A DNA stretch of 64,000 nt from Petrosia ficiformis (Eukaryota > Porifera > Demospongiae > Haplosclerida > Petrosiidae): the NCBI GenBank assembly GCA_947044365.1, contig OX345636.1, positions 28,004,466 to 28,068,465 of the forward strand. The letters are read 5' to 3'. Shown piece after piece: positions 1-64,000 of the stretch (position 1 is its first letter; each line of letters begins with the position of its first letter). The position numbers and the translations under genes were made by a program. The notes under the pieces are model-generated. The model did not search any database, was not told the origin of the DNA, and saw nothing but the letters and a program-made list of their open reading frames with translations.

Positions 1-750
1 AAGTATGGTCATACATGTACATGTATGTGCACTACACGTATGACTCTCAGTACTAGTAGAGTCATACATGTATATACATGTATGTACATATACATATATA
101 CATGTACGCATGTGTATAAGTATGGTCATACATGTACATGTATGTGCAATACATGTATGACCCTCAGTACTTGCAGAGTCATACATATATATGTACTCAT
201 ATGTTGCTAAGTATAAGTATGGTCATACATGTACATGTACATGTATGTGCACTACACGTATGACTCTCAGTACTAGTAGAGTCATACATGTATATACATA
301 TACATATATACATGTACGCATGTGTATAAGTATGGTCATACATGTACATGTATGTGCAATACATGTATGACCCTCAGTACTTGCAGAGTCATACATATAT
401 ATGTACTCATATGTTGCTAAGTATAAGTATGGTCATACATGTACATGTATGTGCACTACATGTATGACTCTCAGTACTAGTAGAGTCATACATGTATATA
501 CATGTATGTACATATACATATATACATGTACGCATGTGTATAAGTATGGTCATACATGTACATGTATGTGCAATACATGTATGACCCTCGGTACTTGCAG
601 AGTCATACATATATATGTACTCATATGTTGCTAAGTATAAGTATGGTCATACATGTACATGTATGTGCACTACATGTATGACTCTCAGTACTAGTAGAGT
701 CATACATATACATGTAAGCATATGTTGGTAAGTATAAGTATGGTCATACC
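1..750. repeat. 214-bp satellite-like tandem array
   Basis: About 3.5 copies of a unit that restarts at 1, 215, 425 and 639 (periods 214, 210 and 214). Each unit consists of two related half-units. Both open with AAGTATGGTCATACATG; one contains ACTCTCAGTACTAGTAGAGT and the other a variant with CTTGCAGAGT. The half-units contain short palindromes around GTATGACTCT...AGAGTCATAC and are rich in CATGTA and TATA. The array runs off the left edge of the window. Short ORFs inside it are repeat artefacts. Confidence 0.92.
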
Positions 751-760
751 CGAGTGTAAA

Positions 761-1279
761 TAGAAACAGGATCCCATGAGTTCTATGCGATATACCGTAT
801 ATGAGGTATACTGACTATACTAGACACGAAAGAAAAAAGAAACCTTATAGATGATAAAGGCAGCGGTAGCTTTTCTGATATAGTTGATGCAACCAGTTGC
901 TTGCGGTTGATTGGAAGTAGTACATCTCTATACTGGAGGTACATAATTACTCTATTTACATAGTGTCAATCTGTCCAAAATAACAGTGTGTTATTGTATT
1001 GTGAATTTAGGATACACCATGCTGATGAGACCCAATAGGTCGAAACAATCTGATCAGTGTATGTATATTCTGATTGTCCATGGTTTGCCCTGAAAATGTC
1101 ACATGTACACAAAATCAGTATCTACAAATAATTCTGACATGAGTCAACAAGCACTTTAAATGTGCTTAAAGTGCTTGAAAGCACTTTAAGCACATTTTTT
1201 TAAAAATGCTTGGAGGGTGCTATGAAGCAATATTTAGCCACAAGCACTAAATTGTACTTGTGCTTGAGCTTGCACTTAA
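761..1279. other. intergenic, with AGTGCTT-rich repeats
   Basis: No coding signal. It holds the hammerhead motif at about 1005-1085. From 1140 to 1275 there are repeated AAGTGCTTGAAGCACTT-like words in both orientations. The same words reappear at 2194-2270 and 2770-2860, so the piggyBac-type MITE at 1280-2193 lies inside an older repeat. Confidence 0.6.
1005..1085 (+). ncRNA. hammerhead ribozyme motif, copy 1
   Basis: The conserved hammerhead core is present in order. CTGATGA lies at 1022-1028, a perfect 4-bp stem II (GACC at 1029-1032, GGTC at 1038-1041) closes a CAATA loop, and GAAA follows at 1042-1045. A short stem III can form between ACA (1045-1047) and TGT (1058-1060), which places the predicted cleavage site after A1061. 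This is type I topology with a minimal stem III, the form known from Penelope-like elements and animal retrozymes. Stem I is weak: ATACA upstream can pair with TGTAT downstream across an internal loop. No reverse transcriptase is adjacent. The core is convincing; self-cleavage is inferred. Confidence 0.75.
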
Positions 1280-2193
1280 CCCTTTGAACGCGTTAGTTTA
1301 TTAATGTTACTATGCACAAAACGCGGATGGTGTAATAATGACTTATTCATAAGCTTTATAGACCTTGTGCGGCTGATGTCATAAGTTTAAATTTTCCGTA
1401 TATTTACCGTATAATAAGTGTTTTTGAGTGGCAAAAGAATGGTTTTTTCTATTGCATTCTCCAGAAAAAGCGCACTTGGAATCACGAGCAGACAATATGT
1501 TGTTCAATTCCAATTGGGAACTACCAGACTGTTGAGATTCATCGACTTTCTGCTTGCAGTAGAGAGAACGCAGCAAATAATGGACTCCACTACACTGTAT
1601 TGTATAGTGTCTTGCCACTCAAAATGGCGGATTCGCCGTATATTTTCGTGTTAGATGACGTAACCGCACAAGGTCTATTAGCTCTGTATTGTTGTTATGG
1701 CTATAAATTATGAAATCTATTGGAAGTTTTGATTAAAAAACCACAACATTATCAGATGGCTTCCTCTCAATTCCTTCGTGATTTTTACCGTTTTTGTTGT
1801 TGCTCGAGATTTGGCTTTTGTATCTACACAGTTGTATGCATGCCCCAAATGAAGTGATGCTAGATGTCTCCTCCAGCTACAGTGTAAGTTATAGCTAGCT
1901 ATTCCCACCAGGTAAGTCAGGACAAGTGTTCACTTTCTAGAAAGTTGGGCGTCGACCGTCTCCTTCGTCAAGTCTGTCTGCTCACAGTCTTTCATGGAAG
2001 TAACATGGTAGTTTAAACTTGGTAGGTACTTAGTTATAAGCCAGATACAGATGTATGGAAGGTTTGAAATAGTTCTAAGATAGTTTAAGGGTTGTTTGAA
2101 GTCGCTAAAAGTTACACGCATATATATATATGCATGCCGCGTTTAATTAAAGGGAAAGCTGCGCATATATATATGCACATCGCGCTCAAAGGG
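1280..2193. mobile_element. piggyBac-type MITE
   Basis: A 914-bp element flanked by TTAA on both sides (1276-1279 and 2194-2197). The inverted ends read CCCTTTGAACGCG on the left and CGCGCTCAAAGGG on the right. TTAA duplication with CCCTTTG ends is diagnostic of piggyBac. There is no transposase ORF, so it is non-autonomous. A second MITE is nested at 1361-1675. The short ORFs at 1379-1654 and 1717-2121 resemble nothing I recognise and are probably chance. Confidence 0.85.
1361..1675. mobile_element. TA-flanked MITE nested in the piggyBac MITE
   Basis: Inverted ends GACCTTGTGCGG (1361-1372) and CCGCACAAGGTC (1664-1675), each bordered by TA (1359-1360 and 1676-1677). At 315 bp with a TA duplication, it is probably a Tc1/mariner-superfamily or similar MITE. 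CGTATATTT words recur near both ends. It inserted after the surrounding piggyBac-type element. Confidence 0.72.
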
Positions 2194-2331
2194 TTAAGCA
2201 CATTATAGCATTAGTGCACATTATAAGCACTTAAGCACAAAGGCTTGAAGTGCTTTATACATAATTTAATCAATACTGGTAATCAGTATATGTAAATTGT
2301 ACAAAGGACTAATTCAGCTGCTATTTCACAT

Positions 2332-2640
2332 GTGGAAATATTAAATAGCAGCTGTCAAAGAATTATTTCTATTTTCACATGTGGAGCTGGAGATAATTCC
2401 TTTGACAGATGCTATTTTCACACTTTGCCGGAGACTGCTCTTTTCACTTTTAGACTAAGCTGGATGGCTGAGAAAAAGCTACCTACTGTTTTAATAACCC
2501 TCAGTCTTTGGAAGGCATCTTTTAAGGCCATATGTAAACACTGCGATGAGACCATATCTGGATCTACTAAAGTTTCAACTAATTGGATGAAGCACATGGT
2601 AAGAATTGATACAGTACTAGTTGCACACCATGTAGACTAG
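2332..2640 (+). pseudogene. hAT BED-finger fragment
   Basis: A 102-codon open stretch whose C-terminal half carries KAICKHCDETISGSTK followed by a Trp-x-x-His. This matches the CxxC...H pattern of BED zinc fingers that start ZBED-type hAT transposases. Nothing downstream continues the transposase, so this is an isolated relic. The upstream half, around a short palindrome with CAGCTGCTATTT arms at about 2316-2355, is not clearly coding. Confidence 0.5.
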
Positions 2641-4116
2641 TCTAGTACCAGTAAGTGTAGTACTAAAATTTACAAAAATTCACATCAGTTGATTTCATGA
2701 TAAATTTTCTGTCACATTGTTTTCTTCATAGAGAAACTGTCATCCTCTGAAGCTAGAGAGTATATATTTAGTCTAAAAGTGCTTGTGTTTGTGCTTCAAG
2801 CCCTTTGAAAGTACTCGAAATTGTGCTTCAAGCACTTTACTAAGTGCTTGCCCCATGTATGTCTACAAATAGATTCATAAGTTGTTAGTGTATGGGCCAA
2901 TACAATGTAGTGTGTTCACCATTGAGAATATACATTAATAAAAGAGGCAATGCTGTCAGTGGCCCGGAGAGAGAAGTGGCAAATATCAACTTCATTGGGT
3001 CAATAGTGTGCTATATGAGCTTAGTTTATGGTTGCCTATGTAAATTTCCACCTTAGTTTCTTCACCTGTATTGGTTATGTTACAATAAACCTGTATTATA
3101 AGTTAAAAATATCTCAAAGCAACCAGGGCCCAAGCGTGTGTCTGTGTTTGTATGCGTATGACATCAAGTTAATGCTGTCGGATAATGCCAACCAATGTAC
3201 ATGTTGATCTGACATAATTTCATATCAGCCTTCATGATCCTCTTGCCATACAAACATGTACCTCTTTATCCTAGGAAGAATCCTTAAGTGGTCTTCATTC
3301 ATCTACAAAACACAGTCAAGCTGGAACTCTTCAGTCTTATGTTTTTAGTTAAAGGTGATTTAATAGTTGAGTATAACAACTCACATTCTTGTTTTGTGGC
3401 TTTACAAAAACAGTGTGGTTAGGTATAAGACATCTCTACATCTTCTTTCCTTTGTATTGGAAATGTTTTTTTTATTGTTCTTGTACATGTATATAATATA
3501 ATGCATGTATATTATATATATATAATTATAACTATATTTCTACCATGACTAGATTGAATTGACCAATCAGATTGCTTATAATGAGGTTTCTAAATGTGTT
3601 ATCAAACCTCCCGGTCTTTACCGGGAAGTTTGATAACATGTTATTAAACCTCCCAGTAAAATTTTCCTGTCAGTGATTGAAATGAAATTCAAGCTACATA
3701 GTTGTCAATTTACTTCATAAATAATAATTATAATAATTGACAATCATGATGACTATATACAACTGTAGCTATAATTATTAGCTGTAATTCATAGTGATAC
3801 ATGTTCTTTTTGAAATTCTGACACCAGTTTGTATGCTTGTGATTGAGGTCTTTCAGAGCTCTATTGCTCCCTCTCGTATTGCTGTTGGAAGCCCACACCT
3901 TAATATACAGGAGTAGCTTAGAGGAGGAGCCGGAAGTCTGCCACATGTAAAGCTCTTTTTGTCATTTGCGATTGAACTGTTGATCAGTTACTTGTCTAAA
4001 GAGTCACAGAAACCCACACTATATTCATATGTAAGTGAAATTATGTATACTGTAGCCACGTGCAAAGATTTGCTTAGTTACTGTATTTCGCACGCTTTTC
4101 ATATAGGTTATACACC
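2641..4116. other. intergenic, no recognisable gene
   Basis: AT-rich sequence with no supported gene. Contents are AGTGCTT words at 2770-2860, an AT-rich run at 3480-3535, and a short palindrome at 3597-3637 whose arms TTATCAAAC...GTTTGATAA close on CCGG-containing inner arms. The minus-strand ORF at 3728-3946 has no recognisable domain and is left uncalled. Confidence 0.5.
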
Positions 4117-4396
4117 TAGATAGATAGATAGATAGATAAATTTATTTGAATAGGAATGCTGCATCCACAATACATGTAAGTTTTCATGCAGGTCCTACAC
4201 AGAAATACATATTATATACATAAATAACAGAACCAAAAAAATAAAATAAAAATAATAATAGAAGTAAAAACTATTAAAAATTAAAGATAGAATAAAATAA
4301 AATATTAGATGAAAAAAAAATAATAGTAGCATGAAAAAAACCATAAATAAAAAAATTTAATTAAAATTAACAAAGATAAAGGTACCTAAAAATTGG

Positions 4397-6260
4397 TCAA
4401 GATGGCATCATGAGTCTCAAACACGATCTAAAAGAAGGAATGTTTGTTTTCAATCGAACATTAAGAGGTAGGCGATTATAGTGAAATGCACCTTGGTACT
4501 CGAATGAACTCCTGTAAAATTCACTTTTGGGCTGGTTGATGTGTAGGTTGATTGCTCCACGAGTGTTAGTGTACATGGATGAGTTGAACATGAACTTTGA
4601 TGACAAGTAGTTAGGTGCTAGTTTAAGAGTACACCTGTGGACTTGGCACAACATGTTGTTATGGCGTCTTTGATGGAGTGTGGTCCAGTTCAGCTGTCGT
4701 CTCAGTGGAGAGCTACGGGTAAGTGGAGGTTTGCCCAGGATGACACGCATGCCATAGTTCTGTATTTGCTCAACCTTTTGGGAGATACTGGAATTGCAGG
4801 AGTGCCAAACTACTGAACAATAGTCCAGGTGTGGGAGTACTAGAGAGGAAAAAAAGATTTTGCGGGTAAGCACAGGGAGATAGCAGCTGGAACGTCTAAT
4901 ACATGCAATAGCAGCAAGAGACTTCCTACGCACATAATCTGTGCGGGACTTCCAGGAGAGATTGTTGTCAATCAACAAGCCTAGATACTTGATAGTATCT
5001 GTCTTCGTAATTTCGGTTCCTTGCAGTTCAATCTTTATTGAATTATTTTCTGGCTTCATTGCCCTCCGGGACAAAATCATAAACTGTGTTTTTGCAACAT
5101 TAATATGAAGACCATTGATTTTAATCCAGTTTGCAATGAGATCTAAATCTGTGTTGAGAGCTGATTGGACCTTGACAGGGTCCCTGTCTGAATAGTAGAT
5201 TGTAGTATCATCCGCATATAGATTGATAGAGCATTTAGTAACCACATCAGGCAAGTCATTGACAAAGATGAGGAAGAGCAGAGGGCCAAGAATTGAACCT
5301 TGAGGTACTCCCTTGGTGATATTAGCCCATTCAGAGTAGGTAGATTCAATACAAACTCGTTGAGAGCGTCCTGACAAGTACTCAGTGAACCAGTTTAGCT
5401 CCTTCCTCTGTATCCCAAGTGATGAGAGTTTGCGTAGTAGAAGTGTATGGTCAATAGAGTCAAATGCTTTGGTGAGATCAATCAGTATGGTCCCAACATG
5501 CTTACCGTTGTCGAGGGAGATTTCCCAATCATCTACTGTTTTCAGAAGAACATCCTGAGTACAATGTGCTGGACGAAAGCCAGATTGGCAAGAAGTTAAC
5601 AAAGAGTTTGAAGTCAAGTAGGTGTACAATTGATGATGTAGTAAAGACTCAAAGACTTTAGCTATTATTGGTAAAACTGAGATGGGGCAAAAATTGGAGA
5701 TTGAATGAGATGTTGTTGTCTTAGGGATTGGAGTGACATTGGCTTTTTTCCATTCAGTGGGAATCTGTCCACAGGTGAGGCTATCATTGAAAAGCTTAGT
5801 AATACTAGGAGCAACATCAGAGGCAACTGCTTGAAGAAGGTGGGCAGAGATGCCATCCACTCCAGTTGCTTTGTGGGGATTGAGTTTCTTTAGTGCAGCT
5901 CTAACTTCATCTTCAAGTATGGTTCGGAAGTGAAAGGTAGAGTCTACTGATCGTGGAGTTTGTATGCATGGCTGGTTACTGGATGGAGTTACTGATGCAG
6001 TGAAGTGAGTGTTCAATTTTTCAGATATGAGTGACTGGGATGTTATTGTTTGAGAGCCAATTTGAATATGAGATACTTGGCATTGCGACCAAGGGTTTTG
6101 TTAGCTCACCCCATACTTTGCTTGGTTCATTACCAAGATTACTACACAACTCTTCAAGGAATTCTTTTTTTGCAATTCTCAGTTCCTTTTTAACTTTGTT
6201 CCTCAGGCTACGATACTGTTCCCAGTCTGAGGGGTCCTTAGTCTTTTGAAACTTATGCAT
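4397..6260 (-). pseudogene. LINE reverse transcriptase part
   Basis: The reverse transcriptase that copies LINE RNA into DNA at the nick made by the endonuclease. The long open frame 6016-4397 (539 codons) shows the RT motifs in order: NPHKATGVDGIS, the AFDSIDH block, GVPQGSILGPLLF and the catalytic YADD (in LYADDTTIYYS). A thumb/C-terminal region with LDYCSVVWH follows. The preceding stretch 6260-6021 (RNKVKKELRIAKKEF) is the usual EN-to-RT linker, in another frame. The frameshift near 6018 and the break from the endonuclease near 6280 show that a single ORF2 has decayed. RT itself has no internal stop. Confidence 0.9.
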
Positions 6261-6282
6261 GTAGTAGTTTCAAGATCTCATC

Positions 6283-7270
6283 TCATCGTATATCACCGGA
6301 AATCCATTTCAAGGTCTGAGGCTTGTTCCTCACATTAATTAAAGGGGCATGTTTGTCCACTATGCCAAGGAAGAGGGTCTTCCAATAATCCCATTTGTCA
6401 TCTAATGAGTCAAATGTCTCAATTACTTCCCATGGGGCACTACAGAGGTCTTCAGATAGAAAAGTTGGATCACAATTCTTGAAAGAACGTACCTTTTGAA
6501 TTTTAGGAATATGATTATGAATCTTGTGTTGCCTAGTGATGTAGATCATGAGATGGTCACTTGCAGTTAGGGGAATTGTTCCGGAGGATGAGAAGGATTG
6601 AGGAGAGGAGGTGAAACAGAGATCAATAATAGTTTGGGAATGATTTGAAACACGAGTAGGAGTAGAAATAACCTGTGTAAGTTGATAGTCCAGCATGATG
6701 GTGATGAGGGTTCTAGTTGTTAAACTAGGAGAGAGAATATTACAATTGAAGTCACCCATGATCAACAGCTTTTTGAGTTCCTTTGACGCAAGCTCCATCA
6801 TAACACTGAGGGCATCCAAAAAGGAGCCATCAGCCCGAGGGGGTCTATAGATGTTGCACAGCAAGATGGTAGATCTTTGTATATGTATCTCCAACCAAAT
6901 GGCTTCAATGCAATCATTCTCTAAATCAGGTCTTCTTCGGCATCTGATAGAGCTGGGAACAAGTACAAGGACTCCACCACCCCTACCTTTCGGTCTATCC
7001 CTCCTAAAGAGTTGATAGTTGTCAACTGAGACTGATACATCTGGAATGGAGCTGTCAAGCCAAGTCTCACTTAGTCCCAGGATGGTGGGGGATGCACTAT
7101 GAGAGAGGAAGTCTGATATTTCATCATGCTTGATGGACAACAGGGATTGAACATTTAGGTGACAGAACACCAGGTCCTTTGGAGAAAAGGATGGATTAAG
7201 AGAGGTGTCAAGAGTAGAGGTATCAAGAATCTCAGGTTTAGTGGACAAAGAGCCTGCAGTGAGCATAGGG
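6283..7270 (-). pseudogene. LINE apurinic/apyrimidinic endonuclease part
   Basis: The endonuclease domain that nicks target DNA during target-primed reverse transcription. It begins with FCHLNVQSLL and continues through LGLSETWLD, NIYRPPRA, GDFNCNI and a final ASDH. These are the expected Asn, Glu, Asp-Asn and Ser-Asp-His catalytic positions of the exo/endo/phosphatase fold. The open frame extends upstream to 7395, but the part above about 7270 overlaps the PHD finger in another frame and is a shadow. The frameshift near 7265 separates it from the PHD/2A segment, and a stop at 6283 separates it from the RT. Confidence 0.88.
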
Positions 7271-7729
7271 AAGCTCAGACAGTGTGCAGGTTGGACAGAA
7301 CCACTTACAGGAATCCTCAAGGGCTGAGATTCGCTGATACTCATCATCATCCACATAGCAGCATCTAGCGTGAGTCCACATGTCACACCTGTCACAGAGA
7401 GTTCCCTTTTGATTCAACTTAACTGGTTTACAACATGAGGTACAGGGGTACTTAGTAGGTCCAGGGTTAGATTCAACATCTCCAGCTATGAGTAGTAGCC
7501 AGTAAGATGATGGTATATGAGGACGGAGTTTCTTGTTGAGGGGAGCGAGGTGAGGATTTCTTCTCCATACATACAACAAGAAGGCTTTAGTTGATTTTGG
7601 AGAAAACAATAGTTGCCCATCCCATGTGTGAGGCTGTTCTTCGTCATAGGTAGCATAGGTCAAGGTCAACCTCAAAACCACAAAACACACCGAAAACGTC
7701 AGAGACAAAAAGTAACATCTACATGCCAT
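7238..7729 (-). CDS. LINE N-terminal segment: signal-like leader, 2A peptide, PHD finger
   Basis: I start it at the ATG at 7729, which puts a strongly hydrophobic leader first (LSLTFSVCFVVLRLTL, residues about 8-23). About 90 residues in is the 2A motif GDVESNPGP (7483-7457), where ribosomes skip the Gly-Pro bond and release the leader. Immediately after it comes a PHD-type finger: CTSC, CDRCDMWTHARC and WFCPTC. 2A sequences near the N-terminus of APE-type LINEs are established; combining one with a secretory-type leader is the dual-targeting arrangement reported for some invertebrate 2A proteins. The frame ends at 7238, where a frameshift disconnects it from the endonuclease. An open frame reaches 7843, but that part crosses the palindrome. 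Confidence 0.82.
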   Translation of the reverse strand: MACRCYFLSLTFSVCFVVLRLTLTYATYDEEQPHTWDGQLLFSPKSTKAFLLYVWRRNPHLAPLNKKLRPHIPSSYWLLLIAGDVESNPGPTKYPCTSCCKPVKLNQKGTLCDRCDMWTHARCCYVDDDEYQRISALEDSCKWFCPTCTLSELPYAHCRLFVH

Positions 7730-7753
7730 CACACGTGCACATGACCTCAGTAC

Positions 7754-7817
7754 GGTTTCTACTGATTTATCAAACCTCGTGCCTTCGGCCCTCGGTTTGA
7801 TAAATCCAGTAGAAACC
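7754..7817. repeat. palindrome at the LINE 5' edge
   Basis: Arms GGTTTCTACTGATTTATC.. (7754-7776) and ..GATAAATCCAGTAGAAACC (7794-7817) are nearly perfect inverted copies. They close on a GC-rich loop containing CCTCGTGCCTTCGGCCCTCGG. It belongs to the palindrome family described at 7826-8298. Confidence 0.85.
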
Positions 7818-7825
7818 TTTACCTC

Positions 7826-7962
7826 GGTGTATAACCTATACATATATATATATATATATATATATGTATAGGTTATAACACCCTACGAGTGGTATATCAG
7901 ATTTATAATCACCAAGCACGAGGTGATTATAATTCTGATGTAGCAAAGGCGTGTTATAATTA
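7826..7962. repeat. two adjacent palindromes around a TA microsatellite
   Basis: The first palindrome (7826-7882) reads GGTGTATAACCTATACATAT, a TA run, then the mirrored ATATGTATAGGTTATAACACC. The second (7883-7962) has arms TATCAGATTTATAATCACC and GGTGATTATAATTCTGAT around an 8-nt loop, with outer arms extending to GTGTTATAA. The second shares its arm sequence with the palindrome at 63676-63795. Confidence 0.85.
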
Positions 7963-8140
7963 ATATATTTCACGAAAGACTAAACCTTTGTTGATGTCTG
8001 ATGCTTCTCCTACTTTTTTTCAGCACTTTGGAGAAGGTAAGCGTTTCTTGTAGTCTGTTTCAACGGCAGGTTTTATATCTGATATATAAACCTGTGGTTT
8101 ACTTTGATGTTTCGCCGTATCGGGATATATATATATATAT
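7963..8140. repeat. conserved cassette, inverted copy of 63488-63675
   Basis: About 180 bp from TTCACGAAAGAC to CGCCGTATCGGGATAT, matching the reverse complement of 63488-63675 at high identity. In both copies a polypyrimidine tract with TTTCAG or TGTCAG is followed by CACTTTGGAGAAG and then GTAAGCG, which looks like an acceptor, a 13-nt exon and a donor. A TA microsatellite follows in both. The small ORF at 8001-8222 is not supported as a gene. Confidence 0.8.
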
Positions 8141-8185
8141 ATTATATATTATATATATATATAGTATATATTATATGTATATTAT

Positions 8186-8298
8186 GTTATGTCACACTAC
8201 TCTTGCAATATCACATTTATAAGCATCTTGCCCTCGGGCTATGCCTTTGGGCTTGGTGCTTATTAATGTGATATAGCACTCATAGCGTGACATAACTA
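8186..8298. repeat. long palindrome with GC-rich loop
   Basis: Outer arms GTTATGTCACACTA and TAGCGTGACATAAC, middle arms TGCAATATCACATTTATAAGCA and TGCTTATTAATGTGATATAGCA, and a loop with CCCTCGGGC and CTTTGGGCTTGG. About 40 bp of interrupted stem could form a cruciform or an RNA hairpin. Confidence 0.85.
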
Positions 8299-8486
8299 AT
8301 ATAATTATGTACATGGTGAAGTCACACGTGTCTGTAAAAATTTCGCATGCCCACGTTTGCGCAGTCAGAATACGCACCTGAAAACCGAAAGGGCAAGCTA
8401 CAAGCAGTAAAGATATGGAAAAGGAGAATGTTTCACCATCGAAATCACCATCAAAAGACAGTCATCCAGCAATTAATACTTCTATA

Positions 8487-9005
8487 TGTTACTAGTACTC
8501 TTCTATAGCTCATTAATAATTAATATGTACTCTTCTATATGTTACTAGTACTCTTCATAGCTCATTAATAATTAATATTGTACTCTTCTATATGTTACTA
8601 GTACTCTTCTATATGTTACTATAATTAATATGTACTCTTCTATATGTTACTAGTACTCTTCATAGCTCATTATTGTACTCTTCTATATGTTACTAGTACT
8701 CTTCTATAGCTCATTAATAATTAATATGTACTCTTCTATGTTACTAGCTCATTAATAATTAATATTGTACTCTTCTATATGTTACTAGTACTCTTCTATA
8801 GCTCATTAATAATTAATATGTACTCTTCTATATGTTACTAGTAGCTCATTAATAATTAATATTGTACTCTTCTATATGTTACTAGTACTCTTCATAGCTC
8901 ATTAATAATTAATATTGTACTCTTCTATATGTTACTAGTACTGTTCATAGCTCATTAATAATTAATATTGTACTCTTCTATGTTACTAGTAGCTCATTAA
9001 TAATT
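8487..9005. repeat. minisatellite of TACTCTTCTATATGTTACTAG units
   Basis: Irregular tandem array of two alternating words: TACTCTTCTATATGTTACTAG and AGCTCATTAATAATTAATAT. About nine to ten cycles of variable length result from internal deletions. A small displaced block of the same words lies at 10476-10525. No coding capacity. The preceding 8300-8486 is unremarkable. Confidence 0.9.
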
Positions 9006-9353
9006 AACCCGAGCGCGTAGGCGGAGGGTTATAGTAGTCAGTTTGTGAGTGAGTGTGTCTCTACCCAAACTTCGTGGATACTCACTCGTGCAGATTTTAA
9101 AGGTAGATTTTCAAACTTGTTGGTTATGATTGTCCCGTGATATGAGCGATTTGTTGAAATACCTTACCATTCCTGAGATAAGTCGTCGATATATTTCCGT
9201 CAGTAATCGATATTGTAAACGCCATATTGAGGTCTGAGACACGTGGATGTCAGCGTGCGCATGCGTGCTTGTGTTCTATTTGCTCCGCGTTTAGAGAGTT
9301 GTTGTGGAGTGCGTTTGTATCTATTTTGATCAACCCTTATTCTGTTGTGAACT

Positions 9354-9693
9354 ATGATTTCTGTCGAACAGTGGCGAGCTGCCATTGGCTGTTTTGTACA
9401 ACGTTCAGTTTGTAAGTCTGTCAATATGTGTACACGTAAAAATATGTGTGAAAACCTGACAAAGTGTAATAACTGTTGGTATCATGATACTACTCTTGTG
9501 TTTACTTGTATATGCCTGTATAGTCGGAATGTTGTTGATTGTAAGTGGAAATGTTGAGTTAAACCCTGGCCCATGTAAAAAATGTCCTAAATGTGAAGAG
9601 CTTGCTACTTCAAGAAATGCCTGTTTGTCACCTCCGTATATATCTGAGGTTAAAGTCATGAGTATCTATGCAGGGTTTTGTAGTGTTTTCTAG
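9354..9693 (+). pseudogene. orphan 2A leader with hydrophobic segment
   Basis: One frame starting at the ATG at 9354 begins MISVEQWRAAIGCFVQ, a short WRxxIG-type leader that I associate from memory with invertebrate genes and retroelements carrying N-terminal 2A peptides. A second frame from 9484 encodes a very hydrophobic stretch (ILLLCLLVYACIVGMLLIV) followed by GNVELNPGP and then CKKCPKC. NPGP with the upstream V-E matches 2A; the usual Asp is Asn here. The frame switch between 9400 and 9484 and the early stop at 9693 indicate a decayed or spliced 5' end. No endonuclease or RT follows. It could be a LINE head or the first exon of a host gene. Confidence 0.55.
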
Positions 9694-9759
9694 TTGAATA
9701 GTGTTGCATAACCCTTTACAGGCGATAATTAAACTGGGCGTTTTTCGAAATTAATTATC

Positions 9760-10145
9760 TAGGAAAATGTGTGGGCGGAGCGTGTAGTAACTAAAGATTT
9801 TCACCACTATAACTCTCCTGTTTTATGAAACTAGAGTTTATAACTTACTTTGCTGGAAAGAAGAGTTGTTGAGAAAGCTATAGATGTAAAATTTATGCTT
9901 CGCTATTAGCAGGAAGGTAGCAAGGCGAGTGCTTGAATATTTAGTAGTCGAAGGGCAACGCCCACACCCTCACTAACCTGTATAACTTCCACATTTTAAA
10001 TAACAGACTTATGACTTACGTACTTAGACAGAGGAGCTTCTAACAAAGTCGTAGATATCAAATACATGCTTCGTTAGATGGAAGAAAGTATCAAGACGAG
10101 TGTTTGAAAGTGCAGTGGTCAGTGTCAACACCCGCACTTAGCGTC
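9760..10145. repeat. two degenerate ~175-bp tandem units
   Basis: Two diverged units each run from a 'cataact' segment through 'gaggagcttctaacaaag' or 'gaagagttgttgagaaag', then 'cttcgttag', then 'gaaagtatcaagacgagtg', and end in 'caacgccc' or 'caacaccc'. A third relative lies inside the MITE at 45851-46436 (46040-46270), which suggests that 9760-10145 is internal sequence of the same MITE family. Confidence 0.65.
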
Positions 10146-10982
10146 TTTGGCAATTCGATCGCTTATAACTTTGGATTTGTTACTCGTATAGCTTCAAGTT
10201 TTGCACTGCTTAAAGACCATGTAGTGCACTGTCTTTTGTAATTGGTTGAAAAATTCCGAAGCAATTCAAAAATACGACCAATAGTACTCATGACGTCTGT
10301 AGACGTCATTCGCTTTTAACGGTTTAATGTTTATGACGTGTGTAGATGTCATTCGCCGCTAAAGGGATAAAGAGACATGTGGAGTGTGCCATCACATGAT
10401 TGCATGGCACTCACAGTGGAACCAGCCTCATATGCATTAAACAATTTACTGTGCGAGGGTTCTGCACTTTAGTGCATTCATTAATATTGTACTCTTCTCT
10501 TCATAGCTCATTAATAATTAATATATTTTAAAAGCTGACAATTTTTTTAAAGTGAAATGCAAATATTGCAAGAACAGAAGTAAATAAATTTAAAGGACTT
10601 GATAACAGATGATTGATAGCAAAAACAATTATCCTAAAGAGAACAACAGTATTTATTATTATTATTATTATTTTTCAGCACTTACTTGTGCTGTGCTCAG
10701 GATGCAGAGATATTATATACATACGTTCTTACTCAAGCATGAAATTATTGTATTTTGTGGTTTGTATAATTATACTATTTTGACTGATAACACATTTTTT
10801 AATAAAGACAGTATTGATTTATTTTTTATAACAAAGAAAAAAAATTATTCAAAAGAGAGCAACAGGAAACTCAGATTAATGACAGCAAAAAAATATCCTG
10901 AAGAGAGCAACAAAGATCGAACAGTATTGTTATCCGAGAGCAACAAATGATCGATAGCATATAGCATTTATTATTTTTCCAA
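10146..10982. other. intergenic, low-complexity
   Basis: No supported gene. A displaced minisatellite fragment lies at 10476-10525. The 113-codon ORF at 10609-10950 is low-complexity. It is built from repeats of GAGAGCAACA and ATGATTGATAGCA-like words that occur at both its ends (10605-10670 and 10930-10990), so it is not called as a gene. Confidence 0.5.
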
Positions 10983-11714
10983 TGTATATAGCAATGTGGC
11001 AATTAGAATATTGCAAAATTCTTTCAATTCTGCCGGGTCTTTCAGAGACATGGCATCCATCCGATTCACAAACTGAAATGATGGCTCACCAATTGAATTT
11101 GGGAATGATATTTCTGGATCTTTGATTGTACTTATTGCTACAACAGCAGAGACTTATCTTTAAAAAACACGACAATTGTGACTTTATTGGTTCTAGTCAA
11201 TTCACCTACACCTGCTGTTTTTGATTTATCTGTGATGCCTGGTGGAGACTGTATTTCACCAACTCCAACCAATCTGGCTGATCGTCGATAGATTGGAGCA
11301 CTTCTTTTAACAACAGTAAAATCCGGCCAGCCAGTGAAAGTTGTGGTTTCCCCATTTGAAAGTTGTAATATATAATTTATTGAGTATGGTGAGCCCTGTT
11401 TGCAATTCTCAAACAAAACTCTCTCAGCCAAATCGGCCTTCTCCAGTATTAGGGGAATGAGTATACTGGCTAGTTTGTTCCCTGAATCATCATTAAGTGA
11501 TTCACTAATGTCGATTAGTTTACCCACTCCCTTTAGATTTGCGTGTGCCACACACTGACACGTTCTTAAAAGTAGTGAATGATAATCTTCCACACATATT
11601 TTTATCATCATCTGTCATCGATACATGTAGCATTTCTAACATGGCATCAGTTTTCAATTTCCACTGTTCCGGTGTAAAAAAAGGATTAAGTATTGGCGAA
11701 TCTTCGTCGTACAT
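10983..11714 (-). pseudogene. PD-(D/E)XK-like nuclease-type protein, frameshifted
   Basis: Three consecutive minus-strand frames form one protein of about 235 residues: 11714-11580, then 11611-11138, then 11130-10983. The middle part contains TGWPDFTVVK and, about 20 residues later, VGVGEIQSPPG, followed by VTIVVFFKDKS and then VVAISTIKDPEI. A Pro-Asp strand, a Glu-x-Gln (E-x-K/Q) strand and a following beta strand are the core layout of PD-(D/E)XK nucleases, also seen in effector-like and transposon-linked families. The first frameshift is near 11590 and the second near 11140. Assignment to the fold is an inference from motif spacing; the specific family is unknown. No neighbouring partner gene is recognisable. 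Confidence 0.5.
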
Positions 11715-12230
11715 ATCTTTGTGGTTTAATGCAGTCGACCAAAGTGTTGCTGTGAGATCATCAATTATATTTTCAGGGTTCAGAAGTTAATTTGGTTTTA
11801 GAACAGAATTTTATACATATATGATATAACACCATCACAGAGAAACAAGGGATCAAGTGGACCAACCGCAAAAACATTACGAGAAGTTTACCTAGTGAAG
11901 AGAGCGTTCCAAGGGCCCCTAAATTGGTTATACCTCCCAAGGGCCCATAAAAGTGGTTATACGTTGCAAGGGCCCCTAATCTGCTGCGAATAAACATACA
12001 TTCGTTTGTATTGTCTCCGCAGTTGGTCTGTGTATCTCATTTGATCCCAGAGGCGAACTCACTCAATTAGCTGGTCGGAAGTAAATACCAAGTGATACTG
12101 ACATAAAGAATGCTGAGGAGCAGTAAGCTGCACTCGCAGACAGAAGTGAGGAAATAGGAATGAATACAGAAGAGGTAATTGTGGAAGATACAGTCCGAAT
12201 GATACCAAATCTCATCCAAAGATACAACTG
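11715..12230. other. intergenic with short tandem repeat
   Basis: No supported gene. From about 11905 to 11985 there are three imperfect copies of a roughly 28-bp unit, CAAGGGCCCxTAAAxTGGTTATAC. Flanking ORFs on the minus strand are not recognisable. Confidence 0.45.
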
Positions 12231-12235
12231 TATAA

Positions 12236-12269
12236 CAGGGGATTAGTGTCAAAATTATCAATGGTATAC
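12236..12269. repeat. left TIR of the DDE transposon
   Basis: 34 bp beginning CAGGGGATTAG and ending ATGGTATAC. It is matched by the inverted copy at 13851-13884 without a mismatch over this length. Confidence 0.88.
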
Positions 12270-12499
12270 GATTCGTCATCAGGTGGTACTACTTCGTCAT
12301 GATGTAGTGGTACTTTGTCATGAAGTGGTACTACTTCATCATGACGTAGTAGTACTTAGTCATGAAGTGGTACTACTTCATCATGAGGTAGTGGTACTAC
12401 TTCATGTACTTTGTCATGAGGTAGTATTTCTACTTCATCATTATCAAATTGGTGGTGATGGTACATCATCGTTGGTTAATTAAAATCGATTCAATTGTC

Positions 12500-13468
12500 A
12501 CATGTCACATATGTTGTCATAAAAGAAATGGAAGAGAGATTGCTTTCTCTATTAAGGAGGGAAACAGTTGTTTTACAGCAAGGATTAAGTGTCCTGTTAT
12601 AGAAGCAGACAAAAAGGAAAGTCTAGTCCTCTACTCACATTGAATTACTTTATGGCCATCTTTTACCACAATTGGTCGACAGAGAATGTATTGAAAACTG
12701 TTTGCTGCCTGGTTAAAGTAATCAGAGATGCTGCAGATGAAATATATGCTACTGGTTATCAGGCTCCTGTACTTTCACTGGTTTATCTGGAAGACCTAGA
12801 TATGACTTACATACACTGTAAAAAAAAGTTTCGTTATTTCAACCAATCAGTTGGTTACCTCAATTGCATGCCAATTTAGCCTTTTCACACCATACTGCAG
12901 TATTAAGCTGTTGGAAGGTAAGCCAGTTTTTAATTTTAATTTGAAATGTTGTGTTCACAATGACTAAGTAAATTAATAGTGGAGGATGACAGATAGAATG
13001 TCAGTAATTATGTAAACTTATAGTAGGGAAGTGCTGACATGTAAACTGTGAACAACATTCCAACGTCAAATGTCAAGCTGGCCTACTCTTCAACACCTCA
13101 ATTAATGGATATTTGAAATGCAATTGAGGTAACCAACGGATTGGTTGGAGTAACCAAACTGTTTTTTGCAGTGTAGGGAACAACTTCTCTATTTTATTGA
13201 AAATGGTTTCAGTTGCAACATGATAAGCAGTATGCTAGGTGTCTCACTTAGCACCATTCGTCGTCGATTTTCTGAGTATGGTTTAAGTATCAGACAGACA
13301 TACTCTCAGATTTTAGATGGACAACTCCATACTCTTGTACACCTGGCATATATCTCATTTCCAAATATAGGCTATCGTTTTATTAATAGTTGGCTTCACC
13401 AGCAAGGATTGAGAGTACAAAAAAGCCGAATTCACCAAAGTTTACGTGATGTAGACTTCGTTCACTAA
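12500..13468 (+). pseudogene. N-terminal part of rve-type transposase, MITE-interrupted
   Basis: Coding similarity starts near 12530 and runs through a GRPRYDL motif (ending at about 12811). After the inserted MITE it continues REQLLYFIENGFS, then the helix-turn-helix ISSMLGVSLSTIRRRF, SEYGLSIRQTYS, and a second domain with FPNIGYRFINSWLHQQGLRVQ ending near DVD. This order (GRPR hook, HTH, second DNA-binding domain) is the N-terminal half of a widespread animal transposase with an integrase core. The catalytic WHID...D..GGEN...E part is absent, replaced by a stop at 13468 and non-coding sequence. Removing 12814-13173 plus one TA joins the two coding halves in frame (Asp-Leu-His-Arg-Glu). Frames upstream of 12700 are degraded. 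Confidence 0.78.
12814..13173. mobile_element. 360-bp MITE with TA duplication inside the transposase ORF
   Basis: Ends CACTGTAAAAAA (12814) and TTTTTTGCAGTG (ending 13173), with inverted similarity extending about 55 bp through AACCAATC.GTTGGTTACCTCAATTGCAT. TA lies on both sides (12812-12813 and 13174-13175). Deleting the element and one TA restores the host reading frame, which fixes its boundaries independently of the repeats. It probably belongs to the Tc1/mariner superfamily or another TA-targeting group. Confidence 0.9.
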
Positions 13469-13850
13469 GTTGACATTGATTTGGTGTGCATGGATATAAA
13501 CTTATAATCTTATTTGGAAGAAACGTTGTTTTTTCCTTCCCTAATCGCATCTTTCAATAAGAAGTCACAGCGAATGTCTATATCCAATATACTATCTTCA
13601 TCATAGGAGTCACAGTCATCAGATAGAATTATAAAATTGTCTTTTTTTAATCATTTCAATGATATCTTGTACACTTTTCAATCCCCTAAAAAGATATGGA
13701 TTGACCAAAATGAAAAATATTCAAAGCTTCTTTAAAACCTTTGAGGAGGATCAGTACTTAGGAGTCGTCCCACCTTATGACGAAGTACCACTACCGCCAC
13801 GATGAAGTAGTGCTACCTCATGATAGAGTACCACTACCTCATGATGAACA

Positions 13851-13884
13851 GTATACCATTGATAATTTTGACACTAATCCCCTG
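13851..13884. repeat. right TIR of the DDE transposon
   Basis: Inverted copy of 12236-12269, starting GTATACCATTG and ending AATCCCCTG. It is preceded by subterminal repeats CTCATGATAGAGTACCACTAC. Confidence 0.88.
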
Positions 13885-13887
13885 CCA

Positions 13888-14714
13888 TACAACTGACTCG
13901 GGGTACAACGCTTTAGTACTTTGTGGTAACTGACGTCGTTAGGCACGTGACACCTATATATTAGTCATGTGAGTCCATGATGTCATTTGATATGACAGTT
14001 CATGCTTCAAAATTTTTATCAGATTGTTATAAAAAATTAATAATAATTAAATTTTTATTATAATTTATACCACAACATCAATAATAATAATAATGATGGG
14101 ACTTGAAGGAACATTTCAGTTTCACTAAAGAATTTGTGCACAAAGACTGGTGTTACATTGCTTTTACAGAACCCAGTATACAGACTACACGAAAAGGCAA
14201 AGACTCTATAGTGTTGTCAGGACCCTTTTCAGGATAGACCGCAACAAGATTATGGGACAATAGATAGACGTTTATACATATTTTTGTTTGATTTGTTCCT
14301 TTGACATGTTGATGCACAAGTATATCAACAACTGAGTTTGTATTACAATTTTGTCTAGCCTGGTTTTCCTAATAAAACCTTTGAAGAACTTGTGAAGAAG
14401 ACAATGTCTACTTACAATAATATATTTTGTTGGTTTTTTCGGATTAATACTGACAATGCTACATACTCATTGCCATACATGGTGGATTTAAACATTTTGC
14501 TAAATTGAATCATCATATTACATGATCACAATTTTTACAGGTTACATTTAGTTGAAGAAAGTATATTGAACCTACCATGCACACCACATTGGGATACATG
14601 TGCAGCTAAAAGTCAGTTGGATAATGCACACACTCCATGATTATAATCAGTTCATCTTATAACAAGCGTGTGCTGGTGCATATGGGGGTGACAAGTATTT
14701 CTTGTGACGGCAAC
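13888..14714. other. intergenic, nothing recognised
   Basis: AT-rich sequence without a supported ORF, repeat array or RNA gene. Confidence 0.4.
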
Positions 14715-14800
14715 TGTGGACAATCTGTACATGTACATGTACACTGATCAGATTGTTTCGACCTATTGGGTCTCATCAGCACAATGTATCCCAAATTCAC
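14715..14800 (-). ncRNA. hammerhead ribozyme motif, copy 2 (inverted)
   Basis: On the minus strand, CTGATGA (14779-14773), the GACC/GGTC stem II with its CAATA loop, and GAAA (14758-14755) reproduce the copy at 1005-1085 exactly. The same ACA...TGT minimal stem III follows. The predicted cleavage is between 14740 and 14739. Similarity extends about 35 bp upstream of the core (TTGTGAATTTGGGATACA) and shortly downstream (GATTGTCCA). Stem I differs from copy 1: here it can start with G-C and U-A pairs against CATG. Two independent loci with an unchanged catalytic core argue against chance. Confidence 0.75.
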
Positions 14801-15486
14801 AATATATTGTTACATTGCACAGAATGTATGTTATAATTAGTGGGTGTGGTTAGTGAATTAGTGGGTGTGGTTAGTCATTGCCTTAAATATTTCTTTAATA
14901 ATTATTGGTATGCACTTATCAAAACATCAACACCCACATACAAAATCGAGTGCAAAGTGAATAAACTTTGGTTTGGTATAATACATTCCTTCAATTAACT
15001 AACAGAAATTTCATACAAAATTTAAAGTATAATATAGTTATGCATCAGATACAGTAACTTCATGTTTGCTCATGTTTGCTCATGTTTCTAATTTCTATGA
15101 CGGCAGTCTTCAAGACTATTTATGGTTGATACTAAAAATACTGTTATATTTATAATTAGTTAAAGAAACAAAATTATAGAACTATATTTATGTATATGAC
15201 GTATTTGTTAAACTGAATACTGTTACATGTATGTGGAAAATATTGGACTCAGAATGGGGTCAAAAAGTCAATACAGCACGAGGCACAACTGTGTGCTATA
15301 GGAGCTTCTTGAATGTGGTTATATAGTTTGAAGAAGTGGATATTGCCAGCAATAGAGAAGAACACCGAAACATCTTGGTTCATCTACTAAAGTAAACAGT
15401 GCTGTACTTGAGGCATATAACACCATTGTACACTATTTGGTAGATTATAGTATACAACATAGTTTACATATGGAACATTACTGTCC
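14801..15486. other. intergenic, nothing recognised
   Basis: Only a short direct repeat stands out (CATGTTTGCT three times at 15062-15090). No gene called. Confidence 0.4.
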
Positions 15487-15813
15487 TTGGCCCTGTGTAG
15501 TCATCTAGATGATGGTGAAAACTTTGACAACGATTATGATACTCAGCTCACTCAACCTTCCAATATCTCAGATTCAGGTACACTGTTCACAACAGCCTCA
15601 TTAATTAGAACACATATGGTACCTTTCCTAGGATCAAGTCAAGTGGACAATGTCATGAAGAACGTAAAGTCATCATGTGAATGTAGAACCAGATGTACAG
15701 GAAAAAAATCTTGCCAATGTAAAAAGCTAGATAGATCATGCAGCAAGTATTGTCATTCTGGTCGGAGTTGTACCAATAAGATCAAAAAACAATACCAATT
15801 CAAAGTGAGATAA
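15487..15813 (+). pseudogene. CXC (tesmin/TSO1-like) cysteine-rich domain fragment
   Basis: Open frame of 108 codons whose last third contains CECRTRC, then SCQCKK, CSKYCH and SCTNK. Regularly spaced CxC pairs ending in C-x-N resemble CXC/TSO1-type DNA-binding domains. Such domains also occur at the C-terminus of uncharacterised transposon proteins in invertebrates. The N-terminal part is polar and unremarkable. No ATG-proximal promoter or partner exon is recognisable, and the frame stops immediately after the domain, consistent with a terminal exon or a fragment. Confidence 0.45.
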
Positions 15814-16326
15814 ATAATCCCATTTGTGAAGATTGTAAGAAAGGTGTATCAGCAAGAGGCCCAACACCACAAATGTATTTGCTCAGGCTGTTTAATTATT
15901 CTCAAACTGCACATGTGTACCCAACCTGTTTTTTGAAATTGTGAACCAAAGAATCAAAGTCTCCTTGCTCTTGTGAACTGAACAGTGCTGTTGGATACTT
16001 TATACATACATTCATTCTACACTGTTAGTATCAGTAATAGATCCTAGGTATGTGCTACCATACAGGAAATACGTTTCTGAAATGTAAGTACCTCATTTGT
16101 ATAATAAAGTCAAAATTGGTATTGTGAAGCTAGAGGTACAGAATACAAGATACTTCTCTGGGCCCAACAGATCTTTGGACTAGTAATTATCTGACTTCGA
16201 CAGTGCAGTTGATTGACAGTCTCTCAGTTCCCTTATTTGAAGACCATGCTAGTCAGTCAGAACAAATTGGAAACTGTCTAGCAACATTCTGGTTGCTACA
16301 GAAACCGATATTGCAGCATATCTGAC

Positions 16327-16754
16327 ATGGATTTGGAATTAGCTGTTTTGGCCAGAATTTGGACCCAAATCAAGATTATCGAATGTAACAATCAAATAGG
16401 AAGTGCCACACTCTCCTTTTCAACCAAAGTTGGAAGAAAAATAGAGACCTCCATATCAAAACACCAAGAGTTGGGCATAAAGCAGCACAGGCTCATTTCT
16501 GATATACTTACTAGATGGAGCAGTACTGAGCAAATAATTTGTGCAGTTCTCATCAATGATTGCAAAACCTGGCACAGAATGCCGATTTCTCAGTTATTAA
16601 GGCAGTTGTTGCTGTTTTGAAGCCCTTTCACTTTTCAGAGATGCATTGTCTGGTTAAGAAATTATCACAGTTTCCATATTCCATCCCCTTCTTGATCACA
16701 TTTTTAACAATCTGCTGCTTCTCGCCTTGCTCACCTAATTGTATTCTCAATTAA
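16327..16754 (+). pseudogene. hAT transposase central fragment
   Basis: Two overlapping frames (16327-16620 and 16560-16754) together read like the middle of a ZBED-type hAT transposase. A KHQELGIKQHRLISDILTRW segment, the conserved 'D..TRW.ST' strand, is followed by ICAVL and, after a frameshift near 16600, LKPFHFSEMHCLVKK. The C-terminal dimerisation region and the BED finger are missing. The similarity is short, so the exact hAT subfamily cannot be given. Confidence 0.6.
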
Positions 16755-17400
16755 AGTGGCAATATTAAGTGGCTTGCATCAGCAAGTAATATATGTTTGA
16801 CCTATGTCATTAGGAATATACCCACGTAAGCTTCTAAATACCAGCAGATTCATATGATAGATGGTATGATTTTAACAATTGAATTTTTGATGAGGTGTGG
16901 GATACATCACACTGTCCAACATTGAAAAATGCATTCGAAATCATCGACAAAATGACATTCATTATTTTGTCAAGATTTTGTTACTCAAGTTGAATTTGGA
17001 AAGACAGCTATACTGTCACCTGTAAATTTCCTAAGCCTTCTATCTATGTTCCTGATATGCAATTGTCGGTGTTGTAAACTTGTTGTACTGACGATCTTCG
17101 AGTTTGTTTTTCTCGGTACCCTTCGTGAACAAACTGACTTCATTTTGTGAAATACTGTTTGTAAGAATGAAGCTGGTACTCCATGATTTATTTTTGAAGT
17201 CTCTTTATGTGTCTATGTTATTTTCTACCACAAAAACATATTTGCACAGTTAGAGAGACATGGTGGTATTAACTGCAATAATCTTAGTAACCACTGTTAG
17301 CAACAACAACATATATTTTATATAATTATATATATTAATTTATATATTGCATGCGTTAGTGTAAATTGTATTCTCGTAAATATTTGAAACCAGGCAAGGA
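16755..17400. repeat. repeat shared with 38428-39110
   Basis: About 650 bp beginning AAAGTGGCAATATTAAGTGG and running through ATGCGTTAGTGTAAATT.TATTCTCG, clearly homologous in the same orientation to 38428-39110. In that second copy the sequence continues into what matches 24226-24700 here. The two parts were therefore once closer together, with about 6.8 kb now between them (including the Tc1/BEN element and a hAT). Confidence 0.75.
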
Positions 17401-17872
17401 ATGACATTTCATATCGTGTTTCTTATTATTTGCCATGCTTAGTCAGTTAGTTCTGATGTTCAGGTACAAATCTTATTACTTTTGTAACAAGCGCCATCGG
17501 GACGGGATCCTCGCCTACATGGCAAAGTAATACAAACTGTAATTTTTTCAAAATATAGTATGCCAAAAGAGTTATAATGAATATATACAGCATTGCTCAT
17601 TTGTATGGTCACATAATAATAAAAACATTTACTTCAGATGATTATGTGTACAAAACATATAAAGTAATAAAATTGTACTCGCATGTTAGTTTGTATAATA
17701 ATTATTATAATAGTTATACAAACTGACATGCAGGGTTGCCAGATCATGAACAAAGTTCATGTTTCATGAACATTTAGTGAAAAACGTTCATAAAAAGTTC
17801 ATGATAAATTGATAAAAGCAAAAAAAAAATTAATTTCAGCATGCAGAGTTAAAGTTGAAGGAATGGCTCAAG
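17401..17872. other. intergenic flank of the Tc1/BEN element
   Basis: No gene. 17490-17640 resembles 44575-44700 (GGCAAAGT.., TTCATTTGTATGG). Just before the TIR, GAGTTAAAG..TGGCTCAAG resembles the sequence on the far side of the element (21368-21401). Confidence 0.5.
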
Positions 17873-17874
17873 TA

Positions 17875-17901
17875 CAGTAGCCACAGAAAAAAAGGTTACA
17901 C
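17875..17901. repeat. left TIR of the Tc1/BEN element
   Basis: Starts CAGTAGCCACAG, ends AAGGTTACAC; preceded by TA (17873-17874). Confidence 0.92.
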
Positions 17902-18087
17902 GTTTCCTTCCACTTTATTAAAACAGAGTTCCATTTCCATTTAAAACAGAAAGGCAAGACAAAAACGGAAACGGAAATGATGCGGCACTGCGCTTAATTA
18001 TAATAATTAATTATGGGCGTGTCTTTTGTTGTACGCATGCTCACAGGCGATCTACAAACCAGCTGAACTGCGGATGTTACGAGAAGT

Positions 18088-19462
18088 ATGGCCGAAGTTT
18101 CAGAGATGTTGCTGCTTAAATGGCAGGGTAATAATTCTAAACGCTATGATGGCAAAATCAATAAGGAATATTTGAAAAATATAATGAAAAGAGATAAATC
18201 TAAAGAGTTGAAAGTTGGTGATAATGTGGAAGTTAAATATGGCAGAAGCAGCATTTGGAAAGCTACAGTAGTGCAGTATCCATTGAAAGTGGAAAAGAAA
18301 CGAAAGAAAAAAGGTTTGTGCTTTACTCTATGCAGTGTTGTTTGCATGTATATAATATGTGTGTACTAATTATTCATTGTAATAGTTCTATATTATATAT
18401 ATTGTTATTATTTATTGATCAATAGAGCAACAAAAACTAGTTGCAAAACCAGTGAAGAAGCAGAAAAAGGAAGGTATAATTATAATTGCTAGTGGGAATC
18501 CAGCAGTAGAAAATGGAGATGATGGAGAAGATAATGAAGTAGAAGATAGAGATGATGAAGAAAAGAAAGAAGGAGTAAATGATATAGAAATGATCAATGA
18601 GAGAAAAGTAGCAAAGAATCATAATAGTATAGAAAAAGAAGGATCAAATATACAACATGTACGTGTACGTGTAGAGAATGAAGAAGTAGATGATAGACAG
18701 ATGATTAACGAGAGGAAGGTAGAAAAGAGTACGCAAACAGAAGGATCAGATGAGAATGGAGTAGATGATAGATTGACAAATAGCGAGAGAAAGGTAGAAA
18801 AGAGTACACAAACAGAAGAAGGATCAGATAAGTATGAAGTAGATGATATATTGATAATTAATAAGAGAAAAGTAGAAAGCAGTACACAAACAGAAGACGA
18901 ATCAGATATACATGAAGAGATTAAGATGCTGAACAATAAAATAGATAACTTAATGGGTATGTTTGCTGGACAAACCACCCCATATGATAATGCTGAAATA
19001 CCTCCATATATTATTAATGATATCCCGCCCCTTTCTCCGCCCATTTGTTATGACAGTATCATGGATATTGACATGCCAGATTTACATGCAATATTGAATG
19101 CTACTTTACCACTTGACAGTGGCTCGAAAGCACTTTCAAAACCATCTTCAAAACCATCTTCAAAAACCGTTGAAGAAATACTCAAAATAACTTACAGAGA
19201 CCCACCAAAATTGGCACGAGACCTGGCCAGAGCTGTTTTTGGCTCAGAAACACTTAGATGTTCCACCATTACAGGAAGACAGGTGAGGGGTATGAAAACC
19301 AGTGTGTTGAACATGGAAAAGCTCCTGTTTGTAAAAGGACTAGTTAAGTCTAAATATTCTTCACTCTCAGTTGTGGAATTTGAACTGGTATGGGGTAAAT
19401 GTATTAAATCAATTGCCGATTTATGCAAGAAGTTACGTGATGATCATATAATATTAGATTAA
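18088..19462 (+). CDS. BEN-domain protein, two exons (transposon cargo)
   Basis: Exon 1 is 18088-18313 and exon 2 is 18426-19462. The GT-AG intron falls after the first base of a codon and the frame continues exactly, giving 420 residues. Residues 1-70 contain LLLKWQG and LKVGDNVEVKYG, a small basic-hydrophobic domain common at the start of BEN proteins. Then come a Lys-rich stretch, an acidic region, and about four 25-residue repeats (VDDRxxINERKVEKSTQTE) at about 140-235. A low-complexity SKPSSKPSSK spacer leads to a C-terminal BEN domain (about 328-415: LARDLARAVFG, STITGRQ, CIKSIADLCKKLR). BEN domains bind DNA and recruit chromatin factors in the nucleus. Two repeats match the KxTQT dynein-light-chain (LC8) motif. 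The gene lies wholly inside the TIRs of a Tc1/mariner element, convergent with its transposase. Confidence 0.85.
18314..18425 (+). other. intron of the BEN-domain gene
   Basis: 112 bp from GTTTGTGC to TGATCAATAG, AT-rich. Donor AAG/GTTTGT, acceptor AATAG/AGCAA. The reading frame is preserved across it, and the donor side would read into a stop at 18369 if unspliced. Confidence 0.8.
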
Positions 19463-20116
19463 AGAAAAAAGAATATTGGAGAATATTGTTATTTGTTAAA
19501 TTAAAATAGTTATATTACTTTTAGCAGGTATAGATATTAGTGTAATGCATTTATGATCTATTGTTTTACTACTTTGATGTACTTTAAGCAGGAGTGGCTA
19601 GACTACACTTTTCATTTTTGATACGTGTTTGTTTTAGTGTATCTCCTCCCTGCCACTTTATAGTTATCATGTTCAAATTTGAAAATTATATTTTGTTGAA
19701 AAGTTCAATGATGTTCTAATTGTGACTAAATGTTTGTTTAGTCTATCTCCTCCCTGCCACTAAATTATGTTCAAAGGTTAAAATTATTATCTTGTTGAAA
19801 AGTCCTTATTACAAAACTTTTGCATACATGATTTATCTAAAAGATCAAACTAAAAAAATTGTTCTCGATACCCTTTGTGAAAGATGTGTATTTCAATCAG
19901 CACAAACTAATAATGCCTAAGCACACATTGAATAAAGGCTGAGCATTCCTACAAGCTAACTCAATCAACTGGTAGAAGACACCAGCCAAATCATCAGATG
20001 CACATGGCATTACAACTACATATAATAATAAATGGTGTCATCTTTTGTATTCGGGGTGGCACTGAAAAGAGCCTTTTAGAGGGTAAAAAAAAAAAGAAAA
20101 AAAAGGTGAAATCTAG
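19463..20116. other. convergent 3' region between BEN gene and transposase
   Basis: Non-coding. It contains a diverged direct duplication of about 110 bp (TATCTCCTCCCTGCCAC at 19638 and 19743, each followed by a GTTGAAAAGT segment). An ATTAAA hexamer overlaps the BEN stop codon and an A-rich run lies at 20089-20104 next to the transposase stop. Confidence 0.55.
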
Positions 20117-21121
20117 CTAATATCCTGTGGGTTCTCCATTTGCTTCAATTGCTTTAGGAATCACTTTTTTAAGGTGTCGTATGTATTTTATACATTTTGG
20201 TACATCAACTGTTTTCCAAAACTCTTGAATCCCACCTATTAGCTCATCCTTTGTAGTTGGTTTGATATCTCGTCTGAGATACTCCTTCACTTCATGCCAG
20301 AGATTCTCTATCGGATTGAAGTCTGGCGATTCAGCTGGTGTCTTCCACCAGTTGATTGATTTAGCTTGTAGGAAAGCTTTAGCCTTTATTGATGTGTGCT
20401 TAGGATCATTGTCCATCATTAGTCGGTGGTGATCAGGATACACATCTCTCACAAATGGTATCAAAAAGTCGTTTAAAATCTGACAAAATCCATCAGCTTC
20501 TAGTGTGCCTGTGAAAATACAAATATTGGTAGCTCCTCTACAACTAATGCCTGCCCATACATGGACTTTGAATGGATGCTTAGGACGAGGTTTAGGAGTT
20601 GGCTGCTCTCCCCTTTTCCTATGACAAAATCTCCTGTGAGACTCCATTTGAATAGAAGCTTCGTCTGTCCAAATGACGTCTTCAAACTCACATTCCATAT
20701 TCTCCGTTGCCCATGCAAGACGTTTCACTTTGTTGGGCTGGCGTATCAGTTGACAATATGCTGATCCTCTGAACGTCCAACCCAAGAGTCTTCGACTATT
20801 CAGTATGGTCGTCAGAGACACTTCGTGGCCAAGGCTCGCTAATAGCTTGTGAAGTTGGACAGCAGTTGTTTCATCGTCTGTTCTCATCTGTATTTCAACT
20901 ATCCTTAGTACCTCCATGGAAAGCTTTGTAGATCTCCCTGATCCCTGTCTTCGCTCTATAGTTCCATCAATCTCGTATCTTCTCAGAAACGCCGCGACGC
21001 TCTTTCTAGTGGTAACTATTCCTTCTTTATGCAACAACCTAGCAACCTCCGCCCTATTATCTCTTCCTTCGACATAAACTAAATGGACAATTCTTTGCTT
21101 AGCATATACAGACAAAACCAT
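20117..21121 (-). CDS. Tc1/mariner transposase, DD34E, intact
   Basis: A 334-residue cut-and-paste transposase acting on the flanking TIRs. I start at the ATG at 21121 (MVLSVYAKQRIV), because this gives a normal Tc1 length (about 340) and begins at the first HTH; an open frame extends upstream to 21208. There are two N-terminal helix-turn-helix regions (NRAEVARLLHKEGI.. and ..VSLTTILNSRRLLGW) joined by a GRSTK hook. The catalytic triad is Asp in VIWTDEAS, Asp in MMDNDPKHTS and Glu in NPIENLWHEVK, with 34 residues between the second and third (DD34E). There is no stop or frameshift, so the protein could be active. It is convergent with the BEN-domain gene inside the same element. Confidence 0.93.
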   Translation of the reverse strand: MVLSVYAKQRIVHLVYVEGRDNRAEVARLLHKEGIVTTRKSVAAFLRRYEIDGTIERRQGSGRSTKLSMEVLRIVEIQMRTDDETTAVQLHKLLASLGHEVSLTTILNSRRLLGWTFRGSAYCQLIRQPNKVKRLAWATENMECEFEDVIWTDEASIQMESHRRFCHRKRGEQPTPKPRPKHPFKVHVWAGISCRGATNICIFTGTLEADGFCQILNDFLIPFVRDVYPDHHRLMMDNDPKHTSIKAKAFLQAKSINWWKTPAESPDFNPIENLWHEVKEYLRRDIKPTTKDELIGGIQEFWKTVDVPKCIKYIRHLKKVIPKAIEANGEPTGY

Positions 21122-21336
21122 GGCAAAAACAAACAATGAAGTACTGGCGAAGCAATATAATGTAATACGCGCGTAAAAATTTAAATTATATAATATAATA
21201 ATTATCATTAAACCGCAAACGGAAACCGTTTCTTCCGTTTCTCTTTATCCCCTTTCTCTTTTTGAGTTTTCCCGTTCTGTTTAGGAAAATGGAAATGGAA
21301 AGTATAAACGGAAACAGAGCATACATAACAGCAAAT

Positions 21337-21363
21337 GTGTAACCTTTTTTTCTGGGGCTACTG
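21337..21363. repeat. right TIR of the Tc1/BEN element
   Basis: Starts GTGTAACC, ends GGGGCTACTG; followed by TA (21364-21365). One mismatch to the left TIR. Confidence 0.92.
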
Positions 21364-21723
21364 TATATGCAGCAAGAGTTAAATCTGAGGAGTGGCTCAG
21401 GTATTGTATGGTTTAGCTGATGGCTTACAGGTGTTGATAAGAGTTCAAAAATGTGCCTAGTGTGCATATGAATGGTATAGTGTTAGTAGGCAGTATGCAT
21501 GTAAAAGTGCAAATGATTTGCTGTATGCACCATTCTGCAGGTGACACCCTGTACAGTCAACTAAAACCTGATTATTTTACACCTGTAGGCCATAGCATAG
21601 ATACAATACAGAAAGTCTAGTACTACTAATTTACTCCTGTTGCACCTCAGTGTTGCTTTTATAGTCCTGTTCACAACTCACTCTGTGGCGAAAGAAGTGG
21701 TTTTGCTTATGGCTTGGCTTTGG

Positions 21724-23768
21724 AAGGAATTATCCTCTACACTAGTGATGACGAATATGAAGGAGCAGAAAGAAAACCCACCAGAGAAGAAGAGAAAGGT
21801 ATGCACTGGTATACGTATACATAAAGCATTAATTTTTGCTGACAGATCTGCAACTGCAAGAGTACCAGTAAGAAGCCTTTTAAACAACATTACAGGAAGA
21901 CATGGGAGAAGAATCCACATTTCAAGTCCTGGCTAACAGAGGTAAAATCTAACCCTCATAAAGCTTTCTGCAAAATATGCAAGAAAGAAATGACAGACGT
22001 TGTTACTGCTCTACGAAAACATCAAAGCACAACGTACCATCAAGAGCGGGCCAAGATCCTCCAGATTCCATCATCCAACAGAATAGACTCGATGTTTAGA
22101 GGAGAACAGCAGGGTAATGATGCTGTGAAAAAAAAATGGCTGTGTTTGTTAGCGAGCACAACTTATCGTTTCACATAATGGACCACTTAAGTGATCTTCC
22201 AAAGCTATGCCCTAACTCCAAAATTGCTTCTAAAGTGAAATGCAAGCGTACAAAGACCAAATGTATTGTCACCAAGGCTTTGGCTCCACACTTTCATGAA
22301 ACACTGGTTGTGAATCTTAAAAAAGAGCATTTTTCCATGATAATTGATGAGACAACAGATATAGCAACAGAGTTAGCTTTGGTTACATGACAGTATAGTA
22401 AGGAGTTATAAGGTGTTGTTTGTTCACGCTATGAGTTCGAGTTGGTTGCAGAAGCAATTTTCAAGCCATCTGTAATGTTCTGGAAAGAGATGGTATACCG
22501 TTAACGAACATTATAGGCTTCGCAGCTGACACAATGAACGTCACAGCATAACAGTGTCATATCTCGTTTTAAGGAAAAAGTTCCAAATATTTTGGTTCTT
22601 CGTTGCATATGTCACAGTGCACAATTGTGTGCTTCTCACTCATGTGAGAAGCTCCTTCGTACAGCCGAAGACCTCATGCACGATGTGTACAATTATTTTA
22701 GCCATAGTCCTAAGCGCCAGGCAGAATTTAGTCTAATACAATTATTTGCTGAGGTAGACCCACATCAGCTTCTTAAATGGTGTCAGACCCGTTGGCTATC
22801 GCTTCATTCATCGATTGATTGAGCAGTGGGATGCATTAATTATATACTTTCAGGCTGTCACTGCTACAGATAATTTGTTAGCATCTTAAAAATTTTGACT
22901 CAATTGCAAAATCCAATATGGAAACTTTATTTACATTTCCTCAACTTCGTACTCCCCAAATTCACGGAATTAAACCTCATGTTTCAGAGCTCAAAAATGT
23001 CAATCCACCTCCTATCTCGGGGATTAGATACACTGTACAGAGATGTTTTAAGCTGCTATATGATATTGGAGGAAAAATTGCCTGACAGACATAGATCCAA
23101 CTTCGCAGGTAAATTTATTGCCCTTACCGAGCATGTATATGAGAGCAAAAGTTACGTTACTGCTGACAACACCAGATTACTTGCAACGAGCAACAGATGT
23201 TCAGTACTTTTTGAGAAAGGTACAGGAATTTTACATAGAAGCAGCTTTACAAATTAAAGCAAGATTCCCTATTGGTGATCCCTTGATTGAGATGTTCGAG
23301 GTTCTCGATCCAAATGCAAGTCATTCGAAGTTCCCTTCTCTTGTACCACTGGCTGCTAGTTTTCCAAATATAGTTTCTGACTGTGACTTGCAAAAGCTGG
23401 ATGACGAATGGCGAAAATTGGCCATAGGAACACTTCCATTCGAAAAAGAAGATCTAGAACCAGAAGAATTTTGGGGCAAACTGTAGGAAATAACGGATGG
23501 GGCTGGATGTCCACAGTTCAAAACATTGTGCGGGTTTATGACTAGCTTATTGAGCTTGCCACATGCTAATGTCAACGCAGAAAGGATATTTTCCTCAGTA
23601 AATATCATTAAAACGAAATCAAAAAACAGGCTCAAAACTTCTACAGTCCGTGCTCTTTTAAAAGCAAAAAATGGTATCAAATATAGCAGTGGGTATGTTG
23701 AGTTCTCTCTAGCATCAGATGTGAAAAAAAATGACTTCAGCAAATTTATACAGTGGAGAAAATTCTGA
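21724..23768 (+). pseudogene. hAT transposase (BED-like finger, RNase H, dimerisation), broken
   Basis: An almost complete hAT transposase scattered over several frames. A possible first exon ends at EKKRK/GTATGC (about 21800). After an acceptor-like CTGACAG, the frame reads TWEKNPHFKSWL, FCKICKKEMTDV and HQSTTYH, a zinc finger. Then come SKIASKVKCKRTKTKC, FSMIIDETTD (catalytic Asp region), LRTAEDLMHDVYNYF, WCQTRWLSLHSS and PDYLQRATDVQYFLRKV. The C-terminal hAT dimerisation segment is HANVNAERIFSSVN. At least five frameshifts or stops lie between 22390 and 23520. It is a dead copy of a group whose members are often annotated as zinc-finger-like proteins in animals. Confidence 0.82.
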
Positions 23769-24984
23769 TGATTCAGATTTTGACTGACAGAGCAAAACCA
23801 TCTTTATAAACTCGTACTCTTAATCTTAAAATTCTAAATCTTAATATAATAGGCGGAGCTAGAAAGAAATGGAGAACGGTGATGTAGTAGCAAACAATTA
23901 TACCTCGATGGTTTTATTAGTTTGAAGTTTTTCTTGGCTAGCGACAGCCATGAAACAGGATCATTTGTGTTTGTGTGTCCATAGTTACTCTCGTTTCATT
24001 TTAAAGTCGTGAAACGATAACTGTAAGTCATAACTTTAGAATCAAAAGGTTTTACAAGAATTTCTACGTTCTTTTTTTTTTCCTTGTATAATTTGAAGTT
24101 TACCAGCACCCAGTTTGAAATGTCAATGTTTTTATTTTTCCAGAAAAAATGCTAACAGACACACAGACAAAACAATTACCGTACCCTTCCGCCTACGCTA
24201 CACGGCGAGGGTAATTACACAAACTTTTATATAAACTAGCCAACTTGGAAGCAATATCACCATTTGGCCTGGGCCTTCTTTCTTTCCTCATAGCATGTTT
24301 GTATAATGCCTCTGAAACATTGTATATTATATAACATATATAGCGTATGTTACCATGGGCAGCATTATATTATTACATAAGAGGTATCGTTTATAGTATG
24401 GTCTATCTCGTTTCTAGTTGCATGATGAAGCTGAGGCCCACTATCCACAATCCAAACCTGAAGCCAGGTGTCTGATAAATAGATACCTGCCAATCATACT
24501 ATAAACAATATGCAGTATATATACTTGCCGCCATGGCATCAGACATAATATTGCATATGCTTTATTTAGTTATTTTTATAAGCATAATTTTTCCAAATAC
24601 ATAATAAAATGCATTTTACCTCCTACAGTTTCATAGGACCTCTTCACATTTAGCCTCTGGATATGATGAAGCAGATGGTTGTTAATTAATTTACAAACAG
24701 GTAAGTATATATCACATGGCTGGGCATGTAAGTACAAGTGTACATAATATAAAATAGTTCTTTAATTAATTGCTTGTTACTAATAATTATTATGAAGTTG
24801 AATTTCTTTGATATTGCATGTACAGCTTTATGGTATAGCTTCATGATCAATGAAAAGCATCATCGAGGATTTATCTGTTCATGAAGGTGTATACAGTTGT
24901 ATAGCTTCATGATTAAATTCCATTTCACTGATCATGAAGGTGTTTACAGCTAAAGCATGAAAGGAATGCAATATTTAGAAAGGG
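23769..24984. other. intergenic with repeats
   Basis: No gene. 23850-24215 looks like an old mobile fragment ending in CCGCCTACGC..CGGCGAGGG, which resembles the inverted words at 9007-9030. 24226-24700 is homologous to 39145-39300 (AAACTAGCCAACTTGGAAGC, CCTCTGGATATGAT). 24820-24970 holds three imperfect copies of a GCTTCATGATxAA..GAAGGTGT unit. Confidence 0.5.
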
Positions 24985-24992
24985 TATAAAAG
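24985..24992 (+). promoter_or_regulatory. TATA box of the small cysteine-rich gene
   Basis: TATAAAAG, 41 bp upstream of the ATG at 25026, predicting transcription from about 25015 and a very short leader. It resembles the TATAAAAA ahead of the gene at 34702. Confidence 0.6.
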
Positions 24993-25025
24993 ACAAGCAC
25001 AGTTTGAAAGTGTTCATTTATAGTC

Positions 25026-25337
25026 ATGGCAGAATTAGAAATCCCGGATGAGATTATTCGATTGATGAAGAAGAGATGGAAAGAGGTGAACGATAAAGAA
25101 CCAGAAGCCAAAAAGCCTAGAACTGAAGAAAAGCACAGAGGTACCTGTAAAAACTGCCATTGCTACCGATGTTGCCACCACGTATGGATTTGTGGCAAAT
25201 GCAGAATAGAAAAGGACACATTTCATGTCTGGGTAAACCAGAACAAACAGGAAAAAGAAAGGAAAGAGAGAGCAAAAGGTGGAGGTAGGAAAGGACAGAA
25301 TAGTGGAGGAAGTAGATCAGGAGAGAAAAAAGACTAA
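25026..25337 (+). CDS. small basic protein with a cysteine/histidine cluster
   Basis: A 103-residue intronless ORF with a good TATA box and start (GTCATGG). Residues about 1-25 form an acidic amphipathic helix (ELEIPDEIIRLMKKRW). A nuclear-localisation-like KKPRTEEK follows. Residues about 40-58 are a dense metal-binding cluster: Cys at relative positions 0, 3, 5, 8, 9, 15 and 18, with His at 4, 10 and 11. The C-terminus is Lys/Arg/Gly-rich (KERKERAKGGGRKGQ). The C-x2-C-x-C-x2-C-C-x-H spacing is reminiscent of retroviral transactivators, but no viral genes are nearby and I treat it as convergence. I do not recognise the family. Composition suggests a nuclear nucleic-acid-binding role (inference). 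It could also belong to a mobile element. Confidence 0.6.
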   Translation: MAELEIPDEIIRLMKKRWKEVNDKEPEAKKPRTEEKHRGTCKNCHCYRCCHHVWICGKCRIEKDTFHVWVNQNKQEKERKERAKGGGRKGQNSGGSRSGEKKD

Positions 25338-26685
25338 ATTAAGAAATAGTTTTAAATGAATTTATAGAATACTTGAAATTATTTTACTATACATTTACTA
25401 TATTTTAGAATTACTGTACTATAATTATAAAGTTAAATAATTATATTAGCTAAATAAGTTTTTTAAATAGGTTTTAACTTTTTCCTTTTTCTCTGCTTTT
25501 GTCAGTAAAATATTTTAAATCTATTTCTTAACATATGAAGCTGTTAAGTGGGAATGGGTGCATCCAATTAATAACAGGAGTAAGTAAGTGTGCATATATC
25601 ACATGGCTGGGCTTTAATAGGACCTATATGCCCGTAAATGGTCGAAGAAGAGACGACAACTGTAGAATAATAATGTTTACATATAATATAATTAATATTT
25701 TTATAACTTAGTAATAAAAATTATCATGTTAATGATACCATTACCCAACATACATACAGTATGTATGTAAAACTGATTATTGGTTTCTGGTACCCTCCCA
25801 ATCTAGTTTGTGGATTTTTGACTTTGCTATCCCATTTCTGTACATGATAATGTGTTAAGTGAAGTTTCCTCAGGCCAGATCAACACATAGATTTTCACGT
25901 AATATATGAATCAAGTGTTGTTTTCCATCAATTAACACATTAAATTCCATAACCTGAGATCAATTGTCACTAATTACTCCGGTGTATGTTTCACAGGGCC
26001 ATTTAAAATTTTCATTATTATTCAGTCACCATTGCTAGATTATGTATAATTATTTTATTATTATTGCATGTGACATCAATCACATCCAGATGATTATTAC
26101 CAACTACACATATAACAGGACACAAGGTTAAGTGGCAATGGCTGGGCTTTAATAGGAACTATAAGCAAACACAATGGGAATGCACACAGTTCACACAGTT
26201 ATGTATATATGAATATGTCTGTTGCCCTCTCATTGCACTCCTTTCCAATACAATATGGTTGGGCACATGTGAAATGCTGCAAATAGAAATTCAACAGTTA
26301 CGTGCAGTAAAAAATTGCTTTATTGCATATGTCAGAAGATCGAGATGAGAGTTCTTCCTGTGAAATTTAATGCATAATAATTAAGAATTATCGTATTTCC
26401 TTGATTAGGAGCCGCGGCTACTATTTCGATACATGACTTCTAAGGGAGAGGCCACAATTCAAGGGCGGCTATAATTATTAATTTATTATTATTAATAACA
26501 ATTATCATTACTTAATCATTAGTGACTAAATTTTAAGGGCGCATGTAGCGTGTTTCATCAGTCTTCATCATCTTCACTGTTGAATGGATCATCATCGTCG
26601 TCGCTGTCTTCTGCTCTATAATTGTCTTCGCATCACTTGCTACACCATTTTTCTTAATACAACTGAATCTGATTTAACCACATCT
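25338..26685. other. intergenic; pogo-type terminus near 26391
   Basis: No gene. Two copies of GGCTGGGCTTTAATAGGA (about 25602 and 26140), plus a partial one at 24720, mark a dispersed repeat. At 26391-26480, CGTATTTCCTTGATTAGGAGCCGCGGC resembles the terminal sequence of pogo-like elements and matches, inverted, the end at 38040-38095. It is the likely 3' end of the pogo remnant that follows. Confidence 0.5.
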
Positions 26686-27333
26686 TCAGTGACAGCATCC
26701 CAGCATTCCCAGGTTAATTTCACGCATTGAAGGACCTGCTGGTGTGTATGACTTCTTTCCTGATGTCATCCGCTGAAGATGCTTAGTGAGAACTCCAGGG
26801 ATAACACTGATGTTGTTACATCTTCTAGTGATAGAAATTCTAACACTATCCATAAATATGGCACCTGTATGAATCCCACACCAGGATACATTGTGAACTA
26901 CCTTGGATATCATGTCGGCTGGCAACCTCTGACTCACTGTGGTGCAACGACGAAGTGTGAAACTGTTGTGTTTGAAAAAGTTTTCAAGCCATCCCCTGCT
27001 TGCACTAATGTTCTCAGTCCTATCACTCAATTGGAATAGTATCTTTGCCTTCCTCTGTATACTTGACCTGGTGACTCGAAGATTTCTAGCTCTTAAATGT
27101 TCAATCCATTCTTCCAGTTCCTCCTTGATTTCTGGTAACAAAGGTTTACGTCCAGCACCTTCTAACCTCTTCTTCTTAGATGGCAATTGTCCTAGCTCTC
27201 TCTTTTCATCAACCCCATATTTCCTAGCTGCTGCTCTATTTGACTTCTTCTCTGCACACGCCACAACTTTCAATTTAAAACCAGCTTCAAATGATCTCTT
27301 TCTACTAATTACTCTTTCAGCCATTGCACACAT
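26686..27333 (-). pseudogene. pogo/Tigger-like transposase with catalytic core deleted
   Basis: Starts with a CENP-B/pogo N-terminus: RKRSFEAGFKLKVV, NRAAARKYGVDEKR, LPSKKKRLEGAGRKPLLP and LEEWIEHLRARNLRVTRSSIQRKA, the second HTH. It then jumps at about residue 150 (KVVHNV) to C-terminal pieces resembling the region after the second catalytic Asp (ISVIPGVLTKHLQ), and jumps again to TSGKKS...LGMLGCCH. The DDE residues are gone, so this is an internal-deletion derivative whose frame happens to stay open for 215 codons. Any product could bind DNA but not transpose. A pogo-type terminus lies downstream near 26391. Confidence 0.75.
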
Positions 27334-27622
27334 TTTTTTCTCTTATTTATTAATAAGAAGTGTTAAAAATCTACCGTAATAATAAAGTGTCAATATCACG
27401 TCACGTATTGTGTAATAATTACAGTATTATTAAAATTATAAAGTGGACGCCATCCATAGGTGACAAACACGCCGAGGTAGTAATCTTAGAATGATCATCA
27501 GACAAATGTCCTTTTGACATCATTATCAGACGGACACATGTCCCTTTGAATAGATTTTTGACCAGACATGCATTTTTGTATGAATCACAATATACCGGTT
27601 AAAATGTGAAGAAATTTATCTA

Positions 27623-27790
27623 TTAAACAATCACAGTGTTTGTAGAAGAGTATAGTCTATTCCTTTTCTTCTTCCAAAGTTTAAGGGGTTCGTTAAAATC
27701 AAAATTTTCAGGATCTGGACCATTTACTGATATGAACATTAAAGACTTCACTGTTTTTATGGCCCGTAGGGCCATCCCTATGATTGCTTT
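27623..27790 (-). pseudogene. hAT C-terminal fragment
   Basis: Minus-strand reading ALRAIKTVKSLMFISVNGPD followed by FDFNEPLKLWKKKRNRL matches the extreme C-terminus of some hAT transposases (..LMRISINGP...F....LWxxxxNRR). Only about 50 residues remain. Its upstream side (27757-27905) is a repeat shared with 51055-51190. Confidence 0.45.
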
Positions 27791-27808
27791 CCCACGGGTT
27801 CGATGTGT

Positions 27809-27845
<37 letters not shown>

Positions 27846-27905
27846 TGTGTCACTTACGCGAGTATGCGTTGTATACGTAGTTAAGGAAGTTATGTCATTC
27901 CCGGG
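27757..27905. repeat. repeat shared (inverted) with 51055-51190
   Basis: GGCCATCCCTAT.ATTGCTTTCC, a TA microsatellite, GTTTGTGTCACTT.C.CGA, then TTAAGGAAGTT.TGTCATTCCCG. The same order is found on the opposite strand at 51055-51190. The TA run (27811-27842) is longer here. Confidence 0.8.
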
Positions 27906-28028
27906 GGCGGAACCAATAAGGAAGCGTTTTGGGAACTCTCTATCGTCTGCGAAATCCTGTAGCAATGGAAACTTGTGCGTCCAGCTGTTTACCTTTGTTC
28001 TTACACCTGGCAGCTTACTACTACTAGT

Positions 28029-31000
28029 ATGTCTACTGCTAGTATGGAGAACAAGAAAGCTAAACGTGCTCCGTGTAAACGAGTACTTGAAAAGGAAAAT
28101 TTAGATAGTATAGAAAGCCGTACGAGTGGTTCATGTAGTCCAAAGATACCTCGTCTAACAAATTCTGAGACCTGTACAGCTGTCCAACTATCTCTTCAAA
28201 ACCCAGACAATTCTTGTAGCTCCTCCCACAACAATGGAGGGCAAGAACGCTTGAGCAGGAGAGATAGAGAAAGACTGAGAAGACAAACTGAAACAGAAGA
28301 GCAGCGTAGTATCCGACTGAATAAACAAAGGGTACTCAACCGTAGACGTAGGAAAACTGAAAGTTTACAGGAAAGGGCAATACGTTTGGAAACAATGAGA
28401 CAAAGAGCTTCTATACGTAACAGTGTAGAGACTGAAGAACAAAGGTCCAGTCGGCTTGCTGACTTGAGTCAACGTGCTACTGTACGTGTCAGTGAGGAGA
28501 CTGAAGAAGAAAGGACCAGTCGTCTTGCTGACTTAAGACAACGTGCTAATGTACGTGTCAGTGAGGAGACTGAAGAAGAAAGGACCAGTCGTCTTGCTGA
28601 CTTGAGTCAACGTGCTAATGTACGTGTCAGTGAAGAGACTGAAGAAGAAAGGACCAGTCGTCTTGCTGACTTGAGTCAACGTGCTAATGTACGTGTCAGT
28701 GAGGAGACTGAAGAAGAAAGGACCAGTCGTCTTGCTGACTTGAGTCAACGTGCTAATGTACGTGTCAGTGAGGAGACTGAAGAAGAAAGGACCAGTCGTC
28801 TTGCTGACTTGAGTCAACGTGCTAATGTACGTGTCAGTGAGGAGACTGAAGAAGAAAGGACCAGTCGTCTTGCTGACTTGAGTCAACGTGCTAATGTACG
28901 TGTCAGTGAAGAGACTGAAGAAGAGAGGTCTAGCCGTTTAACTGATGCACGAATCAGAACTGCTTTTCATGTTAGTGAAGAGACCAGTGATGACAGGTCA
29001 CGCAGACTTCAGGTTATGAGTGACCGTGCATATGTACGTAGAAGTAGTGAGTCATCTGAAGCTAGAGAAGTTCGTCTGCAGACACTTAGAATACATAATC
29101 AATCTACAAGAGCCTGTACTACTCCTGTTCTTACACCACCAGTAAGTGGTGAGGAGCAAAGACGACTTCATCAGTTATCTCAAGATTTGGAGAAATTCAG
29201 GTCTGAGATTATTGTAAGCCCTAGTAATTCCTGCTTCTCGTGTCATCGCCTCACCTACCCCCAAGGAGGATCGTATGTGACCTATGAAACAGTAGAGGAC
29301 TTGATAGCGCCATTATATTCACATGCAACAACTATACCACTTCCTGATGTTCCTGAAGGTGAGTGTGTTTGGTTGTGTACACGTTGTCAGTCCATACTGG
29401 GTAAAGGGAAAGTACCACCTTATGCATGTATTAACAACATACAAGTTGTTGAAGTCCCTCCTGTATTATCTGTGTTAAACACAATGGAGCAGAGGTTGAT
29501 ATCTAAAGTACAAGCCTTTATGAAGCTTATAGTACTTCCATTAGGTCAAAGAGCATTGGCTGGCCAAAGTATAAATTTCCCTGTTGATGTTTCGCAGGTA
29601 TGTAATGCTCTACCTAGACCAATTGATGAATCTGGTGTAATACTAGTACAATCATCATCATCAACTTCTGCTTCAACCTCAACTGCTGAAGGGGGGGAAG
29701 GTTCATCATCTACTGTACCATCATCATCTTTTGTAACCACTCATTCCAGCAAAGGGTATGTGGTTAGAAAGCCTAAAATTATGAGAGCTTTACATTGGTT
29801 AAAGACTTCAAATGTATTGTATGGTAATATCACATGTGATGATAGTGATAATAATATTGATGAAGATGATGATGCAAATAATAATAATGATGCAGATAAT
29901 GATGATAATACCAATGAAGAAGATGATGAACAACAACAACAACAACAACAAGGTACAGTTAATAGGCCTCCCCAATTAGAAAGTTCAGTAGTTAGGACGG
30001 ACTTTAACATGCCTAACACGGAAGCTGTTGACATCATTCGTAATGGAGATTTCAATTATCCAGTTTATAGACTACCACGTGTTGAAGGCCAGCCTATTAG
30101 TTTGTTTACTGATGCTAAAGCAGAGGAAATGGCATTTCCCTGTTTGTTTCCCAATGGTGTCAATGGTTTCCTAACAGCCCGTGATCCAGCAATAAGTATT
30201 ACGGACTATATTCAAATCCGTTTACTTAATGCTGATAGTAGATGGGCTAGTCACATTCCCTATTTATTGTGGTCATGTAATCTCCTTGAGCAACACAGAC
30301 TACGTGATGCAGTTTGCATTGCAATGAGAATCCGATCCTCCTCGGGGGGTAGGCGACCTAGAAACCGTTTAGATCAAGCACAACAACAAGAGCATGACCA
30401 ACAGGCTTTGACAGCTGGTGATCTCTTGAGTGATACATCCTCAAAGAACCCTGACCTGTCTGAGAATTGTTTTGGTTTCATGCGTAATATTCGCGGCTCA
30501 GCTGCATATTGGCAGAGGGCTAAGCTTGATCTATTTGCAATGTTTCGTACACTTAGACCTCCCACTTTCTTCCTCACACTCAGTGCTGATGATATGAACT
30601 GGACTGATCTGCTCTACATCCTAGCAAACCGTGATGGAATGAATCTCACTGAGCAACAGGCGAAAGAATTGCCAACAACACAGCGGAAACGTCTCTTGTG
30701 TAGTTACCCTGTGATTGTTGCTCAACACTTTTCTCACCGATTCAATTCGTTTATGAAATTTATTCTAAATGGAGATGGTAAACCCATTGGTGAAATTCTG
30801 GACTACTTTTGGAGGGTTGAGTTTCAGCAGAGAGGCTCACCTCACATCCATTCTCTGTGGTGGGTGAAAGATGCTCCTAACCTACGTACTGTCGAAGGTA
30901 AGAGAGCTACACCAGAGTTCATTGATAAATACATAACGTGTGGAGTACCAGTGATTGGTGAGGATGATGAATTAAGATCGCTAGTGATGAGAGTACAGAG

Positions 31001-33770
31001 ACACACTCATACCCAAACATGCCAAAAACAAGGTCGATTCAGATGTAGATTTGATTTCCCAAAGAAAGCGAGTGCAACTACTCACTTGAAACGTAACAGG
31101 GATATCGGCAATAAAGCTAGATTCTACGTTCTGAAAAGAGAACAGGGTGATGAATACATCAATCCTTACAACCCTCACATTCTCAGAGCCTGGGGTGCCA
31201 ACATGGACTTGCAAATGGTTGGCTCCGTCTACGGTGCTGCTCAGTACGTCTGCCATTATATGTGCAAAGACGAACCTAAGGAACTCAGACAGCTGATTTC
31301 TCGTAATCTAGAAAAGCTTCCTGAAAATTGTACTCAGAAATCACGTTTGTTAAAGATAGGTAACACCTTGATTAGTCATCGTATTCTGAGTGCTCAGGAA
31401 GCTGTTTACCGAACGACAGGTCTTCATTTACGTGGATCTTCGAGAGGTACAATATTTGTGAATACGGGAAGACCTCAGAAAAGGACGAGAGTATTAAAGT
31501 CAACTAGAAAGCTTCGGGAGATGGATGGTTGTGATACTGATGTCTTTGAAAGTGGACTATATGAGCGCTATGCTGCTCGTCCAGTTGGTGATCCATTTGA
31601 CAATATGAGCCTTGCTCATTTTGCTGTTTGGTACGCTACATCAAAGCCTCCTTCTACCTTTGGTACGTCAACTAGAGCTCAGCCTAGGTACGAACTACAA
31701 GGTAATAGTGGATGGATATACTTGCGTAGAAAGCAAGCATGTCTTCGTGTACCAACACTGACTCCCGAAGCTAATGGTGACGACTACTACTACCACTTGC
31801 TTATGTTGTATTTGCCATGGCGTAATGAAACTGTGGATCTCTTGGGTTCACATGCTACGGCTAAACAATCCTTTGTTTCCAACAACGATCGTCTCCTAGT
31901 ACTTGGTGGTGACCAAGCTTCGTTTGCTGCAGAAGTTGAACAAGCTACATGTCAATTGAGGGCACTTAATCAGTTTGGTGACACTGTTTATGCCCCAATA
32001 GCTCCTGGTGCAGCTCAACGAAATATGGAGATAGAAAACGAAGGTGCTGGACCAGACCCAATTTATTATGATGAAGCGCTGTTAGCTGATAATCATAGCA
32101 GCGCTTTAACTACTGATCAGCAAGGTGTTGGTGAAGTCAACCACTTGGCTTCCGATGATTACCTTGCTGATGCAGATGATGATCGCACTGTACGTGCAAT
32201 GGGCCAAAGACGCATGACGGATGCAGATTACCACCGAAAGGTTGATAGCCTCAATGAGTCACAACGTTTAGCCTTTCAAAAAGTTTTGAATTACACTACA
32301 GCTCAACACGAGTACCAGATGCATGCTGTACAGTCACCACCTGAGCCACTTAGGCTTTTCATTACCAGCGGCGCTGGTACTGGTAAGAGTCATGTGATTA
32401 GTGTAGTTCATGAGCACTTTGAAGGTGCCCAGATTGGCGACGGATGTGCTTGTATGTTGATGGCTCCAACTGGAGTAGCTGCATTCAATATCGGAGGTCT
32501 CACTATTCACAAAGCGCTCAACTTGCCTGTAGAGCATGGTAAAAGAACCACCTATCGCAAGTTAGCGAGTGAGAGACTTCACGGTATGCGACGTCTTTTG
32601 AAGAGTGTCACCACGATCATCATTGATGAGATCAGTATGGTCTCATATCAGACACTCAACTTTATTCACCAGAGATTGACTGAAATCAAAGGTACAGATG
32701 ACACTGAAGTTCTCTTCGGAGATCTCAATGTCATTGCTGTTGGAGACTTCTTTCAACTACCACCTGTTAGAGACAAATTTATATCTCAGGAAGGTAATGG
32801 TTATAATCCTGGTTCTACCCACTTGTGGAGAGATATCTTCACAATGGTGGAGCTGACGATTAACATGAGACAGATGGGTGACAACACTTACTCTCAAGTA
32901 CTGGGTAGAATTCGCACTGGACAGCAAACTCCAGACGATATCACTCTGCTCAGGACCCGTCTGACTTCTGGTATAGATACTCCAGTGGATATTGAACAGT
33001 CTCCATTCACAGATGCTCTGCGTCTGTTACCTTTGAAAGTCATGGTGGACGAATACAATACTCACCGTCTTCGACAGTTGGCGCAGGCGTCGACTGTGTT
33101 CGAATTCAAGGGTGAGCATTCAATTGTCGACTCCGATTCTGCTAGACAGAGTTACGGTGTCGTTCAACATGTTGATGTCCCAGAAAGACTCATCCCATCC
33201 GATGACAATGACTGTGCTGGCCTCCCAAGAAGTCTGAAACTGGCGGTTGGTGCACAAGTCATGCTCCGAAGAAACATCCTCTGTGAAGATGGACTAGTAA
33301 ATGGAGCACGTGGAATCGTGGTGGGATTTACTTGGCCTGATGGACAGCCAACACAGCCTGAAATTGGACAGCTACCTCAAAATGTTCTGGTCAACTTCCA
33401 CGATCCTCGTGTTGGTCGTATCAGCCGAGTGAGTGTTGAAGATGATGCAGAAGCTGTTCCAATTGAACCTGTGACGGCAAAATTCTATGGCCGAGAAGGA
33501 GTCACACTACAAAGGACTCAACTACTTTTACTTCCCTGTTGGGCTGCTACTATTCACAAAGTACAAGGGTTATCTCTTGATGCTGCTGTGATTGACCTAG
33601 GTCCCAAAGTGTTTGAAGATGGCATGGCTTATGTTGCTCTGAGTCGTGTCAGAACACTTGATGGTGTAGCTATAATTGATCTTGTATCCAGCAAAATCAA
33701 GGCCTCTCAGTTGGCAACTAAAGAGTTAGATCGGCTGAGAGGAGCTGATGTTCAAGATCGTGAGGAGTAA
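28029..33770 (+). CDS. Helitron Rep/helicase protein, intact
   Basis: A 1,913-residue rolling-circle transposase. The open frame extends to 27975, but the first ATG is at 28029. From the N-terminus: a basic region; seven 23-residue repeats (about 141-300); a zinc-finger pair (CFSCHR ... CTRCQ, about 400-460); acidic and Gln-rich low complexity (about 610-645); then the Helitron N-terminal domain. The HUH endonuclease has GSPHIHS (His-x-His near residue 938) and the two tyrosines in QYVCHYMCK (near 1072), which nick and covalently bind DNA. A PIF1-type superfamily 1 helicase follows: GAGTGKS (near 1447), IIIDEISMVS (near 1530), GDFFQLPPV, and C-terminal HKVQGLSL and YVALSRV. No stop or frameshift interrupts it, so this copy could be autonomous. 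I could not place the 5'-TC or the 3' CTRR hairpin ends. Confidence 0.95.
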   Translation: MSTASMENKKAKRAPCKRVLEKENLDSIESRTSGSCSPKIPRLTNSETCTAVQLSLQNPDNSCSSSHNNGGQERLSRRDRERLRRQTETEEQRSIRLNKQRVLNRRRRKTESLQERAIRLETMRQRASIRNSVETEEQRSSRLADLSQRATVRVSEETEEERTSRLADLRQRANVRVSEETEEERTSRLADLSQRANVRVSEETEEERTSRLADLSQRANVRVSEETEEERTSRLADLSQRANVRVSEETEEERTSRLADLSQRANVRVSEETEEERTSRLADLSQRANVRVSEETEEERSSRLTDARIRTAFHVSEETSDDRSRRLQVMSDRAYVRRSSESSEAREVRLQTLRIHNQSTRACTTPVLTPPVSGEEQRRLHQLSQDLEKFRSEIIVSPSNSCFSCHRLTYPQGGSYVTYETVEDLIAPLYSHATTIPLPDVPEGECVWLCTRCQSILGKGKVPPYACINNIQVVEVPPVLSVLNTMEQRLISKVQAFMKLIVLPLGQRALAGQSINFPVDVSQVCNALPRPIDESGVILVQSSSSTSASTSTAEGGEGSSSTVPSSSFVTTHSSKGYVVRKPKIMRALHWLKTSNVLYGNITCDDSDNNIDEDDDANNNNDADNDDNTNEEDDEQQQQQQQGTVNRPPQLESSVVRTDFNMPNTEAVDIIRNGDFNYPVYRLPRVEGQPISLFTDAKAEEMAFPCLFPNGVNGFLTARDPAISITDYIQIRLLNADSRWASHIPYLLWSCNLLEQHRLRDAVCIAMRIRSSSGGRRPRNRLDQAQQQEHDQQALTAGDLLSDTSSKNPDLSENCFGFMRNIRGSAAYWQRAKLDLFAMFRTLRPPTFFLTLSADDMNWTDLLYILANRDGMNLTEQQAKELPTTQRKRLLCSYPVIVAQHFSHRFNSFMKFILNGDGKPIGEILDYFWRVEFQQRGSPHIHSLWWVKDAPNLRTVEGKRATPEFIDKYITCGVPVIGEDDELRSLVMRVQRHTHTQTCQKQGRFRCRFDFPKKASATTHLKRNRDIGNKARFYVLKREQGDEYINPYNPHILRAWGANMDLQMVGSVYGAAQYVCHYMCKDEPKELRQLISRNLEKLPENCTQKSRLLKIGNTLISHRILSAQEAVYRTTGLHLRGSSRGTIFVNTGRPQKRTRVLKSTRKLREMDGCDTDVFESGLYERYAARPVGDPFDNMSLAHFAVWYATSKPPSTFGTSTRAQPRYELQGNSGWIYLRRKQACLRVPTLTPEANGDDYYYHLLMLYLPWRNETVDLLGSHATAKQSFVSNNDRLLVLGGDQASFAAEVEQATCQLRALNQFGDTVYAPIAPGAAQRNMEIENEGAGPDPIYYDEALLADNHSSALTTDQQGVGEVNHLASDDYLADADDDRTVRAMGQRRMTDADYHRKVDSLNESQRLAFQKVLNYTTAQHEYQMHAVQSPPEPLRLFITSGAGTGKSHVISVVHEHFEGAQIGDGCACMLMAPTGVAAFNIGGLTIHKALNLPVEHGKRTTYRKLASERLHGMRRLLKSVTTIIIDEISMVSYQTLNFIHQRLTEIKGTDDTEVLFGDLNVIAVGDFFQLPPVRDKFISQEGNGYNPGSTHLWRDIFTMVELTINMRQMGDNTYSQVLGRIRTGQQTPDDITLLRTRLTSGIDTPVDIEQSPFTDALRLLPLKVMVDEYNTHRLRQLAQASTVFEFKGEHSIVDSDSARQSYGVVQHVDVPERLIPSDDNDCAGLPRSLKLAVGAQVMLRRNILCEDGLVNGARGIVVGFTWPDGQPTQPEIGQLPQNVLVNFHDPRVGRISRVSVEDDAEAVPIEPVTAKFYGREGVTLQRTQLLLLPCWAATIHKVQGLSLDAAVIDLGPKVFEDGMAYVALSRVRTLDGVAIIDLVSSKIKASQLATKELDRLRGADVQDREE
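28449..28930 (+). repeat. 69-bp tandem repeats inside the Helitron gene
   Basis: Seven in-frame copies, nearly identical at DNA level, encoding RLADLSQRANVRVSEETEEER-type units, flanked by more diverged copies. The low divergence implies recent expansion or homogenisation. The 117-codon minus-strand ORF over it is a shadow. Confidence 0.93.
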
Positions 33771-34640
33771 ATGTGTATGATGATAATTATTGTTGTGCTA
33801 TATAATACATTTATGCTTTTAATTATTGTTTAGTATTGTTATTATTGTACAATTATGTGTGTTATTAAAGCTGGACTTTAATATTGTATTTATCTGTACA
33901 TGATGTACATGTATTGAGCCTTATAATTATATCATAATAATAATTATTATACATGTTCTATTCTATTGTGTGTGGGATTTCCTAGTGGGCGGTGTATACC
34001 ATCTATGTATACTCCTGTGTACGTATTGATTGGTTGTATACCCCCTAGGGTCCCCTGCTTACATTCACTGTTTGCAACACACATTGATCCCTGTCCCAAT
34101 TGGTTGATGGTGGATCCTCACTTTCTGTTCAGAAGGTGGGTGGCCTGGCATAAGGGACGCCTCCTCGTGGTCCAGGCTGGTAACTTCTACTTTTAATAAT
34201 TAATGTAGAAGGCTAAAGGTCCCTTGAAGATTTCAAAATTTGTGGAAAATGAATGGTTAGTGTGTAATGGCACTTAATTAATGTATGATTGATAATAATA
34301 ATTTTCCTTTGTAATTATAGTCTGAAAGATGTCAAACAACAATGCAATTATGTATTTCAAAAAGAATGATCAAGTAAACTTTCATATTTAAATTTTAAAA
34401 ATTTTGATAAATTATAAGAAAAATTTTAAACTATTGTTTATTGATAATTAATTAATACATGCATGAATAAGGCAATACATAAACAGGCTGCTAATTAGTA
34501 CATAATATACAAGTAAAATACTAGGTAGATATAGTAAACAAATCCATTGGCGGGTAATAATGTTTCATATTTTACTGCAATAAAATATAATCTTTATTTT
34601 CATTGGTCAATTCTATATTGATCCTCAAAAGTGATCCTAC
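33771..34640. other. 3' flank of the Helitron, no gene called
   Basis: AT-rich except 33960-34200, which is GC-richer and open for 76 codons on the plus strand (IPPRVPCLHSL, RRWVAWHKGRLLVV). I do not recognise it. It may be Helitron 3' sequence or a captured fragment. Confidence 0.4.
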
Positions 34641-34647
34641 CTTCCAG

Positions 34648-34655
34648 TATAAAAA
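34648..34655 (+). promoter_or_regulatory. TATA box of the proline-rich gene
   Basis: TATAAAAA, 54 bp upstream of the ATG at 34702, giving a predicted start near 34678. Its context (GTATAAAA.ACAGCA) resembles that at 24985. Confidence 0.55.
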
Positions 34656-34701
34656 CAGCATAATTTCTGCCCTTCAAGGTATAGACTATAGAATCATTAG
34701 A

Positions 34702-34923
34702 ATGTCTCAATTTGAAGACGTCATGGATATTGAGGTAACTCCACTGCAGAGTCCACTGTCTCCTGTTAGACCTCCACCTCCAGTTGGAGCTCCACCTCCA
34801 CCTCCAGTTGGAGCTCCTCCTCCACCTCCACCTCCACCTCCACCTCCACCAAAAAAGAAAGGGAGAAAAAGAAGGAGGAAACAAAAGGGGAGGGGGGAGT
34901 CAAAGATTATAACTGTTAGTTAA
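34702..34923 (+). CDS. small proline-rich basic protein
   Basis: A 73-residue intronless ORF starting at the first ATG downstream of a TATA box. Upstream codons that extend the frame to 34603 precede the predicted transcription start. The acidic N-terminus MSQFEDVMDIEV is followed by SP/PP motifs, two PPPPVGAPPPPP units and a run of 12 prolines. Then comes a strongly basic KKKGRKRRRKQKGRG tract (nuclear- or nucleolar-targeting and RNA-binding-like) and the tail SKIITVS. The family is unknown. Polyproline plus a basic tail would suit an adaptor binding SH3/WW/EVH1-type domains or nucleic acid, which is only inference. Its organisation parallels the gene at 25026: short, TATA-driven, with an acidic start and a basic end. 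Confidence 0.5.
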   Translation: MSQFEDVMDIEVTPLQSPLSPVRPPPPVGAPPPPPVGAPPPPPPPPPPPPKKKGRKRRRKQKGRGESKIITVS

Positions 34924-35659
34924 TAAGTGATTTTATAATAATAATAATTATTCTGTTTTATGTTTATACAGATTCAAGTAACCAAAAATGGTGGGGTTAT
35001 TATAAAAAAAACAGTATAATATTATTATTAAATTACATAATTATATATATATATATATAATATTATTTTAAAAGTTTCATTTAAATTATATATAATATTA
35101 TTAGCAAATATCAGCAGAAATTCCAGTAGCTAAAACTTTCACTTACTCTCCTCTGCATGTGCTGTTTAAGCTTGCATTAGATTGTCTGACATGCTACAGA
35201 GTGATCTCTGCCTTGCAGTAGTAGTAGTCTAAATTAATCTTTGTTGTTTCTATCCTTTGTGCTCTAATCCTTCTCTGTATTTCTGCTTGAGCAGTAGTAA
35301 TCTTCTTAATCTGTGGTGTTTCAATCCTTTGTGCTCTATGCCTGTTCTCAGTGTTCTGTATTTCAGCTTGCCAGTGCTTGCTTATCGCAGATTTCTTCAA
35401 CATTCTAGTGCTCTACTTCATGCGCATGCTCAGTATCATGCGTGACCTTTGAACACGTGCGATCAAGCTCTACACACCAGCAGAAAGAAAGATGTGTAGC
35501 TTACGTAGAAACTGGAAGTAATAGCTAGCTATTCTGCCTGAAATATATTCCTAAAGTTCTACAAGATCCTTTGAAAGGTCAGGAGAGTAGATAATCAAAA
35601 TAATAACTATAATAAGCTGTTGTCTTCCATCATGTGCTTGATGAAGTCAGCCATGATTA
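34924..35659. other. intergenic with AT microsatellite
   Basis: TA repeat at 35041-35060. A direct duplication of a CTTTGTGCTCTA..CTGTATTTC.GCTTG segment lies at about 35255-35370. No supported gene. Confidence 0.45.
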
Positions 35660-37643
35660 CTGAATGCTGGACACCACAAAGCAGTCATAAGGATACTTTT
35701 ATCTTCACTTAAACTTGTAAAGCAATCATAGGGATGTTTTTTTTTCTCTATATATCTTGTTTGTACTAATTGTTGCCTAAGTTTAGCTCTTATCCTGTTG
35801 TGAGCAGAGAATCCTCTCTCGCATGGGACTGATGACATTGGAAGAACAATTATCAATTTCAACAACATTGAAAAGATGCATTTTTCTGTGTTATAATTTC
35901 TTTCGCTAACTCCTTGAATGAGATACTTCGTTTGAACACAGGCCACTCTCTCTGGAACAAGGCTTGGTCAATAATTTCATCATATTCTATGCCATCACCA
36001 AATTTAGGTGTACAAAAATGGTCAACAATTGTTATCATCTCTTTTTTTCCAAAATCACGTAAACTTGTGGTCTTAGAAGGATATGACTGAGGATCAAATA
36101 TTTTGAAGGCCGACCAGATAGGTAGATCAGGAAACCTGTCTTCAAGGTTTTGTACAACAGCCTCAGTAAAATTTCTAATACTTGTAAAACATTCATGCTC
36201 ATCTGATGAGTTTTTTATGACATTGTGATCTTCAAAAATTATTGGATTGTCCAGTGCAATCAGAATACTATTTAGGTGTTCACCTCCTACAATCTCACAG
36301 TCAATATAATGTTCTTCTTCTTTAATAGTTGAGATAGTAGCATCTACGGCACTCTTTACTTGTGAAAAATCTAGATTGTCTTGTTGAAAAAAGCAGCTAA
36401 GGTAGGTTAGTTGGCCCAGGATATCACAGTGAAAGTGAGTAAAAACAATAAATTTATACGAACAAACAGATCTATATAAACCTTCTGCAACAATATCATC
36501 ATTCTCAACCACTAAGGTTGAGAGAGTAGACAAGAGTGAGTGGTAACACTTGCGAATAGCTTCCACAGCTCTGTGCATTGTCAACCACCGAACACTGCAC
36601 TTGTTGTATCTGGACCTCGGGGTCATTTAATAAATCCATCATGTCTCTGAGTACTGAATAATTAGTTGGAGACATATAGACGTATGGAAGTAAATATATA
36701 TTCCTTTTAAAATAGAACGGTGCTGCTTACAATATGAAACTGATGATGCAGCAGCCTCACTAGCGAGTGCTAGTTTATGAGCAACACAATGCATAGATAA
36801 CATGTAAGGATTTAACTTTCTGAGTCTTGCTCCAACACCATTTTGCTTCCCCACCATCACACTTGCCCCATCACTTCCCAGTCCAGCAATTTTACTAAGT
36901 TCAATATCTTTCTCTTCAAGGTACTCTACAATAGCTCTTGTCAGTGATGCTGCATCACATTGTTTCATTTCTTCTAGATGTGCAAAGAGGGAAACAACAC
37001 CATCTCTCAGTAGTAGGTTGATGTAAATTAAGAGGTTTTTTCTCACACTAAGATCGGTGGACTCATCAATCATGATTCCGAGGTAGGGACTGTCCTGCAT
37101 CAACTTGGTCAGTTCAAAATCCATGTGATCAGCAATAACACTAACTAGTTCATGACACCCATCTCGATTTCTGTATAATTCTCGTGGCAAAAAGGGGCAC
37201 TTACACCTCTGTAAAAGATCGGTTAGTTTTTCAAACTTCAAGAAGACAAGATCTTCTTTGGCTACAAAATATGCAGCCTCAAATAGCGTTAACATAGCTT
37301 TATCAGCTTGGTCTATTGCTGATGAAAAGATTGGAGTAGCATTAACAGCTACTTGGTCAACTTTTATTGCCTGACTATGTTCCGCAGAAACACTGTGGTC
37401 TATTAGGGCTGACCTTCTATAATTTATCGACCCAGTTGCAGCGAAGATATTTTTCATTCTATGTTTCGTACACAGCCTACAAAACATCTTGTCACCCTCA
37501 TACAATAACCATGGAAAGTCTTTATTCCAAGTCTCTACAAAGTGTCTCTCTACTCTATCAGTCTCTTGTTCTTCACTATCACTATAAGTGGGAGTGAGTT
37601 TTGGTCTTTTAGTAGCTGAGTAAGAAGTTTCAGGACGCTTCAC
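35660..37643 (-). pseudogene. hAT transposase, near complete, two frameshifts
   Basis: A nearly full-length ZNF862/ZMYM-like hAT transposase. It starts at 37643 with KRPETSYSATKRPKLTPTYS. The BED-like finger has MFCRLCTKH and HSVSAEHSQA. Catalytic regions are LGIMIDESTDLSV (first Asp) and GLGSDGASVMVG (second Asp), then MHCVAHKLALAS. A frameshift near 36640 leads to the RWLTMHRAVEAI frame. A second near 35900 leads to the C-terminal dimerisation segment SSVPCERGFSAHNRIR with the conserved E-R-x-F/G-S. Only two lesions in about 650 codons suggest recent inactivation. Hallmark termini were not located. Confidence 0.85.
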
Positions 37644-38150
37644 ACCAGGTAAGTATCTCCACGTTATTTATAAAACTTAGTGATTTTTCGTTGTGGGTGT
37701 GGTTACACGTCCATTTCGTAAACAAAAAATAATTGAAAAAATGGACAATTTGTCCTACCTGGCAGTTGAAAAATCGGACAAATTTATCAAATAACGGACA
37801 ATGTCCGTCATGTCCGGCAGTTTCCACATCACTGAGTAGGCCACATACCAAGAAATATTTCACGCATCTCGTGGTACTTTTTAAAGAGAGGCAGCTCCAT
37901 CACAGCAGAAGATTCAGATTAGGTCTTGAAGTACCATGTATTTATACTTTACTGGATAAACTTAATATAGATGAATATCATTAAATGCGGTGTTTATTTG
38001 AGGGCAACATCTATTTCAAAGGAGTAGAGATGTAAGGGAGGCCACTATTTGAGGGCGGCCATTACTCAAGGAAATACGGCACTTATATTATTTCTTTTAC
38101 ATAATTATTATACATATAGTATGGAGATACACCTGTTCATGAGGCTGGTA
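37644..38150. other. pogo-type terminus and HIRAN-like fragment
   Basis: 38030-38095 reads GGCCACTATTTGAGGGCGGCC...CAAGGAAATACGG, the inverted counterpart of the pogo-type end at 26391. 37730-37820 holds short GGACAA/TTGTCC repeats. The HIRAN-like fragment (37820-37984) lies between. Confidence 0.5.
37820..37984 (+). pseudogene. C-terminal HIRAN-like fragment next to a pogo-type end
   Basis: The reading RPHTKKYFTHLVVLF followed by RLGLEVPCIYTLL resembles the end of a small domain common in invertebrate genomes (GHLPRK..SLFL..GG....GLE(V/I)PC.Y.F), related in look to HIRAN DNA-end-binding domains. The same domain appears, in another portion, at 44859-45178. Fewer than 45 residues match and the N-terminal half is absent. 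Confidence 0.4.
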
Positions 38151-38154
38151 GGCG

Positions 38155-38405
38155 TAGGTAGATGTACTATCTATATCTAAACTAATAAGGCATGGAGCAG
38201 TTCTGGATACAAGGAATAATGTTAGTTATACTAGGCGGAGTAGGGTAGATGTACTATCTATATCTAAACTAATAAGGCATGGAGCAACTCTGGATACAAG
38301 AAATAATGTTAGTTATACTAGGCGGAATAGGGTAGATGTACTATCTATATCTAAACTAATAAGGCATGGAGCGGCTCTGGATACAAGGAATAATGTTAGT
38401 TATAA
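38155..38405. repeat. 86-87 bp tandem repeat, three copies
   Basis: Units begin GATGTACTATCTATATC at 38161, 38248 and 38334, and end ATGTTAGTTATACTAGGCGG. Near-identical copies imply recent amplification. Confidence 0.92.
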
Positions 38406-38427
38406 TAACAATTGCTACTTCCATAAT

Positions 38428-39305
38428 TAAAGTGGCAATAATAAGTGGCTTGCATCAGCCAGTAATATACCATATAAGCCTCTAAACACCAACAGGTTTA
38501 TATAATAGATGCTATGATTTAACAATTAATTTTTTGATAAGATGCGGCATGTCCAAAATATACACCTACCACATCGAACTGTTACTATGGTAGTATAGTA
38601 TATGTGATTATATATCAGATATGGCTGTGTTTTAATTGACACTTGCATAAGCAGTTGCTAAGATACTTGATACATCACAGTCCAATATTGAAATACATTT
38701 GAAATCACCAACAAAATGACATTCATTATTTTGTCAAGACTTAGCCTTGTACTGAAGTTCAATTTGGAAAGACAGCTATACAGTCAATTGTGAATTTCTA
38801 AGTCTTCTTATCTATGTGAAATTGTCGGTGTTGTGAAGTTGTTGTATTGATGATCTTTGAGTAAGCGTGAACAAACTGACTGAAATACTTTTTGTAAGAA
38901 TGAAGCTGGTACTCCATGATTTGTTATTGAAGTCTCTTTCTATCACAAAAACATATTGCACAGTTGGAGACGTGGTGGTATTGTTGTACTGCAATAATCT
39001 TAGAACCACCATTAGTAACAACAACATAATAATATTTTATATAATTACATATACTATATATTGCATGCGTTAGTGTAAATTATATTCTCGTAAATATTTG
39101 AAACCATTTATAATGACATGAGCTTTTTCATTAGTTTGTATCCATGATATAAACTAGCCAACTTGGAAGCAATATTTAGTTATTTTTATATGCTCATAAT
39201 AATTTTTCCAAATCCATATTAATAAAATGTAAGGACCCCTTCACATTTAGCCTCTGGATATGATAAAGCTGATGATTGTTAATATGCTAATATCACATGG
39301 TGGAT
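38428..39305. repeat. repeat homologous to 16755-17400 plus 24226-24700
   Basis: First 680 bp match 16755-17400. The last 160 bp (from AAACTAGCCAACTTGGAAGC) match 24226-24700 with an internal deletion. This copy lacks the roughly 6.8 kb that separates the halves in the left copy. Confidence 0.72.
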
Positions 39306-39619
39306 ATATTCACACAGTGGATGTGTGTGTACATGTTCATTATGATAGCTTACTAGCCTAATTATGTTGCAAAACCTATTCTAATCACCATGAATAATCA
39401 ATTTTCAATTAGTCACATAATCATTTGTGAGTACATTTATGACATCATGTGGATGTTTTTGTATTATGATAGACCCCTGGACATGGTCTATCACTCAGCC
39501 TAATAATAAGTAGAGTGTTAATTATATATGAACAAAGCACTATATTATCAGTACATCAACCGCAATGGTGATGTTACTTACTAACATAAAGGGATTTCAA
39601 AAAACATCTTCAGATGTTA

Positions 39620-40230
39620 TCTAGCATGCTCCTATTGCCCGGGTCTGGGCCAAATTCTCGATAGACACAGCTACAACTGAAAGTGTAAGTTTGATGTAGC
39701 TTATTTGATTGCTAAGGAGAATCTTGTGTTTACCAAAATGAAGCCACTTTGTGAGATAGAGAAGTGTCATGGGACTATGTTGGGTCTATATGGTCTTTGA
39801 GTTTATTTCACTTGAATAGCAGAGGATAAGTTGTTCCTCGTCCTCTACTTTGACCCTTTTTCAAGGTATGGAAAGGTACATACTCAAAATAAGCGTCAGA
39901 CAGCTGAAATGTGCTACAGCCAATAGTAATTTCAACTGTTTCAACAAAGCCATGGATTATGTTGGAATTGTTGATTGGGTTGGGATGTGATGGTACTAAT
40001 GTAAACATAGGTAGCAGAAGTGGGGTAACTGTATTTTGGTGTTTAGCTCATCACCTTGAAAATTCTCTAAAGAGTGCTCACTTTCAGGACATTGATGAAC
40101 TCCTTTCTCGAACAGATGGAAGTGATTGTTGTAGACGTGAAGAACAGAAGAGATGCCTAAAGGAGGAAGCTGGCCTCTTCAAGCTTGTGGAACTGGAGCC
40201 TAATTGTCTAAAAACATGGTAACCCTGCAG
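39620..40230 (+). pseudogene. degraded hAT transposase (ZNF862-like)
   Basis: Pieces in different frames follow the order of a ZNF862-type hAT: KMKPLCEIEKCHGTM near 39740-39780; then, from 39911, IGLGCDGTNVNIGSRSG (second Asp region), CLAHHLENSLKSAHF and DIDELL. No BED finger or C-terminal dimerisation part is recognisable, and stops separate the pieces. Confidence 0.6.
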
Positions 40231-40845
40231 ATTCCTTCTGCTGTGAAGCATGAATTGGTAACTTGTTGAGATTACCATGGAATTAAAAACCTCCCACAGC
40301 CACAATGATGATGTCCAACTCAAAATATTCCTACTGTGGACAACCATAACCACACTTGCCCAGTAGATGTAATTAAATTACTGATCCAGAGGAAAAAAAA
40401 AGAATTCTGAAGTCTGGCAGGTGTTTCATATGTCTGAAAAAGCATCTGAGTTGGGACTGATCTCTATAAGGCTCTATAAGGCTCTATAAGGTGTTCCAAT
40501 AATTGTAACAAGAGTGTTAAGGTGCCAGAGCTCTTCCAAACAGCATGAGCAAGTGTCTAGGAGCTAGACAACCCACACTTGGCTACACTCGGCCGGAATC
40601 TTACATGACAGTGAAGTCAGAGGTCCTATGTTATGGAAGGAGTTAATCGCTGTCTTGAGCATGTGAAGATAATGTTGAGTAACACTTGGGATGATGCTAT
40701 AGAACGGAAGGAATTTGGAGATGTAACTTACAACACATCATTGGTGACAAGATTTAAACTTAGGACAGTATGGCAACCCATGGAAGGATTGACAATTTCA
40801 ACCCCAGCCAGGAATCATGAATGTTATATAAGAGCATCTTAGCCA
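40231..40845. other. retroelement-like debris
   Basis: At 40385-40470, one frame read across indels gives KSGRCFICLKK, resembling a zinc-knuckle region of BEL/Pao-type polyproteins; support is weak. The 69-codon ORF at 40633-40842 is not recognised. CTCTATAAGG is repeated three times at 40463-40492. Confidence 0.3.
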
Positions 40846-41345
40846 TTACTTTGATGCAAATGATATAACCAAGTGAGAGAAGAGCATTCTACTTACCGTT
40901 TGTGGACAATCAACGTATAAACTCATCAATAGTCTCATTTTGATGAGTAGATTATGGAACTCACTACAACTTGAAACCATCTCCCATCATCCAATGATAT
41001 AAGTTTTGTACCAGAGTAGCTGTTCTGGGGAGTCTATTGCTGCTTATGTAGCTGAACTGAGAGCAATTGGCAAGCACTGTGGATGGCTTAACAAAATGAT
41101 TTGTGACAGCCTAGTGTGTGGTGTGAAAAATTAAGATTTCAATGTAGACTTCTGCAAGAACCTGAACTTACTTACAAGCAGGCCTATGATTCTGCCGTAG
41201 CCATGGAAACTGCTACTAAAGGATATACAAGACTATGTTGCTCTACCTCTTTGGTGCAGTTCGCTTAAGAACAGAAAAAAGGTTTATAATGCTACAGATG
41301 TAGAGGAGAGACAGGCTCTATTGCTAGAGTATGCATGTCTAAGCA
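40846..41345 (+). pseudogene. Ty3/gypsy gag fragment
   Basis: Reads YFDANDITK, ILLTVCGQSTYKLINSL, then GESIAAYVAELRAIGKHC, a stretch ending LVCGVKN, LLQEPELTYKQAYDSAVAMETATK, and a knuckle-like CYRCRGETGSIARVC in which the usual His is Ala. This is the capsid-to-nucleocapsid order of a Ty3/gypsy gag (YVAELR..., MLRDRLVCGI..., RLL.E..LT...A...A.AME). At least three stops or frameshifts are present. No LTR or pol continues on this strand; a pol piece of the same kind lies inverted at 41721-42128. Confidence 0.75.
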
Positions 41346-41720
41346 AATTCACAGGAAATCTGACCAAGTTCAACCTCAAAGGCCACTCAAGGTCCATTCA
41401 GAGTGCTGTTGCCAGGATTAACCCTTATCAGATATTATACAAAGTGTCTGTAAACACTGAAATGCTGGATAGAGAAAATTTGACTGGCAATACAAAATTA
41501 CTGTGAGAAGTGCCTGATGTCTGTTGAAGAAAGTTCAAAAATAGATAAGGTCCTCTAGTTACTTCTTGACAACCTGTTGATAGTCATGTGCCAAGTCCAA
41601 TTTGTAGAAAATTTGTTCCGCAAACAAATTTTCCACATGTGGAAGTGGGTAAATGTTCTCCTTTATGACAGAATTGATAGTGAAAGTGTAGTAACCAGAT
41701 ACAAATGTTTCCATCAGACT

Positions 41721-42128
41721 TTAGCACTGGTAATTGGAGCTTTGTTCCTGTATTCTATGTAGCTCTTCTTTTAGAAAGTACAATACATGTAGAATTTTGG
41801 TGACGCTCATGCTCACTGGTCTTTGCTGTTGTAACCCGAGGTCGTCCTTGAATATGTTGGGGCATTTATTATCAAATGATGTATTTGTCATAACTTGGTA
41901 AATATTGCTCCAGTTCAATCAAATGGTTGACATCCAATTCTGCCCTAGGAGTTTGGGACCAGTGCCTTTCACAGCAATCAAGAGCACTGAGGCAGTTTGC
42001 AACTCATACTCAACTTCCACATCTAGTGACCCCAATGCTAAGATCAATTCTCCATTATATGTCATAGGCTGTAGTTCTGTAAAGTTGAATGTTTCCTCAC
42101 CAGGGTTTTTGATAAGCCAAATTGGCAT
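41721..42128 (-). pseudogene. Ty3/gypsy protease-RT junction fragment
   Basis: From 42128 leftward: TFNFTELQPMTYNGELIL, VEVEYELQTASVLLIAVKG and GPKLLGQNWM, the C-terminal half of a gypsy aspartic protease ending in the LLGRDWL-type motif. In the next segment, CPNIFKDDLGLQQ is the linker before RT. The active-site DTG and the polymerase are absent. The orientation is opposite to the gag piece upstream, so either two copies decayed here or an inversion occurred. Confidence 0.68.
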
Positions 42129-42206
42129 GCCAATCCCAACACTTTCTAATTAATGCACACAACTTATTAATAATTATTAATTCTTATTGCCATTTGTCAA
42201 TTAAAG

Positions 42207-43760
42207 ATGGCCGAACCTCTCTCCAAGAAGCAATGTCTTATCACAAGTTACTCTTACAGAGATACAGTGAGTGATTAAGAGGAATCACTTGTTAGTGATG
42301 CAATATCCTCAACAATCGTCCCAACTGGGATGAGAGAGCAGCACAGAAGGAAGTTGCTGTTAAAATGGACTAAGATTTACCCATGGGTAGCTACAGTGGG
42401 ATCAGGTGAAGATATGATCGTTTATTGCAGGGAATGCAGGAAGTCTGGTTTGAAGAATGAATACCTTCAACGACATGCAAGCAGCGAAGATCATGTGAAG
42501 TATGCTCCTATGGCTACTAAAACTGCACAACATGCTTGAACCACTGATATGTTTGTGTTAGTTCCATCTGCCTCAGAGAAACAAACATTGGAGTTGCTAT
42601 ATGATATTGACTGTTCTGCATTCTCTTATAGACTTGCAGCTCAAATATGACAATCATTCACCTTCATCCTCTACTTCTCTCTTATATCTCCATGGTCACA
42701 GGACTGGATACAGCAGCTAGGAATTCATGCCATTAACCAGATATGAAAAGCCAACTTTTTTTCTTTGTTGACTGATGAGTCAAATGACCATCAGTGTTAC
42801 AAAACACTTGTATGTGCAGTATGTTGACATTGACAGTGATACTCCATCAACAAATATCAAGTACATGAAGAATCTTTCTCTGACTTTTTGTGATGCTGGC
42901 TGATGATCATGTCCATAACTGGTGGAGCTCCAGTCATGTTGGGATGCAACAGCAGTGTCCACATCTGGTGGCACTGTGTGGCACACAGAGAGGCATTGGC
43001 TGTTAGTCAGGCATATAAATCAGTTAGCTACTTTGTTCAACTGAAAAGTACTCCTGGGCGATTCAAGTGTATGGATGGAGAAGCTTAAGCAGATATTTGC
43101 TGGTTTGGAGAAAAGGTCTGTCAGGGTGAAACAGTTTTAGGGCAATTGAAGCAGTATCCAAGTCGTATAATAGTCTTGTACTATATTTGGAAGAAATGAT
43201 GGTCTAGTAGATGGTCTTGCTAGGCAACTCAAGCATACGATTTGTTTTGGTTTTGAACTTTTCACTGGATGTTCTTGAGTGTCTTCAACAGTCCAGTCCA
43301 TGTAATGCTCAGAAAAATTTCATGGAGGTTACTAATTCTTTTCATAGTCTTTACATGGGGTCCAAAGGCTAGTGAATGTCTCAAGGATATAGAGGATGGT
43401 ACTATCAATGTTTGCATTATTGATCTCAAGTTACCAAAAGTACAAGTTGAACGACTTCCTCCTCAAAGTATCCACTGGTGAGGCACTTTAAGTTTAGTAC
43501 CCATATTTGTCCATTCTTTCTCAAATACTAGTAACTTACACTGCAAGTACTGCAGAAGTTGAGAGACGATTTTCTTATTAGAATTCCATCAAAACTAAAG
43601 TCAGAAACTGGCTTGGATCAGAACACTTGCATCAGTTATTGTGTCTTTGTCTAAATGCTGCCTCACCAGATACCTTTCTTTTCAAGTCTGCTTATCGAAA
43701 AAGTATTGCCTTGTCATCTCAAAATTTCTCACACAAGTTGTTAAATGACTCAATCAGAAA
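42207..43760 (+). pseudogene. hAT transposase pseudogene with BED finger and dimerisation end
   Basis: Starts at ATG 42207 (MAEPLSKKQCLITSYS) with one stop before the BED-like finger: KIYPWVATVGSGEDM, VYCRECRKSGLK, QRHASSEDHVKY. LLTDESNDHQCYK gives the first catalytic Asp, and a TGGAPVMLG segment with HCVAHREALAVS the second region. Near the end, TASTAEVERRFSY, then KTKVRNWLGSEHLHQLLCL is the C-terminal hAT dimerisation segment. Many frameshifts lie between. It is distinct from the copies at 35660 and 39620. Confidence 0.72.
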
Positions 43761-44693
43761 ACAAAATTTGTAGCTGTTGAACTCTTGGCAAAATAAATAC
43801 CTTTTGAATTTTGATAGAAATCATTGAAAATTTATTTAAATTTCCAATACTTTCATGGTAGACTGTGAATGGCTCAATGTATATAGGAAGTTTGAGCCAA
43901 ATTGGCCCATGTTCAATTTTCTTATTGGAAATCCTGTTCCTCACTGATTAATGACAGTGCTCTTGTGTCACCTCCATGGAAATGTCTTTTATCACATTAG
44001 CATCAAAGGTTGAACTTTGCTTTGAAGGGTAAAAAGAGTGTGGGCATCAGGTCTGGGTTGATTTGGGCTATTCACCACATCTAAAACAAAGTGCAGGCTG
44101 ACTGTGTCAAGCTCTCGGCCTGGCATGTCACTATCATGACACAATCAAAAGCATAGATGTCACAGTGTGGACCAATACTCTCAAGCATGAAGCTATTCTG
44201 GTGCTTGACACACTGGCGATCCTGCCATCATTGTTCTTGTGCCAATAAAAGTGGAATTATTAATTACTTGAGTCAATCTAAAATCTATCACAGTTCCATG
44301 CATCGTCAGTGAATCAATCTACATTGATGTATAAATACTATACAGAATACAGTGGATGTATGCTATAGCTAACACACCAGCATATTGGATGGCTTGATGA
44401 CAAGATGAGCCATTTGTGGATTACATGAATGCTGATACATATGTATACAGATAAACAACTTCTCTGGGAAGGTGAACTTTATGTAGTGCATAAAATTAAT
44501 AGTACATCACACGTATCAAATCATTAATTTTTTTGTAACTCTAAATATGTGATCATGAAGATTACTCTTACTAACGAGTGCTGTCGGGACTGGACCCTTG
44601 CCTATGTGGCAAAGTTGAATTGCACATTACGTAGGTTATAATATTACATCATTGTTCATTTGTATGGGTCTGAATCATAATTATAAAGATAAC
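43761..44693. other. intergenic, partly repetitive
   Basis: No gene. 44575-44693 matches 17490-17640 (GTGCTGTCGGGACTGGACCCT, GTATGGGTC). Confidence 0.45.
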
Positions 44694-44695
44694 TA

Positions 44696-45437
44696 CAGTG
44701 GAACCTCCGAATAATGAAACTTTTGGGACAGCCAAATTTTTTCATTATTAAGAGGTTTTCATTAAAGAGAGGTTTTAATATTACTTATCATGAAACAACA
44801 AAATTATTGATGTTACAGTGTCTGGCTTAGTTAATTAAAGAAAATCATGTAAAGTTGTTTGTTTACTGTTGTCCAGCTGATTGTGGGTTACTATACTAGG
44901 AAAGCGACTCAATGTACGAGAATGACTTTCATCCACAAGTCAGTAGAACTTGAAGTGAACTCATATGCTTACAAAGACATTTGGACTCCGTTTATTGGAG
45001 AAGAAGAGAGCCTGATAATGTCAAAGACAGATCAGCAGTTGCTGTGTTGAAAGATTGTTGGCCACATTCCAACAAGGGATTTGCCACAGTGACGGGAGAC
45101 AAAGTTAATAGTGCTGGTTACGGTCTTGAAGTGTCAAGAAACTTAAAGAGCTATTTGCCTCTCTACACAATACTTTAGACTATTGTTTTATTCTTAACCA
45201 TATGATAGGTAGATAGGTAGATGTGCGCATGCAAAGCCACACCTCTTTCGTTAAATGAAAGTGAAAATCGAACTTGGTGTAGTAAAGGCCTTTCGTTATT
45301 TCGTAACAGAGAAGGTTTCGTTAAAGGGAGGTTGCATTATCATCATTTAAATAGGAAAACAAGTCGGTACATTGCAATATTTTCAATATGCAGAGGTTTT
45401 TGTTAAAGGAGAAGTTTCGTTATTAGAGGTTCCACTG
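44696..45437. mobile_element. 742-bp MITE with CAGTGGAACCTC ends
   Basis: Inverted ends CAGTGGAACCTCC (44696) and GAGGTTCCACTG (ending 45437), flanked by TA. ATTAAGAGGTTTT.CATTAAAGAGAGG words near the left are mirrored on the right. CAGTGGAACCTC with TA duplication is typical of pogo/Tigger-type MITEs. Its interior carries a HIRAN-like coding fragment. Confidence 0.85.
44859..45178 (+). pseudogene. HIRAN-like domain fragment carried in a MITE
   Basis: Frame 1 reads HKSVELEVNSYAYKDIWTPFIGEE. Frame 2 reads DRSAVAVLKD, then after a 1-nt shift VGHIPTRD, then VTGDKVNSAGYGLEV. Together they match a compact domain common in invertebrate genomes, with DIW.P.IGE.L, D.YAVAV.K.G.VGH.PR and VTG....GYGLE(V/I)P, resembling HIRAN domains that recognise DNA ends. 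At least two frameshifts. It lies wholly within the CAGTGGAACC MITE. Confidence 0.55.
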
Positions 45438-45439
45438 TA

Positions 45440-45850
45440 TTACACTAATACACAATAAGATAACTATCACACTAATACACAATAGGTATATCCTATAACT
45501 TCATGAAAAGATAATTGAGTTTGGGTGTAAATTTATACACATTAGGATTAAGGTGTTAAGTATGTATTGCAATTGCATTATATTAAATATAAATAATGTG
45601 AAAATTGAATATGATTTTAATTTTGTAATAATTATAATTATTATATATTAATTTTTACTTCTCAAAAATTAACAAAATAGTTTGTGTCCTTTATTCCACC
45701 GAACATTTCCTCCTGCACTGTTCCACCATCTTCCATTCCACTCTCCACTGTTTGACTGTCATCCTTCTGTGCTCTGCTGTGTTTGAATTCACTGTCTCAT
45801 CTGTTTCAGGATTGGAGAGTTTTCGTCCTATTCTTTATCTTTGTTGTCTA
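45440..45850. other. intergenic
   Basis: AT-rich, with an ACACTAATACACAATA duplication at 45443-45483. No gene. Confidence 0.4.
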
Positions 45851-46436
45851 CAGTGGAACCTCCACATTTAACGGACAGTTTGGGGATTTTTACTTTGTCC
45901 TTTATACAGAGGTGTCCTTTACAAGGAGGTTCTCCAGTTCAGGCACTGGTAACGCAAACTCGAGACTTTATAAGACTCAGAATTGCTTTAGAGAAGATGT
46001 ATTAAGAAATCCACAGATGTAAAAAATTTATTTTTCATCATCACCAGGAAGGTATTTAGGCGAGTGCTTCAAAGTTTAACAGTCTATGGGTAACGCCCAC
46101 TTTTATACTCGCCTGAATAAGTTCTACATTTTGAACAAGAATAAGTTTTAACTTACTTAGTTTGCTAGAAGACCTTCTGAGAAAGCCATAGATACCAAAA
46201 TCACTCTTCGTTAGTAACAAGAAAGTATTATGACGAGCGTTTGAAAGTACTATTGTCAGTGGCAACGCCCTACGTCCGTTAAATGGAAGTCTGTTCACGT
46301 GTTAACTGTATTGATGGGAATCGAGCGTTGTCCGTTATCCGTTAAATAGAGAGTCCGTTCCAAGGAGGTTAGTGAGTTCAATCCGTGCATTGGCTGCGTC
46401 CGTTACAAGGAGTGTCCGTTAAGGGAGGTTTCACTG
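45851..46436. mobile_element. 586-bp MITE with CAGTGGAACCTCC ends
   Basis: CAGTGGAACCTCC (45851) and GGAGGTTTCACTG (ending 46436), flanked by TA (45849-45850 and 46437-46438). GTCCGTTA and TAACGGAC words recur near both ends. The interior (46040-46270) matches the tandem units at 9760-10145. Same terminal family as 44696-45437 but a different interior. Confidence 0.85.
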
Positions 46437-46602
46437 TATTTTCTTTTTAATATTCAGCATGGTTTCACTAACTGTAGTCATGTCTGGACCTTGGATATCT
46501 ACACCTATAATCAGTTTGCAATAAACCAAATTGAGGGGTAAAAATTGGGCTTCAAAACTATATTGTGATAATACCTTGAAGTGATCTTCTAGGTAGATAT
46601 AA

Positions 46603-46944
46603 GAAGGCTGCTTTGCAAAGGACTACGCCAAAGCAACTGCTGAGTGTAGACAAAAGGCAGAAGACAAGGAGGAAGTGACGCAGGAAATGAATCAGATGCA
46701 GGACACAGAAGATGAGGTTGAGAAGCTTAAGGAATGTTTGGAAAGTTTCAAGGAGGCAGACAAGGATTTAGAAAAATTAGTAACTCCAAAAAGACGGAAG
46801 ACTCATGCATCAGCTTACAGCAGACTTGAATTTTACAATAGTAGGCAGCAGCCAATACTCCAGCCACTGTGTGATTTTACTCTCCTGAGCAGGCCCCAGC
46901 GAGTTTTTACAATACCAATCTCGCTAGGGGAACCAACAAAGTAA
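46603..46944 (+). CDS. coiled-coil ORF, possibly a terminal exon
   Basis: Open for 113 codons from just after a stop at 46600. The first ATG is at 46687, which would give 85 residues. The N-terminal two thirds are highly charged and heptad-like (KATAECRQKAEDKEE; DEVEKLKECLESFKEADKDLEKL), predicting a coiled coil, followed by a basic TPKRRKTH. The last 40 residues (YSRLEFYNSRQQP.. RPQRVFTIPISL) are of a different character. An acceptor-like CTTCTAG at 46590 suggests that it could be the last exon of a spliced gene. No family recognised; composition alone makes coding likely but not certain. Confidence 0.35.
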   Translation, partial: EGCFAKDYAKATAECRQKAEDKEEVTQEMNQMQDTEDEVEKLKECLESFKEADKDLEKLVTPKRRKTHASAYSRLEFYNSRQQPILQPLCDFTLLSRPQRVFTIPISLGEPTK

Positions 46945-48616
46945 AGAATCAGGATAGCCCTGTGGATTGATTAACTTTTTTAATCAATGAATTCAACATA
47001 TTATTTTAATTAAAATAAACCTTCAAAAGTTTATCTATTTAAAATTAATATGCAAGAAATGGCTTGGTTCTTGGGAATGAATTAAGATTTGCACACTGCT
47101 CATGTTGAAAAAGAATATGTTTAAGATAAAGTAAATGTAGTACTTGTCTTGATAAATTGGTTACTTCAAGAACACTAAACTCTTAGACTTTTTAATGTTG
47201 AGATATATTTCAAGTAATTTCTCAAAATGTCATTTACCATTAGCTCCATTAGCTCCATTAAATAGTATTTGTGAAGTATTATTCCTTTAAGTATGAAATT
47301 CAAATAAAATCTTGCTTGTATAGATTGAAATTTGCTAACAGCTTCTTTTGATTATTTCCTAACTCTCTCAGTTTTTGCTGAAATACAAATCCAACTTCAT
47401 GGGAAGAGTTTAGCTGTAAATTTGTACACATTTGGATTGAGGTGTTAAGTATGTATTACACATTGTGTTAATCAATCTAATTTTATCCAGTGATGTTTCA
47501 TTAAATAACAATTATACTTCTGAATTATATTGATTAAGGATGATAATAATGTTACCTTTAGTGTCTAAAATTTAAATACATAATTTCTTATTACACTGGC
47601 TTGAGTTAAGCTATTTTGCTAATTAATTATTAAAATAATGAAGCACCTTTGGTGTGTGGCCTCGCCGCTGTAGCTTAAGGAAAGGTTGCAATTGCATCTC
47701 CATCAGCTATACTACTTTAAACTAGTATAATAACTATATTACTTACAGTCACATTACATAATATACTCTTCCAACAAATATTTATTACCTCATTCTATTA
47801 CCAAAATATCTATGCCACAACTTTCAGTTACTAAAGATAATGAATCAACTACAATGAGCAAAAGCATTGAACTTACAGTTCAAATATAAGTAATTTGAAA
47901 GTCAAACAAAAGTTCAATAATAGCGACCAATTCAGAAAGGAAAGTATGCTCTAAACTGACCTGATTTCCAGAGAGTTTGAAGAAGGTAAAGCTGAGTAGA
48001 GGAGAAAATCATTCAGAATTAGTGGGAGGTTCAGAAGTACAGTGTTTTGTATGGCAAGACAAAAAAGCAGTCAGTTTTATAAACACCATTTCTGATCCAA
48101 CTAAGGTGAAACTAAGGTGAAACTCAGGTTATGGTGCGTTGTCAAGGTATATTCATGTAGCAGGCGATCCAAGAAAGTATTGTCAATGCTCATATTATCC
48201 AATCTGAAAGAAACTACCAAGCAAAAATATGGACGATCTTCTATGGAGTATGGAGGTTACACAATCTTGTACATTCAGTGAGCAACACCTTCCTGTGAAT
48301 CGTTGCAGTACTAGTGGACAGCGCCAACGTACCTCATATGGCTGCAAAAGAATGCAATCAGACATATCCCCTACCTTTATGTATCACACCTTGCCTTTGT
48401 ATTCATCATACAAAGCAATAGTGACCAATTTAGTAGTTTCACTAATTGACGTTATTGGTTTACTCAGATATTGTAAATTTGTATATAATATGCATGGTAA
48501 TTACATCATAATAGTGTCCTTTCAACCAGTAGATTAAGTGGTTAGATGCTTGAGAGTGATGGAAAAAGTATAACACTCACCCCATGATAGGGGTTAAAAC
48601 CACTATAGTGGCTTTT
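46945..48616. other. intergenic, no recognised gene
   Basis: AT-rich. The 102-codon ORF at 48229-48537 has no recognisable motif and is not called. TTAGCTCCA is repeated at 47255-47273. Confidence 0.4.
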
Positions 48617-48618
48617 CC

Positions 48619-48659
48619 ATTGCACGTCTTGAATGTCTGTGACATTCAAGACGTGCAAT
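48619..48659. repeat. perfect 19-bp hairpin
   Basis: ATTGCACGTCTTGAATGTC, loop TGT, then its exact reverse complement. A perfect stem with a 3-nt loop and no nearby gene; it may be the end of a mobile element. Confidence 0.88.
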
Positions 48660-48941
48660 AATGAATAGCACTACATTCAATAATGAACTCAAATTCTTTG
48701 GTATTGCTATCATGGACAAGTACCTGACACTTATAAACTTTACACTGGTATCACAATGTGATACAGAATGATATGGAGAGCCTGATGATTGAGAAGAGTA
48801 GCTGCCTAATACCACAGGCTCTTCGCAAAGACTACCCTTAATTGAGTTTTGGAATGAGGGGTATCTTGTAAGCATAATGACACTTTCTACATAGACTCTC
48901 CAAATTCAAAAACATTTTCTAGAGGATAACATCTTGAGAAC

Positions 48942-49480
48942 TAGGCCTGTGCGATAATGAAAAAACCTGTATCACAACATTTCAAGAATAACTGAATAAC
49001 ATATTTATTATTATTATTAAAGAGTAAGATTCTTAAATGCCTCTGTTATTGAGCGCTGACCTGGTTTAGACAGTTCAGACATATAGAACTAGTAGCTATT
49101 TTAGACGAAACACTATCATATTCATCTTTATGGTAGATGGACAATCAAGTTAGTGGTATTTCTTTTGTAAGACAGCACAAAACACAGTGAACTGTCTGTC
49201 TCTTCTTTTTATCCGGCTCCAGAAATTTCCCCTCTTGTGCTAGAAACCCGAAATATTTCCAAACAGGACTTTTGGCCTTCTCTAAAGGTAGGTATTCAAA
49301 ATTAGAAGTCATCGTTACTCGACGAGATGCTTGTAAGTGTATCAATTGAACAACGTGTGATCACATGTGAGCAGTATGCACATGCGCAAATTATCACGAT
49401 AAGAATGTCGAAATTATCGTTATCGCGATAACAATTTCTTTTCGCGATTATCGACCTATCGTGATTATCGCACAGGCCTA
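48942..49480. mobile_element. hAT deletion derivative with perfect 8-bp target duplication
   Basis: Ends TAGGCCTGTGCGATAAT (48942) and its inverted copy (to 49480), directly flanked by TTGAGAAC on both sides (48934-48941 and 49481-49488). An exact 8-bp duplication is the hAT hallmark and implies recent insertion. The interior retains a BED-finger coding piece on the minus strand, so this is an internally deleted autonomous hAT rather than a MITE of unknown origin. Subterminal GCGATAATCG words near the right end are likely transposase-binding repeats. Confidence 0.93.
49145..49345 (-). pseudogene. BED-finger start of the deleted hAT
   Basis: Reads SPVWKYFGF, DKKKRQTVHCVLC and LTKEIPL, the beginning of a BED zinc finger (W-K-Y-F-G..., C-x2-C with the first Cys followed by V-L-C). 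It stops before the His pair. It lies inside the hAT derivative and reads leftward, so the left end of the element is its 3' side. Confidence 0.65.
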
Positions 49481-49703
49481 TTGAGAACCATGAATATTCC
49501 TTCAGTCACTCTCTTTGCCTCTCAGATCATCCCCACAACAAAGACAAAACATGATAATTGTAGCTGTAATATAATTTTTTGCACAAGTGCGGCCGTGTGG
49601 TAATATTTACTATTGACACTCAGGGGTGTAACTAGCAAGATTTTGTATATCTGCGATCCTAATTTGGATATACCCAAGTCTCTCATTTGATGTTGTATTT
49701 CAG

Positions 49704-50490
49704 CGCCACACAAGGTACACAAGAACAGGAACCACGAGTCAGCTGGCAGGATATAGTTGATTCAATGTTGGTGGGAACTGCAATTCTAGGTGCCTCATTT
49801 TCATCTAAGAAAGTACGTAGTTACACAAGTTGTTTTTTCAGAACATTTATATATACATATATATTACTTTGTAATAGCTCAAAGAAGCAGAAAATGATGA
49901 CATAAAAATTTGTTTTGCAATGGATGAAGGGTTAGATTTACTGGTGGCAACTGGATTTCGTAAACCTGTATGTAGCCTGACACTCAGTGATCGTCCAAGT
50001 GTGATTGATTAATGCTTTACTTAATTATCACCTGATCGCTAAAGTGAAAACTGAGCTAGATCAATTTAGAGAAGGTCTCGATACCTTTGGATTTTTTTAC
50101 ATGGTGAAAAGAGATCCGGACATCTGGAAACCTTTCTTTGTTTTCTCTGTCAATCATTTAACACCAGGTTTGTGTGACACATACACAGAAAGCTTGTCTT
50201 ATTGTGCTTTTAAAAAATCTTTATTCCAACATTACAGAAGTGATTAAGGAAATGTTAACTGTTAGGTATTCAGTAAAAGGTAGCATTCTCCGACCTGCTG
50301 AAGAACAAACCTACATATTTTTTGTTGACTTAGACGAATGCTATGGTTAGTGTCAATTTAAAGTATAAAATCATGTTGATTTTTTTTTAAACTTCTTGTA
50401 CAGAAGAAAATATTGTATGTTGTTTAGCTGATATACTTGTTTTTTTCTCTGGCTCTGACCGTCCACCTCCTTTAGGGTTTGAAATACAAA
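49704..50490 (+). pseudogene. HECT-domain (G2E3-like) gene fragment
   Basis: Exon-like blocks follow the order of a HECT E3 ligase C-terminal region as seen in many invertebrate G2E3-like genes. 49704-49812 (SWQDIVDSMLVGTAILG) has an acceptor TTTCAG and donor GTACGT. 49878-50168 reads CFAMDEGLDLLVATGFRKP, then LSDRPSV, then INALLNYHL and KVKTELDQFREGLDTFG. 50237-50346 (VIKEMLTVRYSVKGS..) follows ATTACAG. From about 50403 comes the C-lobe-like FSGSDRPPPLGF. A tandem GATT duplication near 50001 shifts the frame. Exons are otherwise well preserved. HECT ligases transfer ubiquitin through a C-terminal Cys, which is not reached here. Confidence 0.62.
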
Positions 50491-51054
50491 GAATATAACA
50501 ATTTCAAAGAAGCAATGATCCTTGGAATTAAAAGCAATGATGGATTTGGTGGTATCTAGCTTCATTATGATGTACTTGTGATTTATCTTTGACTTAAATA
50601 TTGATACCATATATCATTTATCATTTAGTCATTGGTTGTATATTATGTTTCATATCACTTAAATACAATAGCTTCAATTCACTTGAATTGCATTCTTGTT
50701 ATTGAATCAAGATATTTAATTGACAACAAGTGTATATAGAGAAAAAAACATCCCATATTTGCTTTGTGATGACTATGTATTAAGCACTGCAGAGGGCCTG
50801 AAGTAAGTGTAAGCCTGATTGCAGTCTAAATACACAGATCTCTGATGAACTGACTGAAGTACTCCTTCAAGGTTCTAAATGATGACTTCCTCGTGTCTGA
50901 AACTCAACAACTTATCACACTTACTTGCTAAAGATTCTTGCATAATATTTATACTGTTTCTCTGCTATATACAGCCGTAATTAGCAGTTTTACATCCTTT
51001 CTGAATCTTCCTGTCTGCTCAAATGCGCGTTCTTTTACGCGCCACGCCCATTAA
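50491..51054. other. intergenic, nothing recognised
   Basis: AT-rich with no supported gene. Confidence 0.4.
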
Positions 51055-51190
51055 TTGACCGAGCCCCTCGGGAATGACACAACTTCCTTAAGTACATATA
51101 CAACACATAGTCGTGCAAGTGACACAAACATATATATATATATGTATAGATTCGACCCCGTGGAAAGCAATTATAGGGATGGCCATAAAA
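51055..51190. repeat. inverted copy of 27757-27905
   Basis: CGGGAATGACA.AACTTCCTTAA, then AAGTGACACAAAC, a short TA run, GACCCCGTGGAAAGCAAT and ATAGGGATGGCC. It mirrors 27757-27905 in order and content. Confidence 0.8.
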
Positions 51191-51249
51191 ATAAAAAAAA
51201 TTATTAATAATTATACCACCCATTTTTCAGAATATTAGATTTTGTTCAT

Positions 51250-52187
51250 ACATCACAATAAAAAAAAAACAATGTGTTATACAACAGACTGATGAATAAA
51301 CGTCTTTGAAACTGTGTACTGAGCCAGCATTCCTTCTCTAGAAAAAGGGTCAACTGATAGAGGAGAGCTCGAAGTTCATCCTTTTGGGTATCAGAAAGGA
51401 TCTTTGAAGGTTCTTCTACTGTCACTGTACTTTCCATGTCATCATCCAATGACATAGGCCCTTCAATGCTAACAATACAATATTCAGCCCTATTATCCAT
51501 AATTGCTGAGGAGTCCTGTTCCCTCTCTGTTCTCATACTATGATGTGCCCAGCCTTGACAAAACATATCAATCTGTTTTTGTATCAAAATGAAGTGCATA
51601 TATGTCTAAAATTCCGAATTCCTCAATAGAGTGAAAAAAATAATAAAAAAGGAAATGCATCCAGCAAAAAGGTCTCTCCACAATCGTTCTATACGCTGAT
51701 TGTGTATGCTCCTTCCAGTAATTGCACTACCTCTATTAGGTCCTCTCTCTGGATGTTCAACCATATAACTTGCAACTTGCAGATTCTCTCCCCCTTGATC
51801 CATTCTCACTCTAGATGGAAGGCCAAACTCTTCAACTGCCTGGAGAAATGAATGTAACACTGTTTCTGCACGATTGTTGGTTGCAACTTTCAGGTATGTA
51901 ATGAGCCTGCTATAACGCCATCGATATGCCATAAAGCATTTGGTGATGAAACCTGATACTGTCGACGATGTAGAACACGCCTGCATTGGATCCACTCTTT
52001 GTATCGATTCCCTTGCCCGATCTTTTTGAATAATGATTCCAGTGCTACCACTGACTGTCTTTTCACCACAATTTGGAAACAGGCCATGTACTTCCTGTAC
52101 TGCAGAATCAGGGATATTAAACTCATTTTCCTTTCGATTGTTCACCGTGAACATCCATACAAATTTAATTGTTGCAATGAAAGCTGA
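51250..52187 (-). pseudogene. rve/DDE integrase-like transposase, catalytic half
   Basis: Catalytic half of the family whose DNA-binding half is at 12500-13468. Pieces in order on the minus strand: [21 protein letters not shown] (first Asp, 52126-51890 frame); [43 protein letters not shown] (second Asp); [19 protein letters not shown] (Glu). After a frameshift near 51600 come KQIDMFCQGWAHHSMRTERE and a tail with EGPMSLDDD. The three acidic residues of an RNase H-like integrase core are present, but at least three frameshifts kill the copy. The N-terminal HTH is missing, cut at the border with the CACTA pseudogene. No TIR found. Confidence 0.82.
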
Positions 52188-52224
52188 TAGTGAAATCAGG
52201 AAAATCAGAGAGATAGGGAAACCA

Positions 52225-53570
52225 GAAATCTCAATTGGAGAAGATCAGCTGCGACCGGACCTCCTAAGACTATTAACACTTATCTTGTTCCACTTGTTGA
52301 TGAATTACTTCAACTGTTTCATGGTATTCCAAATCCATATTCTACATTTGGTGTAACAAGGATTAGAGGTATCCTATCGTGTGTGTGATATACCAGCTAC
52401 ACGGTAGGTTTGTGGTTTTCTAAGTTTTAATGCAACTAAAGGTTGCTCCAAGTGTTTAAACGATTTCACAACTACCGCATTTGGCACCAAACCAAACTAT
52501 TCTGGTTACAATTATGACTCATGGAAACTTAGAACGACCCAATGCATAACCACTTTTTAGGAATTGCAAAACATACATACCACAGACACATGGAAAGTTC
52601 TTCACATCCTGAAATCAGCTGACTTTGATTTAATTCAAGCAAAAGTTGATTGCATAGTAAGTATCACCTGCAAGAATTGGTAGGAAAATCAGTTCAGGAT
52701 TTGCATCATTCACTGCTGATGAGTGGAAAAATTGGATCCTTTCGTATTCTGTGTTTGGTTTAAAGGATGTTTTACCACCTCCACATTACTGTTGGTGTCT
52801 TTTCACTGAAGCTTGCTCACTGATCTGCCAGCTCGTAGTTACACAAAGGGATATATCTACTGCACATCATTTAATCCTCAAATGTTGTAAGCAATTTCAA
52901 AGCCTTTATGGAGAAGAATACTGTACACCAAACATGCATATGGCTTCCCATATCTGTGACAGTATTGTAGATTATGGTCCTCTCGCTGCTTTCTGTGCAT
53001 TATCTTTCGAGCATTACAATGGAACACTGGAGAGTATGAATATCTCATGGTGTGTGGTCCTGAAAGTCAGCTGATGAAGAAGTTTATTAGTCTTCAAGCT
53101 CTTAACTTCATACAAGAGAGTTATGATGATGAGTTCTATAACCATGTTTATGTCCATACTATTAAGCCAACCACTGACTTTTCTTCTGTTGAACAAATGT
53201 CATTTGATACAGTATTCTTAGTTAAACATTGTCAGTACTATTCATGTGAAGCTCACCTAATTGATGCCACAGATAAGCCATTTTCTAAACTCCTTTGAGA
53301 AAAGTGTTTAAGTGACACTTATAAGGTGCTATATCCTCTATGGATTGCTCGTTTTTATCACAAAAGCAAAAAAATACTAATTAATGGAGAAGAGTTCATT
53401 ACTGATCATTCACGATCAAAAAGGTCATCTGCTATTATTGCCCACTGGCTTGGTGTTACCACTATTAACAAACAAGGTGAAGCACCTGTTAGAGTAGGAA
53501 TTCCTTCTTTTATCCGTCATTCTGCTGTCATTAGGTGATGAATCAGGTATTGACACTACCATCAATGATA
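52225..53570 (+). pseudogene. CACTA (EnSpm) transposase pseudogene
   Basis: Matches the C-terminal half of an animal CACTA transposase protein: YLVPLVDELLQLFHGIPNP, TFGVTRIRGIL, DIPATR, a CSKCLNDF zinc motif, then PNYSGYNYDSWKLRT. From 52690 it reads FTADEWKNWILSYSVFGL, CTPNMHMASHICDSIVDYGP and FCALSFEHYNGTLE, the DUF4218-type region after the transposase core. The end (IEIQ-like MKKFISLQALNF, DFSSVEQMSF, YPLWIARFYHKSK) is open but split. The upstream catalytic part is missing, replaced by the rve pseudogene. No CACTA ends found. Confidence 0.72.
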
Positions 53571-54746
53571 TTCTAGCAGAAGTAGTGGCTACAAGATCAC
53601 CCTAAAAAACAATATCTACACACACCTGTTATCATGTCGAAGGGCCAGCTACTTACATTCCAGTGTCTAGAATAATTGCTCGCTGTGGAATTGCAAAGGA
53701 TGTTTCATCATTTTGATTACGGGGAAGACAGAGTGTGCATACGTGTTCCTTTAAATAAGACTTATAGTGTGTAGTAAGTTATCATAAATATCATTGCAAA
53801 TGTGCTCCCTTAACTAAGAGTTTATTGTTATAGCTACTTTATTCTTATTGTTCATGTTTTTTCAATCTTGATTAATGTGACCATACTAAAATTTATCATT
53901 ACAAATTATGATGCAGCTGTCAATTAATGTAGCAATGCTAATGATTACAATTACGTAAGTTACCTTTTTTTCTTTGAAAGCATGCAAAGTGAAGAACTGT
54001 ACCTGTTAATAGGTAGTATAGATTACAATAGTGCATTGTAACATTGTAACAATGTAACAATGGTAATCCTCTGATATTTAATGAAACTTCAACCACAAGC
54101 ATTACAATCCAAGTAGCTGTTGGAAGTTGCATACTATTACCTCATTCGAATCGGAGATTGTGTGCACATCAATATAGTTCATAACAGTGCATGTATTATG
54201 TTCACACAGCATATGTCTGTAGAAGTTAAAATATGTGGAATTCATATCGAGTTTATAATCATTACACTATAATGTTGTGTAATACTACATGTTTTAAGAC
54301 TTGTCTTATAACAGACTGAGTGGCTTATAAGTCTGTAGCAGCATGGTATTATAACAGAGTTATAAGACTGCCTAAAACAGTCTTATATTATTACTGTTAT
54401 CTGCTGCATTTAAAACACAAGCCTATAACAGTGTTTTAAGCAAAGGATTACAACAAATTATAACACAGATTTTACACTATGATAGTGATTGTCTAATTAC
54501 ATTTTGCTGGTACAGACGATGGTATACATATGTACCCACACCCTCCCATTTTTCGCAGAGGTCTGGCTATGTCAGATAAACCGCCAGATAAGGAGGACCA
54601 AGTTTCTTGATAACAATGGCACATTTACAAAGGAACATACAGGCGTTCTGGAGTTTTTATGGAAAGACTAACAAGCTTTGTGAGATCAAATATGACAATT
54701 GGCTCCTTTTGTTTTGGGTAAACAATACTTTACTGCCAAAAAATGT
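53571..54746. other. intergenic with CTTATAAC repeats
   Basis: 54270-54480 contains at least eight copies of CTTATAACAG/TTATAAGACTG-like words in both orientations, forming hairpins, a likely decayed foldback element. No gene. Confidence 0.5.
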
Positions 54747-54890
54747 TCTTTTTCCTGCATTTCCTGCATTGAAACAGCTAGGAAGTGGTTACACAAATTA
54801 AGTTTTCAAATGTTTGATACGAACAAAGGGCGTTATACTGATGGCCACAAGAGTCCCGATGTAGTGGAATACAGAGGTAAATTTTCATGA
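54747..54890 (+). pseudogene. DDE transposase N-terminal fragment
   Basis: Reads CIETARKWLHKLSFQMFD, then KGRYTDGHKSPDVVEYRGKF. The TA.RWLHKLGF...KKG.Y.DGHERPDVV.YR block is a hallmark of a family of IS630-like DDE endonuclease transposases found in fungi and animals. The following catalytic segment is absent here but a piece of that region occurs at 60361-60660. Confidence 0.6.
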
Positions 54891-55882
54891 GCAATTGGGA
54901 TTTTAAATTCTCAAAATGCTCCAACTTCTTGACCAAAGGATCTGGAAAGCCCACCTACTCAGCAGACAGAAAAGTAATTGTATATATCATGAGGAATATA
55001 CTTTCAGGCAAATGATGTGGAGACTACATTCTGGAGTAGTCCAGGAACAACATTGCTTTGTCCAAAGACCAAAGGAGTTGGTATAATGATTTGGAACTTA
55101 CCTAGAAAGCTTGTGATGACATCAAGGATAAGTCAAATTCATGCATGAGAGTATTTAGAATATGGAGAAAACAGGGAAATGCCAAACCAAGTGGTAAACA
55201 ACCAAGGTTGAGAGATACAATTTGGAATGGTAAACTTTAAAAAAAAACATAATTATTCTGAAAGACACTTGATGAAATACGTGCAATTCTGAGTAGTCAT
55301 GCTGACTTTCAAAATGAGAAGAAACTGGAACATCGTGGGCATGTTAGCATCATGGTTTCAAAATTTCACTGTGAAATCAACCGCCAAAAATGTACTCGCT
55401 CTTACCTCATAGAAAGTTTGAGAAAAAACGTCACGATAATATATCTATCAAAAGTATTCAGAATCATTTTAGGAAAGTCAAACAGGGTATGTTGCTGCTC
55501 CAGAACTTATGAAAGAATTAAAAGTACAATAATACAAGTTTCAATGTAGAGTAGCACTGAACGACTAATAAATGTCAATTTAAATTTAACATTATGGCTT
55601 TGTAGATAAATATCTATTTCATTTTTCTTTAACTAATTATAATTATTAGGAGGAGATGCAATTTAATCATAATCAGTTTAAAAATAGAAATAAGCTGTTA
55701 TTTTATAGAATGCAAATAATAGCACTCATAAAAAATTAATAACCAAAATTTGCACTGCATGCTTTTGCATGCAAATTGTTTGCCCTGGTACCATTGAACA
55801 CCTGTATATGAGAGAGAAAAATCAGAAAGTTAGTTTATTAGAGTCAAATGAATCACCACTGTAATACACAGTAGACATGTTG
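54891..55882. other. intergenic, weak ORFs
   Basis: 55270-55549 is open on the plus strand (LDEIRAILSSHADFQNE..) but unrecognised. It could be spacer sequence of the same DDE element. Otherwise AT-rich. Confidence 0.35.
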
Positions 55883-56790
55883 ACCAAATGTCACCTGATT
55901 ACAAACGCATTGCATTCCGGGTAATTATCAGAGATTACAATACCAATGTAGCAAGCTTTTCCTATAGTTGGAAGAAGAGAAGAGATCTTGTAAAAGCTCA
56001 AACAGACCTTGAAATTCCAGAACACTCCCTAGTCACAGTAAGTTTGTGTAAATAATGATTTAAAAATTAGTCCATTACATTGTTTTTCTCATTTCTATTT
56101 ATTAGGATTTTGCTACAAGGTAGGGATGAAAGCACAAAATGATTAAAGGAATTTTGAAACAAGAGCAAGCTATACGTCAGATTGTAAGACAACCCACCTT
56201 ATCCCATTCATGGCAGAATTTTCAGGTCTTAGAGGCCCTTAAGTGATTTTACCAATATTTTATCAGCAGAAAACTATGTTGCATTAAGTCACTACTCCAC
56301 CATCTAATTTACACTGTTTGTCTTCAGGATGAGGATGACTCACAATTGACAAAAGACAAGTTGGCAGTGAAAACGTGTATGGAAAACAAAAGTATAAGGA
56401 TGCTGAAACAACCAGCCCTCTTAGCCTGATATCTTTGTTAGACCCACGATTCAAAGTTGATTATATTGACTATCGGTTGATGTTAAAAGAAGAGTCTTCC
56501 TGTCGTAAAAATGCAAGATAGTACACCTGCTGTCAGTTCCAGTGTCGAGGTTGAACCAGAACCACCTAGTAAAAACAGAAAACTTGGATTCTTTTTCAAA
56601 AAGGCCTAGGTTGATGGTCACAGTTCTTCCCAAACATGTGAAGAGAGAGTTGAAGTTCAACTTGTTAACTACCTTAAATCTCAGAAAGCAGACCCTCTAA
56701 AATGGTGGCAGGTGCATCAACAAAATAATTCAATGCTTTGTTCACTCGCCAGAAAATACTGTACTGGTAATGTGTATGTGCAACAAGCAC
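55883..56790 (+). pseudogene. ZBED-type hAT pseudogene retaining a spliceable intron
   Basis: MSPDYKRIAFRVIIRDYN leads to SFSYSWKKRRDLVKAQ and LEIPEHSLVT. A 68-bp GT-AG intron follows (56038-56105, GTAAGT...ATTAG), and joining gives VT/DFATR, then KMIKGILKQEQAIRQIV and WQNFQVLEALK, the D.(A/P)TRWGS..KM strand of hAT with its Trp mutated to a stop. 56417 onward reads SLLDPRFKVDY, EPEPPSKNRKLGFFFKKA, then VEVQLVNYLKS and DPLKWWQVHQQN, the approach to the dimerisation region. The N-terminal BED finger and the extreme C-terminus are missing. Confidence 0.75.
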
Positions 56791-57464
56791 ACCTTCTGAG
56801 AGACTGGTAATATAGTTACAACAAAGAGGTCTTACCTCAACCCAACATAGTTAATATCCTTGTTTTTCTTTGACATTAATGTACAAATTATAATTTCATT
56901 ATACTAACTTGCTAAGATAGAACTTCATTCCAATCAATTATTATAAGCAATATTAGAGTTAGATCATCATAACAAATTACCGGGCACTACTCCTAACCAG
57001 CTTTTTTTCTTTGGTGGCGGAGGATCAACAAAGGAGTTATCTTGAGCAGATCAAACTCTCAGGTTTTGTGGTTTTGTTTCTTTAAATCGGGGATCTAGGA
57101 ATGTACAAACATGTAGAAGGGAAGCCAGATTTCAATCACTATATCTACTTTCAAGATCAGATCTTATCGTGTACTCAATCTCTTTAGTAAGAGAGCTAAC
57201 ACTTTCTGCCACCGCGAGTTAATTATATTCATGAGGGGTGTGGCTTATCGAAATGTATAGAGTCTTATTTTGCTCCAGCAACTGGCCAGTGTAGCACAGT
57301 ACAAGTAGTTCGTCAGGCGTCACTTCAAACGTCGTCATTGTTGAGACAGATGAGCCTGATAATTCTCCGCACACCTCTGAATCTGAAGAAGAAAGCAGTG
57401 ATATAACTAACTTGTAACGTGTCAGGACCAACGGATTGTTCGTGCTACTGCTGTTCTGCTTCTA
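56791..57464. other. intergenic; possible hAT leader
   Basis: No independent gene. Sequence from about 57260 is partly open on the plus strand ahead of the next hAT (ACCAACGGATTGTTCG...) and may be its degraded start. Confidence 0.35.
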
Positions 57465-58479
57465 GTGATAGTTCAAGTGTGCCTTTTCTGGCTCCAGAAG
57501 CAATTTTCCCAGAAGAGACAAGGGAAACAGACTCGGGCTTTCCAACATAAGTGGTTCCAGGAGCACAGTTGGTTGGCTTATTGTGTGACACGTGACATGG
57601 CACACGTGACATGGCATTTTGTCATGTTTGCCGTGTGGCTGTCAACAAGGCATTAGTGAGGATGCCTAAAAAGAGAGGTCATCACGTTTTCATTATTGAT
57701 GGGTTTCTGAACTGGAAGAAGGCAAAGTCTAGTTTTAAGAAACATGAACAATCACAATTACACAAAGAAGCTGCCATGAAGGTTATTCTTCTACAGCAAC
57801 CCTCTGTTGCTACACAACTTTCCAGACAGATAGAAAAGGATCATAAGCACAGGCAAGACAGGTTTAAACAACAAATTACAAATGATGGCTCATCATCTCC
57901 TCCGTAATCTTCTAGTGAATATCAGAAATGCTAAATTTTTCGCCTTAATAGCTGATGAGAGATCGAAATATCAGTGGTCTTGAACAGTTTGCTATTTCAC
58001 TTAGATGGGTTGATGACAGTTACAAAGTATATGAAGATCTAATTGGTCTAGTTCAGGTAGATACGACGGATGCAGCAACTTTGAGTGGGGCAATTAAAGA
58101 CATGCTTATTCGTTGTATTATTGATCTCCATAACTGTAGGGGCCAGGCCTACGATGGGGCTTCCAACATGTCCGGTCCTTTCAGTGGTGTTGCTGCTCTT
58201 CTGAGACAAGAAGAACCAAAGGCTCATTTTATACATTGTGCAGCACACTGCCTCAATTTATGTCTTCAGGAGTGTGCTCAATGTTGTTCAGCCATCAGAG
58301 ATGCTCTTTCCCTGGCTAAAGAGATATATAATTTAATATGCTCTTCGCCCAAAAGATTAGCAAGATTTAAAGTACTAAAAGAGCAGCTTTATCCTGGATC
58401 TGGAGTCCCAGGTTTGAAACCTTTGTGTCCCACTCGCTGGACAGTTCGTAGTAGAAGAGTTAAATTTTTTGGTAAATAA
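57465..58479 (+). pseudogene. hAT transposase (TTF-type finger plus DUF4371-like), truncated
   Basis: KRQGKQTRAFQHKWFQEHSWL, then in another frame AFCHVCRVAVNK and SFKKHEQSQLHKEA, a TTF-type zinc finger. A further frame from about 57880 reads LLRNLLVNIRNAKFFALIADE (first Asp). From 57955 to the stop at 58479, 174 open codons read LRWVDDSYKVYEDLIGLVQV, GQAYDGASNMSG (second Asp), HCAAHCLNLCLQEC and PLCPTRWTVR. This is the ZMYM1-like hAT order. It ends before the dimerisation region. Frameshifts near 57605 and 57940 and the truncation inactivate it. Confidence 0.82.
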
Positions 58480-60360
58480 AATTATTATGATTTCTGTTAT
58501 TTTTGTTATAATAACTAGTATTTTTTATAGGAACGATTACTTAATAATTGGTGTATAATGATTAATAATTATTATAATAGGAGGGACTAGCATCATGGTG
58601 GGTGGTTGTCCTGTGATCTTTTTGCTTTGCTATTTGGTGTTTGCAAGATGTCATGTCACTTGTTTGAAGTTCTTTCGTGATGAGACAATGCAAAATAAAG
58701 AAATTTGGTAGCAGTAAATTGCTCTGTTGTGTATTTAGCAAGTTCTTAAGCCTTGAGGGGGCTTAGCCCTTCTTGCTTCATGTTTGAGGGGGCTGTAGCC
58801 TACTCAGCCCCCCTGATTCCGGCGCCTATGTCAGTGAGGTGATGCTTTTTGAGATGGTTGTAAAGGTTGCTTGTATTAGAATTTGCAAACAGTGGATGCA
58901 GACTCACTCTTCCGAATCTCCTCTTCACTTTCCATTTCAGTGATTTCATACTCATCTTTTGTATTCGCTGCCTCTAGCACAAGGTAAGACTGCACATGAG
59001 CAATTTACAAAACTCAAATTCACTGTTACAGTTATCCATCAATTCTAATGTCACAATAACATTGATAAGCTTGTAATTACAATAAAAAATGATACATCCA
59101 AAAAGCACGAGTAATTGTAATATTGTGCACTAAATAATAAGTATTTGTAATTTGTATGCTTTCTGCTTTTGGAGGTGGATTATTCCATTCGCTACGTAGC
59201 CTCTAACAGTAGCTTGATATGGTGTTTGCAATTTGTATGATTTCTGCTGTTAGAGGTAGATAATTCAAAGCCTCTAATAGAAGCTTAATATGGTGTTTCT
59301 GATGTTAGAGGAATCTGGTATCGAAGGTTAAGCTTAGAAAGCCTAGCTTGTCTACACTACACATTGCCTACTTGTCTGTGGTTAAGTAAAATGTAACTGC
59401 TGATGATGAAGGATTGTGAAGGATACTTAATACTACGCTCTTGTAGTTCACATAAAGTAGGCTGGTAAACTTTCCCCTTTGTTAGATATGCCCTTCTTTG
59501 CAACTTTTATGCCATGCTTTAGAGTATTTATCTGGGTAGTGGTGATCTTTACCCTTTTACTGATACAACTTCACTCCTTGACAATAGGACATGCTTCAGG
59601 GTCTGCTTTAGTCCGAAATACTTTCTGACTACATTGATGGTGTTAGCTTACTTCTTTACAGTATCTTGTATGTTTTAGTCACTTTGACAAGATTTGATGG
59701 TTATTAATAATTTAAGTTTAACCATCACGAGCTAAATTGTAGTTTTACTGTTATACCATTATACCACTCATCCTTAATTTACATGTCTATATCTATGTTG
59801 AGTGAAGGAAGATTGTCGTGTAAAAATATCAATTTTTCAACATTCTCAGGTAGCAAAGCATTTTTGTTTCACAGAAACCACATTACCAGCTGTACTGAGG
59901 GGACTGATGTAACAACAATGCACAAATATTTGTGTGCCATGATGTTTAAATTTGGATAAATGTAGTTATGTGTTGCCCACCACTTTTCATCCACAGCGAT
60001 AGGTGGTTTGCATTTATGGCATAGCATTTCAGAGTGAATTATGTCTTTATGTGTACTACTGATACCCTAATAACTGCATTAGGATATAAATACTATTAAG
60101 AAAGACACAAAGATAAAAGATGTGTTGAGTTTGATGAAGATCAGTACATGAATTCTATGATCGTAAGAGTACCCTACCATCACTAAAATTGGAACAGTTT
60201 GAAGGAGAAATAACTACTTTCTAGAGGTCACACTAGTGTGTGCAAGTAACCTTGTGAAATAGGTGTTATGTGTATGAGCAATTAAGATAATATTATTGTC
60301 ATACGTACCTTAGAACGATAATGAAAAATAGGAGAGATTTTAGATGAGATGTGACCTAAT
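58480..60360. other. intergenic, no recognised gene
   Basis: AT-rich. A diverged tandem duplication of about 80 bp lies at 59140-59300 (AATTTGTATG.TTTCTGCT, AGCTT.ATATGGTGTTT). 58740-58830 contains GAGGGGGCT repeats. No supported ORF. Confidence 0.45.
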
Positions 60361-60660
60361 GCACATGATAGTCCATGGAAAGACTTGGGTAGAGACCAAA
60401 ACCTGTACTGGACGTACAACAGGAGGTATTCAAACGTCATCTGGAAAAGGTAACAGATTAATTATATTATTACAAGTTGATGGTGAGCAATGATAGATAG
60501 AGCTCAGTTAGTTTTTCAAAGCAAGAAAAGTACTGGTGATTATCATGACAAATTGACTGGAGAGCATTTTGAAGAATGGTCTCGTGATACTGTGTTACGT
60601 AAGCTACCTCCAAACTCTATAATTGTAACGGATAACATGTCCTACCATAGTTGTTGTTAG
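60361..60660 (+). pseudogene. DDE transposase catalytic fragment
   Basis: HGKTWVETKTC, TSSGKGNRLIIL, then in another frame LVFQSKKSTGDYHDKL, EHFEEWSRDTVL and LPPNSIIVTDNMSYHS. The last motif carries the second catalytic Asp (V.DNA.YHS) of the DDE endonuclease family whose N-terminal block is at 54747-54890. The third acidic residue is not found. Two stops interrupt it. Confidence 0.62.
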
Positions 60661-61093
60661 TGTTATTTAGGCAAATGCCAGACTATGGAGATTATAAAGG
60701 AGAAGAATCACTTGTTTGGCAGGGATCAAAGTTTACATCGAAGCATGAAAGATGAAAGAAGGAACACCTGAGGTATGTGAAGATTGGACTTGTAATTCCA
60801 ACCAACACCCTCATAGATGTTTTCCCAACAATCATAATTAATGTACACCATTGATATAGTCTTGAGACGTACATTGAGATTCTTGGCACATTGGAATATT
60901 TGGAATTGAAATGTCACATGTACGTACGTTAACATTATCCAGTGCTGCCAAATTGTTGGATTCTACCCGGATACACCGGATTCTTTCTCTTTGAAAGTCT
61001 ACTTCAGATGGATTTTATTAAAAAATTTTGATTTTTTTTTTATTACTACATGTCACGCGTGAGCTACATGTGCAATAAAATGGTAAAATAAAA
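60661..61093. other. intergenic
   Basis: 60945-60990 (AGTGCTGCCAAATTGTTGGA) resembles a hAT terminus and may begin the element that follows. No gene. Confidence 0.4.
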
Positions 61094-61560
61094 TGGCAAG
61101 TTGTTCAACAAGTCTTGATTCAGATTTGGAAAAACATGATATACATTCAGACCAAGCGTTGGACTCGCATTCTTCTAGAGAATTGACACCACCATGAAAG
61201 AAAAGTAAGAAATATATGTGTGTATATCATAAGCAATATTCAACAAATTCCAAAAAGGGTCCAACTTATGCATTTTGTATATATAAAATGTAATTGTGAT
61301 ACAAGTACTGGTCAAGGTGGAACTAAAAATCTCAAAAGACATTGAGCAAATGTCTGTACATTCACTTTCAGAAAAGGGTTGTGAAGGTGTGATGCCCTTA
61401 CAGTCGTACTTTGGTACAATTTGAGATGAATCAATTGTTAGTGCAGAAGTGAAATTTGTTGTAAACATCACCTTGCATTTCAGATAGCAGACCATTGTAC
61501 TAAGCTTTTCAAGTCTATGTTTCCTGATTCGACTATTTTAAAAATCAAGGAAAACAGGAA
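61094..61560 (+). pseudogene. hAT N-terminal relic (BED-type finger)
   Basis: MASCSTSLDSDLEKHD is followed by KSKKYMCVYHKQYST and KKGPTYAFC, a BED-like first half. KSQKTLSKCLYIHF-like and LQSYFGTI follow, then SIVSAEVKFVVNITLHF and a degraded FP-DS segment near 61515. This is the start of a ZBED-type hAT followed by its N-terminal helical part. Many stops. Confidence 0.5.
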
Positions 61561-62510
61561 GAGAAGATTAGAAAGGAAGCTGAAAAAGAAAGGAACTTGC
61601 AAGGAATGAAGAGTCAATGACAAAAGAAATCCAGAGTGAAGAGAAAAACCACCACTCTAAGACATTAACACCAAAGCAAGCCATACAACATCAGAAATTC
61701 TATTTCTTTGCCACTGAAGTGTCTGATGAAATGGTTAATGAAGATGGAGAATGTCTTGGGTGTAGTATTCGTTTTAAAGATGACAGCTCGAAATGAGTGT
61801 GTTGGGTACTGTTTTAAATGTAAAACGTGTTCCCAAAAATATTTTTTACTCTGATTGCAGTACATACTGAGCTCTATCTCACAAAGAGCCTTCTATTTCA
61901 ATATAAAAGTGGTTATTTTTTGTAGCATATGACACATTTTTTGGTGTGTCTCATAATATGTACAGTGTCTTAAAACTCCTTTAACGATGAGTTTTTGATG
62001 TGACAAGTTAATAAGTATCAAACAGTTGCACTATGGGATTCCAAATGTAGTACCACTTAGGTGGATGCTTCATCACTGCATGTACCAAATTTAAACTTCC
62101 TGTAGGTGTGGCTTGGAAAATTACACATGATGATTTGTTTGCTGTCAAAGAAGCAACATTAAATGTAGATGCAAAAAATGTCACTACCCAAATATCTTTG
62201 GTAATATCTTGTTTCTTGGACTACGATATATCTGGCTGTCTTTCTTGTTTCTTGTCACTTCCAAAATCACGCCAACTTCGCCAAGTTCCAAAATTTATCA
62301 AAGGGTGTGGCTACCCTAACGTAGGTTGAGCGACATAATTAATGGGATATTAGATAATAATGTTCTCTCAAGTATTTGTGTTGTCTGGTCGTGGTGATAC
62401 TCTGGTGTTCAGAGACTGTAAGTGTTATTACTTTTTAACAACAAGATTATAGTTTTTTGTCATTAAGTACGTAGTATGGATAGATCTATGATGTCAAATT
62501 GTCATCTCAT
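61561..62510. other. intergenic, possible zinc-finger relic
   Basis: At 61690-61800 a frame reads FYFFATEVSDEMVNEDGECLGC, vaguely like the cysteine-rich end of jerky/pogo-type transposases; too short to call. The 73-codon ORF at 62108-62329 is unrecognised. Confidence 0.3.
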
Positions 62511-62514
62511 CTAC

Positions 62515-62600
<86 letters not shown>
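62511..62600. repeat. TA microsatellite
   Basis: About 75 bp of uninterrupted TA dinucleotides between 62523 and 62597. Confidence 0.97.
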
Positions 62601-62602
<2 letters not shown>

Positions 62603-62611
62603 TATATAATA

Positions 62612-62735
62612 TGCTAATAGGTCCTATATACAAAATATAGGACCTGAGTTTTGTGTCCAAGGATGTGATATAGCCCGAGCCTGCGAGAGCTATATCACAT
62701 CCGAGGACACAAAACAAGGGTCCTACATATATATG
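62612..62735. repeat. nested palindrome adjacent to the TA tract
   Basis: Arms TTTTGTGTCC.AGGATGTGATATAGC and GCTATATCACATCC.AGGACACAAAA around a CCGAGCCTGCGAGA loop, with outer AGGTCCTA/AGGACC arms. Same architecture as the palindromes at 7754-8298. Confidence 0.85.
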
Positions 62736-62740
62736 CAGTA

Positions 62741-63342
62741 AGGTAGGGCGGGATAACTTGGAATGCGGGGCAACTTGGAACAAAAGTTTTCTTTGCCTGC
62801 TTACTACAGTAAAGACGCTATCTGAATGTTTTGGTGAAGTTTAGTTTGAAGGTAAGTTTGTGTACTTTCTTACTGTGGGTCACAGACCTCCTAACTCCAG
62901 TCTTTCAGGAGTATGTTGCAGGTGTTTCTTTCTCTATATTCAACAATATTACACAAATAAATTCATTGATAGTCATTGCATTTTCAAAACGCTCTGAGTG
63001 TGCTTCTATAGTTTGCATTTGTTTCTTTACACTTATTTCGACAATCTGAAACTATCTGTGAACATTCAGAACTGCTATTGTCCAGCCCCTCCCTCGAATG
63101 TAAGTATGTAATGTACGTTTATTTCGGATTGTTCCAACTTACCCCGCCTACCAATTTTCACCTTCCTGTCGTTTGTCTTCTTATACGTTAAACTATAAAG
63201 AAGCAAACGCGATGGGTTTCACTTGCTGTATTTGGACATAGGTGGACCTCTTACTCCAACATAGTTTTGGCAGTCCATGGTGATTCTTTTAAACAACAGG
63301 TACGAAAAACTAAATTTTGTTCCAAGATACCCCGCCTTACCT
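62741..63342. mobile_element. 602-bp TA-flanked MITE with AGGTAGGGCGGG ends
   Basis: Left AGGTAGGGCGGGATAACTTG (62741) and right inverted AGGTAAGGCGGGGTATCTTG (ending 63342), both followed inwards by GAACAAAA, with TA outside (62739-62740 and 63343-63344). An extra internal copy of the end occurs near 63130 (GTTCCAACTTACCCCGCCTA). It lies inside the palindrome-rich region, whose sequence resumes on its right. The 72-codon ORF inside is unrecognised. Confidence 0.85.
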
Positions 63343-63461
63343 TATATAGAACTGTTAGCATACTATATACAATATATTGTATGATGGGGACGTCTCCTGC
63401 ACATGGAAGGTCTATATACAATATATAGGACCCACATCAAAGGAATGATGTCACCATGGTC

Positions 63462-63795
63462 AGACTATATATATATATATATATATATCCCGATACGGCA
63501 AAACATCAAAGTAAACCACAGGTTTATAAATCAGATATAGCATCTTGTGGTCAGATATAAAACCTGCAGTCGAAACAGACTACAAAAAAACAACGCTTAC
63601 CTTCTCCAAAGTGCTGACAAAAAGGTAGGAGAAACATCAGACATCAACAAAGGTTTTGTCTTTCGTGAAATATATTAATTATAACACGCCTACTTGTGCT
63701 ATATCAGATTTATAATCACCTCGCCCTCGGGTCTACGGCCCTCGTGCTCGGTGATTATAAATCTGATATAGCACTCGTAGCGTGTTATAACGTAT
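63462..63795. repeat. palindrome cassette, second copy
   Basis: TA tract (63465-63488), then the cassette 63488-63675 (reverse complement of 7963-8140). A 40-plus-bp interrupted stem then runs from TATAACACGCC..ATATCAGATTTATAATCACC to GGTGATTATAAATCTGATATAGC..GCGTGTTATAA, with a loop CTCGCCCTCGGG..CCCTCGTGCTC. Another TA tract follows at 63794-63812. Confidence 0.88.
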
Positions 63796-64000
63796 ATATA
63801 TATATATATATACATACATGTATATAATTATAATATTGATTGTTAACTGTCATAATTATTTGAATAATGAATTCGTTTCAGTATTAGATCGTACTAATCA
63901 CTGTATTAATTTTTTCCGGTATTAAAACATTCATTAGTTGTGACTAGCTATATGAATGACATTTTCGTTTGTACTGCATGTATACCAAAATGGCCATTGA

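Follow-up and report, generated by a model that had tools for sequence, protein, structure and literature searches.

Tc1/mariner elements, which are common genome-engineering tools, are the textbook case of a transposon with one protein, and they usually code for a transposase alone. Does the Tc1/mariner-type element found in the window (the whole 64,000-nucleotide stretch of Petrosia ficiformis DNA analysed here) carry a BEN-domain gene as a component of its own, and what might the BEN protein do for the element?

Structure of the element and its genes

The element spans positions 17875-21363 of the window (3489 bp), is flanked by TA and is of the DD34E Tc1/mariner type (Table 1). The initial annotation had described inverted repeats with TA on both sides, and we recovered them as 36-nt arms (17873-17908 and 21330-21365, TA included) with 92% complementarity, agreeing at 28 of the first 30 bases internal to the TAs. 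Enclosed by them are the two intact, convergent genes that it had also reported, both free of stops, one for a transposase of 334 aa and the other a BEN-domain gene in two exons. A scan for frames of at least 60 aa gave these two genes and shorter overlapping frames, nothing more. Judged by its sequence, this is an autonomous-looking, two-gene DD34E Tc1/mariner transposon. A MITE or other non-autonomous derivative was ruled out by the transposase frame that is open in the window.

Table 1 Features of the element, in window coordinates.
Feature	Position	Strand	Basis or detail
Left TA target duplication	17873..17874	.	sequence; TA likewise at both ends of copy 2
Left terminal inverted repeat (TIR)	17875..17908	+	36-nt arm including TA
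Two subterminal AAACGG motifs, left	17963..17974	.	starts 17963, 17969
BEN gene exon 1, N-terminal module, weakly Tudor-like	18088..18313	+	frames; homologs in other elements; Foldseek
BEN gene intron, GT...AG, 112 bp (predicted)	18314..18425	+	spliced frame; identical in copy 2; L012
BEN gene exon 2 including stop: acidic repeats, putative coiled coil (by eye), BEN domain	18426..19462	+	
Three direct repeats of 75-78 bp, STQTE in each	18664..18898	+	repeat scan; translation
BEN domain	19208..19429	+	Pfam E 0.0075; profile to BEND3 1.6e-13
Inverted partial copy of transposase codons	19862..19998	.	inverted repeats I1 81%, I2 78%; alignment
DD34E transposase gene	20117..21121	-	334 aa + stop; Pfam, Sleeping Beauty match, catalytic residues
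DDE_3 catalytic domain	20237..20680	-	Pfam
Four subterminal AAACGG motifs, right	21217..21311	.	starts 21217, 21226, 21235, 21306
Right terminal inverted repeat (TIR)	21330..21363	-	36-nt arm including TA
Right TA target duplication	21364..21365	.	sequence

The transposase matches Pfam DDE_3 (E 7.7e-23) and Sleeping Beauty (E 1.3e-20), and its open frame extends to 21208, which gives 363 aa. Its catalytic residues are D153, D237 and E272; 34 residues lie between D237 and E272, and the enzyme is therefore DD34E, as first annotated. The inverted fragment of transposase codons adjoins the downstream end of this gene.

The BEN frame had been said to continue across a 112-bp intron, and the predicted splice does yield 420 aa with no internal stop. 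L012 has its exon 1 boundary at the same point as the window gene, followed by GT, and homologs of exon 1 are present in other elements (in L052 by eye). Against Pfam BEN the window protein scores 16.9 bits over exon 2 and its BEN domain alone 19.8 bits, both under the cut-off of 23.2. In a genome-wide search at E <= 0.1, in which 21 of 29 places were above the cut-off, a second copy of the element (copy 2, below) was present among the matches and the window copy was absent. Pfam BEN recognises all 12 aligned family members at E <= 0.1, with 1.8e-10 as the best value, and a profile built from them, compared with solved structures, matches BEND3 (1.6e-13) and BANP (5.7e-6). The BEN assignment is secured because these relatives match the domain and the profile matches both structures.

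A single-sequence model of a 112-aa BEN segment has five helices (pLDDT 55). The N-terminal module was modelled at pLDDT 67 with a best Foldseek E of 0.7, its Tudor matches all lying at E >= 0.7, and a sequence search with the exon 1 product found no solved relative; the module may resemble BEND5. The direct repeats contain EKSTQTEG, EKSTQTEE and ESSTQTED, and STQTE is of the type bound by the dynein light chain LC8. In the other families scanned, the BEN-gene frame holds only one LC8-type motif, VATQT in L051/L052; such motifs were ruled out as a general trait of the lineage, as most families scanned have no TQT.

Copies of the element and a two-gene lineage

At least two full-length copies of the window family (family 1) exist, the window element and copy 2 (C1:40743329-40746846), with 96% identity across the whole element. 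BEN exon 1 and the intron are identical, and the BEN gene of copy 2 is intact (429 aa). As the same ends and interior recur in copy 2 between other flanks, both ends belong to one insertion, and the concern that the two TIRs might derive from different insertions is settled. Copy 2 is embedded in a satellite whose repeat unit equals the empty TA site; because it interrupts that satellite, we conclude that both genes moved as one unit. The initial annotation had also asked whether empty sites exist and whether further copies keep the BEN gene: the satellite unit is such a site, and the only other full-length copy found has the same BEN gene.

Some elements have related TIRs and, through internal deletion, no complete BEN gene. 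In those of C18 and C1:14980609 part of BEN exon 1 survives at one end, and the C9 element has its break just within exon 1. Searching the genome with exon 2 for a host locus of the window BEN gene listed the window, copy 2 and a single decayed old copy; as no near host copy appeared with exon 2, a host origin in the same genome was set aside. Exon 1 additionally matched five weaker places on C3 (42-58% identity, stops in each). The arrangement that had been feared, TIR copies lacking BEN beside a separate host BEN locus, was not found, the elements that lack a complete BEN gene being internal deletions.

The association extends well beyond family 1. Among the matches listed, 63 of 121 BEN loci have a related transposase no more than 3 kb away (0.47 expected), 54 of them convergent. 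For this count two BEN matches were merged into one, and the 121 loci were set against 104 transposase loci drawn from all 140 transposase matches; as 120 of 627 candidates were scored, the transposase loci number at least 104. Also among the matches listed, 58 of the 121 BEN loci and 43 of the 104 transposase loci remain unpaired at this 3-kb distance; 21 of these 43 span less than 600 bp, and 11 span at least 900 bp and may be without BEN. The BEN genes L067 and L068 have no transposase within about 1.5 kb.

Four further diverged families (L047, L048, L049 and L052) have their own TIRs and TA enclosing transposase and BEN, so that BEN lies within TIRs in these four as well as in the window and copy 2, against the transposase-only habit of Tc1/mariner. 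Ten loci were taken from the next 11 purely on their transposase rank and searched with a profile that excluded each locus's own family. Eight of the ten had a BEN frame (E 1e-11 or better); the left-out rank 11 (C1:22045550) has seven stops and no BEN match within 3 kb. L054 and L056 gave no BEN frame with this profile. Apparent remnants there (E about 0.006) had come from a first profile, which drew four of its five BEN segments from loci that it then searched; they were gone under the leave-own-family-out profile, and both loci are misses. The more distant pairs L057, L059-L062 and L064-L066 have no established TIRs in the sequence pieces examined: at L057 transposase and BEN domain lie between the arms of a 57-nt inverted repeat, which intrudes on the BEN frame at its upstream end, and an inverted-repeat search at L064 gave none. 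A viral contig collection yielded 6 weak matches (best segments 24-43% identity), and a prokaryote-only genome contig collection gave no match.

For 11 elements the transposase tree agrees with the BEN tree (Mantel r 0.80, 0 of 20000 permutations), at 45-60% transposase identity. The nonsynonymous/synonymous ratio of BEN, pooled over three within-family pairs, was 0.38-0.40 (p 0.0016-0.0045, by rounding of 18.5). This pool excludes window/copy 2, L048/L050 (L048 already used; own ratio 0.77) and L058/L059 (L058 apparently partly in another frame; own ratio 0.58). The ratio becomes 0.44 (p 0.011) with window/copy 2 included, and 0.53 (p 0.0004) with L058/L059 added as well. The pooled BEN codons are under purifying selection. 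Between the window and copy 2, all 4 substitutions in BEN exon 2 are nonsynonymous (0 synonymous) and exon 1 has none, so that this pair gives no sign of constraint on BEN. Of the constraint that the initial annotation had proposed to check on both genes, the BEN part is seen in the pooled pairs and not in the window/copy 2 pair.

Because the 63/121 pairing, the four TIR-bounded families, the agreement of the trees and the BEN constraint all point the same way, we conclude that a transposase and a BEN gene are passed on as a pair within one element, mostly in convergent orientation, and that this genome holds an old and diverse lineage of such elements. In the literature searched for the BEN domain, no BEN-carrying mariner was found.

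Subterminal motifs and target sites

AAACGG occurs six times in the two ends and zero times in the interior; some 6-mer reached this count in 3 of 500 shuffles and in 6 of 245 pairs of interior stretches. The motifs lie upstream of both the transposase gene and the BEN gene. Subterminal motif clusters exceed shuffles in four of seven elements; L048 has none, those of L049 and L052 are not significant, and the L047 count was reached by 6 of 248 pairs of interior stretches. In the nearest families, ACATG|TA stands at 5 of 7 independent insertions, compared with 2.5% of TA sites, a pattern noticed before testing; C7:4110159 and C7:4195310, which have identical flanks, were counted as one insertion. 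ACATG is found at 0 of 4 other TIR-bounded families and is also missing at the window copy. The BEN domain of NAC1 is reported to select ACATGT (PMC7764960), palindromic targets are described as usual for Tc1/mariner transposases alone (PMC7913693), and in the Tn3 transposase a BEN-like fold is reported to read the terminal repeat (PMC9579193). What we infer of the roles first proposed for the BEN protein, namely end binding, silencing or protection, and targeting, is informed and not decided by these patterns.

Possible roles of the BEN protein

TA duplication, TIRs and a DDE_3 DD34E transposase are common to the elements here and to Tc1-like elements (Tc1, Sleeping Beauty, ZB), but the latter have a single gene in about 1.3 to 2 kb, whereas the elements here measure 3.5 to 4.7 kb and add an intron-bearing BEN gene. 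The Tc1/mariner element TBE of Oxytricha has accessory genes, which were termed surprising for Tc1/mariner; these encode a 57-kDa zinc-finger/kinase and a 22-kDa protein without predicted domains, and the cited passages name no BEN (PMC12242761). No TBE accessory ORF is among the frames of at least 60 aa in the element, and the Pfam domains of the BEN gene include no kinase. Most groups of PIF/Harbinger, ISL2EU and Nuwa (PHIS) are described as having two genes, for a DDE transposase and a DNA-binding Myb/SANT or YqaJ protein (PMC4482050), but transposase, second protein and target duplications all differ from those here. PIF/Harbinger membership was ruled out, as the transposase is DDE_3 Tc1-like and the second protein BEN. 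BEND3, BANP, NACC1, BEND5 and Insensitive/Elba share the C-terminal position of the BEN domain with the element protein; they are host chromosomal genes, whereas the BEN gene here lies within a transposon. BANP is reported to have a coiled coil too and to work as an oligomer (PMC11472053). BEN genes also sit on the mobile genomes of bracoviruses and poxviruses, but these are viral, the bracovirus proteins reach 1200 aa, and the cited passages name mariner as a separate transfer only (PMC4574769).

In this old two-gene lineage the BEN protein would, we hold with moderate confidence, be a dedicated second factor and not random cargo. It is probably an element-encoded protein that binds DNA or chromatin and works at the ends, target or chromatin of its element. 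The C-terminal BEN domain would bind element DNA (the subterminal motifs) and/or target-site DNA, candidates being the AAACGG-rich subterminal ends and ACATGTACATGT. The acidic repeats, the coiled coil and, in the window family, the LC8-type motifs could make the protein dimeric, and the weakly Tudor-like module might contact chromatin. BEN protein and transposase may together assemble or bridge the ends, or BEN may site the element in suitable chromatin; the Myb/SANT protein of PIF/Harbinger is thought to act comparably with its transposase. More tentatively, and as a plausible reading at most, this would be an obligate two-component animal Tc1/mariner lineage, in which a dimerising BEN protein reads family-specific subterminal motifs and/or a CATG-type target and bridges to chromatin, end recognition and target choice having co-evolved with the transposase.

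The BEN protein might instead stand outside the transposition machine as a chromatin or anti-silencing factor that sustains expression or shields the element, for example by occupying LC8 or chromatin. BEN-solo proteins are reported to act in repression and chromatin insulation, family 1 has three STQTE motifs per protein, and in Drosophila LC8 binding to the TQT motifs of Panoramix is described as leading to transposon silencing (PMC7861614). The possible Tudor likeness of the N-terminal module would fit as well, but at these E values and this pLDDT, and with most families scanned lacking TQT, we rate such a function as possible though unlikely. The subterminal motifs upstream of both genes could also serve a self-limiting repressor, as Insensitive and Elba are reported to be repressors: BEN would lower transposase transcription or transposition and thereby control copy number, for which the two full-length family copies (at least two) might speak. 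Low copy number has many causes, however, and a repressor travelling with its element is hard to maintain by selection over long times, while the pair is old, which makes this improbable.

A host BEN gene captured by an ancestral element might also hitch-hike, its conservation reflecting repeated recent spread only. The transposases of Tc1, Sleeping Beauty and ZB work alone, L067 and L068 are without a nearby transposase, and the family-1 copies lack BEN constraint; the pooled codon constraint and tree agreement at such transposase divergence nevertheless make a passenger very unlikely. Chance enclosure, by nesting of a BEN gene or element in a mariner or by mixed TIRs, is scarcely credible despite other mobile-element-like frames in the window (by eye), being refuted by copy 2, with the same ends and interior elsewhere, and by the repeated arrangement in further families.

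With BEN as a dedicated second factor, a long-lived Tc1/mariner lineage with a second DNA-binding gene would parallel the two-protein design of Harbinger, and BEN-mariner elements make the gain of end-binding, targeting or anti-silencing functions by a transposon testable. BEN is a kind of gene usual in animal chromosomes, and in the genome studied it travels and diversifies with a transposase. This raises the question of domain exchange between animal BEN genes and transposons, and, on the more tentative reading above, BEN-mariner elements could also have been a source of animal BEN genes.

Two genes between one pair of inverted repeats

The terminal repeats proposed in the initial annotation were borne out, as the 36-nt arms are 92% complementary, TA included, and 28 of the first 30 bases inside the TAs are equal. 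The two genes described there as intact and convergent both have open frames on opposite strands. The transposase matches Pfam DDE_3 (E 7.7e-23) and Sleeping Beauty (E 1.3e-20), and its catalytic residues D153, D237 and E272, the last two separated by 34 residues, agree with the DD34E assignment. The BEN gene keeps its frame, as had been claimed, over a predicted 112-bp intron with GT...AG borders. While the BEN domain match is weak in the window protein taken singly, the assignment can be regarded as safe at the family level, because Pfam BEN is hit at E ≤ 0.1 by every one of the 12 relatives aligned and a profile of these 12 finds the BEND3 and BANP structures.

Features of the element and of neighboring DNA, in window coordinates
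Feature	Position	Strand	Description
Tc1/mariner-type element	17875-21363		TA on either side; near-identical inverted repeats at the ends
BEN gene, two exons	18088-18313, 18426-19462	plus	spliced frame of 420 aa
Transposase gene	20117-21121	minus	334 aa, open frame
Inverted transposase piece	19862-19998		inverted repeat of coding piece 20322-20467 (81% and 78%), directly downstream of the transposase stop
Putative LINE-like frames	4397-7843	minus	reverse transcriptase/endonuclease, by eye
Putative Helitron-like frame	27975-33770	plus	1931 aa, resembling Rep/helicase by eye

A transposase transcript running through the inverted piece could make a long hairpin; such a piece is seemingly also present in an old decayed copy (64.7% alignment in locus L009).

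Further copies with the same ends and an empty site had been named as checks, and both were found. The search covered the source assembly (191 Mb, 29 contigs), with 40/70 candidates scored, so that copy counts are lower bounds. A full-length copy 2 at C1:40743329-40746846, 96% identical to the window element and with the BEN gene inside, sits within a tandem satellite (ACATGTACATACACAACTG...), whose unit gives the uninterrupted target with TA doubled around the insert. Its BEN exon 1 and intron are identical to those of the window and its BEN frame is intact (429 aa); its transposase is without the last conserved residues and reads on, so that the open frame has 391 aa versus 363 in the window. 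The transposase and BEN gene of the window element move as a unit. Both genes are kept in a decayed older copy, split into two pieces ~13 kb apart (L009/L010). The diverged element L012 has a BEN exon 1 with 64% identity across residues 5-75 and the same exon end, and its transposase is turned round. Deletion derivatives on C18 and at C1:14980609 retain part of BEN exon 1 at one terminus and a transposase start at the opposite one. Separately, a ~456-bp transposase fragment (element positions 2461/2464-2929) recurs with the same ends at at least nine listed places in C1:6840696-8977998 (e.g. L004-L008), as if captured by another repeat.

BEN and transposase genes across the assembly

Pfam BEN was matched at E ≤ 0.1 in 29 places, 21 above the cut-off, and merging these with searches using three BEN proteins gave 121 loci. 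For 63 of them, one of 104 merged transposase loci (from a search with 120/627 candidates scored) is no more than 3 kb away, where 0.47 would be expected; the two genes converge in 54 pairs, share a strand in 7 and diverge in 2. Conversely, 61/104 transposase loci are accompanied by a BEN match at this distance; the other 43 include 21 spanning < 600 bp and 11 spanning at least 900 bp. The BEN-mariner pairing is a lineage and no accident.

Ten loci were selected on their transposase ranking, out of the 11 next after the window element and copy 2 (which form family 1), the BEN profile being built without each locus's own family. A BEN frame was present in eight (E 8.5e-24 to 1e-11) and was not found by this profile in L054 and L056. 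Four of these ten loci, L047, L048, L049 and L052, represent diverged two-gene families, each lying between inverted repeats of its own with TA on either side; their transposases are 52-60% identical to that of the window, with one stop inside each of L047 and L049, and in L052 both genes run in the same direction. L051 is kin to L052, L050 and L053 to L048, and L055 to L047; judged from the flanking DNA common to both, L050 is a segmental duplicate of L048.

Many pairs are on C1 (63 Mb; other contigs with size shown are ≤ 16 Mb). In a related multi-copy family (C10:5765333-5766449, C1:6496124-6497239, C1:55591854-55592968 and others), the transposase match is split between residues 1-180 and residues 179-334, ~50-135 bp apart, which suggests that the transposase gene contains an intron; BEN matches lie close to several of the copies. 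L067 (C5:6582458), whose N-terminal module looks similar by eye, and L068 (C5:1804154) have BEN frames with no transposase within ~1.5 kb and are candidate host or domesticated genes. Weak BEN exon 1 relatives (42-58% identity, stops inside) occur at C3:5854676, 6077625, 6202014, 6495735 and 6563263. A ~40-bp minisatellite lies upstream of the L064-pair transposase (L076 and the end of L064, ~C1:58991250-58991800).

No BEN-carrying mariner was found in the titles and abstract openings searched, a scope outside which most subscription papers and Repbase fall, or in passages of PMC9579193 and PMC4574769. Accessory genes are called surprising for Tc1/mariner in PMC12242761, which gives the ciliate TBE elements as one case, likewise Tc1/mariner with accessory genes. 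The BEN-carrying form described here comes from the one genome examined.

Constraint on the BEN protein and its possible role

The pairing of the two genes is an old one. The transposase and BEN-domain trees of 11 elements, three represented by short transposase pieces (128-222 aa), are similar (Mantel r 0.80, 0/20000 permutations); the position of L059 and the branching order within L047-L049 differ between them with low support. In the suggested dN/dS check, BEN shows purifying selection when three independent within-family comparisons are pooled (nonsynonymous/synonymous ratio 0.38-0.40; p 0.0016 or 0.0045, depending on rounding). The ratio is 0.44 (p 0.011) with window/copy 2 added, and 0.53 (p 0.0004) with L058/L059 added as well; the young family-1 copies alone, with 0 synonymous and 4 nonsynonymous changes, show no constraint. 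Between families, synonymous sites are 0.74-0.88 different, near saturation, and nonsynonymous differences are 0.21-0.43. That BEN is kept across families speaks for a function that would be useful to the element.

Several hints bear on this function. Subterminal motifs are clustered in some of the elements. The two ends of the window element together carry six AAACGG (reached by 3/500 shuffles), those of L047 carry 11 AACGAT (0/500), and those of L012 and of L027 seven AAACAG (1/500 and 3/500); among interior stretches taken in pairs, 6/245 (window), 6/248 (L047) and 0/248 (L012) match these counts. By the shuffle test, no cluster was found in L048, and those of L049 and L052 were not significant. 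When the window family is taken together with its two closest relatives, ACATG|TA is the target at 5/7 independent insertions, versus 2.5% of TA sites from 17 sources, a pattern noticed first and tested later; in other families it is the target at 0/4. ACATGT is selected by the NAC1 BEN domain (PMC7764960), but ZB and Sleeping Beauty on their own prefer palindromic AT-rich targets (PMC7913693). In the window-family BEN protein, an N-terminal module, whose best structural matches are weak ones to double Tudor domains, precedes acidic repeats that bear three STQTE motifs of the LC8 type; the BEN domain follows. In Tn3 transposase, the terminal repeat is recognized by a BEN-like fold (PMC9579193).

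On account of the motif clusters, target sites, protein layout and the Tn3 fold, we lean towards the BEN protein being a second element-encoded factor that would bind the element ends or target. An anti-silencing role is rather unlikely, and action as a repressor is more doubtful still. As an end- or target-binding factor, the BEN protein may give these mariners a design like that of PHIS/Harbinger, described as two-gene elements in PMC4482050.
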